DNA of 64,000 nt, taken from a virus. Positions 1 through 64,000 of the stretch are shown here, piece after piece. The translations under genes and the position numbers were made by a program. Location: positions 1 to 64,000 of the IMG/VR virus record IMGVR_UViG_3300011116_000673. One strand, given 5' to 3'. Each line of letters starts with the position of its first letter. Position 1 is the stretch's first letter. The notes under the pieces were generated by a model. The model was given only the letters and a program-made list of their open reading frames with translations, had not been told where the DNA came from and searched no databases.

Positions 1-783
1 GAAACAGATACCGAAAGAGTAAAGATTGGCAACGGCACAACTGCGTGGACGGGCCTTCCTTATTTTGGTGGCGGTGGTAATCTTGGCGAACTTCAAGACG
101 TAACTATCACTAATGCTGCAAACGGAGACTTTCTGCGATGGAATGGAACAGCGTGGATTAACGACGCCGTAAACCTGTCAACAGACACAGTGGGTTCCTA
201 TGTTCAGTCGCTCGTTGCTGGTTCGGCAATTACAATTACAAACAATTCCGGTGAAGCGGCGACACCAACCATTGCTGTTACAGCAAATACATTTGAAGCC
301 TATGGTGCAGCTTCTAGTGCTGTTTCTGCTCACGAAGCAGACACTACAAATATTCATGGAATTGCAAACACGTCACTTCTCGTTACAACCACGGGAACAC
401 AAACACTTACAAATAAAACAATTCATTCACCAATATTTACAGGCGCAATTTCTGGTCTTACCTCTACTGTAAACAGTGCCGATATTATATGGACATACTA
501 CGCCTCTGAAGAATCTTTGCCTTCCGCAGCTTCAAACCACGGAATGTTTGCGCATGTTCACTCTACGGGAGCAGCCTATTATGCACACGCTGGCGCTTGG
601 TACAGGCTAGCAAACCAAGTAGATTTGGAGTTAAAAGCACCTATTGCATCACCAACATTTACAGGCACACCCACAGCACCCACAGCATCGGCAGGAACTA
701 AGACTACGCAAGTGGCTACTACTGCTTTTGTCATGAACTCTACCGATAATGACCAGTTCATTCTTGCAGGGCAGATTTTCTAG
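1..783 (+). CDS. Tail fibre protein, C-terminal part (5' end outside window)
   Basis: The frame is open from base 1 to the stop at 781-783, so the gene begins upstream; the GTG at 190 is internal. The visible 260 residues begin with a segment containing RVKIGNGTTAW and LPYF, a pattern seen in many phage tail fibres. Then come TQTLTNKTIHSPIFTG and ASPTFTGTPTAPTASAGTKT followed by TTAFV, typical fibre repeat text. The role is therefore host-receptor contact at the tail tip. It is followed by other adsorption-type genes. Confident as a fibre-family protein; the receptor and the N-terminal attachment domain cannot be seen. Confidence 0.8.
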   Translation, partial: ETDTERVKIGNGTTAWTGLPYFGGGGNLGELQDVTITNAANGDFLRWNGTAWINDAVNLSTDTVGSYVQSLVAGSAITITNNSGEAATPTIAVTANTFEAYGAASSAVSAHEADTTNIHGIANTSLLVTTTGTQTLTNKTIHSPIFTGAISGLTSTVNSADIIWTYYASEESLPSAASNHGMFAHVHSTGAAYYAHAGAWYRLANQVDLELKAPIASPTFTGTPTAPTASAGTKTTQVATTAFVMNSTDNDQFILAGQIF

Positions 784-807
784 TAACGTATATACAGGAG
801 ATAAAAC

Positions 808-1176
808 ATGGCAACATTTAACAAAGAACTGCTTTCAGAAAGCATTAACGGTAAAGCAATTAAGGTTACGGCAACAGCAATTGGTACCTCACCAACCCCA
901 ATACATACGGCCTCAACTAATCCAAACGTGTTAGATGAGGTGTGGATTTATGCCCAAAACAACCACACAGCGGACCTTGCATTACGCCTTGGTTTTGGTG
1001 GCACAACAGATCCTGACGACATCATTGAATTTACCGTTAAAACAAAAGCTGGCTTATACCTTATTGTCCCAGGTTTGATTCTAAAAGGAAACGCAACTCC
1101 TTTAACAATTAGAGCAGCTTGTGCTACTGCAAACGTTATTTTACTGTCAGGGTACGTTAACCGAATTACGTCGTAA
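808..1176 (+). CDS. Small virion-associated protein, unknown function
   Basis: 122 residues with a good ribosome site (CAGGAG, 7 bases before ATG). The protein is Thr/Ala/Val-rich with alternating hydrophobic residues, suggesting an all-beta fold. It contains LRLGFGG, GLYLIVPGLIL and a C-terminal IRAACATANVILLSGYV. Its style resembles the protein at 2350-2679 (a field-value pattern ending in a beta strand), so both may be decoration or fibre-accessory proteins. It sits between the fibre and a glycine-rich adhesin. No specific family was recognised; the function is inferred only from context. Confidence 0.6.
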   Translation: MATFNKELLSESINGKAIKVTATAIGTSPTPIHTASTNPNVLDEVWIYAQNNHTADLALRLGFGGTTDPDDIIEFTVKTKAGLYLIVPGLILKGNATPLTIRAACATANVILLSGYVNRITS

Positions 1177-1185
1177 CGAATAGTA

Positions 1186-2046
1186 ATGACTAAAGCATTA
1201 CGTAACACATCCGGCGGTAAAGCAATTAGTGGCGGAGCTATGTCTCCACGATCTAATAGACCAAACTTAACTTTTCAAATTGATTCTTGGAGACGCGGTG
1301 GCGGTGGAAACCCACCAACATTAGTAGATTTTTTAGTTATAGCGGGTGGAGGAGGAAGTCCTGGTACCGCTGCTCAAGTTGGCGGTGGAGGTGGAGGAGG
1401 AGGAGGTATGCGTAGCAGTGTTTCATCAACTGGTGGCGGTGCTAGTCCTGAAGCAAAACTAAGTGTTTCAAGTGGCGTTGTTTATACTTTATTTGTAGGT
1501 GGTGCTGGCGGAGACTCTAGATTCTCTACTGTAACGTCAACAAAAGGTGGAAGTGGTGGCGGTAGCAGTAGCGGCGGTGGTTTTAGTGGCGGTTCTGGCG
1601 GTGGTGGTATTACTGGTGGTGGAGGTGGGACTTCTGGACAAGGTTATGGTGGTGGTTCTGGAGCAGGAACTTATACAGTAACCGTATGTAGCTCTGGAGG
1701 AGGAGGAGGTGCTGGCGGTGGGGGTGGTTCTACTGGCGATGTCAACAGTGGCGGTGGTGGTGGAGCTAGTGCAGCAAATAACATTACTGGTACATCAGTT
1801 TCTTATGCTGGTGGAGGCGGTGGTGGAAATTATCAAGGAGGCTATGCTGGCGGATTTGGCAACGCAGCCAATTTAGGTGGAGGTGGCACCAATGGTTCTG
1901 GTGGTAGTGGTGTAGTTATTATTCGTTACCCAGATTCTTTTGATGATGTAATACCAAGTGCTGGATTAGTGTGGGAAAAAACACTAGTTGGTGGTAATAA
2001 AGTTTTTAGATTTACTTCTGGTTCAGGTACGGTAAGCTGGGAATAA
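1186..2046 (+). CDS. Glycine-rich tail adhesin-like protein
   Basis: 286 residues, most of them in a glycine-dominated domain (about residues 60-240, many GGGG runs broken by Ser, Ala and Thr). It closes with GGSGVVIIRYP, the strand that ends glycine-rich domains of phage tail and adhesin proteins. The last 45 residues form a short beta-rich tail ending in FRFTSGSGTVSWE. Such domains, as in T-even-type gp38 adhesins, form polyglycine sandwiches that carry receptor-binding loops. Start: ATG 1186 has no clear Shine-Dalgarno and lies 9 bases after the previous stop, so coupling is likely. It overlaps the next ATG by one base. The adhesin role is inferred from composition and place. Confidence 0.65.
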   Translation: MTKALRNTSGGKAISGGAMSPRSNRPNLTFQIDSWRRGGGGNPPTLVDFLVIAGGGGSPGTAAQVGGGGGGGGGMRSSVSSTGGGASPEAKLSVSSGVVYTLFVGGAGGDSRFSTVTSTKGGSGGGSSSGGGFSGGSGGGGITGGGGGTSGQGYGGGSGAGTYTVTVCSSGGGGGAGGGGGSTGDVNSGGGGGASAANNITGTSVSYAGGGGGGNYQGGYAGGFGNAANLGGGGTNGSGGSGVVIIRYPDSFDDVIPSAGLVWEKTLVGGNKVFRFTSGSGTVSWE

Positions 2047-2309
2047 TGGCACATTACGCATTACTTAATACCAACAATGTTGTTGTTCAAGTTATTACTG
2101 GAGTTGACGAAAACACCACACAAATTGACATTGACGGAACAGTTGTTGGTGGTTCAACTGAAGAGTGGGAGGCTTTCTATGCCTCCCAACCATGGCATGA
2201 AGGTTTGACTTGCAAACGCACTTCGTACAACGGTAACTTTCGTGGGGTCTATGCTCAGGTTGGTTACACCTATGACCCTGTAAACGATATGTTCGTAGCC
2301 CCACTTTGA
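2046..2309 (+). CDS. Conserved phage tail-associated small protein
   Basis: 87 residues starting MAHYALLNTNNVVVQVI, with a middle TEEWEAFY and a C-terminal TSYNGNFRG...GYTYDPVNDMFVAP. The last part matches a small conserved protein of many T4-like cyanophages and pelagic phages: a YA-starting protein ending with a YAGIGYTYD-type motif and a proline-rich tail. Its function is unknown; it is usually found beside fibre or baseplate genes. The ATG overlaps the preceding TAA by one base (translational coupling). The family resemblance is from memory of the motif. Confidence 0.6.
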   Translation: MAHYALLNTNNVVVQVITGVDENTTQIDIDGTVVGGSTEEWEAFYASQPWHEGLTCKRTSYNGNFRGVYAQVGYTYDPVNDMFVAPL

Positions 2310-2315
2310 TATAAT
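2307..2315 (+). promoter_or_regulatory. Extended -10 promoter candidate
   Basis: TG-A-TATAAT overlaps the stop codon of the preceding gene, 35 bases before the next ATG. No good -35 box is seen 16-18 bases upstream. It would drive 2350 onward from a short leader that includes an AGAGG ribosome site. Confidence 0.5.
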
Positions 2316-2349
2316 TAGCCCATACATTACAACATTATAAAGAGGAAAC

Positions 2350-2679
2350 ATGGCCCAAGCATACAAAGTACTAGCACAATCTGCCCCTGCAGCCACAACA
2401 AACACGGATATGTACACCGTTGGCGCTGGTCTACAAATCGTGGCTTCAACCGTAACTATCTGTAATCGTTCGGCATCTGCAGCTACTTACCGGATTGCTG
2501 TCCGTAGCGGTGGGGCAACTTTAGCCAACCAACACTATATTGCGTACGATGCCACCGTAGCGGCAAACGACACAATTGCTTTAACTCTTGGTATTACTCT
2601 TCAAGCAGCAGACGTTATTACTGTTTACACTTCTAGTGCAAGTTTGTCGTTTAATATTTTTGGTTGTGAAATTACGTGA
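2350..2679 (+). CDS. Small virion-associated protein, unknown function
   Basis: 109 residues, ribosome site AGAGG before ATG. Ala/Thr-rich, predicted mostly beta: GLQIVASTVTICNRS, YRIAVRSGGATL, ALTLGITLQAADVITVY. The pattern of a per-sample value with baseline, as in small phage head or tail decoration proteins, is common, but no named family was recognised. It is related in style to 808-1176. It has its own promoter candidate and overlaps the next gene by four bases. A structural role is inferred from location. Confidence 0.55.
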   Translation: MAQAYKVLAQSAPAATTNTDMYTVGAGLQIVASTVTICNRSASAATYRIAVRSGGATLANQHYIAYDATVAANDTIALTLGITLQAADVITVYTSSASLSFNIFGCEIT

Positions 2680-3149
2680 TCTACAGGGCTGTAAACGCAT
2701 CAATAAGCCGTTCGGCACAATCTAAGTTTTCATTAGAACGTTTTACAGGAAATAAACTTAAAAGAACTTACCGCCTTTCTTGCGGAAACAAGGATGTCTA
2801 CACGGGAATAGAAACTTGTATTGGAGTTAACCTTTACAGGTCTTACCACGACGGTATATGTGGTACTTACAGTACCTTATACCAAAGCAACAGCGCTACT
2901 TGTGGGTATGTTCCTCCTCCGCCCCCACCTCCTCCTCCACCACCTCCACCACCGCCACCAGCTGGTTGCACCCCAGGATTAGAGTGTGTAAATGATGCTT
3001 GTGCTTACTGCGCTCCAGGAAGTGGTTCATGCAGTCCACTAGGTTATTCGTGTTGTTCAACGTATGGACAACTAAATGCAGATTGCAGTAGAAGCGTGCA
3101 ATGTGGAAACTGTTGCCCAGGATCTTCTTTCCCCAACCCTGGATGCTAA
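2676..3149 (+). CDS. Cysteine-rich protein with polyproline hinge
   Basis: 157 residues from GTG 2676, overlapping the previous stop (GTGA). Three parts are visible. Residues 1-78 are basic and contain four spaced Cys. Residues 79-95 are VPP followed by an unbroken proline run, a rigid spacer. From about residue 96 on there is a Cys-dense module with 12 Cys in about 60 residues, including two CC pairs, resembling secreted knottin or EGF-like modules. No signal peptide is evident. Since it lies among fibre genes it could be a receptor-contacting tip stabilised by disulfides or metal. Function unknown; the reading frame is convincing because of coupling and its organised composition. Confidence 0.55.
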   Translation: MIYRAVNASISRSAQSKFSLERFTGNKLKRTYRLSCGNKDVYTGIETCIGVNLYRSYHDGICGTYSTLYQSNSATCGYVPPPPPPPPPPPPPPPPAGCTPGLECVNDACAYCAPGSGSCSPLGYSCCSTYGQLNADCSRSVQCGNCCPGSSFPNPGC

Positions 3150-3175
3150 TTTAATCATTTGATAGGATGACCAAC

Positions 3176-3520
3176 ATGAGTAACGCATCTACACCTCTTC
3201 CAAGTATTACTTACGCTTTAGTCGTTGACGGCGAAGTTGCGTCCAACTTTAGAGTGTGCGTGGCACTTGAGCCAATTGCTGCTGCAATGTCGTCAAACCC
3301 AACTATCACATTAGCAACAGAAACAGAAGTTTCTTGTGTATACGAGCTGAGTGTAGATGGTGAGTTAGCTACCACAATTAATTGGTCAAAAGATGATCCA
3401 ATGATTAATGCTATCTTTCAATCAAATCCAACTGTTATTGAGCTTACTGACGAACAATTAGAAATGGGTGTAGGGTACGGGTGGCTTTGGGACGGAACTA
3501 ACTTTACAGAGGCATCTTAA
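3176..3520 (+). CDS. Conserved hypothetical protein of the tail region
   Basis: 114 residues if started at ATG 3176, which lies 9 bases after GATAGG. An earlier ATG at 3167 abuts that ribosome site and is less likely. The protein contains two similar halves: YALVVDGEVASNFRV...SNPTI and YELSVDGELATTINW...SNPTV, each a VDGE segment followed by a SNPT strand, so it is an internal duplication. It ends GWLWDGTNF, a tail-protein-like end. Single-copy versions of the VDGEV motif occur in small phage tail proteins. Function unknown. The stop overlaps the next ATG by one base. Confidence 0.55.
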   Translation: MSNASTPLPSITYALVVDGEVASNFRVCVALEPIAAAMSSNPTITLATETEVSCVYELSVDGELATTINWSKDDPMINAIFQSNPTVIELTDEQLEMGVGYGWLWDGTNFTEAS

Positions 3521-3747
3521 TGAACGCTTGGCAAGAGTACAAAAAGAAATTAGGAACTACTCGCCCGTGGGATTTTGTCAACCCAAATACTGAATATGCT
3601 TCTGAAGAGCAATCAACAGAACGTTTTTCTGTTTGTGAGAAATGCCCTAGTTTAATAAAAGTAACTAGTCAGTGCAGGGAGTGTGGGTGCTTTATGAAAG
3701 CTAAAGTAAAATTAAAGGAAGCAGTTTGCCCACTCGGTAAATGGTAG
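3520..3747 (+). CDS. Small four-cysteine zinc-ribbon protein (DUF6171-like)
   Basis: 75 residues. The second half has C-x2-C (CEKC) and C-x2-C (CREC) followed by GCFMKAKVKL and CPLGKW, giving a zinc-ribbon knuckle pair plus two extra Cys. The motif order matches small Cys-rich proteins of marine T4-like phages that sit next to 2OG-oxygenase genes (DUF6171-like, from memory). The role is unknown; nucleic-acid or protein binding through zinc is inferred. It is coupled to the gene before it. Confidence 0.6.
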   Translation: MNAWQEYKKKLGTTRPWDFVNPNTEYASEEQSTERFSVCEKCPSLIKVTSQCRECGCFMKAKVKLKEAVCPLGKW

Positions 3748-3751
3748 TTTT

Positions 3752-4474
3752 GTGTTTGATTTTGGTAACCAATCCAGCAACGAGTACAAAAGTTTTGCCA
3801 AATACGTAAATACAGAAACTAACAAACCATACAGTTCTGAATACGTAAAAAACAACATATCTGAAGTAGAGTACGGGTATTGTCCCAAGTTTGATAAAAC
3901 ACTATTTTATACGCTAGAAAAAGAATCATTTTTGTCAAATGACGAATGTGACTATTTAGTAAACCTTGCAACAGTACAAAACAAATGGTTAAGCGAAGGT
4001 CAAACTATGTCTTTTTGGAGTGACAGAACTACTTCACTTTTTAACCTTGTGTCTAATGCCGACAACAAGGACTACACAAAACAACTTGTTTTAAGAATAC
4101 ATGATGAGTTAAAATTGTCGTTTAAAAACAAATTTGCTTGCGACCAAGAAGTCTTTTGTGATCAAATAGGCGTTGTTCGTTGGCCTGTAGGTAGCTGGCA
4201 AATGCCGCACGTTGATCAAGTGCTAAATCTAAATCGGATATGTGGGTCTGTGATTTACCTTAATGATGATTACGAAGGTGGCGAAACTTTCTATCCGTTT
4301 TTTGACAAAGCTATGAAGCCGCTTAAAGGTAAGATGTTTGCCCACAGCCCAGATAATGAACATTTTCATGGAGTTACTAAAATAGGTAAATGCACTAGGT
4401 ATACAATTACAAGTACTTGGAGCACCACTTCAGATGTGCAACCCTACGCAGAAGTATTAAATAAACTAAGGTAG
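3752..4474 (+). CDS. Fe(II)/2-oxoglutarate-dependent oxygenase (prolyl 4-hydroxylase type)
   Basis: 240 residues from GTG 3752. The catalytic double-stranded beta-helix shows HVD (His153, Asp155), a distal His206 in HFHG and Arg216 in TRYTIT: the 2-His-1-carboxylate iron triad and the 2OG-binding arginine. GSVIYLNDDYEGGETFYP between them is the usual P4H-like core strand. Such enzymes hydroxylate protein or sugar substrates. Next to fibre genes, it may modify the phage's own tail proteins or host surface molecules, which is inference. It is the first of two oxygenases of different subfamilies placed back to back. Confidence 0.85.
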   Translation: MFDFGNQSSNEYKSFAKYVNTETNKPYSSEYVKNNISEVEYGYCPKFDKTLFYTLEKESFLSNDECDYLVNLATVQNKWLSEGQTMSFWSDRTTSLFNLVSNADNKDYTKQLVLRIHDELKLSFKNKFACDQEVFCDQIGVVRWPVGSWQMPHVDQVLNLNRICGSVIYLNDDYEGGETFYPFFDKAMKPLKGKMFAHSPDNEHFHGVTKIGKCTRYTITSTWSTTSDVQPYAEVLNKLR

Positions 4475-4484
4475 GATTAACCAT

Positions 4485-5249
4485 ATGACTCTTGCAGAAC
4501 TTACAATCCCAGCGCCAAATCCTGGTCCTGCTGATTGGAACGATGACGGTTATCTAATTGTAGAAAACCTAATTCCAGAAAACCTAATGCTTGACTACGA
4601 GCGCTGTTGGTCAGAAAACAATTCTGAACGACCAGGAGGTTGGCCAGATTGCACACCATACCGACGACACCCAGAAGTTATGGACATTCTGACTTACGAG
4701 GGAATTAGCAACACAATAGAACAGTTAATTGGTGAACCTGGTGGTGTACATCTAAATTTAACTGGTTGGGTAACAACTAGACGCAACTGGCACCAAGACA
4801 CATACTTAAATCCACCGCACGTTGGCGATTACTACGCTGCCGTGTGGATTGCATTAGAGACAATCCATCCTGATTCTGGTCCTTTTCAATTTGTTCGTGG
4901 ATCACATCGTTGGCCCGTTGTAACACGAGAAAAGATTCTTGATGCCCTAACCCCAGAAGAACGAGACCACACGTGGCCTAAACACAGTGAGCGTTTGTTG
5001 ACTCCTCTTTTTGAGCAAGAAATTGTGAACCGTGATGCAGAAATAATTACGTACCTTCCAAAGCGTGGAGACGTTTTGTTTTGGCATGGTCGCTTGCTAC
5101 ACCGTGGATCTGAACCTAATATTGTTGGCATGCCCAGAAAATCTTTAATTGCCCACTACTCTGGGATTAATCACAGGGAAGACATGCCTACAGCATTACA
5201 ACATAATGGTGGTTGGTACTTTCCGATTGATGGTGGCAATGTTTCTTAA
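4485..5249 (+). CDS. Phytanoyl-CoA dioxygenase (PhyH) family oxygenase
   Basis: 254 residues. The iron triad is His103 and Asp105 in WHQDTYLN and His206 in LLHRGSEPN, with Arg218 as probable 2OG ligand. The core segment AAVWIALETIHPDSGPFQFV and GSHRW are hallmarks of the PhyH family. The N-terminus begins with a DWNDDGYLIVENLI stretch, also typical. PhyH-type enzymes hydroxylate small molecules or sugars; the substrate here is unknown. The gene overlaps the following methyltransferase, so the two may act on the same product. Confidence 0.85.
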   Translation: MTLAELTIPAPNPGPADWNDDGYLIVENLIPENLMLDYERCWSENNSERPGGWPDCTPYRRHPEVMDILTYEGISNTIEQLIGEPGGVHLNLTGWVTTRRNWHQDTYLNPPHVGDYYAAVWIALETIHPDSGPFQFVRGSHRWPVVTREKILDALTPEERDHTWPKHSERLLTPLFEQEIVNRDAEIITYLPKRGDVLFWHGRLLHRGSEPNIVGMPRKSLIAHYSGINHREDMPTALQHNGGWYFPIDGGNVS

Positions 5250-5811
5250 CGCTGGTTGTGGCACACACTATGCCAAAGGTTGGGTAAACACCGACGTTTG
5301 GGAAAACGAAGATACTAAACCCGACATTCGGGTAGAGCCAGGTAAACCGTATCCGTTTGAAGACAATACTTTTGATGCCGTATTTATGAGCCACGTCCTT
5401 GAGCACATCCATTGGGGAGACGTTCCGGATTTCTTGGAAGATATGTCACGTGTAGCAAAACCAGGTGCGCCAATGCTTATTATTTGCCCAGATGTCTACA
5501 AAACCATAAAGTTATGGCACGAAAACAAAATGCCATGGTGGTTGGTTGAGTCTGTCATGGAACACGCTGAAGTTGCGCCAGAACATTTGCAAGATGTTGA
5601 ATGGTGGGATGGGGCTACACACCACTGGAATGCGCACGAAAAAAGAATAGAAGATTTGTTAAAAAAGATGGGATTTACTAATATTGAAAATGTTTTTAAT
5701 TTAATACCCGACGGTAACTCATGGAATGACCACCAAGTGCCTAATATAACTTGGCCTGTTGTTGGTAAAGCCGCTTGGCAATTGTGTTTAAGGTTCACCA
5801 ACAAGCAATAA
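5239..5811 (+). CDS. SAM-dependent methyltransferase
   Basis: 190 residues when started at ATG 5239, giving MFLNAGCG, which places the SAM-binding glycine motif at the N-terminus as in class I enzymes; ATG 5230 is also possible. Further signs are the acidic strand end WVNTDV, then FEDNTFDAVFMSHVLEHI (motif for the second and third SAM strands) and LEDMSRVAKPGAPMLII. This is the Methyltransf_11 style. It overlaps the end of the oxygenase gene by 11 bases. Target unknown; grouping with two oxygenases and a glycosyltransferase suggests glycan or protein decoration. Confidence 0.8.
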   Translation: MFLNAGCGTHYAKGWVNTDVWENEDTKPDIRVEPGKPYPFEDNTFDAVFMSHVLEHIHWGDVPDFLEDMSRVAKPGAPMLIICPDVYKTIKLWHENKMPWWLVESVMEHAEVAPEHLQDVEWWDGATHHWNAHEKRIEDLLKKMGFTNIENVFNLIPDGNSWNDHQVPNITWPVVGKAAWQLCLRFTNKQ

Positions 5812-5822
5812 AAGTTATGCGC

Positions 5823-5828
5823 TAAAAT
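5823..5828 (+). promoter_or_regulatory. -10 box candidate (TAAAAT) before PA14 protein
   Basis: TAAAAT ends 5 bases before GTG 5834, close to the spacing of the leaderless-type promoters elsewhere in this window. No ribosome site precedes the GTG, which fits a leaderless message. Confidence 0.35.
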
Positions 5829-5833
5829 GTGGT

Positions 5834-7687
5834 GTGAAATTTAAATTCCGCCCATTGCAACTGCTTCCATTGTTTATTTGGCTACTTCCTTTTTTTACAC
5901 AAAGTGTTCAAGCCGAAATACAACAAGGTTTAAACGCTGTCGGCTACAAAATCAATCAAATCAATCCAACACGTTCAGATACCGCCTACCCTACTTGCGG
6001 CACAGAAACAGAAAACAACATCAACCGCAATTTTGAAGGAGAACCATTTCAGCAATGCACAACTGATATGTTCATGATTCACTACACGGGCTATATTGAA
6101 ATACCAACAAACAACACAATCAAATTCATGGTTGCAGCTGACGACGGTGGCACAGTAAAGATAGGTACAACAGAATTTGGTACATGGAACCTAAAAGGCT
6201 GTTCATGGTCGGCGCAAACAACCAATTCGTTTCCTGCTGGCTCATATCCGCTAGATGGATGGTTCTACGAATGGGGTGGCGGATCTTGTTATATGTTGGC
6301 TTGGAACATTGACAACACAGGCTGGCAAATAGTGCCGGACTCGGCGTTCACTCAACAGGCTGTCGCAACAACCACTACTTCGTCAACTACTACTTCGTCA
6401 ACTACTACAACTTTATCTTCAACAACCACTTCAACAACCACAACCGAAGTTTCCACGACCACGAGTTCATCTACGACAACCCTTCCCACAACAACGACCA
6501 CAACCAGCGAACCAGTTCAGACAAGCACAACCACATCAATTGAAAATACAACGACGTCCACGACCACAACTGTTCAAGTATCCCCGACAACAACGCAAGC
6601 ACCGTATACTCCTCCTCAGACTACGACGACTAGTCCCACCATTGAGACTCAACCTCAGCCAACCACAACCGAACCCGATACCACAGTTGACGAACCCGAT
6701 ACCACAGAACCAGAAACATCTACAACCGATCTTCCCGATCCTGTTGAAGATACTGTTGAGCCTGTTGAGACAACCATTCCTGAGACAGTCGTTCCTGATC
6801 GCGTAGACGAGATTCTTCCCGACGAAACAGAACAGCCAGAAGACATATCAGAGCCGCAGGAAGATATAAAAGAAACAGAAGTAGAACAAGTAGATGATTC
6901 ATCGTCTACTACGTTACCACCTATTTCTGAGATTGAGTCAGTATTTGATGTTGATATTTCTAAGGAAGAATTGACAGAAATTCTTGACAAGGTGTTTGCA
7001 GACACTACAGATACCGAACAAGTAGTTGAGGCTATCAATGACTTACTGGATGCAGATTTGTCCAAAGAAGAATTGGCGGCAGTTTTTGATGCCGTTTTTG
7101 ATGAAGATCTTTCGGATGAAGAAACTATTGAGTTGGCCCAAGAGGTTCTGAAAGGTGAACTTGACGCAGAAGAATTCGGCACCGTACTTGATGCCATCTT
7201 TGACAAAGTAGTAACTGACGAAGTTTTGATTGAAACATTTACTGCTGTTTTGGAAACCAAACTTGATGCAGAAAAATTTGAAGCAATAGTTAATGTCCTT
7301 GAATCTGACGTTATTTCCAAAGAACAGGTTGCTGAAGTAGTCACTTTGATTATTGAACAGGAAGGCGGAGTTAATGCAGAACAAGCAACGGAACTTGCCA
7401 CAAGTGAAAAAGTGTTGGAAAGCATTGACGGCGACCAAGCAACGGAAGTGTTTGATGCCGTGGTTGCGTCTGAGGTGTCGCCAGAGGATGGGTTAGCAAT
7501 TTCAAAAGCAGTTCAAGAAGCACCTAAAGAAGTTAGAAAAGCATTTGAAAAAGAATTAAATGTTTTTGAAGGTGTATTTGATGTGTATGTTCCCATGGGT
7601 TCTAGAATTCCAGTGGGTGATCGTCGTGTCATCGTTGGCGTAGGTGCTGTATTATTGAGTGTCCCAGTTCGCGTGCGAGTTGGGTAA
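5834..7687 (+). CDS. Secreted PA14-like surface protein with mucin-like linker and helical repeats
   Basis: 617 residues from GTG 5834. Residues 1-27 are a clear signal peptide (basic start, hydrophobic core, cut after SVQA). About 28-175 resemble a PA14 carbohydrate-binding domain: MIHYTGYIEIP, then FMVAADDGGTVKIG (the DDG calcium/sugar loop), then a Trp/Tyr-rich end. About 176-275 is an almost pure Ser/Thr linker. About 275-360 is Pro/Glu/Asp/Thr-rich. About 365-585 holds roughly eleven 17-residue helical repeats of SKEELxxxFDAVFDxDL type. The end is hydrophobic. It looks like a bacterial cell-surface protein rather than a virion protein, perhaps acquired from an actinobacterial host. It may be secreted by infected cells or decorate virions; function not known. 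Confidence 0.7.
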   Translation: MKFKFRPLQLLPLFIWLLPFFTQSVQAEIQQGLNAVGYKINQINPTRSDTAYPTCGTETENNINRNFEGEPFQQCTTDMFMIHYTGYIEIPTNNTIKFMVAADDGGTVKIGTTEFGTWNLKGCSWSAQTTNSFPAGSYPLDGWFYEWGGGSCYMLAWNIDNTGWQIVPDSAFTQQAVATTTTSSTTTSSTTTTLSSTTTSTTTTEVSTTTSSSTTTLPTTTTTTSEPVQTSTTTSIENTTTSTTTTVQVSPTTTQAPYTPPQTTTTSPTIETQPQPTTTEPDTTVDEPDTTEPETSTTDLPDPVEDTVEPVETTIPETVVPDRVDEILPDETEQPEDISEPQEDIKETEVEQVDDSSSTTLPPISEIESVFDVDISKEELTEILDKVFADTTDTEQVVEAINDLLDADLSKEELAAVFDAVFDEDLSDEETIELAQEVLKGELDAEEFGTVLDAIFDKVVTDEVLIETFTAVLETKLDAEKFEAIVNVLESDVISKEQVAEVVTLIIEQEGGVNAEQATELATSEKVLESIDGDQATEVFDAVVASEVSPEDGLAISKAVQEAPKEVRKAFEKELNVFEGVFDVYVPMGSRIPVGDRRVIVGVGAVLLSVPVRVRVG

Positions 7688-7709
7688 GGTTAATCATCTA
7701 CAATCGCGT

Positions 7710-7728
7710 TAGAGGCCTCTAGGAGGCT
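7710..7728. repeat. 12-bp palindrome and small GC hairpin in a 113-base gap
   Basis: The gap 7688-7800 holds the perfect palindrome TAGAGGCCTCTA (7710-7721), whose right half can also pair with GAGGC (7724-7728) as a short hairpin. No U-tract follows, so it is not a convincing terminator. A possible 24-codon peptide (ATG 7751 to stop 7825, MGYLIADF...) overlaps the next gene but lacks a ribosome site. Confidence 0.3.
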
Positions 7729-7800
7729 ATTACAGGCGACAAAATACCACATGGGCTACTTGATAGCGGACTTTATCAAAACGAGCGTATATGGAGTTTT

Positions 7801-7965
7801 ATGGAAAATCTTAAAAAAGAGTTAAAAGGTCTGATTTGGACTTTAGCCGGAACTGGGTTGGTGCTAATCACCCTATCTGGAAGTACTCGTACAACTGGTA
7901 TTTGGATCAGTATTGCTGCTATAGTGCTCTCACTAGGAAGTGCGTATTTATCTAAAGACGAGTAA
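7801..7965 (+). CDS. Small two-helix membrane protein
   Basis: 54 residues, ATG 7801 preceded by ATATGGAG. It starts MENLKKELKG, then two hydrophobic stretches (LIWTLAGTGLVLITL and GIWISIAAIVLSLGSAYL) separated by a polar turn, and ends LSKDE. This is a hairpin membrane topology of the kind seen in class II holins, but it is remote from the endolysin at 14614. It stands between the secreted PA14 protein and a glycosyltransferase. Function unknown. Confidence 0.55.
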   Translation: MENLKKELKGLIWTLAGTGLVLITLSGSTRTTGIWISIAAIVLSLGSAYLSKDE

Positions 7966-7971
7966 GGATGC

Positions 7972-9054
7972 ATGAAACGGAACACAATAGGTTTTTTAAC
8001 GCACGATTGGGCATTCGGAACAAAACCACTACAACCTAACGGATGCGCTTGGTACAGATGTTTGCTACCAATGCGGGAATTAGAAAAGCACGGTTGGAGA
8101 GTTGGCATTGGTTTGCCACAGTTCAATAAACAACACGGCTTTGGAATGATTTTAAATGAGAACCAGGCCGTACATGGTTGGGATATTTTGGTGTTTAAAC
8201 TTCTTATGAGAAAAGAAGTGGCATCAGCAATGCCAATTGCTAAAGCCCTTGGTCAAAAGATTGTTGTAGACATTGATGACTTTTTTGATGGTCTAGACGA
8301 AACTAACCAAGCTTATGCTGTCACTGACCCAAAAAGAAATTCAGAAAACAACAGAGAACATTACAACTCTATTATTGCCCAAGCAGATGCGATAGTAACA
8401 TCAACACCATTTTTGTACGAGTATTACAAAGCAAAATATAAAAATGTTTATCTTGTACGCAACGGTATTGATTTACCTCGGTGGGTGCGCAGAAAAGACA
8501 GAGCAGCAAGTAGACCGACAATAGGTTGGGTAGGTGCAACTCCTTGGAGGTCTAGAGATTTAGAAACTCTATCTTCTTGGATTGGTCCGTTTATGAAAAA
8601 AAACAATTTATTGTTTCACCACTCTGGGCACACTAGAAATTCTCCGTTAGCTAGAGATCAATTAAAGATAGACAAACAACGATGCACGGAAACTCCGCTA
8701 TGCCCAATTAGGGAATATCCCAAGCTATTTAACAAGATAGATATTGGGATTGTTCCGCTAAATGATTTGCCGTTTAACCACGCTAAGTCTTACATCAAAG
8801 GACTTGAGTACGCCGCTTCTGGGGTTCCATTTGTATCTTCTTATTCTCCTGAGTACGAGTATCTAGCAGACGCTGGTATTGGCAGAGTGGCTCGTAGTGC
8901 TGAAGAATGGCAATACCATTTAAAAGAATTGATCAACCCACAACTTCGTAAAGATGAAGCCGACGTCAATTACGAAATATTAAAAGAAAACTTTACAATG
9001 ACCCAAACTGGTGCCGATTGGCACGAGGTAATGCTTAAAATACTAGCTTTGTAG
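7972..9054 (+). CDS. Glycosyltransferase, GT-B fold (group 1-like)
   Basis: 360 residues, ribosome site AAGGA before ATG 7972. The N-terminal half has GCAWYRCLLPMREL and IVVDIDDFF, a pattern of phage and bacterial GT4-like enzymes. The linker YLVRNGIDL is the usual hinge before the C-terminal nucleotide-sugar domain. TIGWVGATPW and YIKGLEYAASGVPFVSS are the GT-B donor-binding segments (the E-x7-E-like helix). It probably transfers a sugar onto phage or host glycans, or phage DNA/protein; the acceptor is unknown. It ends the decoration-enzyme group. Confidence 0.8.
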   Translation: MKRNTIGFLTHDWAFGTKPLQPNGCAWYRCLLPMRELEKHGWRVGIGLPQFNKQHGFGMILNENQAVHGWDILVFKLLMRKEVASAMPIAKALGQKIVVDIDDFFDGLDETNQAYAVTDPKRNSENNREHYNSIIAQADAIVTSTPFLYEYYKAKYKNVYLVRNGIDLPRWVRRKDRAASRPTIGWVGATPWRSRDLETLSSWIGPFMKKNNLLFHHSGHTRNSPLARDQLKIDKQRCTETPLCPIREYPKLFNKIDIGIVPLNDLPFNHAKSYIKGLEYAASGVPFVSSYSPEYEYLADAGIGRVARSAEEWQYHLKELINPQLRKDEADVNYEILKENFTMTQTGADWHEVMLKILAL

Positions 9055-9061
9055 ATTGTTC

Positions 9062-9067
9062 TATAAT
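9062..9067 (+). promoter_or_regulatory. Leaderless-type promoter (TATAAT)
   Basis: A perfect TATAAT ends 7 bases before ATG 9075, so transcription should begin at or next to the start codon. No ribosome site is present between them. Confidence 0.6.
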
Positions 9068-9074
9068 ATGAGCC

Positions 9075-9698
9075 ATGGCTAGAAAAAGAGGAATCAACCC
9101 TGACGCTCTTAGCCGTATTAGAGCTGCCCGTGCTATGACTAACGTGCAAGACTCTAAAGATTCTTTTTCCCTTTCGTCTGACGAAACTAAAGAAGCTTTG
9201 TTTTACCCTGAAGAAAGGTTTGATCCATGGGTAGCTGCCACACGTGGTCATGACAATGAAGATCCTAGTCAATTAGGTGAACGAACCAACGGTCAAGACA
9301 GTACAAGACTATTGTCTGCCCAATATTTTTTTAATAAAGAAACTCTGGTTGGAGATATTTATATAAACTTTAGAGGAAAAAAAAATAGAGAAAATGGTAC
9401 TTATTACGTGTTTAATAATGTTCCAGCGTTTGTTGCAAAACGCTACATGACCGCATTATCTAAAGGTAAATCTTTTAATACAATGGGTTTATCTGGTGGG
9501 TACACGAGAGATGAAAGTAAATATAAGTTGGAACCAGCCACTCCATTTGGCGAAAAAATACAAAAAGGTAATTATGGAAACGTTCCTCCAATACCTGGAA
9601 TACCAAGGGCAAACCCTCTTTCCGAAGAGTCTTTTGAGTCAGGTCTTGGTATACCACAACAATCAGATGAAGGACCAGCGCAAGGAAAACTGTTTTAA
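9075..9698 (+). CDS. KTSC-domain-like protein
   Basis: 207 residues. The middle (about 85-135) reads LVGDIYINFRG, then TYYVFNNVPAFVAKRYMTALSKGKSFN, matching the KTSC domain pattern (extended strand, Y-x-Y, VP, helix, SKG-x-x-FN) found in lysyl-tRNA-synthetase-associated and phage proteins. The N-terminus is basic (MARKRGINPDALSRIRAARA). The C-terminus is Pro/Ser/Glu-rich and ends GKLF, resembling a weak clamp-type tail. It has its own leaderless promoter. Biochemical role unknown. Confidence 0.6.
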   Translation: MARKRGINPDALSRIRAARAMTNVQDSKDSFSLSSDETKEALFYPEERFDPWVAATRGHDNEDPSQLGERTNGQDSTRLLSAQYFFNKETLVGDIYINFRGKKNRENGTYYVFNNVPAFVAKRYMTALSKGKSFNTMGLSGGYTRDESKYKLEPATPFGEKIQKGNYGNVPPIPGIPRANPLSEESFESGLGIPQQSDEGPAQGKLF

Positions 9699-9705
9699 CT
9701 AACGC

Positions 9706-9711
9706 TAGGCT
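9706..9711 (+). promoter_or_regulatory. Leaderless-type promoter candidate (TAGGCT)
   Basis: TANNNT box ending 7 bases before ATG 9719; no ribosome site between. Supported mainly by the same geometry at several other genes of this window. Confidence 0.4.
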
Positions 9712-9718
9712 ACACAAC

Positions 9719-9994
9719 ATGTCTATTAACACGGTTCACGGTTTTTGGTTTGTTTATTGGATAGTTCGTGATACCGCAGTTAAGTCTACGCCCAGATTAG
9801 CTATCGGTTGGCTTCGAGAACTAGGTGGTTATTGGCGTGTAGGAAAAGGAATTCAATTTAAAACAGGGAAATACATTACACAAATTGGCATTTGCAAAAA
9901 ACGAGAATTCACAAATGAAGAAGAAGGAACACTAAGCGTCCTTGAGGGTAGGATGATGGCAACACCTACTAGTGAGATTGGAGATTGGCGTTGA
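9719..9994 (+). CDS. Hypothetical protein
   Basis: 91 residues beginning MSINTVHGFWFVYWIV, followed by WLRELGGYWRVGKGIQFKTGKY, an amphipathic basic segment. There is no recognisable domain. It ends GDWR with the TGA overlapping the next start (TTGA), so it is coupled to the next small gene. It stands in a run of small genes leading to the terminase. Function unknown. Confidence 0.55.
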   Translation: MSINTVHGFWFVYWIVRDTAVKSTPRLAIGWLRELGGYWRVGKGIQFKTGKYITQIGICKKREFTNEEEGTLSVLEGRMMATPTSEIGDWR

Positions 9995-10239
9995 GATTGT
10001 TTAAGACCAACAAGTTGTTGACTGAAGAAAAGGAAAGAACCCGTGCACAGATGCGTGCGGAAAGATTAGACACTTCTTCGTTATACACATGGATGGACAA
10101 CTCCATCATGTCCTTGGGTGCTTCTTTTGATAATTGGCGTTTTAAAGATGCGCCAGCATCAGAAGTTGCTTCATGCATAGAAGCCATTGCTGTGGTATGG
10201 TCGGAAATTGAAAAGAGGAAAAATGACCGACACAAGTAG
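9991..10239 (+). CDS. Hypothetical protein, coupled start
   Basis: 82 residues from TTG 9991 (TTGA overlap with the previous stop); TTG 9985 is an alternative. It starts RLFKTNKLLTEEKERTRAQMRAERLD, a charged helix, then a Trp-containing helix region (YTWMDNSIMSLGASFDNWRF) and a third helix EVASCIEAIAVVWSEIEKR. All-helical. The place two genes before the large terminase would suit a small-terminase-like or packaging factor, but no family motif was seen. Confidence 0.5.
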   Translation: MRLFKTNKLLTEEKERTRAQMRAERLDTSSLYTWMDNSIMSLGASFDNWRFKDAPASEVASCIEAIAVVWSEIEKRKNDRHK

Positions 10240-10474
10240 ATCACCAGAAGAATTAAAAATGGACAAGGTTGTAGCAATGCTACGTAAAATGGCAAACGAC
10301 ATTGGATCGTTTCCTCGCAACAACATCATTAAACGAGAAGACTATCGTTTAATTGCTGACGTTGACGACCTTTACAACTTTTTAATTTGCGTTGAAGACC
10401 TTTACGAATACCACAAGGGTTTGGTACGTCCAACGGAAGTACATCCAGACCAACTATCACTATTTGAGATGTAG
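10223..10474 (+). CDS. Small helical protein ending in a beta-clamp-binding motif
   Basis: 83 residues from ATG 10223 (ribosome site AGAGGA at 8-9 bases), overlapping the previous gene by 17 bases. It is helical throughout (EELKMDKVVAMLRKMANDIGSF, LYNFLICVEDLYEYHKG). The C-terminus reads DQLSLFEM; QLSLF is the textbook consensus for proteins that bind the bacterial sliding clamp DnaN. A disordered acidic lead-in before the motif fits. It could tether to the host clamp; what it then does is unknown. Gene real; clamp binding inferred. Confidence 0.6.
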   Translation: MTDTSRSPEELKMDKVVAMLRKMANDIGSFPRNNIIKREDYRLIADVDDLYNFLICVEDLYEYHKGLVRPTEVHPDQLSLFEM

Positions 10475-10476
10475 TG

Positions 10477-10482
10477 TATCCT
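10477..10482 (+). promoter_or_regulatory. Leaderless-type promoter candidate for terminase (TATCCT)
   Basis: TATCCT ends 7 bases before ATG 10490, matching the spacing seen before 9075 and others. No Shine-Dalgarno precedes the terminase start. Confidence 0.45.
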
Positions 10483-10489
10483 TGTATGA

Positions 10490-12046
10490 ATGAGCGAAAC
10501 ACTAACTGACGAACAATTACCTGAGGATTTAGTTGAAGAATTAGACGAAACCTCGGCTGAATTTGTAGAGCAACTCGTCACAAAATTGGTTTTGTTCACA
10601 GAGCAGTTCTGTGATGTTGAGTTTTTTCCTTATCAAATTCCCATTGCTTATCGGGTAATTGAGTCTATCGTATTGGGTGACGGCGAAGAAATAACGTTGG
10701 TTGCAACTCGCCAAAGCGGTAAATCAGAAGTTATTTCTAACGTGCTTGCATCAATGATGGTCATTCTTCCAAAACTGGCTCCTGTATACCCAACGTGGTT
10801 GTCCAAGTTTAGTAAAGGGTTTTGGTGCGGTGTATTTGCTCCAGTTGAAGACCAAGCCGACACGGTGTTTAGTCGCATAGTTAATCGTTTAACATCCGAT
10901 CACGCTTTGACATTCTTGCTAGACCCAGAAATTGATGACACTACAAAAGCTGGTGGTACACGAGGCAAAGGAAAGATTCTGGCTTTAAAAAATGCTGGGT
11001 CGTTGTGTCGTATGCAAACTTGTAACCCCAAAGCCAAGATTGAATCTAAAACATATCACTTTGTGCTAATTGACGAAGCTCAAGAAGCCGACGAATATGT
11101 AATTGCTAAGTCCATTAAACCAATGTTGGCGTTTAACAACGGAAGCATCATGTTGACTGGTACGGCTTCCCGAACCAAATCTTATTTTTACAAGATGATT
11201 CAATACAACAAACGACGGATGACCAGTAGCAAAAAAAGTATGCGAGAGTGTCACTTTGAATACGATTGGCGAGTTGCTTCTAAGTACAACCAGAACTATT
11301 TAAAGTTCATTGCCAAAGAAAAATTGAGAATTGGCGAAGATTCTGACGAGTTTCAAATGTCCTACTGCAATCGTTGGATGCTTGAGAAGGGTATGTTTGT
11401 TACCGAAGAACGAATGGAACGTCTATACGAACCATCCATGCCGTTAGTCAAACAATGGTGGAGAACTCCTGTAGTTGCAGGAATTGACGTGGCTAGGTCC
11501 AACGACTCTACGGTAGTGACTGTTGTGTGGGTGGACTGGGATCATCCAGATCCGTTTGGTTTTTACGAACACAGAATCTTGAATTGGTTAGAAATAAATG
11601 ACCAGGAATGGGAAAGTCAGTACTTTCAAATTGTTGATTTTTTGCGCAATTACGAAGTTTGCAAAGTTGCTGTAGATGCCCAAGGCGTTGGTGGAGCCGT
11701 TGCCGAACGTTTACAAATCCTATTGCCCCACATAGAAGTCACAGCAGCATCATCTGATTCAAAAAGCCAAAACGAAAGATGGGTTCATTTAACAGAATTA
11801 ATCCAAAGAGAACAACTTATTATTCCAGGTCACTCAAAAGCCCGACGCACTAAATCATGGAAACGTTTTAACCAACAAATGAATGATTTGGAAAAAGTTT
11901 ATAAAGGTCCGTATATGTTGGCAGAAGCCCCAGACGAAAAGGGAGCTTTTGACGACTACCCAGATTCCCTTGCTTTGGCGTGCTCTACAACCCTGCATGA
12001 CACAATGCCTACAATCCAAGTTGGGGAAAACCCGTTCTTTAAATAA
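10490..12046 (+). CDS. terL: Terminase large subunit (ATPase-nuclease)
   Basis: 518 residues, the DNA-packaging motor. ATPase domain: Walker A ATRQSGKS (residues 72-79, with the deviant form common in terminases), Walker B FVLIDEA (Asp195, Glu196) and coupling motif LTGTA (222-226). Nuclease domain (RNase H-like): Asp333 in AGIDVARS, Asp396 in VAVDAQGVGG and the acidic group FDDYPDS (488-492). It cuts concatemers and drives DNA into the prohead with the portal at 17982. No small terminase is obvious nearby. Length and motif order are normal for the family. Confidence 0.95.
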   Translation: MSETLTDEQLPEDLVEELDETSAEFVEQLVTKLVLFTEQFCDVEFFPYQIPIAYRVIESIVLGDGEEITLVATRQSGKSEVISNVLASMMVILPKLAPVYPTWLSKFSKGFWCGVFAPVEDQADTVFSRIVNRLTSDHALTFLLDPEIDDTTKAGGTRGKGKILALKNAGSLCRMQTCNPKAKIESKTYHFVLIDEAQEADEYVIAKSIKPMLAFNNGSIMLTGTASRTKSYFYKMIQYNKRRMTSSKKSMRECHFEYDWRVASKYNQNYLKFIAKEKLRIGEDSDEFQMSYCNRWMLEKGMFVTEERMERLYEPSMPLVKQWWRTPVVAGIDVARSNDSTVVTVVWVDWDHPDPFGFYEHRILNWLEINDQEWESQYFQIVDFLRNYEVCKVAVDAQGVGGAVAERLQILLPHIEVTAASSDSKSQNERWVHLTELIQREQLIIPGHSKARRTKSWKRFNQQMNDLEKVYKGPYMLAEAPDEKGAFDDYPDSLALACSTTLHDTMPTIQVGENPFFK

Positions 12047-12055
12047 TGGTATTCT
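12047..12055 (+). promoter_or_regulatory. Extended -10 promoter candidate (TGG-TATTCT)
   Basis: Sits just after the terminase stop, about 31 bases before ATG 12087, which has a strong AAGGAG ribosome site. The strong site suggests a well-expressed message. Confidence 0.45.
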
Positions 12056-12086
12056 TTAATATCCGATTAACTCTAAGGAGTGACAC

Positions 12087-12494
12087 ATGACAGTATCACC
12101 AGCACCTATGTTCCCAGAAGTAGGTCGTAACGAAATTATGTTTGAAGGCGAGTACGCCCCAAGCATTCCAGGCAACAAGGGTCCGCTTCGCTTTGAAGAA
12201 GGCGTTGCTACAGACACCGACGTTCCAAACGACTTTGCTAAAGGCGCATACGAGGACACAGCCCCATCGCCAATGCGAATGAACCAGAACAACCCGGAGA
12301 TGTTCTACAAGCATGCCGCAGACACTATGCGCGAGCGTGCACACGTAGGTTCAGCTTCGTGGGTTGAAGCACCATCGGTGCTCAGCGAGTTTGTGGAAGG
12401 TGCTATGGCTGGCGACGACATGCCGAAGTGGGAATATTCCTACAACAGCGGTGGCCACATGAACCGTCCAAACGTAACTGTTGTTAGCGACTAA
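12087..12494 (+). CDS. Hypothetical protein, probably highly expressed
   Basis: 135 residues, ribosome site AAGGAG at 7 bases. Rich in Pro, Glu, Met and Asn, with GNKGPLRFEEGVATDTD and a Trp/Tyr patch KWEYSYNSGGHMNRP near the end. Codon use looks more C/G-ending than in neighbours, as in capsid and tube genes, which suggests an abundant, perhaps structural, product. No family was recognised. Confidence 0.55.
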   Translation: MTVSPAPMFPEVGRNEIMFEGEYAPSIPGNKGPLRFEEGVATDTDVPNDFAKGAYEDTAPSPMRMNQNNPEMFYKHAADTMRERAHVGSASWVEAPSVLSEFVEGAMAGDDMPKWEYSYNSGGHMNRPNVTVVSD

Positions 12495-12496
12495 CA

Positions 12497-13030
12497 ATGG
12501 AAGGCGGAACAGCTTCCGCATCTGAGTCCGGCGGTCTTGAATCTGGAGACAGCGGTCTCACAGGAACGCAAGAACTATCTGAAAGCATTGCTCAAACTTA
12601 TGGGCTAAGTCCCGTAGGTGCGTTTAACCCACGAGGTTATAAAAGCAGAAAAGGTATTTTTCAAACTCTTGTTTTGCGTACCCCACCAGCATCTGCTGAG
12701 TTGCGAGAACGACGACACCCGTTTGTCCTTAACTCGTATTTAAAAAATACACTTGGCGTTTCGGTTTACCAACCAACTGGCTATGCTATGCCAAAGAACT
12801 TAGCGGGTTCGGGTTTACAACCAACTGCTCTATCTAATCAACAGTTTTCAGAAGAACCTGTGGACCCAGTTGATTCCGCATTTGGTACACAGTCTCCGCA
12901 TTTGGATTCGGGTGTTCGTGACGTTGACCGACCAGAAGAAGAAGGCCGCTTAAGCAAAGAAACAGATCTTCGTAGGCGTGCATTGCACGTTGAAAAAGGT
13001 CGCAAAGACAAATACGACTACGGGAGCTAA
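12497..13030 (+). CDS. Hypothetical protein, low-complexity N-terminus
   Basis: 177 residues, starting 2 bases after the previous stop without a clear ribosome site (coupled). The N-terminus is Gly/Ser/Glu-rich (about residues 1-30), the middle has YGLSPVGAFNPRGYKSRKGIF and the C-terminus is charged (DRPEEEGRLSKETDLRRR, then EKGRKDKYDYGS). It looks largely disordered, as in small virion or scaffold-type proteins. Function unknown. Confidence 0.5.
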   Translation: MEGGTASASESGGLESGDSGLTGTQELSESIAQTYGLSPVGAFNPRGYKSRKGIFQTLVLRTPPASAELRERRHPFVLNSYLKNTLGVSVYQPTGYAMPKNLAGSGLQPTALSNQQFSEEPVDPVDSAFGTQSPHLDSGVRDVDRPEEEGRLSKETDLRRRALHVEKGRKDKYDYGS

Positions 13031-13034
13031 TCAT

Positions 13035-14111
13035 ATGGATGGAGAAAAACAAACACAAATAGAACGTAACTTGTCTCAAATATCGCCTAGAGACATAGAA
13101 AAAGTTGATTTAGCAGACGCCGAAGGTTTATTTTCTCACGTATCTAGAAATACCTTTCATCCGGTAACTGGTAAGCCAGGAAGTGAAGATCCAAAATTTC
13201 TATCAGGCAGTGTTAAGTGGGATAAAGCAGAACACTCTCAAAACGAAATTATAAAAAATGTTCGTTTAAAGGGAATGTATTTAGTAGCGGCTGGAAAACA
13301 CGGAACTAAAAACGTGTGTTGTGCAGCAGGTAATTGTTCAGGACCTTGTATTGATGAACAGGGTAGGTTGCCCAAGTATTTGGCAAACATGATGGCTAGA
13401 AACACCATGATTGAAAAGTATCCTGTGGAATCAATGGCTTTAATTGCGCACGAAGCGCATACGTTTTTTAATAAGACCATAAGAAAAGGATTACATCCAT
13501 CACTTAGGTTAGATGGAACTTCAGAATTGCACATAGACAACATGGAAATAGGAGATTATATATACGGTGGTAAAGGTGGTAAATATCAAGAAACACACAA
13601 GTCTGGAATCTTCAAAGGAATGCCAATGGCTTCGGGCAGTGAATATGGTAAAAGATATGCTTTGGCATCTAGGGGAGGTAGACCCACACCACAGTCGCGT
13701 CAATCAAATGTTGTTCGGCAAGACAGTTGGAGCGAACACTTAACTGACAAAAGATCTGAAGAGTTACGTTCTGAAGGACGTTCAATTGCAGTGCCAATGA
13801 TTAACTACGGCACATCAAAAAAACCTCATCCTCTTCCGTCACACATTGACGTAAATTTAAAACGAGAAGACGGTGGGGGACGCACTACTTCTTCGTGGCC
13901 AGCTGTTGATTATGATTTAGACGATTTTAGATTCTTGCAACCAGGGCAGCCATCTGTTGGAGCGTTAAGAGCTAAGACTCCTTCATATGGTCATAAATTG
14001 TCAGAAAAAGCACTAAGACAAGCAGATAACTTTTTGCTTCCACATTACCCTTCCGCTGGTGCAACCATTCCTGTAAGCTTTAGACGAAGGCCGTCAAGGA
14101 AGCAGATGTAA
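13035..14111 (+). CDS. GP88/DUF7227-like cysteine protein
   Basis: 358 residues from ATG 13035 (GGGAG ribosome site); an earlier in-frame ATG at 12978 lies inside the preceding gene. Core features are VCCAAGNCSGPCIDEQGR (Cys cluster followed by GR), an A-R-x-T segment (MMARNTM), helix PVESMALIAHEAHTFF and SLRLDGTSELHID. This order, with Cys-x-CL-GR, R-x-T and R-L-x-GTS-(D/E), matches the gene-product-88 / DUF7227 proteins found in many phages and plasmids (recognised by motif memory). Molecular function is undetermined in the family. The last 120 residues are basic and low-complexity. Confidence 0.55.
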   Translation: MDGEKQTQIERNLSQISPRDIEKVDLADAEGLFSHVSRNTFHPVTGKPGSEDPKFLSGSVKWDKAEHSQNEIIKNVRLKGMYLVAAGKHGTKNVCCAAGNCSGPCIDEQGRLPKYLANMMARNTMIEKYPVESMALIAHEAHTFFNKTIRKGLHPSLRLDGTSELHIDNMEIGDYIYGGKGGKYQETHKSGIFKGMPMASGSEYGKRYALASRGGRPTPQSRQSNVVRQDSWSEHLTDKRSEELRSEGRSIAVPMINYGTSKKPHPLPSHIDVNLKREDGGGRTTSSWPAVDYDLDDFRFLQPGQPSVGALRAKTPSYGHKLSEKALRQADNFLLPHYPSAGATIPVSFRRRPSRKQM

Positions 14112-14112
14112 T

Positions 14113-14325
14113 ATGACTGATGCTTGGGCAATAGTTATCGCTGCATCCATTCCTGTTTTGGCTACAGGCATTGGTTGGGTTATAAGACTTATAAGTTCCC
14201 TTGCAAAAACAAACAGGGATGACCACAATAAAGTTATGGAAGAAATGCAGGTTTTGTCTAAAGGCATTAAGAAAGTTAATAAGAAATTAGATAGACACAT
14301 AGATTGGCACATGGATGAAAAATAA
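14113..14325 (+). CDS. Small membrane-anchored coiled-coil protein (lysis cassette)
   Basis: 70 residues: an N-terminal transmembrane helix (AWAIVIAASIPVLATGIGWVI) followed by a charged amphipathic helix (EEMQVLSKGIKKVNKKLDRHI). This one-anchor plus coiled-coil form is common beside actinophage endolysins and holins. It overlaps the start of the next gene by 11 bases. It may modulate holin timing; role inferred from position. Confidence 0.6.
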   Translation: MTDAWAIVIAASIPVLATGIGWVIRLISSLAKTNRDDHNKVMEEMQVLSKGIKKVNKKLDRHIDWHMDEK

Positions 14326-14617
14326 AGATTTGATTGTAAATGTCCTTCTTAGGATTCTTGCAACCTTTGCCGCATCTGGTTTGGGTGTGATTGGTGCAGG
14401 CGCAATTGCCGGAGTTCCTTTGTGGAAAGCCTGTTTTATGGCTGGTATCGCTGGTGTTGCTTTTGTTGTAGAAGGATTGTCTCGCTCTTTCCTAGACGAT
14501 GGAAAACTTACACTTTCAGAAATTAATGACGTTTTCAACAAAGTTGACGGCAAAGAGTCTGCAGTAAAAGAAGAACCAAAGAAAACAGTTAAACCTAAAA
14601 CAAAGGATGTACAATGA
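14315..14617 (+). CDS. Holin-like membrane protein
   Basis: 100 residues with two hydrophobic helices (about 8-33, LLRILATFAASGLGVIGAGAI, and 36-55, WKACFMAGIAGVAFVVEGL), then a Lys/Glu/Pro-rich cytoplasmic tail. Two TM helices with a charged tail, directly upstream of the endolysin with overlapping stop and start (ATGA at 14614), is the usual holin layout. The segment SRSFLDDGKLTLSEINDVF is seen in actinophage holins of the r1t type. Role inferred from topology and position. Confidence 0.65.
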   Translation: MKNKDLIVNVLLRILATFAASGLGVIGAGAIAGVPLWKACFMAGIAGVAFVVEGLSRSFLDDGKLTLSEINDVFNKVDGKESAVKEEPKKTVKPKTKDVQ

Positions 14618-15381
14618 GTAAAGTTGCATGGGATTACATCGTTCCTATTGTCATGCCCAAAGATCTTAAAGGAGTTGAACCTGGAAAATTGCCCGAATCT
14701 TTACTTAGACCAATCCCAGGAGGAGGAAAACTCCACTGGCTTGCAGCAAACGCATGGAACGCAATGGTCGCCAAAGCCAAAGCAGACGGACTTGAACTCA
14801 AGCCGACATCATCGGGCGACCTCTATCGCTCTTACGAGTCGCAACTGGCAAGTTTTAAGCAGCGCTACGTATTGGAAAAAATTGAAGGAACAAGCACAAA
14901 ATCATTTGAAGGAAAAACCTGGTACCTAAAAAAAGGTATGGCAATGCTCGCCACTCCAGGAAAATCAAACCATAATCTTGGTATTGCTGTTGATGTTCAT
15001 TCAGCAGGAGAGCCAAAGCGTCTTAACTGGTTGATTGCAAACGTTAAAGATTTTGGATTTTCATGGGAAGTGGTTCCAAGTGAGCCATGGCATCTGCGCT
15101 ATGTATGTGGTGATACACCTCCTCCAGCCGTCGTTGCTTTTACTAGCGGACAACCAGCACCTGCAGCAAGTGCGGTAGAAACACCAACAACTGACGCTCC
15201 TAAAGATGCAAATAAAGAACTTCAACAAGCCCTTAAAGACAAGGGTTTTTATAACGGTGCAATTGATGGAGACCTTGGTCCAAAGACGCAAGAAGCAATC
15301 AAAGCATTTAAAGTTGCAAACAAACTCAATGCCGATTCAGTAGTTGGTCCAAAAGTTAAGGAACTACTAAACCTTAAATAG
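14614..15381 (+). CDS. Endolysin: M15 (VanY-type) peptidase with peptidoglycan-binding domain
   Basis: 255 residues. The zinc peptidase motif is SNHNLGIAVDVH (His120, Asp127) with EPWHLRY (Glu157, His160), the D,D- or L,D-carboxypeptidase M15 signature. After an Ala/Pro/Thr linker (about 165-195) comes a PG_binding_1 domain (about 200-255: LQQALKDKGFYNGAIDGDLG, then TQEAIKAFKVAN). It cleaves stem peptides of the wall to release progeny. There is no signal peptide, so it needs the holin. Overlap with the holin-like gene supports the cassette. Confidence 0.9.
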   Translation: MSKVAWDYIVPIVMPKDLKGVEPGKLPESLLRPIPGGGKLHWLAANAWNAMVAKAKADGLELKPTSSGDLYRSYESQLASFKQRYVLEKIEGTSTKSFEGKTWYLKKGMAMLATPGKSNHNLGIAVDVHSAGEPKRLNWLIANVKDFGFSWEVVPSEPWHLRYVCGDTPPPAVVAFTSGQPAPAASAVETPTTDAPKDANKELQQALKDKGFYNGAIDGDLGPKTQEAIKAFKVANKLNADSVVGPKVKELLNLK

Positions 15382-15396
15382 ACATTACAACAGTCG

Positions 15397-15425
15397 TTGC
15401 TTAACCCGCACAATGTTGCTAGTAT
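15397..15425 (+). promoter_or_regulatory. Promoter: TTGCTT, 17-base spacer, TAGTAT; leaderless
   Basis: -35 candidate TTGCTT (15397-15402) and -10 TAGTAT (15420-15425) are spaced by exactly 17 bases, and the -10 ends 6 bases before ATG 15432. It lies in the gap after the endolysin and starts a new gene block. Confidence 0.55.
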
Positions 15426-15431
15426 GCGTTT

Positions 15432-15575
15432 ATGAAAACTTCTGACATTGACCTAATCGTTTACTTTCTACGCAAAGTCTATCCAGGTAAAATGGAAGAA
15501 GAAACACTGGTAAATTTAATAGATAAACTACTCTTGGAAAAGAAAAACAGGTTGGCTAAAAAGGAAGCAAAATGA
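15432..15575 (+). CDS. Small basic helical protein
   Basis: 47 residues (MKTSDIDLIVYFLRKVYPG... ending NRLAKKEAK). It starts 6 bases after a -10 box and its stop overlaps the next ATG (ATGA), which together support a real gene. All-helical, with a Lys-rich end. It may cooperate with the DNA-binding protein translated from the next frame. Function unknown. Confidence 0.55.
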   Translation: MKTSDIDLIVYFLRKVYPGKMEEETLVNLIDKLLLEKKNRLAKKEAK

Positions 15576-15859
15576 CAAAAAGTACACAACAAGAAACTTT
15601 GTTATCCAAACTGTCTTCTCTATCCAAGTGTGTTGATGCTCCTTGCCCCATAGGTAAATTGCACAAATCATTAGACAAAGAAACAGCATTGGCTTTGCTT
15701 ACAGCATTACAAAGTCCAGCGTCTTCTAAGTCTATTCATCAAGCGTTAATAGACGAAGGTTATTCAATATCACGAACAACAATTAACCAACGTCGTCAAT
15801 GTTTTAAATCCGGTACGGACAAATCATGTTTGTGCTTCCCTAACAACCTGGAGAAATAA
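15572..15859 (+). CDS. Small helix-turn-helix DNA-binding protein
   Basis: 95 residues. LHKSLDKETALALLTALQ, then SSKSIHQALIDEGYSISRTTINQRR form a helix-turn-helix with its recognition helix near residue 70. The end CFKSGTDKSCLCF carries three Cys. Such small proteins pair with the following metallophosphoesterase gene in other actinophages. It could regulate middle or late transcription, or be a small-terminase-like DNA binder; the sequence does not decide. Confidence 0.55.
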   Translation: MTKSTQQETLLSKLSSLSKCVDAPCPIGKLHKSLDKETALALLTALQSPASSKSIHQALIDEGYSISRTTINQRRQCFKSGTDKSCLCFPNNLEK

Positions 15860-15860
15860 C

Positions 15861-17030
15861 ATGGGAAAATTACAAGAAAAACTCAACAACATCAGCAGTG
15901 AACAAGAAGCTAAGAAGAGGAAAGAAAAGCTAATTGATGCATTGGCAGATGTGCTTGTTGAAAAGAACATTGATCTTGCTGAGTTAGGTGACTTAAAAAA
16001 AGTTACAGTTACACAAAAATTCAGTAAGGACAAAGAAGGTGAACCACAAACTCAAGAGACTGTAGTCGTACAGCTTTCTCCAAAATGGGAAGCTGGACCA
16101 GAATGGCCAGTAGTTAAACAAGGTCCATCTTTTAAATTACCAATTAGTAAAGCTTCCGCTAAACCAGCAGTTGGCTTTAAAACCTGTGTTGTTGTTCCCG
16201 ATTTGCAGATTGGATTTTATCGTGGCAGGTCTGGTGAACTAGAGCCAACTCATGATGAGAAAGCAATAGCTGTTTCAGTAGCAATCATCAAGGCAGTAAA
16301 GCCAGATGTCATTGTTTGCGTTGGTGACAACTTAGATTTACCAGAAATGGGTAAGTACCTTACGTACCCAGCGTATGCGCAAACTACACAAGCATCTGTT
16401 GACAGAGCAACAGAGTTTTGTGCGGAGATGCGAAACGCAGCACCAAATGCTCAGATAGTTTGGTTGGCAGGTAATCACGAAGAGAGAATGCCTAAGTATC
16501 TTCTTACTAATGCTGGAGCAGCATATGGCTTGAGGAGAGGAAACGTTCCAGAATCTTGGCCAGTATTAAGCGTTCCCTATCTTTGCAGAATGGATGAATT
16601 TGGTGTTGAGTACCGACCAGGGTATCCCGCATCTGACTTTTGGATAAATGAAAAGTTACGAGTAATACATGGAGATAGAGTTAAATCATCAGGATCAACA
16701 GCACACGTTTATTTAAATGCGGAGAAAACGAGCGTAATTTATGGACACATTCACAGAATTGAAACTGCGTATAAGACTAGAGAGGACTTTGATGGTCCTC
16801 GCACAATCATGGCGGCGTCGCCTGGCTGTCTCGCTCGTATTGATGGCGCTATCCCTTCTACTAAAGGTGGCGTAGATTTAGACGGTAGACCATTGACTCG
16901 CTACGAAAACTGGCAACAAGGTCTTGGCATAGTTACCTACGAAGACACTGGTATGCATAAGTTTGCTTACGAAGTAATTCCAATTTATGATGGTTGGGCA
17001 ATGTACCACGGCAAAGAGTACAGTGCGTAA
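15861..17030 (+). CDS. Calcineurin-like metallophosphoesterase
   Basis: 389 residues, ribosome site TGGAG. Residues 1-55 are a charged coiled-coil-like arm. The phosphoesterase motifs follow: PDLQIG (about 113, with Gln where His is usual), VGDNLD (about 154), AGNHEER (about 204), IHGD and GHIHR (about 295). These bind a dinuclear metal centre that hydrolyses phosphodiesters or phosphomonoesters. The DxQ variant occurs in some phage members. Possible roles are nucleic-acid end processing or nucleotide degradation. The following gene starts 5 bases downstream. Confidence 0.8.
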   Translation: MGKLQEKLNNISSEQEAKKRKEKLIDALADVLVEKNIDLAELGDLKKVTVTQKFSKDKEGEPQTQETVVVQLSPKWEAGPEWPVVKQGPSFKLPISKASAKPAVGFKTCVVVPDLQIGFYRGRSGELEPTHDEKAIAVSVAIIKAVKPDVIVCVGDNLDLPEMGKYLTYPAYAQTTQASVDRATEFCAEMRNAAPNAQIVWLAGNHEERMPKYLLTNAGAAYGLRRGNVPESWPVLSVPYLCRMDEFGVEYRPGYPASDFWINEKLRVIHGDRVKSSGSTAHVYLNAEKTSVIYGHIHRIETAYKTREDFDGPRTIMAASPGCLARIDGAIPSTKGGVDLDGRPLTRYENWQQGLGIVTYEDTGMHKFAYEVIPIYDGWAMYHGKEYSA

Positions 17031-17035
17031 CATAC

Positions 17036-17671
17036 ATGACAACAATTATTGCTATTCAAGGAGATGGGTTTTCAGTAATTTGTGCTGACTCTCGTATTAG
17101 CGATTCTTACGCTGATGGGATGATTTCACAAATAGGAACTTTGCGTGAAGGTTCTGGAAAAGTAGCTGTAAACGGAAAATACCTATTAGCAACTGCTGGA
17201 GACCTCAGAGCAATCAACATTCTTCAACACGTGTTTCAACCACCAACCCCAACGCCTAACACTAGAGGTAAAAAGCTAGATCAGTTTATTACCAGCAAGT
17301 TTATTCCGGCACTACGAGAGTGTTTTGATTCTCAAGGGTACTCAGTTCCTGATCGTGATGATAAAGAACATATGGCTGAACAAGGGTCAACTATTCTTTT
17401 GTCAATCAATGGAACGTTGTATTTAATTGACGGAGATTATTCGTGGTATTCCGACTTTACTGGGCTGTACGCAATTGGCACTGGCTCTTCGTATGCTCTT
17501 GGAGCACTACAAGCTTTGGTACATAACAAGAAACAGACGGTCATTCAAGCAAAAGCCAACGCTATAAAAGCCATAGCAATCTCTGCTAAGTTTGACCCAT
17601 ACACGGGTGCGCCATACCACACCTTTGTGCAAGAATACGAAGTACGCAGTAAATCGCGTAAACCTGTATAA
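17036..17671 (+). CDS. Proteasome/HslV-like Ntn hydrolase
   Basis: 211 residues from ATG 17036, chosen because it places Thr directly after Met (MTTIIAIQGDGFSVICADSR). After Met removal Thr1, Asp17 and Arg19 fall exactly at proteasome-beta positions. A lysine in EGSGKV followed by YLLATAGD fits the Lys33 / G47-type loop, and YAIGTGSSYALGAL matches the SGS helix region. This is the proteasome-beta/HslV fold, in which the N-terminal Thr is the nucleophile. No unfoldase partner is seen. It lies just before a holin-like gene and the portal; it could be a maturation protease or a host-directed hydrolase. Confidence 0.7.
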   Translation: MTTIIAIQGDGFSVICADSRISDSYADGMISQIGTLREGSGKVAVNGKYLLATAGDLRAINILQHVFQPPTPTPNTRGKKLDQFITSKFIPALRECFDSQGYSVPDRDDKEHMAEQGSTILLSINGTLYLIDGDYSWYSDFTGLYAIGTGSSYALGALQALVHNKKQTVIQAKANAIKAIAISAKFDPYTGAPYHTFVQEYEVRSKSRKPV

Positions 17672-17672
17672 T
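17667..17672 (+). promoter_or_regulatory. -10 box TATAAT before membrane protein
   Basis: Overlaps the stop of the Ntn hydrolase gene; leaves a leader of about 22 bases with a strong AAGGAG ribosome site before ATG 17700. Confidence 0.5.
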
Positions 17673-17699
17673 TAACAAACCAACAAAAGGAGTAATACC

Positions 17700-17951
17700 A
17701 TGAAAACAGCTCATGTAGACGCAACAGCAAAAGGAGCCTTGTTAGGCTTGTTGACATACGTCGGCACAAAATACGACGTTTCAGCAGAGGTAGTAGCTGC
17801 CTGTGTTCCAGTAGCAGCCCTTGCTCTGTCGTTCATTTCAACCAAGATTGGTGACAAAAATACAACCATGTTGATTGACTTGGCTACTAAAGCCGTAGCT
17901 GCAGCCCCAGCAAAACCTGCTGCCAAAAAAGCTCCAGCAAAAAAGAAGTAA
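17700..17951 (+). CDS. Small membrane protein with Ala/Lys/Pro tail (holin-like)
   Basis: 83 residues, strong AAGGAG site. Two weakly hydrophobic helices (TAKGALLGLLTYVGTKY and VVAACVPVAALALSFISTKI) and a basic tail of AAPAKPAAKKAPAKKK type, as in histone H1-like tails. The topology resembles small actinophage holins, but a better holin candidate lies next to the endolysin. The basic tail would be cytoplasmic. It may be a second holin/antiholin or a virion membrane-interacting protein. Confidence 0.55.
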   Translation: MKTAHVDATAKGALLGLLTYVGTKYDVSAEVVAACVPVAALALSFISTKIGDKNTTMLIDLATKAVAAAPAKPAAKKAPAKKK

Positions 17952-17964
17952 TATCTTATTACTT
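17946..17964 (+). terminator. AT-rich hairpin, weak terminator candidate
   Basis: AAGTAATA-TCT-TATTACTT, a perfect 8-bp stem with a 3-base loop, straddles the stop of the holin-like gene and is followed by TTTCTTAA. The stem is AT-only except for two pairs, so termination would be weak. Confidence 0.35.
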
Positions 17965-17981
17965 TCTTAAAGAGGTTTTAA

Positions 17982-19676
17982 ATGCCTATTGATTTTTGGT
18001 CTCCGTCTTATAGGGCTGCATCTAGCGATCTAACAGTTGCTATCAGCCCTTTAGGACTAGTTGAACTTGCCGACGAAGAGTTTGAAGTTCACGGCCCACG
18101 CCTTAACCGTTACTCTGCTGCATGGGCTTGGTATCTAGGACACCATTGGTCATACCGTCGCGAAATGGGCGACAACAACATCACGATGAATTATGTCCGA
18201 ACAATGTCGGACTTCATCACCAACTTTTGTTTTGGTAAAGGAATTCAATTTAAAGTTCCTGAGCAAAACCAAGCAATCATCCCACGACTTCTTCATGAGA
18301 TTTGGGATAACCAAAACAATAAACATTATTTGCTTTGGCAAATGGGTCAATTAGCCAGTGTTACTGGAGATTGTTTTGTAAAAGTTGCGTATGATGAACC
18401 ATACACGGATGGTGCTGGTGTTGTTCGTCCAGGTCGTGTGCGAATTTTGCCTCTTAACCCAGCTCATTGTTTCCCTGAATATCACCCACATGATCGTGAA
18501 CGTTTGTTGCGCTTTAAACTTAAGTATCGTTTTTGGGGCACATCTCCAGAAGGTACTCGTCAGGTTTACACCTTTACAGAAATTCTTACCGACGAACTAG
18601 TTCAACAATATGTAAACGACGAACTAATTGATTCATATCCAAACCCAATTGGCACAGTTCCTATTGTGCACATTCCAAATATAACTATTACTTCGTCACC
18701 TTGGGGACAATCAGACATTTGGGATGTAATTCAGTTGAATCGTGAACTTAACGAAAAGATGACTGAAGTTTCAGACATCATTAACTACCACGCTGCTCCA
18801 GTAACAATTATTACTGGCGCAAAAGCAAGCCAACTTGAACGAGGACCAAAGAAAGTTTGGGCTGGCCTTCCAAAAGATGCGCAGGTATTTAACCTTGAAT
18901 CTCGTGGAGAAATGGCTGGAGCGCTTGAGTACATTCAAATGATTAAGCGAGCAATGCATGAGATTACTGGTGTTCCAGAAACAGCATTAGGACAATTCCA
19001 ACCAGTATCTAATACTTCTGGTGTTGCTTTGGCTATTCAGTATCAGCCTTTGATGAACCGTTATCAAATGAAAAAAGTGCACTTTACTAACGGTTTAGAA
19101 AAACTTAATGAAATTATTATTAGAACAGCAGCCGTATTCATGCCAGAACTTTTGGTGTACGACGCATCACAATCAGCAATGCCGGAAGCAGATCAACTAA
19201 CGCAGTTAGATCCGATGGACCCAAATACTTACAAGACAACAATCCATTGGCCTGAACCACTTCCTGTTGATGCTCTTATCAAACTTAACGAAGCCCAAGC
19301 AAAAATGGCATTGGGTATTGAGTCCAAGAAAGGTGCTCTTCGTTCACTAGGCGAAGAATTCCCGAACGAAAAGATGATTGAAATTTTTGATGAACTTATG
19401 GACGATGCAATTGACCAAGGTGCACTTGATATGGTGCGTGCACAAATTGGTCAAGCAGTAATGCTTGCTACAGGCCTATTGCCTGATACATCTGGTATGC
19501 AAACGACTTCCGCTGGAGGTGCTAATGTATCTAGTGCGGGAAGTTCGGGAACGGGCGGACCGCTTCCAGGTGTTGGTGGTATTCCACCAATTGAGGAAGA
19601 CTTAATTAATAAAATGACTAGTCGGGCATATGGCGCAAGATTTGCACAGCGTCGTATTCCTGATGAAGACAAATAA
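17982..19676 (+). CDS. Portal protein (SPP1 gp6-like)
   Basis: 564 residues, ribosome site AGAGG. Helpful segments are RYSAAWAWYLGHHWSY at the N-terminus, TGDCFVKVAYDEPY, and the stem/wing part with DVIQLNRELNEKMTEVSDIINYH, typical of the SPP1-gp6 portal family. EITGVPETALGQF, then NTSGVALAIQYQPLMNRY, also fit that family. The C-terminus is Gly/Ser-rich. Twelve copies form the DNA channel at the capsid vertex and dock the terminase. It is followed by scaffold and capsid genes as expected. Confidence 0.9.
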   Translation: MPIDFWSPSYRAASSDLTVAISPLGLVELADEEFEVHGPRLNRYSAAWAWYLGHHWSYRREMGDNNITMNYVRTMSDFITNFCFGKGIQFKVPEQNQAIIPRLLHEIWDNQNNKHYLLWQMGQLASVTGDCFVKVAYDEPYTDGAGVVRPGRVRILPLNPAHCFPEYHPHDRERLLRFKLKYRFWGTSPEGTRQVYTFTEILTDELVQQYVNDELIDSYPNPIGTVPIVHIPNITITSSPWGQSDIWDVIQLNRELNEKMTEVSDIINYHAAPVTIITGAKASQLERGPKKVWAGLPKDAQVFNLESRGEMAGALEYIQMIKRAMHEITGVPETALGQFQPVSNTSGVALAIQYQPLMNRYQMKKVHFTNGLEKLNEIIIRTAAVFMPELLVYDASQSAMPEADQLTQLDPMDPNTYKTTIHWPEPLPVDALIKLNEAQAKMALGIESKKGALRSLGEEFPNEKMIEIFDELMDDAIDQGALDMVRAQIGQAVMLATGLLPDTSGMQTTSAGGANVSSAGSSGTGGPLPGVGGIPPIEEDLINKMTSRAYGARFAQRRIPDEDK

Positions 19677-19727
19677 TTCGTAAACTACATCAGTAAATAT
19701 TCGCTAAACAACACATAGGAGAAAATT

Positions 19728-20531
19728 ATGGCAAAGCGAGAAACAGATGAAATCACCATCCCTGCAATTGCAGTTGATGCGTTTAATGAAGAGGCTCAAC
19801 AAGTAGCCCCAAATAATCAAGTTACCCCAACGGGTAAAATCTTTTCTGAAACAGATGTTGAAAACATCCGTAAACAGGAAAAAGACAAGATGTACAAGCG
19901 TCTTGAAGAAGCTGATGCACGAGCAAAGGCAATGGAAGAGCAACTCAAAGTCCTTGCACAGGACCGTGAAGCAGCAATTAAAAAAGCTGAAGAAAAGGCT
20001 CGTGCTGAGGAAGAAATCCGCAAACAACGAGAATTTGAAGAGCTTACATCCAAGCAATTGTTGGCAAAGACTGAAGATGAATTCAACACCAAGATTAAAA
20101 ACATTGATGCTGAATGGCAATCTCGGTTTGCAGCAATTGAAGAGGATCGCAAAGCTCAACAAGCGTTGCTTGAGAAAGAACGAGAATTGCGTGAATTAGA
20201 AGCTTATCGTCAGCGCAAGCTTCACGAGGAACAAGAAAATATCATCCCAGAATTGATTGATCTTGTTGCTGGTAACTCTATTGAAGAGGTAGACGCTTCA
20301 GTAGATATCTTGCGCCAACGCAGTGCTGCTATACTTCAAAGTGTCCAGCAAGCGACGCAACCACGCCAACTTAAAGGCGTATCAGTTACTTCGCCAGTGT
20401 CTGGGCCAATGGAAAACCAAACGGAATACCAGACGTTGAACTCGGATGACATCCGAAACATGACAATGGACCAGTATGTTAAAATGAGAGACAGGCTATT
20501 AAGTTCACGATCCAATAAAGGTCGTTTTTAA
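19728..20531 (+). CDS. Capsid scaffold protein
   Basis: 267 residues, ribosome site ATAGGAG. The centre (about 40-175) is a long charged helix rich in Glu, Lys, Arg and Ala (KRLEEADARAKAMEEQLKVL, then KAEEKARAEEEIRKQ). The ends are less structured. Lying between portal and major capsid protein and being mostly coiled coil is the usual description of a scaffold that is removed from proheads. A TAAACT box at 19684 (in the gap) could be its promoter. Confidence 0.8.
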   Translation: MAKRETDEITIPAIAVDAFNEEAQQVAPNNQVTPTGKIFSETDVENIRKQEKDKMYKRLEEADARAKAMEEQLKVLAQDREAAIKKAEEKARAEEEIRKQREFEELTSKQLLAKTEDEFNTKIKNIDAEWQSRFAAIEEDRKAQQALLEKERELRELEAYRQRKLHEEQENIIPELIDLVAGNSIEEVDASVDILRQRSAAILQSVQQATQPRQLKGVSVTSPVSGPMENQTEYQTLNSDDIRNMTMDQYVKMRDRLLSSRSNKGRF

Positions 20532-20567
20532 GGTCCAATATTCAACATGAAATTTAGGAGATAAATT

Positions 20568-21653
20568 ATGGCAATTCCAGGCCCACAGGGTGGCGCAATT
20601 ACGGGTGCAGGTCTTACTTCGGTAACGACAACTGGTTACTCAAGTGATGCAACACTCTCACCAGCGATTCAACAGATTTGGTCAAAAGAAATTTTGTTCC
20701 AAGCAATGCCTGTTCTTCGTTTTGAGCAATTCGCAGTGAAGAAGACTGAACTTGGTGTAATGCCTGGTTTGACAATCAACTTCATGCGTTACACCAATCT
20801 TGGTGTTAACGAGACAACTGGCGCGACCCTTACTGAAGGTGTTCGTCTTGAGCCAGTAGCTTTGTCAGCATCGCAGATTCAGATCACAGTTGGCGAACAA
20901 GGACAAGCTCTTGCCGTAACCGAACTGTTGCTCAACGCATCGTTTGACGACGTAATGGCTTCATCAAGCCGTTTGCTTGGTCGTCACATGGCACAGTCAA
21001 TGGACATTCAAGCACGTAACACGCTCTATCAGAACGCTATTCCGTTCGGTGGTGGCGCAGCAGTTCCACCAAGCGTTGTCTTTGGTCGCAAAACCAATGG
21101 CGCAACACGTGGTTCAATTGCTCCTTACGAGTATTCGGCAGCTGGCACATACAACGATCCTGGCTACCTCTCACCTGCAACAATTAAAGATGCAGTTGAA
21201 ATTCTTGCTGGTCAGAACATCCCACGTCTTGGTGACACATACGTGTGCTTCGTTCACCCATCACAAAGCCGTGCGCTTCGTGACTGGCCGGAATTCATTG
21301 AAGTAACAAAATATGCTGCTCCAGGCAACTTCATGCTTGGTGAAATTGGTCGTATCTACGACGTAGTTTTCATTGAGACAACTCAAGTTGCTCAAGGTGG
21401 CGGTCCTGCAGACCTTGTGTCGGGCACGACTGGCAACCAAGCACCAACAGCAACTTCATACAGCGCCATCATGATTGGTGACAACGCTTTCGGTCACGCT
21501 ATTGCATTGCCAGTAGAACTCCGTGACGGTGGTGTCATTGACTTTGGTCGTGAGCATGGTCTTGCTTGGTACGCAATTTGGGGCTTCGGTATGATCACTG
21601 GAGAATCCCGTGTTGTACTTAACACCAAGGGTGGCGCAATCGGCGCTTCGTAA
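20568..21653 (+). CDS. Major capsid protein, N4-gp56 family
   Basis: 361 residues, ribosome site TAGGAG. It shows the N4-gp56-type pattern: an N-terminal arm, LSPAIQQIWSKEILFQAMPVLRF, then GLTINFMRYTNLG, LTEGVRLEPVALSASQIQIT and HMAQSMDIQARNTLYQ. The fold is HK97-like. Codon use is C/G-ending compared with neighbours (AAC, TTC, CGT), as expected for the most abundant virion protein. No propeptide is obvious. A strong terminator follows. Confidence 0.9.
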   Translation: MAIPGPQGGAITGAGLTSVTTTGYSSDATLSPAIQQIWSKEILFQAMPVLRFEQFAVKKTELGVMPGLTINFMRYTNLGVNETTGATLTEGVRLEPVALSASQIQITVGEQGQALAVTELLLNASFDDVMASSSRLLGRHMAQSMDIQARNTLYQNAIPFGGGAAVPPSVVFGRKTNGATRGSIAPYEYSAAGTYNDPGYLSPATIKDAVEILAGQNIPRLGDTYVCFVHPSQSRALRDWPEFIEVTKYAAPGNFMLGEIGRIYDVVFIETTQVAQGGGPADLVSGTTGNQAPTATSYSAIMIGDNAFGHAIALPVELRDGGVIDFGREHGLAWYAIWGFGMITGESRVVLNTKGGAIGAS

Positions 21654-21670
21654 TTATCTCTAAGATGTAA

Positions 21671-21699
21671 GTGGGGGTTAATACCCCCACTTTATTCTT
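21671..21699 (+). terminator. Rho-independent terminator after the capsid gene
   Basis: GTGGGGGT-TAAT-ACCCCCAC, a perfect 8-bp GC-rich stem with a 4-base loop, followed by TTTATTCTT. It should end or attenuate transcription after the capsid gene and so raise capsid mRNA relative to downstream genes. Confidence 0.8.
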
Positions 21700-21723
21700 A
21701 ACTACACAAAAAGGAGCCATAAA

Positions 21724-21975
21724 ATGGCACGTGCTAAAAAAGAAATTAAAGAATTTGTTGAACAAGACCAAAGTTTGTACGCAATTGAGCGTGATGAAGC
21801 CGAAGTACTTGATCCAACCACCAAAGACGAATTGGTATCAGCAAGAGTCAAGGGTAGTTGGGTTATGTTTTGGAGCCAATCAAGCTATTCATTTGTTGAC
21901 GGACAACGATACAAACTTCCTCGTGAACTGTTTAACTATCTTAAGAAAACAGGAAATATCTACGACACACTCTGA
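21724..21975 (+). CDS. Small hypothetical protein (head region)
   Basis: 83 residues, ribosome site AAGGAG. It starts with a Lys/Glu helix (MARAKKEIKEFVEQDQ), then an SH3-like beta segment (VKGSWVMFWSQSSYSFVDGQRYKLP) and a final helix ELFNYLKKTG. The gene is the first after the capsid terminator, where phages often encode head-decoration or connector proteins. No family was recognised. Confidence 0.6.
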   Translation: MARAKKEIKEFVEQDQSLYAIERDEAEVLDPTTKDELVSARVKGSWVMFWSQSSYSFVDGQRYKLPRELFNYLKKTGNIYDTL

Positions 21976-21985
21976 GGTTTAAATA

Positions 21986-22627
21986 ATGACAGGATTTATA
22001 GTACCGAACGCAAAACAATTTGGTGTATCAATCCAAAGTTTAGACCAAGCAGAACCTGATTCATTAGATTTTGAAATTGTTGGCAACAACCGCTATGCGG
22101 TTCTTTCTGGACTATCCGCTACCTTTAACGCAGCAGTCAACGGATCAGCAATCATTACTTCCGGTGAAGTTATTATTGATGGTGTTTACGGACAGGTTTC
22201 TGGAACTACTTTAAACTTTACAGCCCCTGCTGTTGATCCACGTTTTGATTTAATTGTTGCCCAAAACAGCGCTGGAGTATTTTCTTTAAATACAATTATT
22301 GGAACTGCAGACGCAACCAATCCTATTTTCCCAACAGTAGCTTCTACTCAAATTGTTCTCTATGCTTTGTACCGAAAGTCTGGAGAAACTTTTGGCAACA
22401 ACAGCGTTGTAGATAAACGAAAATTAACATCTACAGTAATCCGCAGTGGAACTGGTACTCCTCCTGCAGTTGGCGTAGACGGAGATTTGTATATCCGAAC
22501 TGGGTTTACACCAGCAGTAGGTCAATCATCTCTGTATGTAAAACAGTCTGGGTCTTGGCAAAACTTAGGTGTATACACTGTAGTTCCTGATGTTCCTTTA
22601 AACCCATTTTTGCTTGTTGGATTGTGA
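21986..22627 (+). CDS. Virion fibre-like structural protein
   Basis: 213 residues. The N-terminal half is beta-rich with FNAAVNGSAIITSGEVIIDG and FTAPAVDPRFDLIVAQNSAGVF, resembling receptor-binding or baseplate upper-fibre domains. The end has GVDGDLYIRTG, then SSLYVKQSGSWQNLG, a fibre motif. Given its place among head genes it may be a head fibre or whisker. Its stop overlaps the next GTG (GTGA). Confidence 0.55.
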   Translation: MTGFIVPNAKQFGVSIQSLDQAEPDSLDFEIVGNNRYAVLSGLSATFNAAVNGSAIITSGEVIIDGVYGQVSGTTLNFTAPAVDPRFDLIVAQNSAGVFSLNTIIGTADATNPIFPTVASTQIVLYALYRKSGETFGNNSVVDKRKLTSTVIRSGTGTPPAVGVDGDLYIRTGFTPAVGQSSLYVKQSGSWQNLGVYTVVPDVPLNPFLLVGL

Positions 22628-22776
22628 GCGAAGAACTACTTCCTACTCCCACGGGAACTGTTGCAGACATTACAAGAGTTCGCCGCGTTAGTTTAGGGCG
22701 TTTTAGAGAACAGCAACCAGCAATGAACCAAGAGTTGCAAGACACAGTTCCTGGCTCTGGTTCTGGCGATCAATAA
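22624..22776 (+). CDS. Small coupled hypothetical protein
   Basis: 50 residues from GTG 22624, whose last bases form the previous stop (GTGA). The sequence is polar, with a basic centre (TRVRRVSLGRFREQQ) and a Gly/Ser end. It has no domain. Support comes from coupling and from filling the gap up to the next promoter. Moderate doubt remains because it is short. Confidence 0.4.
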   Translation: MSEELLPTPTGTVADITRVRRVSLGRFREQQPAMNQELQDTVPGSGSGDQ

Positions 22777-22781
22777 TAAAG

Positions 22782-22787
22782 TAAACT
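22782..22787 (+). promoter_or_regulatory. Leaderless-type promoter (TAAACT)
   Basis: TAAACT ends exactly 6 bases before ATG 22794; the same hexamer and the same 6-base distance recur at 58386 and 59198. No ribosome site precedes the ATG. Confidence 0.55.
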
Positions 22788-22793
22788 GTTAGC

Positions 22794-23627
22794 ATGCATA
22801 CAGTATTTGACCCTGCTTCCGTAAACACCATTACAACAATTGCTAGAGGGTTCTTAAGAGATTTTCCTAAGTTTTTTCAAGTATCGTTTAATGCGGTAGG
22901 AAGAACCTACGAATTAGGTAATCCAAATATTGATGCTGACTCCCTATGGGTTGCTTCATACACAAACAGCGCCCCAGTAACTATAACTTCAAGCACTTCC
23001 GCTAGTTCTTATTACTCACTAGATGCACGCAATGGCATTTTGCGGTTTAACCAAACCCCAACTGCTGGCGCAAACATCTTGGTTGAAGGTTACTATTATG
23101 AATGGGTTTTGCCGTCAGACCTTGAGTTTTACGCAAACCATGCTATTGAACAACATGTCTATAACTTAGATTTACCTCTTGAAAACATGTCTGGGATTGT
23201 CATTGACACTATTGGTATGAGTTGTGTTGTTGAAGCCCTTTGGGGTTTGCTTACTGAATACAGCCGAGACATTGACGTTACTACCTCAGAGTCCGTACAT
23301 ATCCCGGCAAGCCAGCGGTTCAGAATGGTTCAAAGCCTTCTTGATTATTGGTCAAAAGCATATGAGAAACAAGCCAAAGCTTTAAACATTGGTCTTGAAA
23401 GAATTGAGATAATGAATCTTCGCCGTGTGTCCAGAAGTACAAACAGGTATGTTCCTATTTACAAGTCTAAAGAACTTGGAGAATACGGTCCAATTGAACG
23501 TCTCTTTCCAGAAATTGGAGATGGCGTTATCAATATTGAAGAACCTGAGGATGAGCAAATTAGAAACGTATATGTAGCTGTAGAACCTGGAACTACCTTA
23601 AACACAACTGCTATCTACGGGATGTAA
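22794..23627 (+). CDS. Probable head-tail connector (neck) protein
   Basis: 277 residues. The N-terminal part is mixed (ITTIARGFLRDFPKFFQVSF, then GILRFNQTPTAGANILVEGYYYEWVLP), and the C-terminal part is helical with MVQSLLDYWSKAYEKQAKALN. The helix-rich end and the position after the capsid block agree with adaptor proteins, and a related layout is common in N4-gp56-capsid myoviruses. No named family was recognised. It has its own leaderless promoter. Confidence 0.55.
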   Translation: MHTVFDPASVNTITTIARGFLRDFPKFFQVSFNAVGRTYELGNPNIDADSLWVASYTNSAPVTITSSTSASSYYSLDARNGILRFNQTPTAGANILVEGYYYEWVLPSDLEFYANHAIEQHVYNLDLPLENMSGIVIDTIGMSCVVEALWGLLTEYSRDIDVTTSESVHIPASQRFRMVQSLLDYWSKAYEKQAKALNIGLERIEIMNLRRVSRSTNRYVPIYKSKELGEYGPIERLFPEIGDGVINIEEPEDEQIRNVYVAVEPGTTLNTTAIYGM

Positions 23628-23630
23628 CCC

Positions 23631-24161
23631 ATGGATGGTCGCAGAGAACTTGCCCACATTCGCAAGAACTATCGTCAGTACCACCGACAAATTGGCGAAA
23701 CCATAACATGGTTTAGTTTTATACCTTTCTCACCTACAGGCAGCGAATACGATGACGTATACGATGAGGGTCCATCTGGTCCAGACGGTAAAAAGTACAA
23801 AGACAAAGTCATCATTCCAGTATTGATGGTCACTGAAACTGAAGACACAAAACGAGCTATTCCAGAAGGTAGGCAGCCAGTTCAAGTAGTAAACGTTGTT
23901 ATGTCTATTGCTGACATGCGTGATGCTGGTGTTGAAGAGCCGTACGAGTATCAACGGCATTTAAACGATATTTTTATGTACGACGCTAGGTATTACAGCG
24001 TCACCATGTACCGTGTTCGTGGTCGTGTAAAAGATGACGTATTGGTAGTTGTAGAAGGAATTGAAATTTACGTAAGTGATGAAATGCCTAATGATCCAGG
24101 TCCTGCAGCACTAACCGTAAATGACTTTCCTTGGCCCTCTACGTTGCCATCCCTTACCTGA
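23631..24161 (+). CDS. Probable head-closure/stopper-type protein
   Basis: 176 residues beginning MDGRRELAHIRKNYRQYHRQ, followed by a beta-rich domain with TWFSFIPF, KVIIPVLMVTE and RYYSVTMYRVRGRVKDDVLV, then VEGIEIYV. The strand order is like small beta-barrel stoppers of tailed phages. It starts 3 bases after the preceding stop. The role is inferred from order in the head-tail joining block. Confidence 0.5.
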   Translation: MDGRRELAHIRKNYRQYHRQIGETITWFSFIPFSPTGSEYDDVYDEGPSGPDGKKYKDKVIIPVLMVTETEDTKRAIPEGRQPVQVVNVVMSIADMRDAGVEEPYEYQRHLNDIFMYDARYYSVTMYRVRGRVKDDVLVVVEGIEIYVSDEMPNDPGPAALTVNDFPWPSTLPSLT

Positions 24162-24170
24162 TAAACTGTA

Positions 24171-24194
24171 ATTGCTTAGCGTGCGCTAAGCAAT
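24171..24194. repeat. Perfect 11-bp inverted repeat in the neck-gene gap
   Basis: ATTGCTTAGCG and CGCTAAGCAAT flank a 2-base centre. As RNA it would form a stable hairpin, but there is no U-tract after it, so it is more likely an operator or a translational/processing element than a terminator. A TAAACT box lies just before it (24161-24166). Confidence 0.6.
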
Positions 24195-24221
24195 ACAACG
24201 CCTAGGGTTAAAGGAGTGCCA

Positions 24222-24620
24222 ATGACTGGCAAGACAACTTCATCTGCCACTTCTCGCCCTGTTATCCAAGGGGTTCCTTCCCCGATTGGTTATTTAGCTG
24301 AGCTTTCAGTAAACTTTGAACATCATTTAGGTCGTATTATCAATGCTGAAATGGTCAAAGAAACAAAGAGAATTAGAAAAGCTCTTGTCCAAAAAGAACC
24401 TGAATGGAAAGACATTGCTCAGTACCTTGATGTTTATTGGGATCCTAAAGTTTTAAGTTTTTCATATGCTTTAAGAACCAAAACAGCAAGAGAAAAGTTT
24501 AAACAATTAGAATATGGTCCTCCTGCTAAGTCGCTTCTTAGACACGAACTTCTTGAATTGAACAAAACTTTTGGCGTTGAGATCAACAACTCTATAAATA
24601 AGTTTTTAGGAAACAAATGA
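24222..24620 (+). CDS. Hypothetical neck/tail-completion protein
   Basis: 132 residues from ATG 24222, 5 bases after AAGGAG; the GTG at 24216 overlaps the ribosome site and is unlikely. Mostly helical: YLAELSVNFEHHLGRIINAEMVKETKRIRKAL, then a short beta part (DVYWDPKVLSFSYALRTK) and final helices. The location between stopper and terminator-like genes suits a tail-completion factor (gp10/gpZ-like position). No motif decides. Confidence 0.5.
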   Translation: MTGKTTSSATSRPVIQGVPSPIGYLAELSVNFEHHLGRIINAEMVKETKRIRKALVQKEPEWKDIAQYLDVYWDPKVLSFSYALRTKTAREKFKQLEYGPPAKSLLRHELLELNKTFGVEINNSINKFLGNK

Positions 24621-25288
24621 AAACTGGGTTTTTACTTGCAGAAGATGAAGCTATTAAACTTAGGTTTTCTAATATCTACGTTACAGATGACCGTAATGCG
24701 CAACGCCCTGTAAAAGTCTTTTTTAGGTATCCTGAGTCTGAAACAGAACGGGATTATCCGTTTATTACTATTGAATTAATTGACGTTTTACATGCAACAG
24801 ACCGCCAACATTCATATGTAGAGTTGTATTCTGGAAATGCTGGGGGCTGGTCTTTAGATAGCCCGGCATACGTTAACTACTTGCCTAGCCTTGTAGACAA
24901 CATTAACGGTTCATCCACATCCACCTTTAAGAAGATTCCAGATTTTATACCCGTAGACCTTTTGTATCAGGTATCTACTTATTGCCGTACCGCCTTACAT
25001 GACCGTCAATTAACAGCTAGGTTTTTGCAAAAAGTTGTTCCTTTTAGGTTTAATAGTATTGCAGTAGAAGCAGATCAAACTACTAGAAGATTTGATATGC
25101 TGGACTGGACGAATGCTGACCTTTTAGACCAAGAGTCGGGTTTTAGAAAACGTATATTTCGTAAGGTTTATACGTTAAAAATGTCGGCAGAAATAAGTGA
25201 TGCTACCTTAACTAACATCACATCTGTCAAACCTGTGTCCACAATTAATAGTACAATTAGTGAGCAATTACATGTTTTTAACCCGTAA
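24617..25288 (+). CDS. Probable tail terminator protein
   Basis: 223 residues, start overlapping the previous stop (ATGA). The central fold has RDYPFITIELIDV, FIPVDLLYQVSTYC, LTARFLQKVVPF and KVYTLKMSAEIS, an alpha/beta order similar to tail terminators that cap the tube and sheath. It is directly before the sheath gene, as in many myoviruses. Inference from order and fold pattern. Confidence 0.5.
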   Translation: MKTGFLLAEDEAIKLRFSNIYVTDDRNAQRPVKVFFRYPESETERDYPFITIELIDVLHATDRQHSYVELYSGNAGGWSLDSPAYVNYLPSLVDNINGSSTSTFKKIPDFIPVDLLYQVSTYCRTALHDRQLTARFLQKVVPFRFNSIAVEADQTTRRFDMLDWTNADLLDQESGFRKRIFRKVYTLKMSAEISDATLTNITSVKPVSTINSTISEQLHVFNP

Positions 25289-25322
25289 TTCATTGTCCAC
25301 ATACACATAAATAGGAGTTATC

Positions 25323-26867
25323 ATGGCATATGAGCGTCCAGGAGTATACGTTTCCGAATCAACGTTTACTACCAACATTCAAGCAAACACAGGGGTTACG
25401 GCTGCAGCGTTTGTAGGCACGGCTGAACGTGGCCCAACTACAGCAACACTGGTGACAAACTGGTCACAGTACACAAGTTTGTTTGGTGAACTGTTTAACA
25501 CTTATGATCTTGGTTATGCTGTCTACCATTTTTTTGCAAACGGTGGTCAATCGGCATACGTTACACGTGTAGCAGACAGTTCTGCTGTAGTAGCTACTAG
25601 CACTATTCAAGGAACACCTGCAGCTGGACCTGCTGCTGACATTTGGACACTTCAAGCTAAATCAGTTGGTGTTTGGGGAAACAACTTAACCGTTGATTAC
25701 ACCTTTGACGATACCACACTGGTTAATCCTACAACAGCTCCAAAATTCACAAAAAGCACGTTGTTTACAGTTACTGTAAAAGCTGGTGGTGTTCAGGTAG
25801 AAGAGTGGTCTGGATTGTCAGTTAACCCTGAAAGCAACAGGTACATTACAACAGTTCTTGACCTGTATTCGTCATACGTAACAACTGCAAGTGTTGCTAC
25901 TGTTGCAACAGGTGCTCAATTGACAATTAGCGGATTGACACCATCTGCATACACAGTTACCAAAACTTTTGCAAACGGTAGCGACGGCGTTGGTTCAATT
26001 GACGCATCTGATTGGCAAACAGCACTAAATACTTACGACACAGTTAATCAATCATTGATTTTTAACTTAGTTGGTCAAACGTCATCTACAATTGTGAATA
26101 ACGCAATTACCAAGATGATTTCTCGTGGTAACTCGTTCTTGGTCGTAGACACGCCGTTAACCGCAACAAGCAAAGCTTTGTTGTCGTCAGCAGTTGCTGG
26201 ATACACACAATCTAGTTATGCAGCTGTTTACGGTCCTGCTCTTAAAATGTACGACCCAACCAAGTCTGGTGCCGCAGCAATTCGCAATACCTATCCAGGA
26301 GGAGCCGTTGTTGGTGCAATGATTCGTTCAGAAGTAGCACGAGGAGTTGCTAAAGCCCCAGCTGGTTACGGTTTGGATTTGCGCAACGTATTTGGTCTTG
26401 TTGCAAACCTCACTGAAACAGAACAGGGTTCTTTGTACAAGACAGAACAAATGAACGTGCTTAGTATTGTTCCTGGAGTTGGAGCCATCATTAATGGTGC
26501 TCGTACCCAGGCTAGAAACACGTCAGATAAGTTTGTTACTGTGCGTCGTTCTCTCAACTTCCTAAAGCAAACACTCAAAGATTCAACTGCATACGCTTTG
26601 TTTGAGCCGAATGATCCTCGTTTGTGGGAAGCCCTTACAGTTAAAGTTTCGTCAATCCTTACAACATTCTGGGCATCCGGTGGTTTGAAAGGAAAAACAA
26701 CTGGTGAAGCTTTTTATGTAGTATGTAACGACACAAACAACACGCCTACCTCAGTAGAAAATGGAATAGTAAACATTCAAGTTGGTGTAGCTTTGCAGAC
26801 TCCAGCAGAATTCATTGTAATCAACATCAGCCAGTTTACTGGCGGATCAACAGCAACTTCAATATAG
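25323..26867 (+). CDS. Tail sheath protein
   Basis: 514 residues, ribosome site AGGAG. The N-terminus MAYERPGVYVSE, then GVTAAAFVGTAERGP and the later YGPALKMYDP, PGGAVVGAMIRSE, GVWKAP-like VAKAPAG and C-terminal FEPNDPRLWEAL are standard for the phage tail sheath family (PF04984). The final ALQTPAEFIVINIS is the conserved C-terminal handshake strand. The sheath contracts to push the tube through the envelope. Confidence 0.95.
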   Translation: MAYERPGVYVSESTFTTNIQANTGVTAAAFVGTAERGPTTATLVTNWSQYTSLFGELFNTYDLGYAVYHFFANGGQSAYVTRVADSSAVVATSTIQGTPAAGPAADIWTLQAKSVGVWGNNLTVDYTFDDTTLVNPTTAPKFTKSTLFTVTVKAGGVQVEEWSGLSVNPESNRYITTVLDLYSSYVTTASVATVATGAQLTISGLTPSAYTVTKTFANGSDGVGSIDASDWQTALNTYDTVNQSLIFNLVGQTSSTIVNNAITKMISRGNSFLVVDTPLTATSKALLSSAVAGYTQSSYAAVYGPALKMYDPTKSGAAAIRNTYPGGAVVGAMIRSEVARGVAKAPAGYGLDLRNVFGLVANLTETEQGSLYKTEQMNVLSIVPGVGAIINGARTQARNTSDKFVTVRRSLNFLKQTLKDSTAYALFEPNDPRLWEALTVKVSSILTTFWASGGLKGKTTGEAFYVVCNDTNNTPTSVENGIVNIQVGVALQTPAEFIVINISQFTGGSTATSI

Positions 26868-26876
26868 GAGATAAAC

Positions 26877-27506
26877 ATGGCAGTTAATTCTGTAAAAACG
26901 ACAAGAACAGATCCACTTCGTAACTTCAAATTTACGGTTAAGTTTGTTCCACTTGACACCGAACTTGAACTACTTACTAAAGGAATTGGCGATCTGGGTT
27001 TTGCCCAAATGGGTGGACTTTCAGTTCAAAACGAATTGATTGCTTATCGTGAAGGTGGCATGAACACACACCCACACAAAATGGTTGGTCAATCAGATTT
27101 TCCACCAATTTCTTTTGCACGTGGGGCTTTTGCTGAGCAAGATCATCTATACCAATGGCAGCGTTTTATGCATGCATGGCTTGGTGGAGGCGTAGAGGGT
27201 ATTGCTGGTGGTGCTGCAGGTGACGGAACAAACTACCGATGCAATATCATTGTTAAGGTGTTTGATCACCCGTACACTGCAAGTGGGGTTCAGTACCAAT
27301 ACAACACTGACAACACCAATCCAATTGTTCCAGGAACACCAAAGCTTGCATTTAAAATTTTTAATGCATGGCCTGGCGCTTACGGCCTTAGCGATCTTAA
27401 CGCTGGTGACAACGGTATTATGATTCAACAATTAAACATTCACCACGAAGGTTTTCAAATAGCTTGGACTAAAGCAGAAATTGATGCAATTGCACCACTA
27501 AACTAA
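26877..27506 (+). CDS. Tail tube protein (gp19-like)
   Basis: 209 residues, ribosome site AGGAG. Starts with DPLRNFKFTVKF, then GFAQMGGLSVQNELIAYREG and MVGQSDFPPISFARG (the gp19/CIS tube beta-barrel pattern). It has FNAWPGAYGLSDLNAGDN near the end and final strand QLNIHHEGFQIAW. Hexamer rings stack inside the sheath. A Gly/Ala-rich loop (GGGVEGIAGGAAGDG) is an insertion compared with short tube proteins. Confidence 0.92.
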   Translation: MAVNSVKTTRTDPLRNFKFTVKFVPLDTELELLTKGIGDLGFAQMGGLSVQNELIAYREGGMNTHPHKMVGQSDFPPISFARGAFAEQDHLYQWQRFMHAWLGGGVEGIAGGAAGDGTNYRCNIIVKVFDHPYTASGVQYQYNTDNTNPIVPGTPKLAFKIFNAWPGAYGLSDLNAGDNGIMIQQLNIHHEGFQIAWTKAEIDAIAPLN

Positions 27507-27532
27507 TAACAAGTACAACATAGGAGCACAAA

Positions 27533-28327
27533 ATGAATACTAAAAATGATGCTGCAGCTATAAACGCGGCTATTGCCGACCCTGTTCCACGCATTCAACC
27601 CACACCAAACACTACTGTTGAGTTGTCTCGTGGGGTCTTCAATGAGGAAACTGACGAGTGGGAAACCACAACTGTAGTAAAAGAACTTACTGGTGAGGAC
27701 GAGGAGGCCTTAGCAGCCCTAGATGCTGACGGTGATCTTTTGTACGCTCAATACATGTCAGCGTTATTAAAACGAAGTGTTGTATCTATTGGCAACACTA
27801 AAGTGGCTGAAAACCAATCAATAATTGATGATTTAATTCTTGGTGATCGTGACACGTTGTTTTTAGCAACAGTTACTGCTACTTATGGAGATCATCGTGA
27901 GTACCAAATAAATTGTCCTCAATGTAAGAAATCAAACGATGTTCTTATTGATTTGAAAGCATTTCCAGTAAAAGAAACAAAATTAGATCCAAAATTGCCC
28001 ATTTCTGTAACTCTACGCAACGGCGAAGTACAACAGTTCAGGTTGGTTACTGGCGGAGATAGTCAGGCTGTAAGTAAAAAAGCAAACAGTGTTCCAGAAC
28101 AGAACACAACTTTAATTGCACGATGCGCTTTGTGGGAAGGTAAGGAAAAACCAAAAGATGTTGAAAAGTGGGCCAAGAAACTTGGCATGAAAGATCGTGC
28201 CGTGATTATTGACAAACTACTTGAAGCACAACCAGGCCCAGAAATCAAGGAGGTGGAAGCCCACTGTGCCCATTGCGAAAAACCTTTTCCAATCGCACTA
28301 AACTGGGCCTCCCTTTTATTCGGCTAA
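27533..28327 (+). CDS. Tail assembly chaperone (T4 gp26-like, zinc ribbon), zero-frame product
   Basis: 264 residues, ribosome site AGGAG. A helical N-terminal domain (DLLYAQYMSALLKRSVV) is followed by DREYQI-like HREYQINCPQCKKSND and a C-terminal HCAHCEKPFPIALNW: two CxxC knuckles that form a zinc ribbon, as in T4-baseplate (PF12322) proteins. It sits between tube and tape measure, the slot of the tail chaperones G/GT. The last codons (TCC CTT TTA TTC GGC TAA) overlap a second open frame, see the next feature. Confidence 0.7.
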   Translation: MNTKNDAAAINAAIADPVPRIQPTPNTTVELSRGVFNEETDEWETTTVVKELTGEDEEALAALDADGDLLYAQYMSALLKRSVVSIGNTKVAENQSIIDDLILGDRDTLFLATVTATYGDHREYQINCPQCKKSNDVLIDLKAFPVKETKLDPKLPISVTLRNGEVQQFRLVTGGDSQAVSKKANSVPEQNTTLIARCALWEGKEKPKDVEKWAKKLGMKDRAVIIDKLLEAQPGPEIKEVEAHCAHCEKPFPIALNWASLLFG

Positions 28328-28463
28328 TATAGTACATACATATTGGGACTACGATTCAATCGCATCTGTTTACAAGGGCTTTTCGCTCAGTGATATAAAA
28401 TTGATGACCGTGCGTCAGCGCACCTATTGGTCAGACATGAGTAAATGGAGAAAATCGGGGTAA
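28302..28463 (+). CDS. Frameshift extension of the tail chaperone (second frame)
   Basis: This frame is open from 28302 to TAA 28461-28463 and lacks a plausible own start. It codes YWDYDSIASVYKGFSLSDIK, then RQRTYWSDMSKWRKSG, well-formed helical protein text. Relative to the upstream gene it is +1. Within the shared 26 bases lies CTT-T, the same slippage sequence (CUU U) used by release factor 2 frameshifting. Slipping there would give a fusion of about 309 residues ending in this segment; a -2 slip is the alternative. Tail chaperones of lambda (G/GT) and many phages use such frameshifts. The exact site is inferred. Confidence 0.6.
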   Translation, partial: TGPPFYSANIVHTYWDYDSIASVYKGFSLSDIKLMTVRQRTYWSDMSKWRKSG

Positions 28464-28465
28464 CG

Positions 28466-31174
28466 ATGGCAGAAAAAAATCTAGGTGATTTAAAAGCCAA
28501 ATTTAAAGTCGACGTTGACCAAGTTACAAAACTGGTCAAGGGCGTTTCAGACATGCGCAAAGACTTTGCCACCATGGAAACCCAGTTAAAAAAAGTAAAC
28601 TACCAGTTAAACGAAGTATTTAAAAACTTAAATAAAATTAAAGGGGTAGGAGGACTTTCAGGAGGGATTGGAGGAGGAACAACACCAGCGGGTGGTCATC
28701 CACTTCCTTTAGGTGATCCTAAAACACAAACGCCTTCATCGGTTACTCAAAATCAGACTGTTAATCTTCCTGCACAGGAACTACTGTACCTAGACCCACC
28801 AGGTGGTCGGGGAGGTGGTGGCGTTCCTTTAGCGAGAATGTCAAGAATGGGATCTGCCATGACTATGGCTGGTCAAGCGGTTGCTGCTGCTATTGAAGTG
28901 ATGAACCGAAGAATGGATTCTAATTATGATCGTTCTCTAGGTGCTGACAAATTAGGTGTCTATTACCAACAAAACAAAGGCATTTCTCAACAAAACTATG
29001 TTGACACTATGCGACTGCCATTAGCCAATCAACGATTGGGCTACGGTGGAATTAGCACAATGCTTGCATTGCAAGCATCAACTGGTTTGAGCGCTGAAAA
29101 AAACGCTGCTGGTTTTGCTGCACAAAGAGCGTTATCTGGTTATTCAATAGGAACAGATCAGCTTGCGCAACAAGCCGCAACTCTTGCGGGACCAGCAGCC
29201 AACAATCGTATGACAATGATGTTGGGCACTGGTATGTACGGTCTTGGAGGAAAACAAAAATCATCAATGCAAGTAATGCAAGATGTTATTCAACGCACTG
29301 GATTAACTGACCCTAATCGTCTTAAAGGCGCTCGTCAACTTGGCTCAAACACACGTGCGATGCTTCTCGCTTCGGGCGTTCCAGAAGACATGGTTGATCA
29401 ATATCTAGATTACGCAGAAGCAAACAGCAACTTTCAAAAAAAGACTGGGTCAAAATCAATGTATGACCCTTCTACTTTAAGAGATAGAAAAGTCATGGGA
29501 ATTGAAGATAACTTCTCAACTCAAGCTGAAGAAACCGCTAGAACAAAAGAACAACGAGACGAAAACTTTTACAATAGACAAAAAGATAACTTAGCTGCAT
29601 TTGAAAAAAACATTCAAAAGGTTACTGAAGCCCTTGGATACCTTGAAGATAGACTAAGCACAATTGCTGGAGCAAACATTTCTACACGAGGAGGTATGGG
29701 TAGAAAAATTGCTGGCTACGGGTTGATGGCAGCAGGTGTAGCCACAACTTTCGCAACCTTTGGAGGAGCAACTCCTCTTGGTTTGGGAATGGTGGCGGCT
29801 GGTGGCGCCATGTTGGGTGACCCTGAGAAATCAACAAAAGCTCCGGCTGGTACAGGCGGAAGCATCTTGTACGGGTACAGCAAACCTCCAGAAAGAAAAA
29901 GCATAGGAGAAGTTCAAAACACTGCTGGATTTAGAAACTTAAACGCTACGTTTAGAGATCGTTTGTTAAGAATGTTTGAAGCCAATCCCGCAGTAGGACT
30001 TGGCTCAGGACACCGTTCAGAAGCGGAACAAGAACGTTTGTTCTTGTCACGTTACTCTGAAGTAACTGATGGCAGCAAAGGCGACGCAACATACAAAGGC
30101 AAACAATACAAACGCCATTCTGGTGCAGCCGTTGCCCCACCAGGAAGGTCAATGCACGAAGTAGGTTTAGCTGCGGACTTGGTAGGAGATTTAGATTGGG
30201 TTGCCAAACATGCTCACGAATTTGGTTTAAAAACAATTGATGGTCTAAACGAACCTTGGCACATCCAACCAGCCGAACTCCCAGATTCTCGTTACGAATG
30301 GGAAAAACAAGGTTCTAAAATGGGGCATCCTTCTGATGCATCTAAAGGAGAAGTTGCTACCGATCCATCAACAGGTGGTCCAGAAGGAGTAAACGTTGTT
30401 GGCGACAAAATTGTTAAAGGATCGTCGCTTGCTGGTGCGGTAGAAACGTTTAACCAACCGTCCATTGCAAGCATTGTGGGTGCTGGTTCGCAATATGATG
30501 CGATGGATGGTGGAGGAACAAGCAATGTTGTTTCAAAGGCAGCTTTAAATGAAAACCCTTCGTCTACTCCAACCTCTAAAGGATCTGGCGTCTCAGGAAC
30601 AATGGACCCAGTTGAGATGGCTCAGATCATGTTGCGAAGAAAGTTTCCTAAAGAATCAATTGCAAAAATGTTAGCAATTTCTTATCGTGAATCTCGTTGG
30701 CAACCTGGTGCTCGTAAGAATGATGATATTGAAGATTCTTTTGGTTTGTTTCAAATAAATATGAAAGGAAACCTAGGTCCTGTTCGTAGAGGGCACTATG
30801 GTTTATCCAGCAACGAAGAATTGTTTGATCCAATTATGAACATTAAGGCCGCTCGCATTTTATTTGGAGACGGTCAGGGAATTAAACATTGGGCAATTGA
30901 CGGAGACCCCATGCACAATACTGCGGAGGGTATGCCTAAAGCAATAGCCGCGGCCCAAGCTGTGGGTATAGATAGTATTGGCGACCCTACTTTTTCAGAA
31001 CCTACTCGTGGAGGAGGTAATGTAACTGTTGGTGGAGCGACAACTGTTACTATCGCCCCAAACATTTATATAACGTCATCTGGCAGCACCGCATCAGATG
31101 CGCAACAAATGGCATTGGAGTTGGCTAGGTTACTAGACAACAACCTTAAACGAGAATTGCTAAGGAGCATGTAA
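28466..31174 (+). CDS. Tape measure protein with M15 peptidase and lytic transglycosylase domains
   Basis: 902 residues from ATG 28466 (GGGG ribosome site at 5 bases); ATG 28445 is possible. N-terminus: coiled coil (LGDLKAKFKVDVDQVTKLVK). About 410-450: a Gly/Ala hydrophobic segment (YGLMAAGVATTFATFGGATP), a possible membrane-passing region. About 510-600: VanY-like domain with SGHRSEAEQERL, HEVGLAADL and EPWH. About 730-810: SLT domain with SYRESRWQ (catalytic Glu), FGLFQIN. C-terminus: beta segment then helix ALELARLLDNNLKREL. It sets tail length and probably opens the wall. It ends overlapping the next ATG by one base. Confidence 0.85.
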   Translation: MAEKNLGDLKAKFKVDVDQVTKLVKGVSDMRKDFATMETQLKKVNYQLNEVFKNLNKIKGVGGLSGGIGGGTTPAGGHPLPLGDPKTQTPSSVTQNQTVNLPAQELLYLDPPGGRGGGGVPLARMSRMGSAMTMAGQAVAAAIEVMNRRMDSNYDRSLGADKLGVYYQQNKGISQQNYVDTMRLPLANQRLGYGGISTMLALQASTGLSAEKNAAGFAAQRALSGYSIGTDQLAQQAATLAGPAANNRMTMMLGTGMYGLGGKQKSSMQVMQDVIQRTGLTDPNRLKGARQLGSNTRAMLLASGVPEDMVDQYLDYAEANSNFQKKTGSKSMYDPSTLRDRKVMGIEDNFSTQAEETARTKEQRDENFYNRQKDNLAAFEKNIQKVTEALGYLEDRLSTIAGANISTRGGMGRKIAGYGLMAAGVATTFATFGGATPLGLGMVAAGGAMLGDPEKSTKAPAGTGGSILYGYSKPPERKSIGEVQNTAGFRNLNATFRDRLLRMFEANPAVGLGSGHRSEAEQERLFLSRYSEVTDGSKGDATYKGKQYKRHSGAAVAPPGRSMHEVGLAADLVGDLDWVAKHAHEFGLKTIDGLNEPWHIQPAELPDSRYEWEKQGSKMGHPSDASKGEVATDPSTGGPEGVNVVGDKIVKGSSLAGAVETFNQPSIASIVGAGSQYDAMDGGGTSNVVSKAALNENPSSTPTSKGSGVSGTMDPVEMAQIMLRRKFPKESIAKMLAISYRESRWQPGARKNDDIEDSFGLFQINMKGNLGPVRRGHYGLSSNEELFDPIMNIKAARILFGDGQGIKHWAIDGDPMHNTAEGMPKAIAAAQAVGIDSIGDPTFSEPTRGGGNVTVGGATTVTIAPNIYITSSGSTASDAQQMALELARLLDNNLKRELLRSM

Positions 31175-32958
31175 TGGCTGTTAATGAAGATGCTGAAAAA
31201 CGTCAAGCAAAAGCTGATGTTCAAGTTAATCTTGAAAAACGAAAAGAATACGGAGCAGCTTATGGCGCAGCTTTAAACCTACCAACGGCGTCTTCTTCTT
31301 TTAAAGAACCTTCGGGAAGTCTTTTAGACAATCCACCTTTTATATTTCCCGGACCACTAACAACCATTGCAGTAACGGGTGAACAATACAAACCTAAACG
31401 AGGGTATATACGCAGACTAAACGAGTTCTACTCACGCATGGGTCCAGAGGCCAAATCTATTACAGGTCGTCGTTGTAATTTTCAATTTCAACCAGAAACT
31501 ATAGTTCGTAGTGTTAGTGCACAAAGTACAGATACCCAATTCTTTTTTAATCAAGATCCAGCACAGCTAAGTGTTCCAATTCCAGGACAATCTAATTACA
31601 ACATAACGTTAATGTTTAATAGAGAAGCAGAAGTAGCTTCTGGAAAATACACAAATAATTTTGGAAAAATGATGAGATCAAAAAACCTTATAAACAAAGG
31701 TTCAGAACTTGACGTAAACAAATTTATTACGGGAGATTACCAACAAGAGTGGGTTTGCAGTATAGGAGTTCTTGCAGACATCATGGTACTAGACGGGGTT
31801 ATTGGTCAAGGTATTAGCACTGAAACCATTAAAATATTAAACACAATTAGCAGCACTCAAGCAGCAGCTACAGCAACAGACAGCACTGCAACAGAAGAAC
31901 AAAAAAAACAAGCTCAAGATATTTTAGAAAAAGAATCTCAAAAGGTTAAATACTGGACACAAGACGCGGCTACTAATCCAAACTTAGGAAACACAGCATT
32001 TTTAGTACCAACCCCTGTACGAATAATGTTGTCCAACATGATGATGATAGAAGGTTTTATCTTAACCAGTTCAGTTAATTTTCACAAATTCTCAAAACAC
32101 TACATACCAACACAATGCCGAGTGGACTTAACGGTTCAAGCTTTGTACATTGGTTTTGCCAAAAATCAAACTCTATTGACCCAAGACACCCCTTTGTCTT
32201 TAACTAGCGGTGGTTCTGGGCCTGATGAAGTAACTGTAAAAGAAAAAGATGCAAACATACTTAAAGCAACCCAAGATGGTATAGACGGTTTTTTCAAAAC
32301 TTGTAAATTTAACGAAAATCTTGTTCCAAAAAACGCTATTTTTCTTACGGGAACACAAGGATTTCAGACTGGTTATTTTTTAAGTAATTTCTTAATGTCA
32401 ATAACCAATCCAGCTGGAGAAGAATTTTACAAAATATACACCAGTGCTAATGGTGGAGAAGTAACTTGGTTTTGGGAAGCAACCATTAAAATGTTTTGGT
32501 ATTCAATGGCTGTAAATCAGCAAAACAATCGTGTAACAGGAGTGGTTTCTGCCCCTGTTGGAACTGCTTTTAGAAAAGTTACAAAAGAAGATTTTCTGCC
32601 AAATGGTCAATTATTTAACCTAAAAGAATGGGGCACTGAAGAATCTCCTTTTATCATAACAGCTTCCGGAATAGGTGCTAAAGATGTAAATAATTTTGGG
32701 CGACAAGATCGTTGGTGGCTACAAGGTGCCGAAGGTGATCCTAATGATAATAAAGCTAAATGGTCTTTTTCACCTCCAACTTCTCCTACGTACAAAAGAC
32801 CATTTAATGAAGAACAATTTCGTTTTCAATTAGAAGTAACAATTTCCGCAAAACGTTATGGTGCAGATTATGTTTCTAAACAAAAATTTAAACTTGACGA
32901 AGTTCCTGGTGGTATAAACTTTAGTACTCTTTCACCAGCAATGATTGCAACTATTTAA
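31174..32958 (+). CDS. Tail/baseplate hub-associated protein (CIS-tube-like N-terminus)
   Basis: 594 residues. Residues about 105-155, CNFQFQPETIVRSVSAQS and later YNITLMFNREAE, resemble the FxFNPxS strand of tube-like initiator proteins in contractile systems that precede a LysM protein. The middle has a charged helix (about 228-256, QKKQAQDILEKESQKV). FLVPTPVRIMLSNMMMIEGF, then HYIPTQCRVDLTVQALYIG continue that pattern. It probably begins the tube on the hub. Assignment rests on position and the strand pattern. Confidence 0.5.
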   Translation: MAVNEDAEKRQAKADVQVNLEKRKEYGAAYGAALNLPTASSSFKEPSGSLLDNPPFIFPGPLTTIAVTGEQYKPKRGYIRRLNEFYSRMGPEAKSITGRRCNFQFQPETIVRSVSAQSTDTQFFFNQDPAQLSVPIPGQSNYNITLMFNREAEVASGKYTNNFGKMMRSKNLINKGSELDVNKFITGDYQQEWVCSIGVLADIMVLDGVIGQGISTETIKILNTISSTQAAATATDSTATEEQKKQAQDILEKESQKVKYWTQDAATNPNLGNTAFLVPTPVRIMLSNMMMIEGFILTSSVNFHKFSKHYIPTQCRVDLTVQALYIGFAKNQTLLTQDTPLSLTSGGSGPDEVTVKEKDANILKATQDGIDGFFKTCKFNENLVPKNAIFLTGTQGFQTGYFLSNFLMSITNPAGEEFYKIYTSANGGEVTWFWEATIKMFWYSMAVNQQNNRVTGVVSAPVGTAFRKVTKEDFLPNGQLFNLKEWGTEESPFIITASGIGAKDVNNFGRQDRWWLQGAEGDPNDNKAKWSFSPPTSPTYKRPFNEEQFRFQLEVTISAKRYGADYVSKQKFKLDEVPGGINFSTLSPAMIATI

Positions 32959-32960
32959 TT

Positions 32961-33215
32961 ATGGCTATTTTTTCAACTTCCAGATACACTTTTAGTCAAG
33001 AACTAAGGACTGACGGTAAAGTTTTAGCTAAACGGAAACCACCGCAACAGTTAACCTATCAAATGTATATTGTACGCCCAGGCGACACGTTTGAAAATTT
33101 AGCTGCTAAAATTTATGGAGATAGTTCTCAACACTGGCGTTTGTTAGATTTAAATCCAGAAATTGAATTCTCGTTAGACTTGGCACCTAACGATAAAATA
33201 AGAATTCCCGTATGA
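32961..33215 (+). CDS. LysM-domain baseplate protein
   Basis: 84 residues. The C-terminal 50 form one LysM: YIVRPGDTFENLAAKIYGDS, then WRLLDLNPEI and APNDKIRIPV. In contractile tails a small LysM protein (T4 gp53 or Afp7 type) joins hub and wedge or contacts peptidoglycan. The stop overlaps the next ATG (ATGA), so hub genes are coupled. Confidence 0.8.
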   Translation: MAIFSTSRYTFSQELRTDGKVLAKRKPPQQLTYQMYIVRPGDTFENLAAKIYGDSSQHWRLLDLNPEIEFSLDLAPNDKIRIPV

Positions 33216-34375
33216 TTTTTTCAAATGCGTTTCCTGAAGTTCCAGTTTTAGATGTAGCTGTAATTGGTGGGGAAGTTCCTCCATCTCAAATTGCAGTTGT
33301 AGATTTAACTTTTTCTGAAAACAAACACGACATTGCAACAATAACCTATGCGGGATTTCCTGGAATAGCAGTTACGTCATACATAGGACTTCCAGTTCAA
33401 ATTAAATTTGGAAACAATGAATCTAATTTAGTAGATTTTGTTGGGTATGTTGCATACGTTGAGATCGAAGCAAACACCAGAATGGGAATTACAAACGACT
33501 CTTTAATCCAAATGGCAAAAGTGGTTTGCTTTGGAAGCAGTTACCAGATGAAACCAATTAGAAACACTGCCTACACTAATAAAACTATTAAACAAATTGT
33601 TGAAATATTTGCAAACAAATATAATTTTTCTTACTCTGTTCCTAACAACAACTATGTTTTTTCTAATCTAAATCAAAACCAAAAAAGTGATTGGGAAATG
33701 CTGGTGGGTGCTTGCAACAAATTAGGATACTCGGTGACAGCACATGGAACTCATCTAGCTGTATACGATAACTACTCTTCGTACTATCGTGGGTTGCCTG
33801 AAACTGTTTTGTACACCCTGGAAGACAGCAAAGGAACTGAGCGAAGGCCTGGAAACATTTACGAGTTTAAAGGTTTCTTTGGTGACATTACTCCACACGG
33901 ACAAAGTTCTGCCTATGTGTTTAACTCACTAGACAACCTTGGAAAAGAAAACACATACACTTCAACTGAAAACAGCACAAGTGGTCTAGGAGCTAAATTT
34001 CCTGCAAGGTTTACCCATCAAATTACAACAAACACTGTTTCTAAAAACGACCTAGAACAGGCTTTAAGACAATACACAAGAAAGACATTTCCAATGACAG
34101 CTATGGCAAAAGTGATAGGGGTATCTTCAGCCATGCCTGGTCGCTTAGCAAAAGTTCAATCGTACAGTTCTGCATTTGATGGTTACTGGATCATTGAAGA
34201 AGCCCGTCATGAGATTAATTCTAAACATTACATTACAACACTTAAATTAAAAACAGATTCAACTAATGGCGCCGGACTAGCCCCCAACAAAGGCTCTGGA
34301 TACACGCCTCCTCCGTCTTCTCGCTTGTCTAACAACTTGTGGCAAACTGAAAGAGAACTAGCTAATGTTTACTGA
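33212..34375 (+). CDS. Baseplate hub protein (gpD/gp27-like)
   Basis: 387 residues. Opens with a beta-barrel part (AVVDLTFSENKHDIATITYAG, then YIGLPVQIKFG), followed by TIKQIVEIFANKYNFSYSV and WEMLVGACNKLGYSVTAHGT, characteristic of the phage late-control D / gp27 hub family. The C-terminus has ALRQYTRKTFPMTAMAKVIG and a second barrel. It forms a trimer connecting tube and spike. Overlaps the spike gene by 11 bases. Confidence 0.8.
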   Translation: MIFSNAFPEVPVLDVAVIGGEVPPSQIAVVDLTFSENKHDIATITYAGFPGIAVTSYIGLPVQIKFGNNESNLVDFVGYVAYVEIEANTRMGITNDSLIQMAKVVCFGSSYQMKPIRNTAYTNKTIKQIVEIFANKYNFSYSVPNNNYVFSNLNQNQKSDWEMLVGACNKLGYSVTAHGTHLAVYDNYSSYYRGLPETVLYTLEDSKGTERRPGNIYEFKGFFGDITPHGQSSAYVFNSLDNLGKENTYTSTENSTSGLGAKFPARFTHQITTNTVSKNDLEQALRQYTRKTFPMTAMAKVIGVSSAMPGRLAKVQSYSSAFDGYWIIEEARHEINSKHYITTLKLKTDSTNGAGLAPNKGSGYTPPPSSRLSNNLWQTERELANVY

Positions 34376-34658
34376 TTCTCTTATTAACAGAGCCATAGTC
34401 TCTTACGCTGACCAAAATACTGGGGTAATAAAAGTGCGAATACCGTCTAAGTTTGAACCTAATGTTGTTTTAGATGTATCATTTATTGGTAGAAAAAAAG
34501 TAAATGGGGTCTGGCCTGTACCAGCAATTGGAGATCAAGTAGTGGTTACTGCCGATAACTCTGACTACACAAATGTGTTTATTCTTAACCTTAATCCACC
34601 AACAACTACCCCAACAGATGGATATGGATCTATCCTTTCTGTACAAGTTTTTAGTTAA
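34365..34658 (+). CDS. Baseplate spike protein, OB-fold (gpV/gp5-like)
   Basis: 97 residues forming a single OB-fold: AIVSYADQNTGVIKVRIPSK, then VWPVPAIGDQVVVTADNSDYTNVFIL, the G-D-x-V-V pattern of gp5 N-terminal / gpV domains. No needle or lysozyme domain follows, so this is a short spike base and a separate tip may be needed. Order hub, spike, gp25, gpJ is typical of the P2-like baseplate. Confidence 0.75.
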   Translation: MFTDSLINRAIVSYADQNTGVIKVRIPSKFEPNVVLDVSFIGRKKVNGVWPVPAIGDQVVVTADNSDYTNVFILNLNPPTTTPTDGYGSILSVQVFS

Positions 34659-34670
34659 ATTAGGAAAATT

Positions 34671-35066
34671 ATGTCAATGTTAAAAATTCCTTTAGAGATT
34701 TCTTCTTCAGGGGGTTTTGCTCGCCTGGACACTATAGAACAAAAAGTAAAACAAAAAATAATAGATTATCTAAGCACCTCAACATTTGAACGAGCCATGT
34801 CTCCAGCTTATGGTGCAAATGCTAACGCTTTAATTTTTGAAAATTATGATTCGTTGTTTTTTGAAGAATTTAAAATAGATGCGTTAGATGGTTTAAGAAA
34901 ACATGTTTCTGGAGTTCAAATATTAGACGTGAGACTAACTCCTACAGACACAACCACTGGGTTTGCCGCCGTAGCTCTTAGCGTAGATTATGTTATTCCT
35001 ACTTTTGGAAAGCAACAAGTAACTCTTGATATATTTACACCAGCATCTATTAGCGAGGACTTTTAA
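34671..35066 (+). CDS. Baseplate wedge protein gp25/gpW-like
   Basis: 131 residues, ribosome site TTAGG. Features of the gp25-like family are DTIEQKVKQKIIDYLSTS, MSPAYGAN and a helix with LDGLRKHVSG then beta strands VQILDVRLTP and ALSVDYVIPT. It links the wedges to the hub. The next start lies 2 bases after the stop. Confidence 0.8.
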   Translation: MSMLKIPLEISSSGGFARLDTIEQKVKQKIIDYLSTSTFERAMSPAYGANANALIFENYDSLFFEEFKIDALDGLRKHVSGVQILDVRLTPTDTTTGFAAVALSVDYVIPTFGKQQVTLDIFTPASISEDF

Positions 35067-35068
35067 TT

Positions 35069-36874
35069 ATGGCCGGATTTGATTACACCAGCAGAGACTA
35101 CAACTCTATTAGAACTGATTTGTTTGCTAGAGCAACCGAGATTTTGCCTGAATGGACCTCTCGTGACAGTTCTGATTTTGGTGTTTTGTTCATTGACCTA
35201 GTTGCCTACATGGGAGATATCTTTCATTATTACTTAGACGAAGCGGCTAAAGAGTCCTTTTTGGATACTGCAACACGTCGTTCATCCCTTTTGGCCATTG
35301 CAAGTCTTTTGGATTATTTGCCTCACGGAAGAACACCAGCTAAAACTAGTATCACATTAAACGCAGCATCTTCTATAGCGACTAATGCTGTTCCTATTTT
35401 AATTCCTGCAAATACTGTGTTTCTTGCTCGTCCATTAATTAGTACTGCAGAGCCAGTTGCGTTCACATCAAACACTTCTATTGCATTTAATGCAGACGGA
35501 ACTCCAATCCCTGGATACACAACTTATGCTAAAGCAAGTCCTGCGACACTCCAACTAACTGAAGGAGAGTTGTTTACCGAAACCTTTACTAGCAATGGCG
35601 CTCTTTCTCAAAAATTTACGTTGTCTAAATTAGGAGTGGTTGTAGATTCAATCACGGTAGATGTTGCTGAAGGCCTTAACGGAGCAAACGTTTCTTACGC
35701 AAGAGTTGACCGTTTAATTGAAAGCACTAGTTCTGATCTAGTATTTACCACACGAATACTTGCCACTGATGAACTGGAACTTAGTTTTGGTAATGCAATT
35801 CACGGTAAAGTCCCAACAACTAATGCCGTGGTGACTATTAACTACCGAAGAAGTCGTGGGTCGGCTGGAAACGTTGAAGCAAACTCTGTTAATCAATTTG
35901 CTTCATTAACTAACCCATTTGGACCTGCATATGACGGAATAGTAATTACTCCAAATGCCTCAAGAGCTTTTGGTGGATCTGATTCTGAAAGCATTGCATC
36001 GTTAAAAAACAACATTCCAGCATCGTTTAGATCACAAGATAGAGCTGTGTCTTTATCTGATTATGAAGAACTTACTTTGCGAGTTCCAGGAATTGTCAAA
36101 GCAAAAGCCGAAGTAGTATCTGGTGCTGCAGCAAAGCAAGGTGTGATAACTAACAAAGCTAAAACATCGACTGTGGCCCTGTTAACAACAAGTTCAGCAC
36201 ATGGACTGACCACTAACGAGTACGTAGGTGTATTTGGTGTTGATGACACCTTTGATGGGACTTATGTAGTAACGGGTACACCTACTCCTACAACGTTTAC
36301 TTATGCTCTTGTTTCGGCAAGCGTAGCGTCTGCAAGTGTGGCGTCAACCGCAACATACAAAAATGCGCAAGTTAAAATTTATGCATTAATTAGTCCCGAT
36401 GTCTACGATGGTTTACTACCTTCTAACCCAACCACTAGCCCCCTTACGTTAGACACACATGCAAGAGATCTTGTATACGAATACATTTCTCCACGAGAAA
36501 TTGTTGGCGTTAATTCTTTAGTCATGCCTTCTGTAGCGTTGTCTTCTGTAAAAATTACTTGTTCAATTTCTGCATTGTCTAACTTTGTACAAAACTCAGT
36601 GCAAGATAGTGTTGAAGACGCAATTAAAGAATTATTTGTTTTTGATAAATTGTCTTTTGGACAAACCTTAACGTTGGGTGTTTTGTATAGAACTATTTTG
36701 GCTGTTCCTGGTGTGGATTATGTAAACATCACACGATTTACTACTGGAAATTCAAACGTTATAGATACTGCAAGTCTTAGCCCCAATGTTCAAGGAGTTC
36801 AAGCAGCTGCAAACTCGTTGTTATTGCTAACCCAATTGGCAGTTACTGTTACTGGCGGAATTGCTGCTGTCTAA
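35069..36874 (+). CDS. Baseplate protein J-like (gp6-type wedge)
   Basis: 601 residues. Begins with FDYTSRDYNSIRTDLFARA, then DFGVLFIDLVAYMGDIFHYYLDEAAKE and RSSLLAIASLLDY, typical of large J-like wedge proteins in myoviruses. The middle has VTINYRRSRGSAGNVEANSV and DYEELTLRVPGIVKAKAEV, the core of the gpJ family. C-terminal helices with TILAVPGVDYVNI also agree. It forms the wedge ring; overlaps the next ATG by one base. Confidence 0.88.
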   Translation: MAGFDYTSRDYNSIRTDLFARATEILPEWTSRDSSDFGVLFIDLVAYMGDIFHYYLDEAAKESFLDTATRRSSLLAIASLLDYLPHGRTPAKTSITLNAASSIATNAVPILIPANTVFLARPLISTAEPVAFTSNTSIAFNADGTPIPGYTTYAKASPATLQLTEGELFTETFTSNGALSQKFTLSKLGVVVDSITVDVAEGLNGANVSYARVDRLIESTSSDLVFTTRILATDELELSFGNAIHGKVPTTNAVVTINYRRSRGSAGNVEANSVNQFASLTNPFGPAYDGIVITPNASRAFGGSDSESIASLKNNIPASFRSQDRAVSLSDYEELTLRVPGIVKAKAEVVSGAAAKQGVITNKAKTSTVALLTTSSAHGLTTNEYVGVFGVDDTFDGTYVVTGTPTPTTFTYALVSASVASASVASTATYKNAQVKIYALISPDVYDGLLPSNPTTSPLTLDTHARDLVYEYISPREIVGVNSLVMPSVALSSVKITCSISALSNFVQNSVQDSVEDAIKELFVFDKLSFGQTLTLGVLYRTILAVPGVDYVNITRFTTGNSNVIDTASLSPNVQGVQAAANSLLLLTQLAVTVTGGIAAV

Positions 36875-38514
36875 TGGCTTTTAAATCTTTTAGAGTTCGT
36901 AGGGTTGACCTAGTCGGAAGTCCCGACATCAACCCGTTTGGCTCCTATGTTCGTGGAACAGACACAGATGCTCCTGCAGGTTTAACACGTTCAGACGCCG
37001 ATAGTGCGCTGCGAGCAGATGGGTTTATTGCAGCTATCCCTGTTTTTGCAAACGCAGAATTTAGCGCAACATCAACAACATATTCTTCTGTTAATTTATC
37101 GTGGTCACCTTTTGTGTTAATTAATCCCGCTACAAATGGAGTTGGTATTTCAAACATTCAAGCAGTTGTAGTTGTCTACTCATCTACTGGTGCACCAGAA
37201 ACTGTTGCCGATGGAACTATCATTAAAACACAATCGTATAATGACCTAACGTACGCCGTAACTCATCAAAACGTTCCATCTGGTAAATGGGCTTATTACT
37301 CTTTGTTCTTATACTACAACCAGAGTGGAGTTGGAGCATCTGGAGTTAACTGGTATGAAAGGGTTGCAACATTACAAGAATTAGTGCCCAAAGATTATGG
37401 ATTAACAGAACAACTTTGGAATCGCATCCCCTCTTATTATCGGGTAAACGACACTTTAGGAGCAGCAACTGACCCGATTGGTTTGTCTCGTGGATACCTG
37501 TATCGGTTTTTAGATGTTTTTGGTTTTGAATTTAATAAAATGCGAACTTTATTACAATCTGTTATTTCCCAATATGATCCTGAAGAAACAGAAACTGAAA
37601 GCATTGAGCAACTATCTAAATTAGTAGGTTTAGAAGTAACTCCACAGGACATTGGTACATCACGAATCAGAACAATTATTAAAGATATTACTTACTACAG
37701 ACAACGTAAAGGAACGTTAGATGCGTTTAAACAATATCTTGTTGCGCTTACGGGTTCTCAAGTTGACGTTGAAGAGTCAACAAGTAATCCTCGTTATTCC
37801 TTTAAGGTCCACGCCGAGCGAGCAAACTTAGTAGCAGATTCATTATTTGTAGTTGAATCTGGAACTAAAAAATGGAACTTAACAACACAATCTGCTTCTG
37901 TTACTTACACAAAATCAGGCAAGTACATTACTGTAACTAACTCAGGAAGTTCATCAGCACAATTTGCTTTGATGTCCACCGTGGCTGTTCCAGTAAAAGA
38001 CAATACCGATTATTGGTCTTCTATTGAAATTACAACGGCTTCTGCTGGAAGTATTTGGAGTGCTCAATGGGCATCGGCATCGGCATCATGGTCTAACTGG
38101 TCAACCAGTAACCAAAGCAATCAAATTATTCCTGCAAACCTAAGTCCAGATAATAGAAAAATAATCTTAAAACCAGTACAGAACACCACGGCTATGTTGT
38201 ATCCAGTTCTTATTTTTGGTTTAGAAGCTGGAAAATCCACCACAATAACTAAATGGATGGTTGAACCAAACACGTATGGAAGTTTTTTTAACGGAGACAC
38301 AGATTTTGGTGGATTCGTATATCAAAACAATAAATCAGATTACGGTTGGAGCGGCTCTCCATATGCTTCGTACTCAACTTATTCAACCAACCGAACAAAA
38401 GTTCAAGAAACTATTGAACTGTTGTTGCCAAAATTGTTGCCTGTTACTATGCTAATAAATACAGCAACAACTTTAGGACCAACTTCTTTTGATTGGATAC
38501 CAGGAAAAACATGA
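36874..38514 (+). CDS. Tail protein I-like baseplate protein with C-terminal beta domain
   Basis: 546 residues. About 170-310 carry LWNRIPSYYRVNDTL, YLYRFLDVFGFEFNKM, then SIEQLSKLVGLEV and YYRQRKGTLDAFKQYLVALTG, the gpI-family core. The preceding part is fibronectin-like (VNLSWSPFVLINPAT). The C-terminal ~230 residues are a beta-rich, Ser/Trp-rich domain (SIWSAQWASASASWSNWSTS) resembling carbohydrate-binding modules. It completes the baseplate and may hold the fibres. The next gene begins with an ATGA overlap. Confidence 0.8.
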   Translation: MAFKSFRVRRVDLVGSPDINPFGSYVRGTDTDAPAGLTRSDADSALRADGFIAAIPVFANAEFSATSTTYSSVNLSWSPFVLINPATNGVGISNIQAVVVVYSSTGAPETVADGTIIKTQSYNDLTYAVTHQNVPSGKWAYYSLFLYYNQSGVGASGVNWYERVATLQELVPKDYGLTEQLWNRIPSYYRVNDTLGAATDPIGLSRGYLYRFLDVFGFEFNKMRTLLQSVISQYDPEETETESIEQLSKLVGLEVTPQDIGTSRIRTIIKDITYYRQRKGTLDAFKQYLVALTGSQVDVEESTSNPRYSFKVHAERANLVADSLFVVESGTKKWNLTTQSASVTYTKSGKYITVTNSGSSSAQFALMSTVAVPVKDNTDYWSSIEITTASAGSIWSAQWASASASWSNWSTSNQSNQIIPANLSPDNRKIILKPVQNTTAMLYPVLIFGLEAGKSTTITKWMVEPNTYGSFFNGDTDFGGFVYQNNKSDYGWSGSPYASYSTYSTNRTKVQETIELLLPKLLPVTMLINTATTLGPTSFDWIPGKT

Positions 38515-38765
38515 ACTACATAATTTGTGCACTAGCCGTTTACAAACTGTTACAAGTAATTGATTTGCTTTTACCTAAAGAAGCAATGCCTTGGGTTAAA
38601 GTTTTAGCGGGAGTTGTTGTCTCTTATGCAGCTTCGTTTATTGTTGATGTAGAAAACATTTGGTTGGGCGGTTTAGTCATTGCAACACTTGCTGGTTTAT
38701 GCCACACAGTGCTACGATGTCTGACTTATCTAGGAGATATGGCACATAACAAGTCTTTAAAATAG
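38511..38765 (+). CDS. Small membrane protein, three hydrophobic helices
   Basis: 84 residues from ATG 38511 (ATGA overlap with the baseplate gene; the in-frame ATG 38493 lies deeper inside it). Hydrophobic stretches are IICALAVYKLLQVIDLLL, VKVLAGVVVSYAASFIV and LGGLVIATLAGLCHTVL. It could be a holin-like or membrane-anchoring protein at the end of the tail operon. Unknown. Confidence 0.55.
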   Translation: MNYIICALAVYKLLQVIDLLLPKEAMPWVKVLAGVVVSYAASFIVDVENIWLGGLVIATLAGLCHTVLRCLTYLGDMAHNKSLK

Positions 38766-38774
38766 GAGGACAAC

Positions 38775-39401
38775 ATGCAGAAGTCTAGGTACTACATAAT
38801 TGCTGGTACTGGTAATTCAAGCGCCAATGTAATAGAAACTGGTTTAAGCGACGTGTCGTTGACCGCAAAAGAGTTTGTGGTTCTTTGGACTGGCAAACCC
38901 ACCGATGGTCAGAGTCGTGTTTACGATTGGCTCATAGAACATTCAGCGTCATTCACAGTAATTCATTCCGATACAAAAGTTCATCACATTGTTGAGGGTG
39001 CTGCAAACAGAGTATTAAAAGTAGACAACCTTGTTGAAGATAGTTTGGACAGTTACCCTGATGCCACAGTACTTGTTTTATGGGATGAAGTTGCTACTTT
39101 TGACCAGCCCACTCAGTTTGTAGAAGAGACCGTTCTTATGGCTAATTCAAAGGGTATGGAGACTTTAGACCTTTGCAACGGTTTAGTCCCACTAACAGTT
39201 GGGGAACCAACAGAAGACAAGCCCGTAGAGGCCTCTAGGAAGCCCCAGGATGCGTCAAAAAAGGATACCCTTCCCCCTACACAGGATTCAAGTTCTAAGC
39301 CCTCTAATGAGCTGTATACGCTTACCTATGTAAATAACGGTCAACTTGCCACAATTAGTGGTTCTAAGAAAAAAATACTGGAGTTCTTAAACCCACAGTG
39401 A
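38775..39401 (+). CDS. Hypothetical alpha/beta protein, disordered linker
   Basis: 208 residues, ribosome site AGGAGG. Residues 1-135 have alternating strands and helices: YYIIAGTGNSS, FVVLWTGKPTDGQSRVYDWLI, ATVLVLWDEV. This suggests a Rossmann-like fold. About 145-185 is a Lys/Ser/Pro/Asp linker, then a small beta end (YTLTYVNNGQLATISGSKK). Last gene before the structured leader of the replication block. Function unknown. Confidence 0.6.
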   Translation: MQKSRYYIIAGTGNSSANVIETGLSDVSLTAKEFVVLWTGKPTDGQSRVYDWLIEHSASFTVIHSDTKVHHIVEGAANRVLKVDNLVEDSLDSYPDATVLVLWDEVATFDQPTQFVEETVLMANSKGMETLDLCNGLVPLTVGEPTEDKPVEASRKPQDASKKDTLPPTQDSSSKPSNELYTLTYVNNGQLATISGSKKKILEFLNPQ

Positions 39402-39404
39402 GGA

Positions 39405-39502
39405 CGTTGGTAAGAAGGGAAACCAACGCCCCCACTATCAAGTGGGCCTTGCGCAGTTACTAAATAACTCGCAATAGTAAACAGGAGAAGGGAACTGTTT
39501 AC
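39405..39502 (+). ncRNA. Structured leader with two hairpins sharing one loop sequence
   Basis: In the 143-base gap before the initiator gene I see three perfect hairpins. P1: CGTTGGT/ACCAACG (39405-39428) with loop AAGAAGGGAA. P2: CCCACT-ATCA-AGTGGG (39431-39446). P3: GTAAACAG/CTGTTTAC (39477-39502) with loop GAGAAGGGAA. P1 and P3 have unrelated stems but loops identical in nine of ten bases. No U-tract follows any of them, and a ribosome site (GAGG, 39531) lies downstream. It looks like a regulatory RNA or protein-binding leader; the ligand is unknown. Confidence 0.55.
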
Positions 39503-39544
39503 TTACCAAAAGCATAACACGATCACTAGAGAGGATGCAACTAT

Positions 39545-40120
39545 ATGAAACAGAAAAGTGCAGGCGAGAATACCAAATTAGGAGGTCCTTGGATTTCCAT
39601 ACCGACTTGGGTTGTTAAGTACATGAAAGGCGATTCCATAGCTTTGCACGTATTGACTTGTGCCATTGGTTACATGAATACACATGATCAAACTTTATCT
39701 ACGACCTATGACGTTTTGGCTAGAGATACCGGATACAACCGTAGGACTGTGATTAGGGCTATGCATCGTTTGGTTGAGATTGGGGTCATTCGCAAAATTG
39801 TAAAGATGGGTAGGCATGGAAAGAACATGCCAAATTTGTACGTAATTACGTACAATACGGCAGCCGCAGAAGCCTTAATTAATGGGGGTGACTCCAGAGA
39901 CACTGGGGTATTTAGTAGTGACTCTACAGACACTCCTGCAGTGACTCCAGAGACACTCATATTGAGTGACTCCACAGACACCCAAATAAGAAAGAAAAAT
40001 AATTATAAGAAGGAAAACCAAAAGAAAGGGAAGAGTACTAAGAGCTTAGATCTATACTCAACGGACAGTCGGTGGAACCGACAGTTAAAACTTACTGACG
40101 GGAGAAACAGCAATGGGTAA
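39545..40120 (+). CDS. Winged-helix replication-initiator-like protein
   Basis: 191 residues, ribosome site GAGG. The N-terminal 100 residues form a helix-turn-helix: SIALHVLTCAIGYMN, TYDVLARDTGYNRRTVIRAMHRLVEIGVIRKI and a wing, the HTH_36 style of phage replication proteins. About 110-150 is an Asp/Ser/Thr tract produced by iteron-like DNA repeats (see the repeat feature), then a Lys-rich end. It is first in the replication operon and is followed by a helicase loader, as lambda O precedes P. Probably the origin binder. Confidence 0.7.
   Translation: MKQKSAGENTKLGGPWISIPTWVVKYMKGDSIALHVLTCAIGYMNTHDQTLSTTYDVLARDTGYNRRTVIRAMHRLVEIGVIRKIVKMGRHGKNMPNLYVITYNTAAAEALINGGDSRDTGVFSSDSTDTPAVTPETLILSDSTDTQIRKKNNYKKENQKKGKSTKSLDLYSTDSRWNRQLKLTDGRNSNG
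39888..39982 (+). repeat. Four iteron-like 17-bp direct repeats
   Basis: Copies of GTGACTCCAGAGACACT start at 39888, 39918, 39941 and 39966. Copies 1 and 3 are identical; copies 2 and 4 each differ at two bases. Start-to-start distances are 30, 23 and 25. Copy 3 is read in a different codon phase from the other three (VTPETL against DSRDT/DSTDT), so the DNA rather than the protein is conserved. Confidence 0.75.
39888..40040. other. Candidate replication origin (iterons plus A-rich tract)
   Basis: The four repeats are followed at once by an A-rich, strongly purine-biased tract (about 39983-40040, with AAATAATTATAAG in it) suitable as a DNA unwinding element. The whole lies inside the gene of the probable initiator and just upstream of helicase loader, helicase and primase genes. 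This copies the arrangement of the lambda origin inside gene O. Inferred, not proven. Confidence 0.55.
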
Positions 40121-40280
40121 AGGTATGCGGTGGATGTGGGAGTACAGCGAAAAAGAAATAAACGATAAAGGCAAAGAAGTGATAGTGCCCAAATTGTCTT
40201 TGACTCCAGTTGAGAACGGCAAAAAAATTAAAGTCATGTACATCGTTGATAAAAGCAAAAAGAGTTTGGATAATGATTGA
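40113..40280 (+). CDS. Small basic protein
   Basis: 55 residues, ATG 40113 overlapping the end of the initiator gene (ATGGGTAA) and preceded by GGGAG. Sequence MGKGMRWMWEYSEKEIND... with a lysine-rich second half ending KSKKSLDND. Overlap with genes on both sides supports it. Function unknown; presumably a replication accessory factor. Confidence 0.5.
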   Translation: MGKGMRWMWEYSEKEINDKGKEVIVPKLSLTPVENGKKIKVMYIVDKSKKSLDND

Positions 40281-40671
40281 TGATTGGGGCGGTAAAACAT
40301 TAGGCGCCGACGAACCCGTCAGTAAACCGCCTGCTAAAAAGAAAAGTTCAACAACTGGATTGGTGGCTTACTTTAGAGATGCAACAATTAGTAAGAACAT
40401 GACATTAAACGCTCCGGTTAACGGTATGGCTTTGATGAAAGTATTTAAGAACCTGCAAGAAAAAGGCGTGACAATAGAACAGATTTACAAAATGATTGAC
40501 GTGTTTGCTCACGAGATTAAACAAACACCATTGCCAACAGATGTACCAACGTGGAAAGGGTTTGCGTCGCGCTTGGATGCTTTAAAGAAAAAAGTAGATA
40601 CACCATTGTCAAAGTACGATTATTCCGAATACACTGTTGACAAGAGATTGATGAAAGGTACACATGAGTGA
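40273..40671 (+). CDS. Hypothetical replication-block protein
   Basis: 132 residues from ATG 40273 (overlapping the previous gene by 8 bases). It starts with a disordered Lys/Pro part (about 15-26) followed by helices: GLVAYFRDATISKN, MALMKVFKNLQEKGVTIEQIYKMIDVF, WKGFASRLDALKKKVD. The first gene between initiator and loader, it may bridge them. No family was recognised. Confidence 0.6.
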   Translation: MIDDWGGKTLGADEPVSKPPAKKKSSTTGLVAYFRDATISKNMTLNAPVNGMALMKVFKNLQEKGVTIEQIYKMIDVFAHEIKQTPLPTDVPTWKGFASRLDALKKKVDTPLSKYDYSEYTVDKRLMKGTHE

Positions 40672-41314
40672 ATGGCACTCTGCAAAGTATTGGCGCAACA
40701 GACAACCTATAGAGCGCCTAAAGAATGCGCACATACCAAAACGCTTTACTAAAAAAACTTTAGATGATTACAACACGGAATTAGGAAGTCCTGATGTTGT
40801 TACATACGTTCGCCAATGGTTAACCAACATTGAACACAATAAAGAATGCGGAGAAGGTCTTTATTTCTTTGGCGGTTCTGGAAGTGGAAAGACACATGTT
40901 GCATGTGGTTTACTTCGTGAGATCGTTTTAAATCACCAACTAAGTGGCTTTTTTATAACGGCTGAAAAGTTTGTTGAAGCATCATACGATGAGATGAATC
41001 CTGACAATGTTTTATCTGACATGTACTCCGACGAATATATGTTGAAGTACATCAACGCTGTGTACGACGTTTTGGTTTTGGACAACCTTGGTTCAGAACG
41101 AATGACTGACTTTACAAAGAAGGCAATTACTTCTATGTTGAATAGTCGCTACGAACAACAGTTAATTACAATCATTACTAGTGAGATTCCATTATCACGT
41201 TTAAGCGATATTTATGGACCACGTGTTGCTTCTATTTTGAGTGAATGTTGCTGCGTGTTGCCTTTCTTAGGAAAGGATTATCGTTTATTGGACCCACATT
41301 ATGCAGGGGAATGA
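40664..41314 (+). CDS. DnaC-like helicase loader (AAA+ ATPase)
   Basis: 216 residues. Walker A GGSGSGKTH (about 70-78), Walker B LVLDNLGSE (about 143-150), sensor-1-like IITSEIPLSRL and an arginine-bearing DIYGPRVASIL: the DnaC/IstB/DnaA AAA+ form. It loads the hexameric helicase encoded at 41741. Start overlaps the previous gene by 8 bases. The order initiator, loader, helicase, primase is coherent. Confidence 0.82.
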   Translation: MSEWHSAKYWRNRQPIERLKNAHIPKRFTKKTLDDYNTELGSPDVVTYVRQWLTNIEHNKECGEGLYFFGGSGSGKTHVACGLLREIVLNHQLSGFFITAEKFVEASYDEMNPDNVLSDMYSDEYMLKYINAVYDVLVLDNLGSERMTDFTKKAITSMLNSRYEQQLITIITSEIPLSRLSDIYGPRVASILSECCCVLPFLGKDYRLLDPHYAGE

Positions 41315-41741
41315 TTTAGCTTCCTTTTCTCCAATCTCTCAAGCAACAATGTTTGAGGGCGTTCTGGCATCAGAGCCGGAAGGGTTATCTAAAATTAGAG
41401 CACGTGTTGCACTGACTGCAAAAAATTGGGAACAGTACATATCTTTTTGGAAGGTAAACGAAATACCTGTAAAGCACGCAATTGATTTAATTAACAGATA
41501 TAACGTGGGGATAGTTGTTTATACGCTGTTGCCCGACTATCTTGTTGACAGCATTGAAAAGTGGTTAGTAAGAAAAGGGATATCAACAGTAGTAACGGCG
41601 TATAAATCAATTGATGAGTTAGCATACGACCTCAGATTTTTTCCGTCCATACAGAAGGTGTACACAGCAAATGAAGAGCACGCAAAGATTATTGGATTTA
41701 GATCCACGGTGGTTACACCCAAGACTGCGTGGTCTGCGTAA
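41301..41741 (+). CDS. Hypothetical alpha/beta protein
   Basis: 146 residues overlapping the loader by 14 bases. Segments ARVALTAKNWEQYISFWK, NVGIVVYTLLPDYLVDSIEKWLVRKGI and VYTANEEHAKIIGFRSTVV alternate strands and helices, as in a small HAD- or Toprim-like fold without visible catalytic residues. Overlap by one base with the helicase ATG. Unknown role in replication. Confidence 0.55.
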   Translation: MQGNDLASFSPISQATMFEGVLASEPEGLSKIRARVALTAKNWEQYISFWKVNEIPVKHAIDLINRYNVGIVVYTLLPDYLVDSIEKWLVRKGISTVVTAYKSIDELAYDLRFFPSIQKVYTANEEHAKIIGFRSTVVTPKTAWSA

Positions 41742-43000
41742 TGGCTAGTGCAGAACATCTCTTAATCAGCAAGGTAATTCAAACTAAAGATTTATCAGTT
41801 GCTCTAAAGGCTGGCGTAAAAGAAGACCACTTCACAGCAGAGTGGTCCAAAGTTTGGTCATGGTTAATTACCTTTTGGAGAGACCACGGCGAAGTTCCAT
41901 CTAAGCGAGCGCTTAGTCAAGAGTTTGGAGACATTCGTTTAATCACTGCTGAAGATGAACCATTTACAGCACTCATTGACGAGGTCTACGAAGCGTATCG
42001 TCATCGCAACTTGCTCGAGGCTATGGCTCTTGCAATGCCGTCTTTGGAAGCTGGAGACACTGCTAAAGCATTACTTGATCTTGCAAATGGTTTACAAAAG
42101 GCATCTGCAGAAACAGCACGGTTGCGTGACATCAACCTTATTGAAACCTGGGAATCACGAGTTGACAAATACAAAGAATTACAAAGCACTCCAAACGCAT
42201 TGCGTGGTATTCCAACTGGCCTACTTGGTTTAGACAGAATCACATCTGGGTTTAGACCACAGCAACTTATTACATTTGTAGGTGAAGCAAAGAAAGGTAA
42301 GTCCTTGATGACTCTCATCATGGCAAATGCCGCCCACCTTCACGGCAAGTCACCGCTATTTGTTTCGTTTGAAATGTCTGCTGAAGAGCAAGCAGCACGA
42401 TACGACGCAATTGTTTCTAAGGTTGCCTACACAAACATCTTGCGTGGTTCTTTGACGAACAACGAATTAGAAAAGATTGCAAGCACCTTGCGTATGCGAA
42501 AAAACATGCATCCATTTGTAGTCACGGAAGATACGTCATCTCTAACAACCGTAAGTGCTCTTGCTGCGAAGGTAAAAGAATTTAAACCCGACATCTTGTT
42601 TGTTGACGGTGTGTACCTTATGGACGATGAGAATGGTGAGCCTAAAGGTTCGCCACAAGCACTTACCAACATCACTAGGTCGCTAAAACGTTTGGCACAA
42701 AATGCAGACATTCCAGTAATTGGCACAACTCAAGTTTTGTCTTGGAAACTTGGCAACAAGAAATCACGCAAGATTACTGCTGACTCAATTGGCTATACAT
42801 CGTCTTTTGCCCAAGACTCAGACCTTATCGTTGGCGTGGAGTCAGACCCTGATATTGACAACCAATCAATCATCCGTGTGGTTCTTGCTCGTTCAGCACC
42901 ACTAGGTGAGATTCGCATTAACTGGGATTGGAAGAACATGGACTTCACAGAAGTAGGAGAGGACGATGACGATGATGACAGCGATTCATGGTACTACTGA
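41741..43000 (+). CDS. dnaB: Replicative DNA helicase (DnaB-like)
   Basis: 419 residues from ATG 41741 (TAATG overlap). An N-terminal helical domain is followed by GIPTGLLGLDRITSGFRPQQ, Walker A GEAKKGKS (181-188), FVSFEMSAEEQ, Walker B ILFVDGVYLM, then VIGTTQVLS and a basic finger near the end, in standard DnaB order. The C-terminus is a run of Asp (EDDDDDDSDSWYY), an acidic tail of the kind that binds partners. It unwinds the fork with the downstream primase. Confidence 0.88.
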   Translation: MASAEHLLISKVIQTKDLSVALKAGVKEDHFTAEWSKVWSWLITFWRDHGEVPSKRALSQEFGDIRLITAEDEPFTALIDEVYEAYRHRNLLEAMALAMPSLEAGDTAKALLDLANGLQKASAETARLRDINLIETWESRVDKYKELQSTPNALRGIPTGLLGLDRITSGFRPQQLITFVGEAKKGKSLMTLIMANAAHLHGKSPLFVSFEMSAEEQAARYDAIVSKVAYTNILRGSLTNNELEKIASTLRMRKNMHPFVVTEDTSSLTTVSALAAKVKEFKPDILFVDGVYLMDDENGEPKGSPQALTNITRSLKRLAQNADIPVIGTTQVLSWKLGNKKSRKITADSIGYTSSFAQDSDLIVGVESDPDIDNQSIIRVVLARSAPLGEIRINWDWKNMDFTEVGEDDDDDDSDSWYY

Positions 43001-43895
43001 TATTGCAGATGTTTTAAAAAGTTTAGGTGTTGATGTCGTACGTGTTGGCGACACTGAGATTTCTGCTAGGTGTCCAGTACATCTAAACAGGACTGGTAAA
43101 GCTGATAGATCACCATCGTGGTCTATGAACGCTTCTAACGGATTATGGATTTGTTATTCGTGCGGCGCTAAAGGCACACTATCTCATTTAGTTTCTGAGC
43201 TAACCGGAGAAGCTGACTCTATTGTTGCTGTGCATGAGTTCTTAATCAACAACGGTCTTAACAGATTAACTAACCCAGTAGAAGTAGAACCTCAACAGCC
43301 AGTTGTGGATTGGATGGCGTTTAGTAAATTTGCCGTTCCTTCGGATGAGTTGTTGGCAAGTAGGAACTTAGATAGAGATGCGGCTCGTCGGTACGGTATC
43401 CGCTGGGATACCTCCACAAAAGCGTGGGTTATCCCTATCGTGTCTCCTTTTGGAGAACTTCTAGGTTGGCAATCTAAATCCAAAACTAGAGTTTTAAATT
43501 ACCCAGTGGGTGTTTCAAAATCAAGCACGCTGTTTGGTCTTGACAAAGCAGACTGTGACACTTGCGTTTTGGTTGAGTCCCCACTTGACGTTGTACGACT
43601 ACACACTGCAATGGGCGGTTGCTGTGGATTAGCTTCGTTTGGTGCGCACATAAGTAAAACACAAATTTCATTACTTGCTAATCATGTTAATAAGTTGATA
43701 ATCGCATTAGACAATGACTCAGCAGGAATTGCAGCAGCTCAAAAATTAAAAGAAAAATTGCCTGCGTTTAGAACCCCAGTACTGTGGGCTAAGTATTCTC
43801 ATACTGAAGCAAAGGACATTGGGGACATGACAGACGCGGAAGTTTACGAATCAATATCTAAAGCATCTGTATTCCCATGGTGGTTACATGTTTAA
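42966..43895 (+). CDS. DNA primase (CHC2 zinc finger, Toprim)
   Basis: 309 residues, ribosome site AGGAG inside the helicase gene. Zinc finger C36-x2-H39 ... C63-x2-C66 (CPVH, CYSC) of CHC2 type. Toprim part: LVESPLDVVRLH (about 201-212) with the catalytic Glu, and IIALDNDSAG with the Asp pair. It makes RNA primers and probably couples with DnaB. Length is shorter than DnaG because a helicase-binding domain is lacking. Confidence 0.88.
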   Translation: MTMMTAIHGTTDIADVLKSLGVDVVRVGDTEISARCPVHLNRTGKADRSPSWSMNASNGLWICYSCGAKGTLSHLVSELTGEADSIVAVHEFLINNGLNRLTNPVEVEPQQPVVDWMAFSKFAVPSDELLASRNLDRDAARRYGIRWDTSTKAWVIPIVSPFGELLGWQSKSKTRVLNYPVGVSKSSTLFGLDKADCDTCVLVESPLDVVRLHTAMGGCCGLASFGAHISKTQISLLANHVNKLIIALDNDSAGIAAAQKLKEKLPAFRTPVLWAKYSHTEAKDIGDMTDAEVYESISKASVFPWWLHV

Positions 43896-45432
43896 AGGAA
43901 ACTTGTACCCATTCCAACAAGAAGCATCTGACGCAATGGTAGACCGTGGTCAAATGCTTCTAGCTTTAGTTATGGGTGCTGGTAAGACCATTACAACATT
44001 ATCTGCTTTGGAAACCCTAAAAGATCAAGGGGAAATAAAAAAAGCTTTGATTGTTGTGCCTTCATCACTTAAGTATCAATGGGAACGGGAAATTAAAAAG
44101 TTTACTGACTCTTCTAGCATTGTCATAGACGGAACAGTTAGCACTAGAAAAAAACAATGGAGGGCATCGCTTAGTGCCACTTACGTAATCATCAATTCTG
44201 AATCTTTAAAAAATGATTTGGCTGACTTTGAGAAACATACGTTTGATGCAATGGTTGTGGATGAAGCCACCATTATTAAATCGGCTAAAGCCAGGCGTTC
44301 TCGTTTAATAAAGAGAATAGGAAAGAGATACCACTATCGATTTGCCTTAACTGGACAACCAATTGAAAATCGCCCTGAAGAATTGTTTTCCATTATGGAG
44401 TTTGTTGACCCCAAAGTGCTGGGTAAAGTTGACATCTTTGATAGGACTTTTATCGTAAGAGACAGGTTTGGTAAACCAAGTCGTTACCGAAATCTAAAAC
44501 AACTTCATAACAGCATGGAAGGTGTAATGATTCGTAAGACTAGAGAAGACATTGCCGATCAACTACCCCAAGTTATACAACAAGTAATACCAGTTCCTTT
44601 TGATACTGCGGGCGCTGTTGTATACAGGAAGATTGCACACGATCTATTGCAATCAATCCAGAAAGCAATTTCTCAAACAGGACGAGGCTTTGACATTTGG
44701 AGCCATTACTACGGCTCATCAGGCAACAAAGAAGCACAAGGAGACATCATGTCTAAGTTAATTGTGCTGCGAATGTTTTGTGACAACCCAGAGTTAGTTC
44801 ATTGGTCGGCCAAGATGTATGCAGATGCGTCAACAGATTTAGGTAGCGAGTACGCAAATAAACTAGTGAACCAAGGTGTTATGCCACCAACATCCGGAAC
44901 GCCAAAACTAGAAGCAGTAGTTCAGTACATTACAGATGTTTTGGAACAGTCACCAAACAACAAAGTTGTTTTGTTTTCCTTCTTTAAAGAAAACCTTAGG
45001 TTGATTCAACGAGCTACTAAAAACCTAACTAACAGCGTATTGTTCATGGGAGGCATGACAATGTTAGATAGGGATTCATCTAAACAACAATTTACCCAAG
45101 ATCCCAAGACACGGCTGTTCCTATCGTCGGATGCTGGTGGTTATGGAGTTGACTTACCCATTGCCAATTATTTAATTTCGTACGACCTGCCTTGGTCAGC
45201 AGGTAAACTAGATCAAAGAGAAGCCCGTATCATCAGACTTTCTTCAGAATTTCCCCATGTCAATGTTGTTTCATTTGTGATGAAAGGTAGCATTGAGGAA
45301 AGACAATACGAAATGTTACAAGAAAAAAGAAATATCAACAAAGCGTTTATAGATGGTGGATATGACACCAAAGGCGACTATAAACTTACTTTGGGAGCAC
45401 TATCCGATTTCATAGCACATAGCGAGGTATGA
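43888..45432 (+). CDS. SNF2-family DNA helicase/translocase
   Basis: 514 residues. Q-like start LYPFQQEASDAM, Walker A MGAGKTITT (Gly30-Thr34), motif Ia VVPSSLKYQWEREI, DEAT box (VVDEATIIK, about 125), motif III ALTGQPIENRPEEL. C-terminal lobe with FSFFKENLRLIQ, FLSSDAGGYGVDLP and REARIIRLS: SNF2/RapA order. In phages such proteins help replication or recombination by moving on duplex DNA. Overlaps the primase by 8 bases. Confidence 0.85.
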   Translation: MFKGNLYPFQQEASDAMVDRGQMLLALVMGAGKTITTLSALETLKDQGEIKKALIVVPSSLKYQWEREIKKFTDSSSIVIDGTVSTRKKQWRASLSATYVIINSESLKNDLADFEKHTFDAMVVDEATIIKSAKARRSRLIKRIGKRYHYRFALTGQPIENRPEELFSIMEFVDPKVLGKVDIFDRTFIVRDRFGKPSRYRNLKQLHNSMEGVMIRKTREDIADQLPQVIQQVIPVPFDTAGAVVYRKIAHDLLQSIQKAISQTGRGFDIWSHYYGSSGNKEAQGDIMSKLIVLRMFCDNPELVHWSAKMYADASTDLGSEYANKLVNQGVMPPTSGTPKLEAVVQYITDVLEQSPNNKVVLFSFFKENLRLIQRATKNLTNSVLFMGGMTMLDRDSSKQQFTQDPKTRLFLSSDAGGYGVDLPIANYLISYDLPWSAGKLDQREARIIRLSSEFPHVNVVSFVMKGSIEERQYEMLQEKRNINKAFIDGGYDTKGDYKLTLGALSDFIAHSEV

Positions 45433-45433
45433 C

Positions 45434-45853
45434 ATGAGCAAAATAATTAGACAACAACCTGAATCAACTTTTGATGAAACTTATGTCAGTAAACTTGTTA
45501 GTGAATTTCAAAACCACAAAGCAATGTTGGAAACAACACAAAAACGTTTGGACGGTTTTAAAAAAGAATTGACAGAAGTTCTTGACGCACACGGCAAGCC
45601 AGACGACAAAGGAAATTTGTGGATCAATCTTCCATCGTGCGAAATCAAACGAGAGCGCCGTGTTTCTAAAACTTTCAATGCTGCAGCAGCAGAAGCTTGG
45701 GCAAAAGAAAACGGGTATTGGGAAACCGTTAAAGAAGTCATTGAAGTTATCAGCGAAGACCGCTTGCTTGGTTTAGCATGGGATGATGATGACCTTCAAG
45801 AAAAAGTTAAATCGTTTTACGTGGAGAAGGAAACGTGGGCTTTAAAGGTATAG
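45434..45853 (+). CDS. Hypothetical protein with N-terminal coiled coil
   Basis: 139 residues, ribosome site GAGG. The first 55 residues are a helix (VSKLVSEFQNHKAMLETTQKRLDGFKKELTEVL), then a beta part LWINLPSCEIKRERRVSKTF, then ETVKEVIEVISEDRLL and an acidic WDDDDLQEKV. The layout is reminiscent of Gam-like nuclease inhibitors but without decisive motifs. The next gene begins inside it. Confidence 0.55.
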   Translation: MSKIIRQQPESTFDETYVSKLVSEFQNHKAMLETTQKRLDGFKKELTEVLDAHGKPDDKGNLWINLPSCEIKRERRVSKTFNAAAAEAWAKENGYWETVKEVIEVISEDRLLGLAWDDDDLQEKVKSFYVEKETWALKV

Positions 45854-46260
45854 AAGACTACCCAGGAAAGCGCCCTCCAAAGAACAGGACAAAGCGTAAA
45901 CCAAAGAAGATTGACGACCCATTTTTTGGTGTTAAATCTTCTTATTACGTCATCAAAGGGGAACGTACTGAAGTGTTTACAATTGGTCAATTAGCTAAAG
46001 TTTTAGGAAAAAAAACAGGAACTGTACGATCATGGGAAACAAAAGGAATAATCCCAAAACCCATTTACCGGACAGCCCCTCCAGACAGAGGGCAGCTTCC
46101 TGGTGTAGAGGCAAAAGGAAGGAGGATTTATACACGCAAGCAGGTAGACTTGATAGTATTCGCAGTAAGCACAATAATTGGAGATACAGATCCAAGGGTT
46201 GTGACTGCTGAGAATTGGAATAAATTAAAGCAATACATAACAGACAACTGGAAAAAATAA
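45835..46260 (+). CDS. MerR-like helix-turn-helix regulator
   Basis: 141 residues from GTG 45835 (GGAGAAGG ribosome site). VFTIGQLAKVLGKKTGTVRSWETKGIIPKP is a MerR-type winged helix (about 45-75), and the later GRRIYTRKQVDLIVFA is the matching second part. It may act as a regulator of early genes or as a replication accessory factor. The N-terminus is Lys/Pro-rich. Confidence 0.7.
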   Translation: MGFKGIEDYPGKRPPKNRTKRKPKKIDDPFFGVKSSYYVIKGERTEVFTIGQLAKVLGKKTGTVRSWETKGIIPKPIYRTAPPDRGQLPGVEAKGRRIYTRKQVDLIVFAVSTIIGDTDPRVVTAENWNKLKQYITDNWKK

Positions 46261-46286
46261 AACACACACACAAAGGACAAAGACAA

Positions 46287-47006
46287 ATGCCAAATAAATA
46301 CGACGATGACTTTGACACAGACGAAGTAGAGTTTGATTCGCCTGTCAAGGTCGCAACAAAGAAAGAATCCCTCACTCAAAAAGAGCGAGTAGAAACACCA
46401 GTGGCTAATCCTGGAAAGAAAAGCGTAATCAACCGAGGTTGGGGTGCAGCACAAAAAGTGCAAGAATCAACTTCAGCGTTTGCTCAACGTTTCAAAGTCA
46501 CAGAAGACCCACAGATTATTAAGTTCCTAGAGGACGAACCTTATGCATCGTTTCGCACACACTGGATTGATGGCCGTGCTGGTCAGAAATCTTTTGTCTG
46601 TTTGGCAGATCATCCTGAAGGTTGTCCACTCTGTGACGCTGGTAATCGCCCATCAACTAAGTTTGCATTTAACATTGCAGTACTTGGTGAAGACGGAGAC
46701 CTATCAGTTAAGTCATTTGAGGTTGGCGTTCGTTTGATTGATCAACTTAAGAACTTCCACACAAACCCACAGCAAGGTCCATTGTCCAAACACTATTGGG
46801 CAGTATCCAAGACTGGCAAAGGCGCACAAACACAAACCATTCTTCAAATGGTTCGTGAGCGTGACTTGTCCGAGTGGTCAATGGTTGGCTACACAGATGA
46901 GGATATGTCTGTGCTTAAGCGCAACTGCTACACACCTGAAATCATTTCAATACCAACACGTTCAGAGCTTTTGGACATTTCATCCGAGATCAACGACGCA
47001 CGGTAA
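46287..47006 (+). CDS. Candidate single-stranded DNA-binding protein with zinc motif
   Basis: 239 residues, ribosome site AAAGGA. An acidic N-terminal stretch (MPNKYDDDFDTDEVEFD) leads to FRTHWIDGRAGQKSFVCLAD, H-x3-CPLCDAG, a zinc knuckle, then strands FAFNIAVLGEDGDLSV and KHYWAVSKTGKGAQTQT. It resembles the gp32/gp2.5-type SSBs of actinophages and lies directly before the polymerase. Codon use is enriched in C-ending codons, suggesting high expression. SSB role inferred. Confidence 0.6.
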   Translation: MPNKYDDDFDTDEVEFDSPVKVATKKESLTQKERVETPVANPGKKSVINRGWGAAQKVQESTSAFAQRFKVTEDPQIIKFLEDEPYASFRTHWIDGRAGQKSFVCLADHPEGCPLCDAGNRPSTKFAFNIAVLGEDGDLSVKSFEVGVRLIDQLKNFHTNPQQGPLSKHYWAVSKTGKGAQTQTILQMVRERDLSEWSMVGYTDEDMSVLKRNCYTPEIISIPTRSELLDISSEINDAR

Positions 47007-47009
47007 TCA

Positions 47010-49058
47010 ATGTACAAAACGGTAAACACCGTTGATGAATTAAAGCAAATAGTAGATGTAGTCACAGAATTTGGCTCGTTTGCTTTTGACATTGAATCGC
47101 GGGGTGTTCTTGAGCGTCACGATGATGTAAACGCACACTTTCAAAAAGAGTGCGCACAACACATTGCAACACTCAAGAACCCCAGCGAGGATGTTGTTGA
47201 AAGATCTACTGAAGCAATTCGCCAACGATATCTTAAAGACCTTGCAGTCAACCCACTACGTAATGAAGTGTTTTGGTTGGGCATTGCAACACATGGGCAC
47301 TCGTGGGCTATTCCCATGGGACATAAGTTGGGAGAAGTGCTTGTACCAGAACAGCGTGGTGACGGAGCGACATTGCCACCTCTTGAGTATCGCAAAGTTT
47401 TAAAGAACGGTAAAGTTTCAACGGCTAAAACAAAGTATTACATTCCTGCTGTTCACTCAGAACCTCCGGCTCAGTTGTCTCGCTATGACGTGTTTGAGTG
47501 TTTACGCCCATTGTTTTTTGGCAACGCAATAAAGGTAGGGCACAACGTAAAGTTTGATGCTCTGTCTATTCAAAAGTATTACGGAGAGTTACCGCCAGGA
47601 CCATATAGAGACACAATGGTTTTGCAGCATATTTGCGATGAAAACATTCCAAGCTTTTCTTTGGTTAATTTAATTGCTCACAATTTTGGCGAGCATGCTC
47701 CTTACGACAAAGAAGGAAAACTTGGTAAAACAATTGACTTGGCAACGTATGGAGCAGCGTCTCGTTATGTCCACTTAGACGTTCGTTGGACATGGATGCT
47801 CTACATAAAGCTGATGGCTAAATTAAAAGCAGAATCTTCACTGTTACCTGTAATGGAACAAGACATGGATGTACTGCAAGTATTAATGAGTATGGAGCAA
47901 GAGGGAATTACTGTAGATGGCTATAATTTAAAGAATTTGCGAAAAGAATTAGATACCAAGTTAAACGACACGTTATTACTTTTATCAGAGTTTGCTTACC
48001 CTGGATTCAATCCAGATTCAAATAAGGACAAGCAATTGTTTTTATTTAACAAAAAGCGAGAAGGTGGGTTAGGTTTAAAGCCCACCAAGAAAACACCAAA
48101 AGGCGCACCATCAGTGGACACAGAGTCTCTGGAAAGTCTTCGGGGTAAGCATCCAGTCATACCATTACTTTTGGAGTGGTCAGAAACACAAAAGTTAAAG
48201 AACACTTATGTAGACGGTTTGTTGCCCAAACTTAACAACAACAAACTACATCCTTCATTTAACTTACATAGAACAGCCACTGGTCGGTTGTCTTCATCAT
48301 CTCCAAACCTTCAAAACATTCCTCGTGATTCCAGCATTAGAAAATTGTTTGTGCCACCAGATGGGTACACAATGTTGGTTGCCGACTACGACCAGATTGA
48401 ATTGCGTGTTATGGCTATGTTTAGCCAAGACTCCCGCTTAGTTGAGATCTTTAAAAATAATGAGGACATTCACTCAGCAACGGCTGCTGCTGTATTCAAG
48501 AAGAGTGTTGACGAAGTCACTTCAGAAGAACGACAGATTGGTAAAGGTGTCAACTTTCTAACAGCGTACGGAGGTGGTTCAAACAAACTTGCCAGAGTTA
48601 CTGGGGTTACTCCAGAGCATGCCGAGGAACTGTTAGCTTCTTACTACAAAAGCTTTTCTGGACTAACTAAGTGGAAACAAACAGCGATAGCCACAGCTAC
48701 TAAAAAGGGATATGTTACAACACTTAGTGGAAGACGAAGAAGGTTGCCTGACCTAACATCTCGTTCTTCTGAATCAGTAGCTAGGGCACAGAGACAAGCA
48801 ATTAATGCAATCATTCAAGGAAGTGCTGCTGACATTTGTAAGCAAGCAATGATCGACGTGGACAACGCTTTTAGGGATACCAAAACAAAAATGCTTGTGC
48901 AAGTTCATGACGAGCTTGTTGCGATTACTCCCGAAGATCAAGAAGAAACATCAATAAACACGTTGATCACCGCCATGGGTCATAATAGAGATATCATGGG
49001 AGTCACATTAAAAGTTTCGTGTCACTCGGCACGAAGTTGGGCGGAGGCAAAACAATGA
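47010..49058 (+). CDS. polA: DNA polymerase, family A, with 3'-5' exonuclease
   Basis: 682 residues. Exonuclease: FAFDIESRG (about 23-31, Asp-x-Glu), GHNVKFDALSI, and YVHLDVRW. Polymerase: TGRLSSSSPNLQNIP, motif A VADYDQIELRVMA (about 457-469), motif B RQIGKGVNFLTAYGG, motif C QVHDELV (about 630-637). The residue aligned to E. coli Phe762 is Phe (NF in motif B). There is no 5' nuclease domain, normal for phage enzymes. It is the phage replicase; ends in ATGA with the next gene. Confidence 0.95.
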   Translation: MYKTVNTVDELKQIVDVVTEFGSFAFDIESRGVLERHDDVNAHFQKECAQHIATLKNPSEDVVERSTEAIRQRYLKDLAVNPLRNEVFWLGIATHGHSWAIPMGHKLGEVLVPEQRGDGATLPPLEYRKVLKNGKVSTAKTKYYIPAVHSEPPAQLSRYDVFECLRPLFFGNAIKVGHNVKFDALSIQKYYGELPPGPYRDTMVLQHICDENIPSFSLVNLIAHNFGEHAPYDKEGKLGKTIDLATYGAASRYVHLDVRWTWMLYIKLMAKLKAESSLLPVMEQDMDVLQVLMSMEQEGITVDGYNLKNLRKELDTKLNDTLLLLSEFAYPGFNPDSNKDKQLFLFNKKREGGLGLKPTKKTPKGAPSVDTESLESLRGKHPVIPLLLEWSETQKLKNTYVDGLLPKLNNNKLHPSFNLHRTATGRLSSSSPNLQNIPRDSSIRKLFVPPDGYTMLVADYDQIELRVMAMFSQDSRLVEIFKNNEDIHSATAAAVFKKSVDEVTSEERQIGKGVNFLTAYGGGSNKLARVTGVTPEHAEELLASYYKSFSGLTKWKQTAIATATKKGYVTTLSGRRRRLPDLTSRSSESVARAQRQAINAIIQGSAADICKQAMIDVDNAFRDTKTKMLVQVHDELVAITPEDQEETSINTLITAMGHNRDIMGVTLKVSCHSARSWAEAKQ

Positions 49059-49429
49059 CAACTACTCTTGATAAACGAAATTTTTGTTTAATGCTTTCTT
49101 CTATTACCGGACAGGATGTTGCAAACCAATTAGGTTTTGCGCCAGTTTCAAAAGACGTTGAAGAACTAGAGAATCAATTGATTGAAGGTCAATGGGAGAC
49201 ATTACATGATTTTGGTATCTTTGATGAGATAGTTGAGTCTGTTGAATGGTTTACACAAGTGCTATCTACAACCCAACCTGAGCTTCAAGGTCCTAATGCT
49301 GCAATCGTAGAAAGCACCAAAGCGGTTATCTTGTCCTACAGTATGGCATTAGTTCAAAAACTACTGTCAAACCAAAAGGTTGCCTTGCTTGGACACATTG
49401 AGTATGATGAAGAGTACGAAGACGATTAA
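49055..49429 (+). CDS. Hypothetical helical protein
   Basis: 124 residues from ATG 49055 (ATGA overlap with polymerase). Helical with FCLMLSSITGQDVANQLGF, DVEELENQLIEGQWETLHDF and AIVESTKAVILSYSMALVQKLL; the acidic end is EYDEEYEDD. Function unknown. Confidence 0.55.
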   Translation: MTTTLDKRNFCLMLSSITGQDVANQLGFAPVSKDVEELENQLIEGQWETLHDFGIFDEIVESVEWFTQVLSTTQPELQGPNAAIVESTKAVILSYSMALVQKLLSNQKVALLGHIEYDEEYEDD

Positions 49430-49451
49430 CACAAAATGAGGTTTACACGAC

Positions 49452-49808
49452 ATGTCATCGTGGTGGGATAAAAAATTAAGTAACAAAGACCAACAAGAGA
49501 GTTCATCTCTGCCTCCTGTTACTAAAAATGTAATTCTTCCTGCACTGCGTCAACAAGCCGCAACAGTTGCTGTTCAAGAACAAAGAGACCCCAACGGTCA
49601 AACAGACATGGGAACGGCAATAAGAACGTGGAAAGGTGGTGAAGCCCACAGACGAGAAGGCTCTCTTTCTTGTCCACGTTGCAGTAGTAAAAACGTATTT
49701 AGTAGATCAAACGGTGGTAGCCTAGGACACGCACCAGCACCAAGATGTTTTGAATGTGGGTGGAACGGTTTATACGAACAAGCAGACCAAGCATCCTGGT
49801 CAGTATGA
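49452..49808 (+). CDS. Zinc-ribbon protein
   Basis: 118 residues. The C-terminal half has CPRC, then GHAPAPRCFECGWNG: a C-x2-C ... C-x2-C ribbon, with an NVFSRSNGGS loop between. The N-terminus is polar and includes WWDKKLSNKDQQ. Such proteins precede RecA-like genes in several phages. Nucleic-acid binding inferred. Confidence 0.6.
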   Translation: MSSWWDKKLSNKDQQESSSLPPVTKNVILPALRQQAATVAVQEQRDPNGQTDMGTAIRTWKGGEAHRREGSLSCPRCSSKNVFSRSNGGSLGHAPAPRCFECGWNGLYEQADQASWSV

Positions 49809-49818
49809 GGAACACAAA

Positions 49819-50841
49819 ATGGAAACTGATTACGAGTCAATCTCGGCAATAATCAACAAGATAAACAAAAAACAAAACGACGTTTCAATTTTAAGGGCTG
49901 ATGCTATGCACCAGCAATTAGAACGAACAACCACAGGCATTCTTGCTTATGATTTGATGCTTGGTGGCGGTTGGCCTGCCAATCAATGGTCAGAGATTAT
50001 TGGTGATGAGTCTTCTGGAAAGACTGCACTTGCGTTTAAAACTATCGCAGCCAACCAAGCGCTTGACCCAGATTGGACAGCAGTTTGGGTTGCAGCAGAA
50101 GAATTTGTGCCCGACTACGCAAAGTCAATTGGTGTTGACCTTGCTCGCCTGTGGGTTATTGAAACCAACAGCATGGAGCAAGCGTACAACTTGGTCATTG
50201 AGCTTATGAAGAATCGTGCTGCTGATTGCATCGTCATTGATTCTTTACCAGCACTTGTACCAACGGATGAGTCAGAGCGCATGATGGATGAGTTCACCGT
50301 TGGTTTGGGTGCTCGTATCACATCAAAGTTTTTCCGCAAAGCCTCAGAAGCACAGAAGCGTTCAATGGTAGAAAAAGAACGTTCATGCACTGGTTTGATG
50401 ATTAACCAATGGCGTCAAAAGATTGGTGTCATGTGGGGAGACAGCAGAACAACACCAGGTGGTCTTGCTAAGAATTTTAGTTACTTTGTTCGTGTTGAGG
50501 TCAGACGAGATGAATGGCTTAAAGAAAAAGACGAAATTGTAGGTCAAACAATTAAAGCCCGTACTTTAAAAAACAAAACATACAAACCATCGCAACAAGC
50601 AGTTGTTGACTTCTACTTTACTGATGCCACAGGGTTTTCTAAAGGTTCTTTTGATACCTTAAAAGATATGATCAACATTGCAACAGTTATTGATGTGATA
50701 ACTCGTTCAGGAGCGTATTACGCCTATGGAAGTCAAAAGTGGCAAGGCAAGGACAAGATGCTTGAAGCTTTTAGAGAAGACTTGTTTATGCAAAAAGAAT
50801 TAAAGCATGACATTGAAGAGTATTACAAAGTGGTTAGATGA
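49819..50841 (+). CDS. RecA/UvsX-like recombinase
   Basis: 340 residues from ATG 49819; the first ATG of the frame (49750) lies inside the zinc-ribbon gene. TTTGILAYDLMLGGGWPANQW leads to Walker A GDESSGKT (about 62-69). AAEEFVPDYAKSIGVDLARLW, Walker B CIVIDSLPALVP and the DNA-binding loop MINQWRQKIGV, then TTPGGLAKNFSYFVRVEV, follow the RecA order. It promotes strand exchange and recombination-dependent replication. The stop overlaps the next ATG (ATGA). Confidence 0.85.
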   Translation: METDYESISAIINKINKKQNDVSILRADAMHQQLERTTTGILAYDLMLGGGWPANQWSEIIGDESSGKTALAFKTIAANQALDPDWTAVWVAAEEFVPDYAKSIGVDLARLWVIETNSMEQAYNLVIELMKNRAADCIVIDSLPALVPTDESERMMDEFTVGLGARITSKFFRKASEAQKRSMVEKERSCTGLMINQWRQKIGVMWGDSRTTPGGLAKNFSYFVRVEVRRDEWLKEKDEIVGQTIKARTLKNKTYKPSQQAVVDFYFTDATGFSKGSFDTLKDMINIATVIDVITRSGAYYAYGSQKWQGKDKMLEAFREDLFMQKELKHDIEEYYKVVR

Positions 50842-51176
50842 CCATACTAGGAAGAGATCCAGACAGACATACACGGATCATGAAGTCCTCTAAAAAACAG
50901 GAAAAGAGGACTGCGGATAGGTACAAAGGTTCTAGAAACGCCCGTTCCGGAGCTGGTTGGCTTAGAAAGAATGACGTACGCAGCCATGAATATCTTATTG
51001 AAAACAAGTTGACTGAGAACAAAAAAACCATTACGCTTAAAGAAGTTGATTTAAGAGAATTGAGGGATCGTGCGTTACTTGAAGATCGTGTACCTGTGTT
51101 GCAGTTTGACCTCGCTGGTCGTCGTTACGTGGTCATTGGTGAGGATGATTTTTTGGAGATAACAACTGATGTCTGA
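50838..51176 (+). CDS. Holliday-junction-resolvase-like nuclease (PD-(D/E)xK)
   Basis: 112 residues. KKQEKRTADRYKGSRNARSG with Glu22, then Asp46 (KNDVRS) and ENK (Glu55-x-Lys57), the order E...D...ExK of archaeal/phage Hjc-like resolvases. VPVLQFDLAGRRYVVI follows as the next strands. It would process branched DNA before packaging. There is a second resolvase-like gene at 52681. Confidence 0.65.
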   Translation: MTILGRDPDRHTRIMKSSKKQEKRTADRYKGSRNARSGAGWLRKNDVRSHEYLIENKLTENKKTITLKEVDLRELRDRALLEDRVPVLQFDLAGRRYVVIGEDDFLEITTDV

Positions 51177-52035
51177 TATGCACAACTACAAGAACCTACT
51201 TAAGATGAACGGTAGGGTTTTGCCAACTGTTGCAATTCAGTTGTTAAAGAGCAAGAAACAAAAAGACAAGAAAAGAGATACGTCTTTTTTTCACCCTAGC
51301 GAATTGGCAAAAAGAGATTGGTGTCCAAGAGCGTCTTGGTACACAATCAAGAACGAAGTTAAAGCTGATGAAAACTTTTCTTTTCAACGTTTAAACGTTT
51401 TTGAAGAAGGTCATGCAATTCATCACAAATGGCAAACTTGGCTTTGGGAAGCAGGCGTACTAGAAGGAAACTTTAGTTGCGGGTCTTGTCACCATTTGTG
51501 GTGGGATTTGTCTCCGGATCATTGCCCAGAATGTGGTTCAACTATTGCATTAAGGTATGCCGAAGTACCAGTCAAGGATGAAGAGCACGGTATCCAAGGA
51601 AGCGCTGACGGCATTGTTTCGGATAAAAAAGGAAGAACTTTAATTGAAATTAAATCAATTGGTGTAGGCACAGTTCGTTTTGAGGATTTTGATTTGTACA
51701 AACAGTATGAAGAAAATCCCAACATGGGCATTGACGGATTGTGGAAGAAGATTCGCCAACCATTTCCAAGCCATGTTCGTCAAGGTATGTTGTACATGCA
51801 TTGCACTGGGATACATGATTTAACTTTCATCTATGAATGGAAACCTTCTCAAGAAGTTAAAGAGTTCTCAATTAAGTATTTACCCCATTTGGTTCAACCA
51901 ATACTTGATAGTTGTCGTATTTTGTTAGTAGCATTACAACAAAAGATTCCACCCATGCGACCAGCGTGGGCAGAAGCAGCGACTTGCAATGGTTGTAAGT
52001 ACTGTCCATATAAAAATACATGTTGGAGCAAATAA
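51169..52035 (+). CDS. Cas4/RecB-like nuclease with inserted zinc ribbon
   Basis: 288 residues. Nuclease core: His84/His85 region (GHAIHHKWQ), Asp147 (GSADGIV), Glu160-x-Lys162 (LIEIKSI) and QGMLYM (Gln205, Tyr209). Iron-sulfur Cys: C52 (WCPRASW) and C276, C279, C285 (CKYCPYKNTC), plus C273. Between them an extra C104-x2-C107...C119-x2-C122 ribbon is inserted before the nuclease core. Cas4-like proteins in phages act as 5'-3' exonucleases in recombination. There is no CRISPR array here. Overlaps neighbours on both sides. Confidence 0.8.
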   Translation: MSDMHNYKNLLKMNGRVLPTVAIQLLKSKKQKDKKRDTSFFHPSELAKRDWCPRASWYTIKNEVKADENFSFQRLNVFEEGHAIHHKWQTWLWEAGVLEGNFSCGSCHHLWWDLSPDHCPECGSTIALRYAEVPVKDEEHGIQGSADGIVSDKKGRTLIEIKSIGVGTVRFEDFDLYKQYEENPNMGIDGLWKKIRQPFPSHVRQGMLYMHCTGIHDLTFIYEWKPSQEVKEFSIKYLPHLVQPILDSCRILLVALQQKIPPMRPAWAEAATCNGCKYCPYKNTCWSK

Positions 52036-52517
52036 TGATTGTAGAAGAGACACCGGAGATGAATAGGTTTTTAAAAACTTTTGCATTGCCTGAAAAACCA
52101 CACAGCTTACTTCCAGTAGTTCCACGAAACCTTGGTGACATTTCAGAAGTTGAATTGATGTCTTTGTATTCTGAGTTTATGTCTTGGGTCAACTACGCTC
52201 AAGCACAGTTGATTGCTGCTGAGATTGTTGAAGAACGTGAATTAAACACGTTTGAATACACAAAGGCTTGCACCTTGATTGAACAGTGGGGAAACAAGAT
52301 TAAAGGAGAGCTAGTAACCATTGCCAAAGCAAAACGGGATGTGGAAGATAAAGTACAAAAACAACAAGAAGCGTACACACAAGCACGTGCATACCGAAAA
52401 CTTGTGGAAACAGTTTTTGAACGGTGCGAACGAGGTGCACAAGTTTTGTCAAGAGAGTTAAGTCGTCGCATCAGTCTTGCTCCAAAAGAAAACAGAGCTG
52501 CAAGGTTTATTGCTTAG
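52035..52517 (+). CDS. Hypothetical coiled-coil protein
   Basis: 160 residues from ATG 52035 (TAATG overlap). Long helices: EVELMSLYSEFMSWVNYAQAQLIAAEIVEERELN, then KIKGELVTIAKAKRDVEDKVQKQQEAYTQA and EKRCERGAQ-like FERCERGAQVLSRELSRR. All-helical, probably an oligomeric accessory of the recombination block. No family was recognised. Confidence 0.55.
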   Translation: MIVEETPEMNRFLKTFALPEKPHSLLPVVPRNLGDISEVELMSLYSEFMSWVNYAQAQLIAAEIVEERELNTFEYTKACTLIEQWGNKIKGELVTIAKAKRDVEDKVQKQQEAYTQARAYRKLVETVFERCERGAQVLSRELSRRISLAPKENRAARFIA

Positions 52518-52519
52518 CC

Positions 52520-52681
52520 ATGAAGATTCGTTGTAACTCTTGCGGACATGTGTTTTCTAATGATGAGCGCAGAACTGTAGGTTGTCTATGCGATAGCGAC
52601 GCCCCAACATGGATTGGTGTATCACCAGACAAAAGGTTAATTTTGATGAGTTACGCCAATTATGACATTTTGGAGGATTAG
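52520..52681 (+). CDS. Small zinc-finger protein
   Basis: 53 residues: MKIRCNSCGHVFSNDERRTV, then GCLCDSD. The C-x2-C and CLC pair could bind one zinc. The stop overlaps the next GTG by one base, and the gene starts 2 bases after the previous stop. Ordinary small phage zinc-finger protein, role unknown. Confidence 0.5.
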   Translation: MKIRCNSCGHVFSNDERRTVGCLCDSDAPTWIGVSPDKRLILMSYANYDILED

Positions 52682-53043
52682 TGGGCAACAAGCATAAAGC
52701 AAAAGGAACATCGTTTGAAACAGCAATTGTTGGTTACTTGAAAGAAAAAGATTTTCCCAATGCCAGAAGAACTGCTTTGGCTGGAGAAAACGATTCTGGA
52801 GATATCCACGGTGTTAAACACCCTGATGCTACCGAAATAGCAATTCAATGCAAAAACCAAAAGTCTTTTAAATTGAGCGAATGGTTAAATGACACGGTAA
52901 CCCAAGCATCCAAATTGCCTAAAGGACTGCCTTTGCTGGTCGTAAAACGACCCGGAAAAGGGGCAGCAGCATTAGGTGAATCGTATGCTGTAATGCGCTT
53001 AGAAGACATGGTTACATTGCTTAAATCCGCCAAATTCACATAA
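52681..53043 (+). CDS. Second resolvase-like PD-(D/E)xK endonuclease
   Basis: 120 residues from GTG 52681 (TAGTG overlap, ribosome site GGAGG). KGTSFETAIVGYL (Glu13), ENDSGDIHG (Asp41), IQCK (Gln56-x-Lys58) and LLVVKRPGKG follow the order E-D-QxK of actinophage Holliday-junction resolvases. It differs in motif from the nuclease at 50838; the two may process different branched structures. End of the replication block. Confidence 0.7.
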   Translation: MGNKHKAKGTSFETAIVGYLKEKDFPNARRTALAGENDSGDIHGVKHPDATEIAIQCKNQKSFKLSEWLNDTVTQASKLPKGLPLLVVKRPGKGAAALGESYAVMRLEDMVTLLKSAKFT

Positions 53044-53045
53044 CG

Positions 53046-53054
53046 TGGTAATAT
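53046..53054 (+). promoter_or_regulatory. Extended -10 promoter (TGG-TAATAT)
   Basis: Starts 3 bases after the stop of the resolvase-like gene; gives a leader of about 28 bases with a CAGGAG ribosome site before ATG 53089. Marks the start of the accessory block. Confidence 0.55.
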
Positions 53055-53088
53055 AGGCCTTCCGTATGATTTACAAACAGGAGTCTAT

Positions 53089-53379
53089 ATGTCACAAGAA
53101 CTTAATCAAAAGGTTGAAGATGTCTTAAAAGTGTCAGGTAGCAGCAACCCTCAAAGTGTTGGCTCTATTCTTGCCCGATCCATTATCGCTGGGCATCTTC
53201 CAAAGATTCGCGCTATTGGCGCAAGTGCTGTAAACCAAGCAGCAAAAGCTGCTGCAATTGCCCGTGGCTTTGTTGCCCCACGAGGTCTTGATCTTTATTT
53301 CATTATTGGGTTTGATGATATTATTGGAGAGAACGGAGAGAGTATTTCAGCAATCTCTTTTAAACCAGTATTGAGGTAG
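53089..53379 (+). CDS. SpoVS-family (Alba-like) protein
   Basis: 96 residues. VLKVSGSSNPQSVGSILAR, IRAIGASAVNQAAKAAAIARG, FVAPRGLDLYF and ISAISFKPVLR match the stage V sporulation protein S family almost end to end (VLKVSxxSxPxSVAGAxA..., IGAGAxNQAxKAxAIARGFV). SpoVS is an Alba-fold, likely nucleic-acid-binding protein of spore formers, also present in some non-sporulating bacteria. Here it is the first gene of a new transcript. Its role in a phage is unknown; binding of host nucleoid or RNA is inference. Confidence 0.85.
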   Translation: MSQELNQKVEDVLKVSGSSNPQSVGSILARSIIAGHLPKIRAIGASAVNQAAKAAAIARGFVAPRGLDLYFIIGFDDIIGENGESISAISFKPVLR

Positions 53380-53381
53380 AC

Positions 53382-53795
53382 ATGGGCATTATTTTTCACA
53401 GAAAACCCCACGGTGGACGATATGACGATCCACACGGCGTAACAGCACCGCCACCGCCACCAGTAAAAGAAAAAAAAGATTATGGTGCACCTCCTGCTCC
53501 AACAAAGAGGGTCAAAATTTCTAGCGAGCCACCTGCCCCAACTAAAGCGTCACGCAAAGCCGCAAAGAAAAGCCAGAAAGCTATTGAGAAATCTGGCATT
53601 AACGACCCTGCATATCGTGAAGCTTCTGCAAAACGTGGAAAGCAATACGCACAGGCAAAGAAAGAAGAAGAGTGGCGTTTAGACAGTAATAAAAGATACG
53701 GCCAAGAAGCTAAACCAGGCGGCACGGAGAGAGCATACCTTGAAGGTGGCTTTGAAGGTGTTGATGAATACCACAGTGGAGTACCAAAGATTTAA
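53382..53795 (+). CDS. Low-complexity Lys/Pro-rich protein
   Basis: 137 residues, starting 2 bases after the SpoVS-like stop. The first 60 residues are Pro/Lys-rich (TAPPPPPVKEKKDYGAPPAP), then a basic helix (SRKAAKKSQKAIEKSG, RGKQYAQAKKEEEWRLDSNKRY). It ends Gly/Glu-rich. Probably disordered and nucleic-acid binding. Unknown function. Confidence 0.5.
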   Translation: MGIIFHRKPHGGRYDDPHGVTAPPPPPVKEKKDYGAPPAPTKRVKISSEPPAPTKASRKAAKKSQKAIEKSGINDPAYREASAKRGKQYAQAKKEEEWRLDSNKRYGQEAKPGGTERAYLEGGFEGVDEYHSGVPKI

Positions 53796-53796
53796 T

Positions 53797-54006
53797 ATGG
53801 GATACATCCAACCAAGCATGAAGAAAAATGTTGTTGACATGGCTGAGTACAAAGGTAGAAAAGCCCGTCGTCAAATTGATCAATCACACAATCCTTCACG
53901 TAAAGTCACTATGACTGACATTGATGAAACACGAGGAGACGACGCCCCACCGCACGGTATTCCACGACCAACAGGTGCTGGAAAGATTAACGTTTGGACT
54001 GAGTAA
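53797..54006 (+). CDS. Small hypothetical protein
   Basis: 69 residues from ATG 53797, one base after the preceding TAA. MGYIQPSMKKNVVDMAEYKG, then a basic stretch and GDDAPPHGIPRPTGAGK. Polar, no domain. The end (PPHGIPRP) resembles the GPRGIPRTL segment of the protein at 54137. Unknown. Confidence 0.45.
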   Translation: MGYIQPSMKKNVVDMAEYKGRKARRQIDQSHNPSRKVTMTDIDETRGDDAPPHGIPRPTGAGKINVWTE

Positions 54007-54008
54007 TA

Positions 54009-54140
54009 GTGGCTACTAAAAAAAAGAAAGTTACTAAAAAAGTTGTTAACAAAGTAAAACCACGCCCCATTTCGTCAGTTTCAGGTGCTGCAGGAGGTTT
54101 TATGACTTCGTTTGACCACAGTAGGGCAGGCAATCAATGA
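54009..54140 (+). CDS. Very small lysine-rich protein
   Basis: 43 residues from GTG 54009: VATKKKKVTKKVVNKVKPRP-type basic start, then Ser/Gly-rich SVSGAAGGFMTSFDHSRAGNQ. Its stop overlaps the next ATG (ATGA), which supports translation. Presumably nucleic-acid binding. Short, so moderate doubt. Confidence 0.4.
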   Translation: MATKKKKVTKKVVNKVKPRPISSVSGAAGGFMTSFDHSRAGNQ

Positions 54141-54625
54141 AGCAAGCGTTCTCTGATTGGCAAAGCCCTAACTCAGTTAGCGAATCTTCGTCATTACCTG
54201 TATTTGGTCCAGAACCTGTATTTAGGAACAACAAGGATTATCAACTTGCTGGCTACCGTACGATGCAAGACACCACGTATCCAGACGGATACCTTGGAAC
54301 AATGTCGTCTAACCGACGACAAGACAAGACTTTAGGAACTTTAAGTCGTCAAAACGCCCGACAGTATTCTCGTGGCGTACACAAAGGTGAGAGAGTGAAC
54401 CCAGGCGATTATGTTTGGCCTGATGAGTTTAATTTGTGGACAGGTATTTCCTACCAAGACGCAGGAGTAAAGTTTGCCCCACCAGGAGCCATGCCTGTAG
54501 TTCTTACCAATGATGGCAAGGTTGGACCTCGTGGCATTCCACGAACTCTTTATGCTGAAAACCCAGAGTATATTGACCTAGAACGTCGTGCAGGACTAAA
54601 AGCTCTTCAACCAACTTGGCGATAA
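54137..54625 (+). CDS. Hypothetical protein of accessory block
   Basis: 162 residues. Polar, with Tyr/Asn/Gly-rich parts: LPVFGPEPVFRNNKDYQLAG, RRQDKTLGTLSRQNARQYSR, VWPDEFNLWTGISYQD and VGPRGIPRTLYAENPEYI. This may be a virion-packaged protein, since its aromatic-proline style resembles the protein encoded at 58066. No family was recognised. Confidence 0.5.
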   Translation: MKQAFSDWQSPNSVSESSSLPVFGPEPVFRNNKDYQLAGYRTMQDTTYPDGYLGTMSSNRRQDKTLGTLSRQNARQYSRGVHKGERVNPGDYVWPDEFNLWTGISYQDAGVKFAPPGAMPVVLTNDGKVGPRGIPRTLYAENPEYIDLERRAGLKALQPTWR

Positions 54626-54628
54626 ATT

Positions 54629-55339
54629 ATGGCCAAAAGAAAACCTAACCCCATAAAACCAGCATCTTTAAGCAACCCTAACCCTGATTACGTTTTTCCA
54701 ATTCCAGAGGCCAACAAACTTTTAGGTCCTACCTATATAAGAGAAGCACAGTTTATTCGACAAATGCAAGAAAGATATACTAAAAGAGAAAAAAATAAGT
54801 ATGTTAAAGGTATATTAAAAAACCTACAAGAAGCTGATGACAGGGAGCGAATAGGCAAAGAATATTTAAGCGGAAAACGCAACGCTTTTAATAATAGACT
54901 TACTTTAAAAAAAGACGAACATCGTGAGATATACGACCCAGCCATGCAAACATTAGAATCTGGTGAGGGGCCAAAATTAACAACCACGGAATATCATGTT
55001 GGTCAGCGCAACAGAGGGATTGTTCTACATAAACAGAACGACTGGTCAGGAAATCTTATTTCCAAACAAAGACACATATGGGAAGGCATTGACACGTGGG
55101 CCGATGAAACAAAAATACCAACTCACCTTCAAAAATGGCAACACAAAAAATGGACTAGCAAAAATGACCCGTTTATGCGTGCTGAAGATTATGAAAACGT
55201 TCTAGGTGCTAGTTACGACAAAAAAACTAAGGAAGTGAGCGCACTTGTAGCGAATCCGGATTGGCATAAAAATGTAGAGGAAGCGTATAAAACAGGGACA
55301 TTAAAACCACGTAATGACGACCAGTTAAAGTTGTTTTAA
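54629..55339 (+). CDS. Paralogue A with shared N-terminus and QLKLF end
   Basis: 236 residues. N-terminal 33 residues (MAKRKPNPIKPASLSNPNPD, then YVFPIPEANKLLG) are nearly identical to those of the next gene. Both also share KEYLSGKR(N/H)AFN in the middle. The rest is charged and helical (QMQERYTKREKNKYVKGIL). The last residues are RNDDQLKLF, a beta-clamp-type motif at the extreme C-terminus. Start 3 bases after the previous stop. Probably arose by tandem duplication. Function unknown. Confidence 0.6.
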   Translation: MAKRKPNPIKPASLSNPNPDYVFPIPEANKLLGPTYIREAQFIRQMQERYTKREKNKYVKGILKNLQEADDRERIGKEYLSGKRNAFNNRLTLKKDEHREIYDPAMQTLESGEGPKLTTTEYHVGQRNRGIVLHKQNDWSGNLISKQRHIWEGIDTWADETKIPTHLQKWQHKKWTSKNDPFMRAEDYENVLGASYDKKTKEVSALVANPDWHKNVEEAYKTGTLKPRNDDQLKLF

Positions 55340-55894
55340 ATGGCAAAAAGAAAACCTAATCCCATAAAGCCAGCATCGTTGGCTAATCCTAACCCTGATT
55401 ACGTTTTCCCAATTCCAGAAGCCAATAAGATTTTAGGAAATGCTTACATTTACGACGGAAATGCAACTGCGGAGCGAGTGGAGTCTGATTCTCACAACAA
55501 AAGAAATGTAGATGAAATGCGTTCTGATAAAGAACAACTTGGTTTTGCTGCCGATGATATTCGGGTGGGTAAAGAGTATCTAAGCGGCAAACGTCATGCT
55601 TTTAATGTGCAGCGGAAATTAGATATAGAAAGAGAAGACGGATACATGCCCGACCTATATCAACCAATGATGAATTTAGATCAAGAGCCGCACCGAATAG
55701 ATACTTATGACTGGCGACATTACAGAGATGACGGTCCAGAATGGGTAGGAAATTTTGTCGCTAGTCAAATAGAAGATTTAGAAAGAACTAACCGCCAAAT
55801 AGAAACTCCACTTCAACATATTCAAATAAAACAGTTTAAAACATACACTAAAACAAGAAAACCGCATAACGACGACCAGTTAAGGTTGTTTTAA
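55340..55894 (+). CDS. Paralogue B with shared N-terminus and QLRLF end
   Basis: 184 residues, starting at the base after the stop of paralogue A. Shares N-terminus (MAKRKPNPIKPASLANPNPD, YVFPIPEANKILG), the central KEYLSGKRHAFN and the C-terminal NDDQLRLF with it, while the regions between differ in length and sequence. That the ends and the middle are conserved suggests that N-terminal signal, core motif and C-terminal clamp-type tail are the functional parts. Confidence 0.6.
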   Translation: MAKRKPNPIKPASLANPNPDYVFPIPEANKILGNAYIYDGNATAERVESDSHNKRNVDEMRSDKEQLGFAADDIRVGKEYLSGKRHAFNVQRKLDIEREDGYMPDLYQPMMNLDQEPHRIDTYDWRHYRDDGPEWVGNFVASQIEDLERTNRQIETPLQHIQIKQFKTYTKTRKPHNDDQLRLF

Positions 55895-55912
55895 GTGGTT
55901 TTCGCTAGCTTC

Positions 55913-55921
55913 TGGTAGAAT
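55913..55921 (+). promoter_or_regulatory. Extended -10 promoter (TGG-TAGAAT)
   Basis: Lies in the 58-base gap after paralogue B, with a transcript start expected near 55928 and an AAGGAG ribosome site before ATG 55953. Confidence 0.5.
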
Positions 55922-55952
55922 TAACACGCAACAAATGTCCAAGGAGTCTGCC

Positions 55953-57566
55953 ATGCCCACAAACGATGCAAAAAAGAGAAAAGCATTGGTAGATGACGTT
56001 CGTAAACGCAACAAAAAGGACAAGAATCCCGAAGTTAGGAATAGAAAAGTTACACATATGGACGACTATTTAGCTCAAATGGGTCCAGATAATGTAAAAA
56101 AAGCTCTAGCTTCAATTGATCGAGAAGATAGAAAAACTGGGCATACAAGATTTAAAAAAGAGCAATCCGAAAAACAACGTAAAGCAGCTACTGCACCGCT
56201 TAACAGCAAACAGCGAGACAAGTTAATGGCAGATTTAGAAGTAGCAGGCGGATCTTATAAAGAAATAGAACCAAGTGAGGAAACTACCATGGCATCTAAG
56301 AAAAAAGGAACAAAGGTTTCCGATAAAAAATCAAAAAAGACTAAAGGCAAAGCCGCTTCCACGGGTAAAACTGATGCCGTAGATGCTGCTGGTGCTAAAG
56401 CAAAAGATGCCGTAGATGCCGCTAAAGATCGAAATCCAATTGTTCAACCTGCAAGTGAGGGTGATAAACAAGGACCACCAAGTCCAGCAGGTTCCAAAGA
56501 CAACACTGGATACGGTACATCTACACAACGTACTCCTAAACCATCTTCAAAAGACAGTGCTCCTGCAAGCACTGACGACGATGGTACGCCGTTTGATGGT
56601 GATGCTTACGCGAAAAGTGAAGAAGGAAAAGCAAGGAGAGCAGAAGGGATGGCAAAAGCTAAAAACAAAACTCCATTGCGTGCAGCAGAAGATGCTGATG
56701 CAAGAGCAGGAAGCCCTTCTGGACGAGCAGACAGAGCAGCTCAACAATGGAAACAAAAAAGACTTCGTGCAGGTGCAGAGGGTACAAGTGGAAAATCTGG
56801 TCCTCTTTTTAGACAAAACGACACTACAACAGAAATGCCAGCAACAGGAAACTATTCAGATGAAGCTCGCACAGCACGCATTAAAGAATTAGCAAACAAA
56901 AATCGTTACAATGAAAGTGATGGCATTAACAAAGACCCAAACAGCAAGGGCGAAATGCCAGACGATCCAAGACCACGATCAAAACCAACAGTTTTGACTA
57001 CACCAACTAAAGATGGTGAAATGCCAAAAGCGGACAAACCTGGATTTATGAGCCGTTTGCGTAGCCGCATTGGTTCATTTACTTCACGACCTGGTGCTCC
57101 TGCCGCTCCTGCCGCACCACCAACACCACCAACACCACCAAGTGGTAGTGGCGGAGGCGCAACCCCACCAACACCGCCAAGTGGCGGAGGATATGTTCCA
57201 GCAGATGAGCCAGCGGTTACACAATCACAAGACACAAAAAATGGTAAACAAACACAGACAGCACCAGCCGGAGCATCGATTAATTTTGCTCCGCAAATTG
57301 GAGGAGATGACAACAGTGTTGGTAAAGGTGCGTCAGGCGGCGGTCAAATAACTGGAAGAGATTCTGCTGGACGTGATTTTGTTAAAGGAAACACCCACAA
57401 TCAAAAAATTAATGCAGGATACGGACCAGTAACTGCAACAACTTCAGGTAGAGCAACTAGTTCAGGTAAAGGTGGCGTTACAGCCAGCACTACAGGAACT
57501 GCGTCATCACATCCACGTGCTCAAAACGCAAGTCGTGGTGGTCGCCCAACATCAAGAAAGAAATAA
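55953..57566 (+). CDS. Large low-complexity basic protein with GDDNSVGK motif
   Basis: 537 residues from ATG 55953, 6 bases after AAGGAG; the ATG at 55935 lies before that site. The N-terminus is Lys/Arg/Asp-rich (KKRKALVDDVRKRNKKDKN). The middle is Lys/Ala/Asp/Ser with DAVDAAGAKAKDAVDAAKDR, then Pro-rich (APAAPAAPPTPPTPPSGSGG). About 447-480 it has INFAPQIGGDDNSVGK, GGQITGRDSAGRDF. The end is Ser/Thr/Gly-rich and basic. Almost wholly disordered by composition. Shares the GDDNSVGK motif with 58398-59177. Perhaps a packaged DNA-binding or condensate-forming protein. Confidence 0.6.
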   Translation: MPTNDAKKRKALVDDVRKRNKKDKNPEVRNRKVTHMDDYLAQMGPDNVKKALASIDREDRKTGHTRFKKEQSEKQRKAATAPLNSKQRDKLMADLEVAGGSYKEIEPSEETTMASKKKGTKVSDKKSKKTKGKAASTGKTDAVDAAGAKAKDAVDAAKDRNPIVQPASEGDKQGPPSPAGSKDNTGYGTSTQRTPKPSSKDSAPASTDDDGTPFDGDAYAKSEEGKARRAEGMAKAKNKTPLRAAEDADARAGSPSGRADRAAQQWKQKRLRAGAEGTSGKSGPLFRQNDTTTEMPATGNYSDEARTARIKELANKNRYNESDGINKDPNSKGEMPDDPRPRSKPTVLTTPTKDGEMPKADKPGFMSRLRSRIGSFTSRPGAPAAPAAPPTPPTPPSGSGGGATPPTPPSGGGYVPADEPAVTQSQDTKNGKQTQTAPAGASINFAPQIGGDDNSVGKGASGGGQITGRDSAGRDFVKGNTHNQKINAGYGPVTATTSGRATSSGKGGVTASTTGTASSHPRAQNASRGGRPTSRKK

Positions 57567-57568
57567 TT

Positions 57569-57865
57569 ATGAGTGATTTTGAATTAGGTCAATATCATGG
57601 TTGGGGTGTTGCACAACAACATCACGTAAGTGGTATGCGTTCAATTGTTACAGTAGACGGAAAACATCATAAAGAATTTAGAGGTGAAACTGCTGAAATG
57701 GATGCAAATCGCCATGCAATGGATTTAGCAAATAGACGACGTTTAGCTGCCAATAGTATAGATGTAACTAGATCTGGACATGAACAATTTAAAGATGTTC
57801 AACACGAAGGAGTTTGGTATCGTCAGCATCCAGGAGATGAATTTCATTCTCCGATGGGGAGTTAA
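57569..57865 (+). CDS. Hypothetical His-rich small protein
   Basis: 98 residues: LGQYHGWGVAQQHHVSGMRS, then IVTVDGKHHKEFRGETAEMDANRHAMDLANRRR and VWYRQHPGDEFH. A beta-hairpin (RSIVTVDGKHHKEFRG) followed by a helix, with many His. There is no HExxH. The hairpin-helix pattern resembles small phage proteins that wrap around DNA or host factors, but no family was recognised. Confidence 0.5.
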   Translation: MSDFELGQYHGWGVAQQHHVSGMRSIVTVDGKHHKEFRGETAEMDANRHAMDLANRRRLAANSIDVTRSGHEQFKDVQHEGVWYRQHPGDEFHSPMGS

Positions 57866-57868
57866 TTA

Positions 57869-58066
57869 ATGCCTGGCGGAAGAGACACTAGGTTTGATTC
57901 AAACCGTAAGGTTGCCAAAGAAGCAATGGGTGACAGATACGTTGAAATCGGTGTTGGATTTGGTGATGATCCACGTATTCAAAAAGCGATAGAAGAACAA
58001 AAGGCAATGTGGGGCACCATTGATCCTGCAAAAATTGCAAGCAGTGTTGCTGAAGAGGACGAATAA
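57869..58066 (+). CDS. Small protein with MxxGxDxRxxxNR N-terminus (copy 1)
   Basis: 65 residues, MPGGRDTRFDSNRKVAKEAM, then helix IQKAIEEQKAMWG and an acidic end. The first 15 residues match those of 60131 (MSNGKDERYNSNRSV) and 60431 (MANGKDERHNTNRKV). The stop overlaps the next ATG by one base. Function unknown; the shared tag may be a targeting or packaging signal. Confidence 0.5.
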   Translation: MPGGRDTRFDSNRKVAKEAMGDRYVEIGVGFGDDPRIQKAIEEQKAMWGTIDPAKIASSVAEEDE

Positions 58067-58380
58067 TGTCTCAAAGTGCCCCCCGCACACGACCATGGCA
58101 AACTCGTGAAGAAATGCTTGTAGACATGGCTTTAGAATCTGCCATTTCAGATCCAGAAACTATCCGTCAAATTCGCCCAACAGTTCCTCAACAATTGATG
58201 CCACAGAGCAGAGGTTTTAACAAACAAGAACTTGGAGTTATGGACATTTTGTCTATTGATAGAAACGCCCCAACATATCGTTCATGGGTGTCTGGAGCAG
58301 TAAACATGCTCACTAGGGCACAAATGAATGACGATGCCTTTACGGGTTCGGGCCGTTACTCTATGAACAACCTTTGGTAA
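58066..58380 (+). CDS. Hypothetical protein of accessory block
   Basis: 104 residues. Starts SQSAPRTRPWQTREEMLVDM, middle IRQIRPTVPQQLMPQSRG and end APTYRSWVSGAVNMLTRAQ. Mixed helical with basic and proline-rich parts. Coupled to the previous gene. No family was recognised. Confidence 0.5.
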   Translation: MSQSAPRTRPWQTREEMLVDMALESAISDPETIRQIRPTVPQQLMPQSRGFNKQELGVMDILSIDRNAPTYRSWVSGAVNMLTRAQMNDDAFTGSGRYSMNNLW

Positions 58381-58385
58381 TAGAG

Positions 58386-58391
58386 TAAACT
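58386..58391 (+). promoter_or_regulatory. Leaderless-type promoter (TAAACT)
   Basis: TAAACT ends 6 bases before ATG 58398; same word and spacing as at 22782 and 59198. Confidence 0.55.
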
Positions 58392-58397
58392 GTAGCC

Positions 58398-59177
58398 ATG
58401 GCTTCTGACAAGTTTGGCAACAATCCCGTAGCACCGTTGTACAATGCCACAGGTCGCAACCCAAGAGATTTAGATATGGGCAGCGTTGGCAAAGGTTTGG
58501 GTAGCGTAGGCAGTAGTGGCGCTGGTGGAAAGGATTTTGGCATTTCAAATAGACCAGCGCAAACGCAACCACTTGGACAATCAATGATGTCCCCATTTAA
58601 TATGTGGGGACCAAATAGCATGTATCAAACCGCACTAGGAAGAGGAGCAAGAGGAAGAGGAAGAAAAGGAGGAGGTGGCGATTATGCAGATTCAGAAGAC
58701 ACAGTATATGATGCATCGGGCAGAAGAGTGGCTGTTGATGCTATGGAACGAACTAAACCAAACTATACTGTTAATTTTGCTGACCAAATTGCAGGAGACG
58801 ACAATAGCGTAGGTAAGAAGGCAACAGTGGAAGAAGGCGGTGAAATAGTCGGAAGAGATAAAGCTGGTAATGACATGATCAAAAATAACGAATTTACCCA
58901 AAATGCAACAATTAACGATTCAGAACCTGCTAAACCAACCAGAGTACCAAGAACTGCCGAACAAAAAGCAGCAACTGCAGCTAAACGAGAAGAAAAAAAA
59001 GCAGCAAATCCTAAGTATGGTACAAGAAACTTAAATCGCCCTCCTAAAGAAGCGTCACCTATTGCAAGAAGAAGGTCTGCACCCGCTTCACCTAAGCCTG
59101 CACCCATTAAAGGCAGCCGAATTAATCAAACAATGTCTATTGGTGACATTAAAAAAATGGCTGCACCAGGAATGTAA
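58398..59177 (+). CDS. Low-complexity protein with RG-rich and GDDNSVGK segments
   Basis: 259 residues. About 60-100: RGARGRGRKGGGG, an RG/RGG-like stretch typical of RNA-binding disordered regions. About 122-170: VNFADQIAGDDNSVGK, GGEIVGRDKAGND, NNEFTQNATI, the same motif as in 55953-57566, reading like one or two rungs of a beta-solenoid with GxD repeats. The C-terminus is Lys/Ala/Pro-rich and basic, ending SIGDIKKMAAPGM. Unknown; nucleic-acid binding inferred from composition. Confidence 0.55.
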   Translation: MASDKFGNNPVAPLYNATGRNPRDLDMGSVGKGLGSVGSSGAGGKDFGISNRPAQTQPLGQSMMSPFNMWGPNSMYQTALGRGARGRGRKGGGGDYADSEDTVYDASGRRVAVDAMERTKPNYTVNFADQIAGDDNSVGKKATVEEGGEIVGRDKAGNDMIKNNEFTQNATINDSEPAKPTRVPRTAEQKAATAAKREEKKAANPKYGTRNLNRPPKEASPIARRRSAPASPKPAPIKGSRINQTMSIGDIKKMAAPGM

Positions 59178-59194
59178 AACCTTTTATAAGAAAG

Positions 59195-59203
59195 TGGTAA
59201 ACT
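59195..59203 (+). promoter_or_regulatory. Leaderless extended -10 promoter (TGG-TAAACT)
   Basis: The hexamer ends 6 bases before ATG 59210 and carries a TGn extension. No ribosome site. Confidence 0.6.
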
Positions 59204-59209
59204 AATACT

Positions 59210-59410
59210 ATGGCTGTAAACACATCTCGTTCCCAAAATGCCGATCTTCGGTTAGGTGCTACTGACGGCACTTTTAAAAACACAACACCAAATCGTGGTG
59301 GTGAGCTTGACATGCACTGCCCCACCAAACTAACAATGGTGCTAAACGAGCAATATAATTTTGTTCCACGTTCACCATTGGCTGAAAACGATCCAATCCT
59401 AAACTCGTAA
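59210..59410 (+). CDS. Small hypothetical protein
   Basis: 66 residues: AVNTSRSQNADLRLGATDG, then NRGGELDMHCPTKLTMVLNEQYNFVP and a polar end. Beta-rich middle. Its stop codon lies within a hairpin that covers the next start. Unknown function. Confidence 0.5.
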   Translation: MAVNTSRSQNADLRLGATDGTFKNTTPNRGGELDMHCPTKLTMVLNEQYNFVPRSPLAENDPILNS

Positions 59411-59424
59411 GCCTTATGGCTTAC
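59407..59424 (+). promoter_or_regulatory. Hairpin over stop and start codons
   Basis: GTAAGCC-TTAT-GGCTTAC, perfect 7-bp stem with 4-base loop, contains the TAA of the upstream gene and the ATG (59416) of the downstream gene. The downstream gene lacks a ribosome site, so ribosomes finishing the upstream gene would have to open it: translational coupling. Confidence 0.5.
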
Positions 59425-59739
59425 TCAGATAGAGATCGTCGTCCTAACTGGGCTAAATCGCGTAACAAATTTCGCGTAAGAGAATACGTAGACACCTCTC
59501 CTGACCCAAAAACAATTATGCACCATGCTAAAGGCGTTCCGGGTGGTCATTTTTTTGTTGTGCCCGAAACAAACGGCGAATACCGCATACATCGCAGAAC
59601 TACTTTGGGCAAAAGGGATAAAACCGAGATACCTGCCAATGTGACTCAACCTTACGAACGTCATCATGAAGCTTTAGCCCACGCCAACATGTTAAATGAA
59701 CAAATGGTTCAGTACGGCGAAATAAGAAAGTGGAGCTAA
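59416..59739 (+). CDS. Hypothetical basic protein
   Basis: 107 residues: YSDRDRRPNWAKSRNKFRVR, then HHAKGVPGGHFFVVPETNGE, RIHRRTTLGKRDK and helix ERHHEALAHANMLNEQMV. A strand-hairpin-helix order with many Arg and His, suggesting nucleic-acid binding. ATG lies in the hairpin at 59407. No family was recognised. Confidence 0.5.
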   Translation: MAYSDRDRRPNWAKSRNKFRVREYVDTSPDPKTIMHHAKGVPGGHFFVVPETNGEYRIHRRTTLGKRDKTEIPANVTQPYERHHEALAHANMLNEQMVQYGEIRKWS

Positions 59740-59751
59740 CCAAGCAATCCT

Positions 59752-59760
59752 TGGTACAAT
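59752..59760 (+). promoter_or_regulatory. Leaderless extended -10 promoter (TGG-TACAAT)
   Basis: The hexamer ends 6 bases before ATG 59767, with TGn extension; no ribosome site between. Confidence 0.6.
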
Positions 59761-59766
59761 GTAGGT

Positions 59767-60138
59767 ATGCCTGACAAAAATACACCCGATATTATTGACA
59801 TTGGCGCAAACGGAAAAGTCACCCATATTGACTCACAGGGTGTATCTCAAGGAATAAACATGATTCCTTTTCATTGGCGAAGCCGAGAAACAGGAAAACC
59901 TATTGCTGCAACCATGTATGCTTTAGGGTATAACAATTTGGAATTTCGGCGTGCTGAGGCAGACCGACACGGCTACGACTTGGTTGAGGGTCATCACACA
60001 AACTCTCAAACAACATTTTCTGCTGATGATAATGATGCAGCTGATTATGCGTACGATACTCAATACGAACCTTCACAAGATGCCAACGACAGGTCTGATT
60101 ATGAAAGAGATGCAATGGACGGAGGTTCCGATGTCTAA
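59767..60138 (+). CDS. Hypothetical acidic protein
   Basis: 123 residues. N-terminal beta part (IIDIGANGKVTHIDSQGVSQ), NMIPFHWRSRETGKPI, helix RAEADRHGYDLVEGH, then a very acidic Asp/Asn/Tyr tail (DNDAADYAYDTQYEPSQDAN). The tail could mimic DNA or bind basic partners encoded nearby. Overlaps the next gene by 8 bases. Confidence 0.5.
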   Translation: MPDKNTPDIIDIGANGKVTHIDSQGVSQGINMIPFHWRSRETGKPIAATMYALGYNNLEFRRAEADRHGYDLVEGHHTNSQTTFSADDNDAADYAYDTQYEPSQDANDRSDYERDAMDGGSDV

Positions 60139-60424
60139 CGGTAAAGATGAACGATATAACAGCAATCGTTCCGTAACTCGTACTCGTAATTGGGGATATG
60201 TTGGTACTCCTTCAACCAGTTTGCCATCAGGTTCACATATGGGCGATGATCCTCAACTAGCTCCAATAAAAGTTGGTTCAACAGCAGCAACTCCACAAAA
60301 AGGATATTTTCCAGTAGTTGAAAACTTAAAAACTAAAGAAACATCAGTAGATACGGCTAACCGAAAAAGAACTAGGTTTGGAGCTTCCAGACAAGCAAAA
60401 AAGAATGTACGTAAAGGTCAATAA
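60131..60424 (+). CDS. Small protein with MxxGxDxRxxxNR N-terminus (copy 2)
   Basis: 97 residues from ATG 60131, ribosome site GGAGG. N-terminus MSNGKDERYNSNRSV, then polar Ser/Thr/Gly/Pro text (GTPSTSLPSGSHMGDD), and a basic end NRKRTRFGASRQAKKNVRKG. Shares its first 15 residues with the genes at 57869 and 60431; the rest is unrelated. Confidence 0.5.
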   Translation: MSNGKDERYNSNRSVTRTRNWGYVGTPSTSLPSGSHMGDDPQLAPIKVGSTAATPQKGYFPVVENLKTKETSVDTANRKRTRFGASRQAKKNVRKGQ

Positions 60425-60430
60425 ACACAT

Positions 60431-60700
60431 ATGGCTAACGGTAAAGACGAACGACATAACACAAATCGCAAAGTTGATTTTGACTCTATGTATTTAGAGA
60501 AAGCCCGTCAAAAATTAGAGGGCAGTGGGCGCATCCCATCCTATGACACACCCTTGGAAGATCACATGAATTACGATTTGATTGAGTCTGTAGCCCAAGA
60601 CATGATGGATAACGATGCTTACGAATCAGAACAAGTGGCAAAAGATAATGACGGCGTGGAAGCCCCAAGGAAGTTTGACAAAAACACCGACGGTTGGTAA
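60431..60700 (+). CDS. Small protein with MxxGxDxRxxxNR N-terminus (copy 3)
   Basis: 89 residues. N-terminus MANGKDERHNTNRKVDFDSM, then acidic helices EKARQKLEGSGR, NYDLIESVAQDMMDNDAYES. N-terminal 15 residues closely match 60131 (12 of 15 identical) and less closely 57869. Rest acidic. Role unknown. Confidence 0.5.
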   Translation: MANGKDERHNTNRKVDFDSMYLEKARQKLEGSGRIPSYDTPLEDHMNYDLIESVAQDMMDNDAYESEQVAKDNDGVEAPRKFDKNTDGW

Positions 60701-60706
60701 TCCGCT

Positions 60707-61051
60707 ATGGGCAAAATCGTTAATTTAAACGAATACAAACAGAACAAAGTAAACAGCGATTTAGGTTCACACTTGTCTCAGCAATTATCTGTAGCAATGC
60801 ACCCTGCTAAAACACAGAAATTACACCCAAAGACAACCGAATCATTTGAGCATCTTACGTCTCTTAGTGATGCCACAATAGGTCACTATTCTCAGTCTTT
60901 AGGGCTACTCCACGAATCCGTTGATCCTAGTAAATTGTCATCAAACGATGCCAACACCCTTAGAAAACTGTTAGTTTTACACCCAAATGTGCAAGAAGAA
61001 CTACATCAAAGTGGTACGATTAATCCTGAGGACACAAGACCACATCTGTAA
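60707..61051 (+). CDS. Hypothetical helical protein
   Basis: 114 residues: KIVNLNEYKQNKVNSDLGSH, then HLTSLSDATIGHYSQSLGLL and NDANTLRKLLVLHPNVQEEL. All-helical with many His/Ser. End of the small accessory cluster. No family was recognised. Confidence 0.5.
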   Translation: MGKIVNLNEYKQNKVNSDLGSHLSQQLSVAMHPAKTQKLHPKTTESFEHLTSLSDATIGHYSQSLGLLHESVDPSKLSSNDANTLRKLLVLHPNVQEELHQSGTINPEDTRPHL

Positions 61052-61074
61052 ATAACTAAAGAAAGTAGCACTAA

Positions 61075-61596
61075 ATGGAACCCAAAGAGTTTACTAACGA
61101 GCAAGAACATCGCCTACTCGTATGCTGGCGAGAAGAGCCATCGGGTAAAAAGAGTGGGGCAGTAATGTACAAAATGCGCCCGTATCAAGGCGAACCCGAA
61201 TACGACATGGAACTCATTGACATTCTTGAAAGGCACAAAGCAAGAAACCCTGACCACGAAATGTGGCGTGGCATGATTTTCAGAACTGACAAAGAAACAG
61301 CAAGCAAACTTGACGCTGAAACAGCCATCAAGAACGAATTAAAGTCGCACGATTTATACATTAGTGATTTCCGTGACGAACTAAAAGTAGATGCAATGCG
61401 TTGTTTTAACAAACACGACAGACCAAAAGATTTCTGCATTGATTGGTGTGACGAATCTAAAACCATTGGTCGCAAAACTGGTGTCCCAAAAAACAAACGA
61501 CAGTACTTATGCATGTATTGCCCATGCGCATCTTACGTTGCCCACAAAGAACGTAAAGAGTTGGGCATATACGACATAGACGTCGGTAAGAACTAA
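61075..61596 (+). CDS. Hypothetical Cys-rich protein with zinc-type motif
   Basis: 173 residues. N-terminal part acidic/basic with LVCWREEPSGKKSGAVMY and MELIDILERHKARNP. C-terminal half has RCFNKHDRPKDFCIDWC, then QYLCMYCPCASYV: about seven Cys and one His that could hold two metals. Overlaps the next ATG by one base. May be a nucleic-acid binder; function unknown. Confidence 0.55.
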   Translation: MEPKEFTNEQEHRLLVCWREEPSGKKSGAVMYKMRPYQGEPEYDMELIDILERHKARNPDHEMWRGMIFRTDKETASKLDAETAIKNELKSHDLYISDFRDELKVDAMRCFNKHDRPKDFCIDWCDESKTIGRKTGVPKNKRQYLCMYCPCASYVAHKERKELGIYDIDVGKN

Positions 61597-62081
61597 TGCT
61601 CATTGTTACGTTTGACGTGTTGGCTTACCCAACAACGGACAAATCCATGTCTATTGGCGCACGACAACCAGCCCACGAATCTAGAAAACTATGGCATGCC
61701 CTGTACAACCAATATCATGGCAATTTGATCATTATGGCTACAGGAACAAACAGAACAGATTTGATCGAAGGTTGGGCAAAATTAGAAGGGTACAAATACG
61801 CCCACATAGATGTTGTTGAATCCACCAAACCCGAAGATATACGTGACCGTGTACGAGATTTTAATGCCATTTATGGAAAGATTCATTGGTTTGTGGATTC
61901 CAATCCACGTACTGTAAAACTTGTGATGGAGGATGCCATACCGTCGTTGCTTGTAGGTTTGCCTGCTTTTGTGCGACCAGAATGGCGTGAAAACAAACAA
62001 CGTGAGCATCAACTGTGGGATGATCTAGTCAGGGAAATAGAAGTACAAACCATTTACAGAGCAGAAAAAGAGCAAAAATGA
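61596..62081 (+). CDS. HAD-like protein
   Basis: 161 residues. LIVTFDVLAYP (possible first Asp), LIIMATGTNRTDLIEGW (threonine of motif II), YAHIDVV, and IHWFVDSNPRTVKLVMEDAI (VDSNP as motif IV-like). The order fits a HAD/Rossmann fold like that of phage-encoded polynucleotide phosphatases, although the second Asp of motif I (DxD) is replaced (D-V-L). Catalysis is therefore uncertain. Overlaps the next gene by 4 bases. Confidence 0.5.
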   Translation: MLIVTFDVLAYPTTDKSMSIGARQPAHESRKLWHALYNQYHGNLIIMATGTNRTDLIEGWAKLEGYKYAHIDVVESTKPEDIRDRVRDFNAIYGKIHWFVDSNPRTVKLVMEDAIPSLLVGLPAFVRPEWRENKQREHQLWDDLVREIEVQTIYRAEKEQK

Positions 62082-63514
62082 AGATTTATTTTGCAAACTC
62101 AGAGAAATCGTCTTTTAGGTCTTTGCTCATCGCCTCGGGGGTAACACGGTTTGCCGTCAATTTGACCCATCTTGCCATACCAAAAAAGAAACAACTAGAC
62201 CTGCCAACGATGTTTAATGGCGGGGAGTTAATCCTGTACACGTCTGAAAATGATGAAGATGTCAATCGTTATGACGCTTTTGTTAGGGAGCATTACGAAA
62301 CTTTGACCCATGTAATTGGTCGCCCCGACTATGACGGTTCTTGGATGGGTGAACGATACATTCCACTATGGAACGACCCCGAAGACATGGAACGCCTATC
62401 TTGGTTGTGCCAAAAATACGGAAAAGCAGCGATCAGTGATAAAGCCGTAAACGGTAAAACCATATCCAAAATTAGAAATGCCATGACAAGATGGGATGCA
62501 AAACTTATAGCAGTTTCTTCAAAACCCGACGTACTTGAAACCCTTGCTTGGGATTCGGCTGTAGTGGGTTCATGGACTAGTGCTGTCCGGTACGGCGAAA
62601 CTCAGGTGTGGGATGGGCATGGATTAAGACGATATCCAGCCCAGCAAAAAGAGTCTTCTCGCAAGAAGCACCGTGCCGACATTATGAGGTTAGGCATTGA
62701 TATGGATGCCATTATTCAAGACGACAACAACGAGGTGGCAAAACTTGCAATTAAGTCTTGGAAGGCGTGGGAAAGTCAAACTTTTGGGGTCTATGACCCT
62801 GTAAAAGACGATGACGAACAAGAATTAGGTCTATCTGAAAGTGACCCTGATAGTAATAATTTCACGCAAAATCAAAGTTTGCAAAATGTGGCACGAGGGG
62901 GTGACAATATTACTATCAGGGGGGTAGAAAAGCGGCACGAAAACGAAAAAGTTGTTTTACCAATTATGGGCGTTGAGCAATACGCAAGCCCGTTAGCCGA
63001 AACCCTTGCAGAACAAGGGGAAGATGGCGAAATTAACATAGAAACAGTATCTACAATTAGGTATAATTCTAACCTTTTAAGGCAGTGTAATAATTGCTAT
63101 CTCTCGTCACGTTGCCCTGCGTTTCGTGAGAATGCGGAATGTGGTTTTAAGTTGCCGATTGAGATCAAAACAAAAGATCAATTACAGTCCGCTTTGAGGG
63201 CAATGTTAGAGATGCAGGTAAGTCGTGTTTTGTTTGCCCGATTTGCTGAAGAATTAGAAGGTCAGGGTCTTGACCCAGCACTCTCAGATGAGATCGATAG
63301 GTTGTTTTCTTTTGTTGAAAAGTTCAGAGACATATCTGACACAAGGGATATGGTCAGGTTGGAGGTTGAGGCAAGAGGCAGCAGTGGGGTGCTGAGCAGA
63401 TTGTTCGGTGCAAATGTCGGTGACTCAACAAAACGCTTGACAGGTGGGGGTTTTAACGCCCAACAAAGTGATGCAATGTACTCTGAAATATTGGACTTGA
63501 GCGAGGATAATTGA
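62078..63514 (+). CDS. Hypothetical protein with Cys cluster
   Basis: 478 residues. N-terminal region (1-200) is alpha/beta (FRSLLIASGVTRFAVNLTHL, KYGKAAISDKAVNGKTISKI, KLIAVSSKPDVLETLAW). The middle 255-300 is acidic and Asn/Gln-rich. About 335-355: RQCNNCYLSSRCPAFRENAE, a C-x2-C-x5-C-x6-C cluster. Helices follow with MLEMQVSRVLFARFAEELEG and GVLSRLFGA. The C-terminal half resembles a module I recall from other large actinophages, sometimes with small-terminase annotation. No certain family. Confidence 0.5.
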   Translation: MKIYFANSEKSSFRSLLIASGVTRFAVNLTHLAIPKKKQLDLPTMFNGGELILYTSENDEDVNRYDAFVREHYETLTHVIGRPDYDGSWMGERYIPLWNDPEDMERLSWLCQKYGKAAISDKAVNGKTISKIRNAMTRWDAKLIAVSSKPDVLETLAWDSAVVGSWTSAVRYGETQVWDGHGLRRYPAQQKESSRKKHRADIMRLGIDMDAIIQDDNNEVAKLAIKSWKAWESQTFGVYDPVKDDDEQELGLSESDPDSNNFTQNQSLQNVARGGDNITIRGVEKRHENEKVVLPIMGVEQYASPLAETLAEQGEDGEINIETVSTIRYNSNLLRQCNNCYLSSRCPAFRENAECGFKLPIEIKTKDQLQSALRAMLEMQVSRVLFARFAEELEGQGLDPALSDEIDRLFSFVEKFRDISDTRDMVRLEVEARGSSGVLSRLFGANVGDSTKRLTGGGFNAQQSDAMYSEILDLSEDN

Positions 63515-63540
63515 CAAACCCCGTAAATATAAGGTACATT
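63511..63540 (+). promoter_or_regulatory. Promoter: TTGACA, 18-base spacer, TACATT
   Basis: A consensus -35 TTGACA (63511-63516) overlaps the stop of the previous gene, and TACATT (63535-63540) lies 18 bases on. It is followed by a leader with GAGG before ATG 63572. The only place in the window where I see a perfect -35. Confidence 0.6.
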
Positions 63541-63571
63541 TGATACGTACCCTATAGAAAGCGAGGAAATC

Positions 63572-63823
63572 ATGGGAATAGACACTATGTACGAATATGC
63601 TGTTATCCAAGATTTGCAAACTTCCTTAGAACGGGCAAACGAAGACAAAGCCGAATTACGAGAATTGGTTGATGTTCTTTTACAGAAACTAGCGTATGCA
63701 CAGCCTGTCATCACTCAGACTAATAAATACTGCAAGGCATTGGAAGACGGTGAAGACCTTACTGGTCACCTAGTGTCTCTAATTCGGGCAATTTCAGACT
63801 GGAATACAAAATCCGTTAAATAA
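63572..63823 (+). CDS. Small coiled-coil protein
   Basis: 83 residues, ribosome site GAGG. YAVIQDLQTSLERANEDKAELRELVDVLLQKLAY is a clear coiled-coil helix, then polar (TNKYCKALEDGEDLTGHL) and a final helix. With its own sigma70-type promoter, it may be an early gene. Unknown function. Confidence 0.55.
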   Translation: MGIDTMYEYAVIQDLQTSLERANEDKAELRELVDVLLQKLAYAQPVITQTNKYCKALEDGEDLTGHLVSLIRAISDWNTKSVK

Positions 63824-63845
63824 CTTGTAATACCATAAGGACACA

Positions 63846-64000
63846 ATGATAGAAAAATCTGGTTACACAATTCGTAATTATTCTGAAGACATTAGTGACC
63901 CTAATCTAAGCGAAGACGAGAGAAGTGGCTTAAGAATGTTGGCACACTTGTTGTTGCCCCATGTCTACATTTCTGCTCCCTATGCTTTTCCTGACCCCAT
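63846..64000 (+). CDS. Hypothetical protein, cut by window end
   Basis: ATG 63846 opens a frame that runs past the window edge; 51 residues are seen: MIEKSGYTIRNYSEDISDPN, then LSEDERSGLRMLAHLLLPHV. Preceded by AAGGA. Nothing can be assigned from the visible part. Confidence 0.45.
   Translation, partial: MIEKSGYTIRNYSEDISDPNLSEDERSGLRMLAHLLLPHVYISAPYAFPDP

Follow-up and report, generated by a model that had tools for sequence, protein, structure and literature searches.

The 64,000-nucleotide stretch of viral DNA analysed here (the window, taken from a 71.5-kb IMG/VR virus record) carries two hairpins with unrelated stems and almost the same purine loop in front of a set of replication genes, and this arrangement raises the question of what kind of element they form and on which strand it is read. 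On the plus strand, the first hairpin consists of CGTTGGT (39405-39411), the loop AAGAAGGGAA (39412-39421) and ACCAACG (39422-39428). The second consists of GTAAACAG (39477-39484), the loop GAGAAGGGAA (39485-39494) and CTGTTTAC (39495-39502), and its stem can be extended to 9 bp. The loops are identical at 9 of 10 nucleotides, and a search of both strands of the window for AGAAGGGAA yields only the sites at 39413 and 39486. Both hairpins lie where the original prediction had placed them, and the third hairpin that it described between the other two is present at 39450-39473. Chance is a poor source of such pairs: when hairpins with 7-bp stems and 10-nt loops lying within 150 nt were sought, the window contained one pair sharing 9 of 10 loop letters, versus none in 200 random 64-kb sequences of first-order composition.

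The surrounding genes suggest both a host and a function for the locus. The window encodes an SPP1-type portal, capsid and sheath proteins, followed by an O-like initiator, a DnaC-like loader, DnaB helicase, DnaG primase and a helicase, and all predicted genes are on the plus strand except for four small ones that are probably spurious. An actinobacterial host is likely, because for the portal (53-58% identity) and DnaB (~33%) the closest named phages are Streptomyces phages. The features that flank the hairpins are as follows.

38775-39401, plus strand: upstream gene for a 208-aa protein with no assigned function, syntenic in relatives
39545-40120, plus strand: gene for an O-like replication initiator with an HTH (phrog_270, E 3e-11; phrog_391 and phrog_678, 'replication initiation O-like')
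39887-39987, plus strand: four iterons AGTGACTCYASAGACACT at a spacing of 23-30, inside the O-like gene
~39985-40049, plus strand: A-rich, AT-rich stretch after the iterons, with GC down to 0.30

The iterons and the AT-rich stretch within the O-like gene make this region a candidate lambda-type replication origin.

Relatives of this locus are found among viral contigs. The initiator gene is present at 81-100% in 11 of them, and scans with three DnaB proteins gave ~170 loci (numbered with the prefix L), of which many are overlapping copies of the same contigs and several are fragments. Gene order is conserved in the relatives, running from baseplate through a small gene, the 208-aa gene and the initiator to the DnaC-like gene and DnaB. 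Four iterons at 22-30 nt spacing occupy the same place in the window, L150, L165, L156, L204 and L180, and L185 and L191 carry shorter or split iteron families. The idea that a conserved loop is presented on unrelated stems is borne out by these sequences. In a leader alignment of near relatives both loops are invariant and the stems change by compensation, and relatives with DnaB identity down to ~65% have quite different stems at the same position, with loops of similar character that are likewise pyrimidine loops on the strand argued for below.

Folding of the two strands gives an MFE of -53.1 kcal/mol (z -5.97) for the minus strand, compared with -42.1 kcal/mol (z -3.44) for the plus strand. 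In the minus-strand fold, the first hairpin spans 39390-39448 and is paired over 22 bp, with a bulge of 5 nt in the stem. We infer that a small structured RNA of ~115 nt is transcribed leftward from 39504 to 39390, with the following parts and predicted promoter elements.

39535-39540, minus strand: predicted -35 element TTGCAT of a leftward sigma70-type promoter with an 18-bp spacer
39511-39516, minus strand: predicted -10 element TATGCT, preceded by TGT (extended -10); TANNNT occurs here in nearly all relatives
39390-39504, minus strand: putative leftward RNA, ~115 nt with predicted ends, placed on this strand by the fold (z -5.97) and by covariance-model matches that are all minus
39476-39503, minus strand: hairpin A, first in the RNA, with a 9-bp stem and the loop UUCCCUUCUC at 39485-39494
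39450-39473, minus strand: hairpin B, in the middle (the third hairpin of the original prediction), with a 10-bp stem and one bulged base
39390-39448, minus strand: hairpin C, last in the RNA, with 7 bp, a 5-nt bulge on the 5ʹ side (39437-39441), 15 bp and the loop UUCCCUUCUU at 39412-39421

The choice of strand is decided mainly by hairpin C. Among 26 distinct stems, in a count that favours neither strand, pairs read on the plus strand comprise 276 Watson-Crick, 5 G.U and 36 A.C combinations. Because the plus-strand mismatches are nearly all A.C, which are read as G.U on the minus strand, the stems point to a minus-strand RNA. Within the window clade, 22 of 22 hairpin C pairs are standard on the minus strand in all 8 sequences (100% of cells), as against 70% and 83% of cells for its two helices on the plus strand. 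Six hairpin C pairs have changed on both sides within this clade. Hairpin A has two pairs changed on both sides and is paired in 97% of cells, and hairpin B has one (UA to CG), such that compensatory changes are seen in all helices. Taken alone, hairpins A and B are strand-neutral, with a single cell of hairpin B, from one relative, favouring the plus strand. In the subgroup L176, L183, L192, L195 and L198, the plus strand folds slightly better. As a separate observation, in L176, L183, L191, L192, L195, L198 and L303 a larger structure encloses the last hairpin and contains a second CCUCCUC stretch, and the strand signal is mixed.

A conserved promoter agrees with this assignment. The leftward promoter sits to the right of the hairpins, inside the 5ʹ untranslated region of the initiator gene, and its predicted start (~39504) coincides with the base of hairpin A. 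Variants of the -10 element in relatives include TATGCT, TATAGT, TACGCT, TACACT and TAAACT. The pattern TTGNNN-N16-19-TANNNT occurs on the minus strand in 19 of 25 unique leaders, versus a mean of 3.8 and a maximum of 10 in shuffled sequences, and on the plus strand in 1 of 25. Pairing fidelity and the conserved promoter therefore place the RNA on the opposite strand from the replication operon, directed away from it, and its loops are consequently C/U-rich rather than purine. Two parts of the original prediction are not supported in this light, namely that the hairpins form a replication-operon leader with a purine loop and that they might act as an anti-Shine-Dalgarno-like decoy on the replication-operon mRNA; the RNA is read from the other strand.

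Covariance searching over related phages, as the original prediction had proposed, recovers the same RNA at greater distances. A first model (R1), derived from the window clade alone, was used to search both strands of 515 kb of relatives and controls, and its 12 matches at E<=1 correspond to the window, L150, L152 and nine divergent relatives (L165, L154, L215, L171, L161, L170, L156, L168 and L172). All 12 are full length, on the minus strand and at the same locus, and nothing else in the 515 kb matched at E<=1. A second model rebuilt with these matches (R2) adds L180, L185, L189, L204, L228, L229 and L234, and in L326 and L329 it matches just a portion of the last hairpin, all on the minus strand at E<=0.014; the next matches appear only at E>=3. 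Whole records contain one significant copy per phage wherever the model matches. Two-sided changes occur in 38 of 41 pairs of the R1-fitted alignment, a count biased towards the model by construction and hence to be taken as supporting evidence only.

Simpler searches give a similar picture. A hairpin-plus-loop descriptor run on both strands of the redundant loci yields 24 distinct matches, of which 23 are at this locus and 1 is elsewhere. The pattern GGNCTTTNCCTCCTTTCTNNCC occurs in 17 viral stretches, 16 of which have a stem of at least 7 bp, and in 14 stretches of bacterial or archaeal genomes, where one has a 7-bp stem and none has more. When viral contigs were searched for the exact two-loop pattern AGAAGGGAA..AGAAGGGAA, essentially only this RNA's family was paired at both loops among the matches listed, and the others among them resembled chance purine matches.

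The original prediction also suggested that the hairpins might be part of a new structured RNA. This suggestion is supported by the invariant loops and compensated stems of the near relatives and by the pyrimidine loops on different stems in more distant ones. Rfam searches with the window and relatives gave nothing at the gathering threshold and only sub-threshold matches, mostly to miRNA families. The sequence comparisons make it very probable that a conserved minus-strand structured RNA lies behind the leftward promoter, and its structure, strand, promoter and genomic context are well supported computationally. We found no paper describing this RNA among open-licence papers. Among named phages, neither the nucleotide sequence nor the initiator protein found a match, and the DnaB scan of bacterial genomes gave no relative. 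Streptomyces phage pSt2308, whose portal and DnaB are related, was considered as a carrier of the RNA; its apparent 208-aa homologue (L316:12692-13753) is followed by the next gene after only 2 nt, and it therefore has no room for the RNA locus.

Unpaired stems or a freely drifting loop in related phages, which the original prediction had named as evidence against itself, were not seen within the family; an outer clade keeps the promoter and differs in its loop. In this clade (L194, L205, L209, L210 and L217) there are hairpins with other loops, and the promoter is kept in most members. These five loci also have leftward genes to the left of the promoter, with a TAAAAT/TAAACT-like box a few bases ahead of the first start codon, which from sequence suggests that the genes are expressed as leaderless early mRNAs. 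A further arrangement is found in L326 and L329, where DnaB is 37% identical. There, the same loop, UCUUUACCUCCUUUCUC, tops a hairpin that lies in sense orientation directly before polA; the placement of this hairpin is given below.

L326:6562-6608 and L329:2291-2337, minus strand: polA-leader hairpin between two genes, with the loop UCUUUACCUCCUUUCUC

Pairing would be possible between this loop and the AGGAG in the ribosome-binding site of the gene that follows. L326 has another TTTACCTCC-like site, which does not form a hairpin of this type.

What the loops might recognise was approached through their sequences. Many relatives carry CUUUACCUCCUUUCU as their loop, a sequence that matches the 3ʹ tail of 16S rRNA. 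The last loop holds ACCUCCUUUC(U) in L180, L183, L185, L189, L192, L203, L204, L234 and L326, and this sequence matches the actinobacterial 16S rRNA 3ʹ end over 10-12 nt. For all loops together, the longest run shared with the 16S tail averages 8.1 nt, compared with 5.2 nt for permuted loops. The corresponding run in the window-like group (4.4 versus 4.8 permuted) is not above permutation, and 16S mimicry is thus limited to part of the family that does not include the window's clade. One speculative proposal is that an actinophage small RNA by the origin shows a copy of the 16S 3ʹ tail (ACCUCCUUUCU) in its loop, serving as an anti-Shine-Dalgarno mimic that would reprogramme translation initiation or as a decoy of a factor recognising the ribosome 3ʹ end, with the window's clade a diverged version; we judge this to be quite unlikely. 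Tests of the window loops against the phage's own ribosome-binding sites showed no preference, as 140 of 300 and 221 of 300 permuted loops were at least as strong.

Known systems offer three useful comparisons. The lambda origin has its iterons inside the O-type initiator gene, and the same is true here, where an O-like initiator carrying iterons and an AT-rich stretch are both present in the sequence. The counterpart of lambda pO, a leftward promoter between the preceding gene and the initiator, is likewise present (TTGCAT-N18-TATGCT, 39540-39511 on the minus strand) and is kept in relatives. As with lambda OOP, a short leftward RNA would begin at a promoter, in this case a predicted one, just upstream of an O-type initiator gene, and would overlap the 3ʹ end of the preceding gene in antisense; by coordinates, the last 12 nt of the 208-aa gene overlap the 3ʹ part of the RNA if it ends at ~39390. 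Unlike lambda OOP, the RNA displays conserved C/U loops on two hairpins and has a long bulged stem, and no clear U-tract terminator is found after hairpin C, which is followed by UUUAAGAACUCC (mean of 4.9 U in 12 nt across relatives). The preceding gene also differs, encoding the 208-aa protein and not cII, to which oop is an antisense RNA (PMC3985674).

The 6C RNA (Rfam RF01066; mycobacterial B11) is likewise a small RNA with two hairpins that expose cytosine-containing loops, in what is likely the same actinobacterial setting, and the cytosine-rich loops of that RNA pair with ribosome-binding sites (PMC10470900). By contrast, the RNA described here is phage-encoded, has an extra middle hairpin, and has CCC or CCUCC in its loops instead of runs of about six C residues; the window loops UUCCCUUCUC and UUCCCUUCUU contain only CCC. 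Membership in RF01066 was rejected, because cmscan of the region to E 5 gave no covariance match, nor was there one in relatives. A direct RF01066 search of 7 records to E 10 also gave no match, with a weak control in which no control genome exceeded the cut-off. Mycobacteriophages RedRock, Alma and LadyBird provide another actinophage noncoding RNA adjoining replication functions, as part of RNA-based prophage origins (PMC7157519), which are located by parABS and have no RepA-like protein, whereas a protein initiator with iterons is present here. By position the leftward RNA is a variant of the oop kind, and its loop chemistry resembles that of the 6C kind; the RNA is filed as a member of neither, because a defining feature of each fails. 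The closest mechanism, by analogy, would be that of the actinobacterial 6C/B11 RNA, despite the failed membership tests.

The explanation that we favour, and consider reasonably probable as a whole statement that includes loop pairing, is that a conserved sigma70-type promoter produces a stable, trans-acting leftward RNA whose pyrimidine loops pair with ribosome-binding-site-like mRNA. Transcription would proceed against gene direction from the promoter in the 5ʹ untranslated region of the O-like gene, and the RNA would fold into three hairpins, of which the 5ʹ one and the long, bulged 3ʹ one would expose C/U-rich loops on either side of the middle one. We infer that these exposed loops may pair with purine-rich mRNA sites, as in 6C/B11 RNA, and transcription so close to the origin may in addition modulate replication, in the manner of lambda pO. 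Several observations count against this explanation, including the missing U-tract, the other loops of the outer relatives, the slightly better plus-strand fold in the subgroup of five named above, and the sense rather than antisense orientation of the last hairpin before polA in L326 and L329. That the phage's ribosome-binding sites show no preference for the loops also counts against the 6C-like targeting step, and the same null result would fit an account in which the same leftward RNA is read at its loops by a phage or host protein, or serves as a decoy for a recogniser of the 16S 3ʹ tail, instead of pairing with mRNA. Stem bulges are a common protein-binding feature, and hairpin C has one. 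Within groups of relatives the loop sequences hardly vary as the stems change, the loops of many relatives match the 16S tail over 9-12 nt, and the same-loop hairpin before polA is also in accord. Window-like loops, however, do not exceed permuted ones in what they share with the 16S tail, and we regard protein or decoy recognition as rather unlikely.

It is also conceivable that leftward transcription by the origin is what matters, through topology or collision with rightward transcription, with the hairpins only terminating or stabilising a by-product RNA. The promoter is conserved more widely than the loops, its placement relative to the O-like gene and the iterons is as in lambda, and lambda replication is affected by pO activity rather than by oop RNA (PMC3985674). 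Such an element would leave unexplained both the conservation of loops on changing stems and the compensatory changes in all helices, and we consider it improbable. Far less credible is a plus-strand leader of the replication operon whose Shine-Dalgarno-like purine loops act in ribosome standby, as a decoy or as an mRNA stabiliser. Several relatives have plus-strand loops equal to AGAAAGGAGGT, a full Shine-Dalgarno sequence that lacks a nearby start codon; neither helix A nor helix B tells the strands apart, and one relative favours plus in hairpin B. Set against these points are 36 A.C versus 5 G.U on the plus strand, a promoter conserved on the minus strand with none such on the plus, and covariance-model matches at E<3 that are all minus; plus-strand standby or decoy function was set aside on the first two of these. 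The least credible reading dispenses with RNA and treats the inverted repeats as DNA, either operators or single-stranded hairpins for replication initiation. The predicted origin adjoins the hairpins, hairpin A abuts the promoter, and G.T pairing in single-stranded DNA could give the same sequence signal. However, the G.U-type asymmetry and the location downstream of a promoter favour RNA, and a double-stranded operator is expected to keep its arms and not the spacer, the opposite of what is seen.

This RNA represents a structured phage RNA family that matches nothing in Rfam. Viral contigs from many metagenomes carry it, and its setting is a lambda-like pO-O-ori module in genomes that resemble those of actinobacteriophages. 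Its analysis also indicates that counting A.C versus G.U mismatches across relatives can serve as a cheap strand call for structured RNA. For the biology of these phages, the finding makes testable the possibility that an oop-type RNA acts through loop pairing like 6C RNA, and it raises the testable question of whether phages exploit mimicry of the 16S rRNA 3ʹ end.
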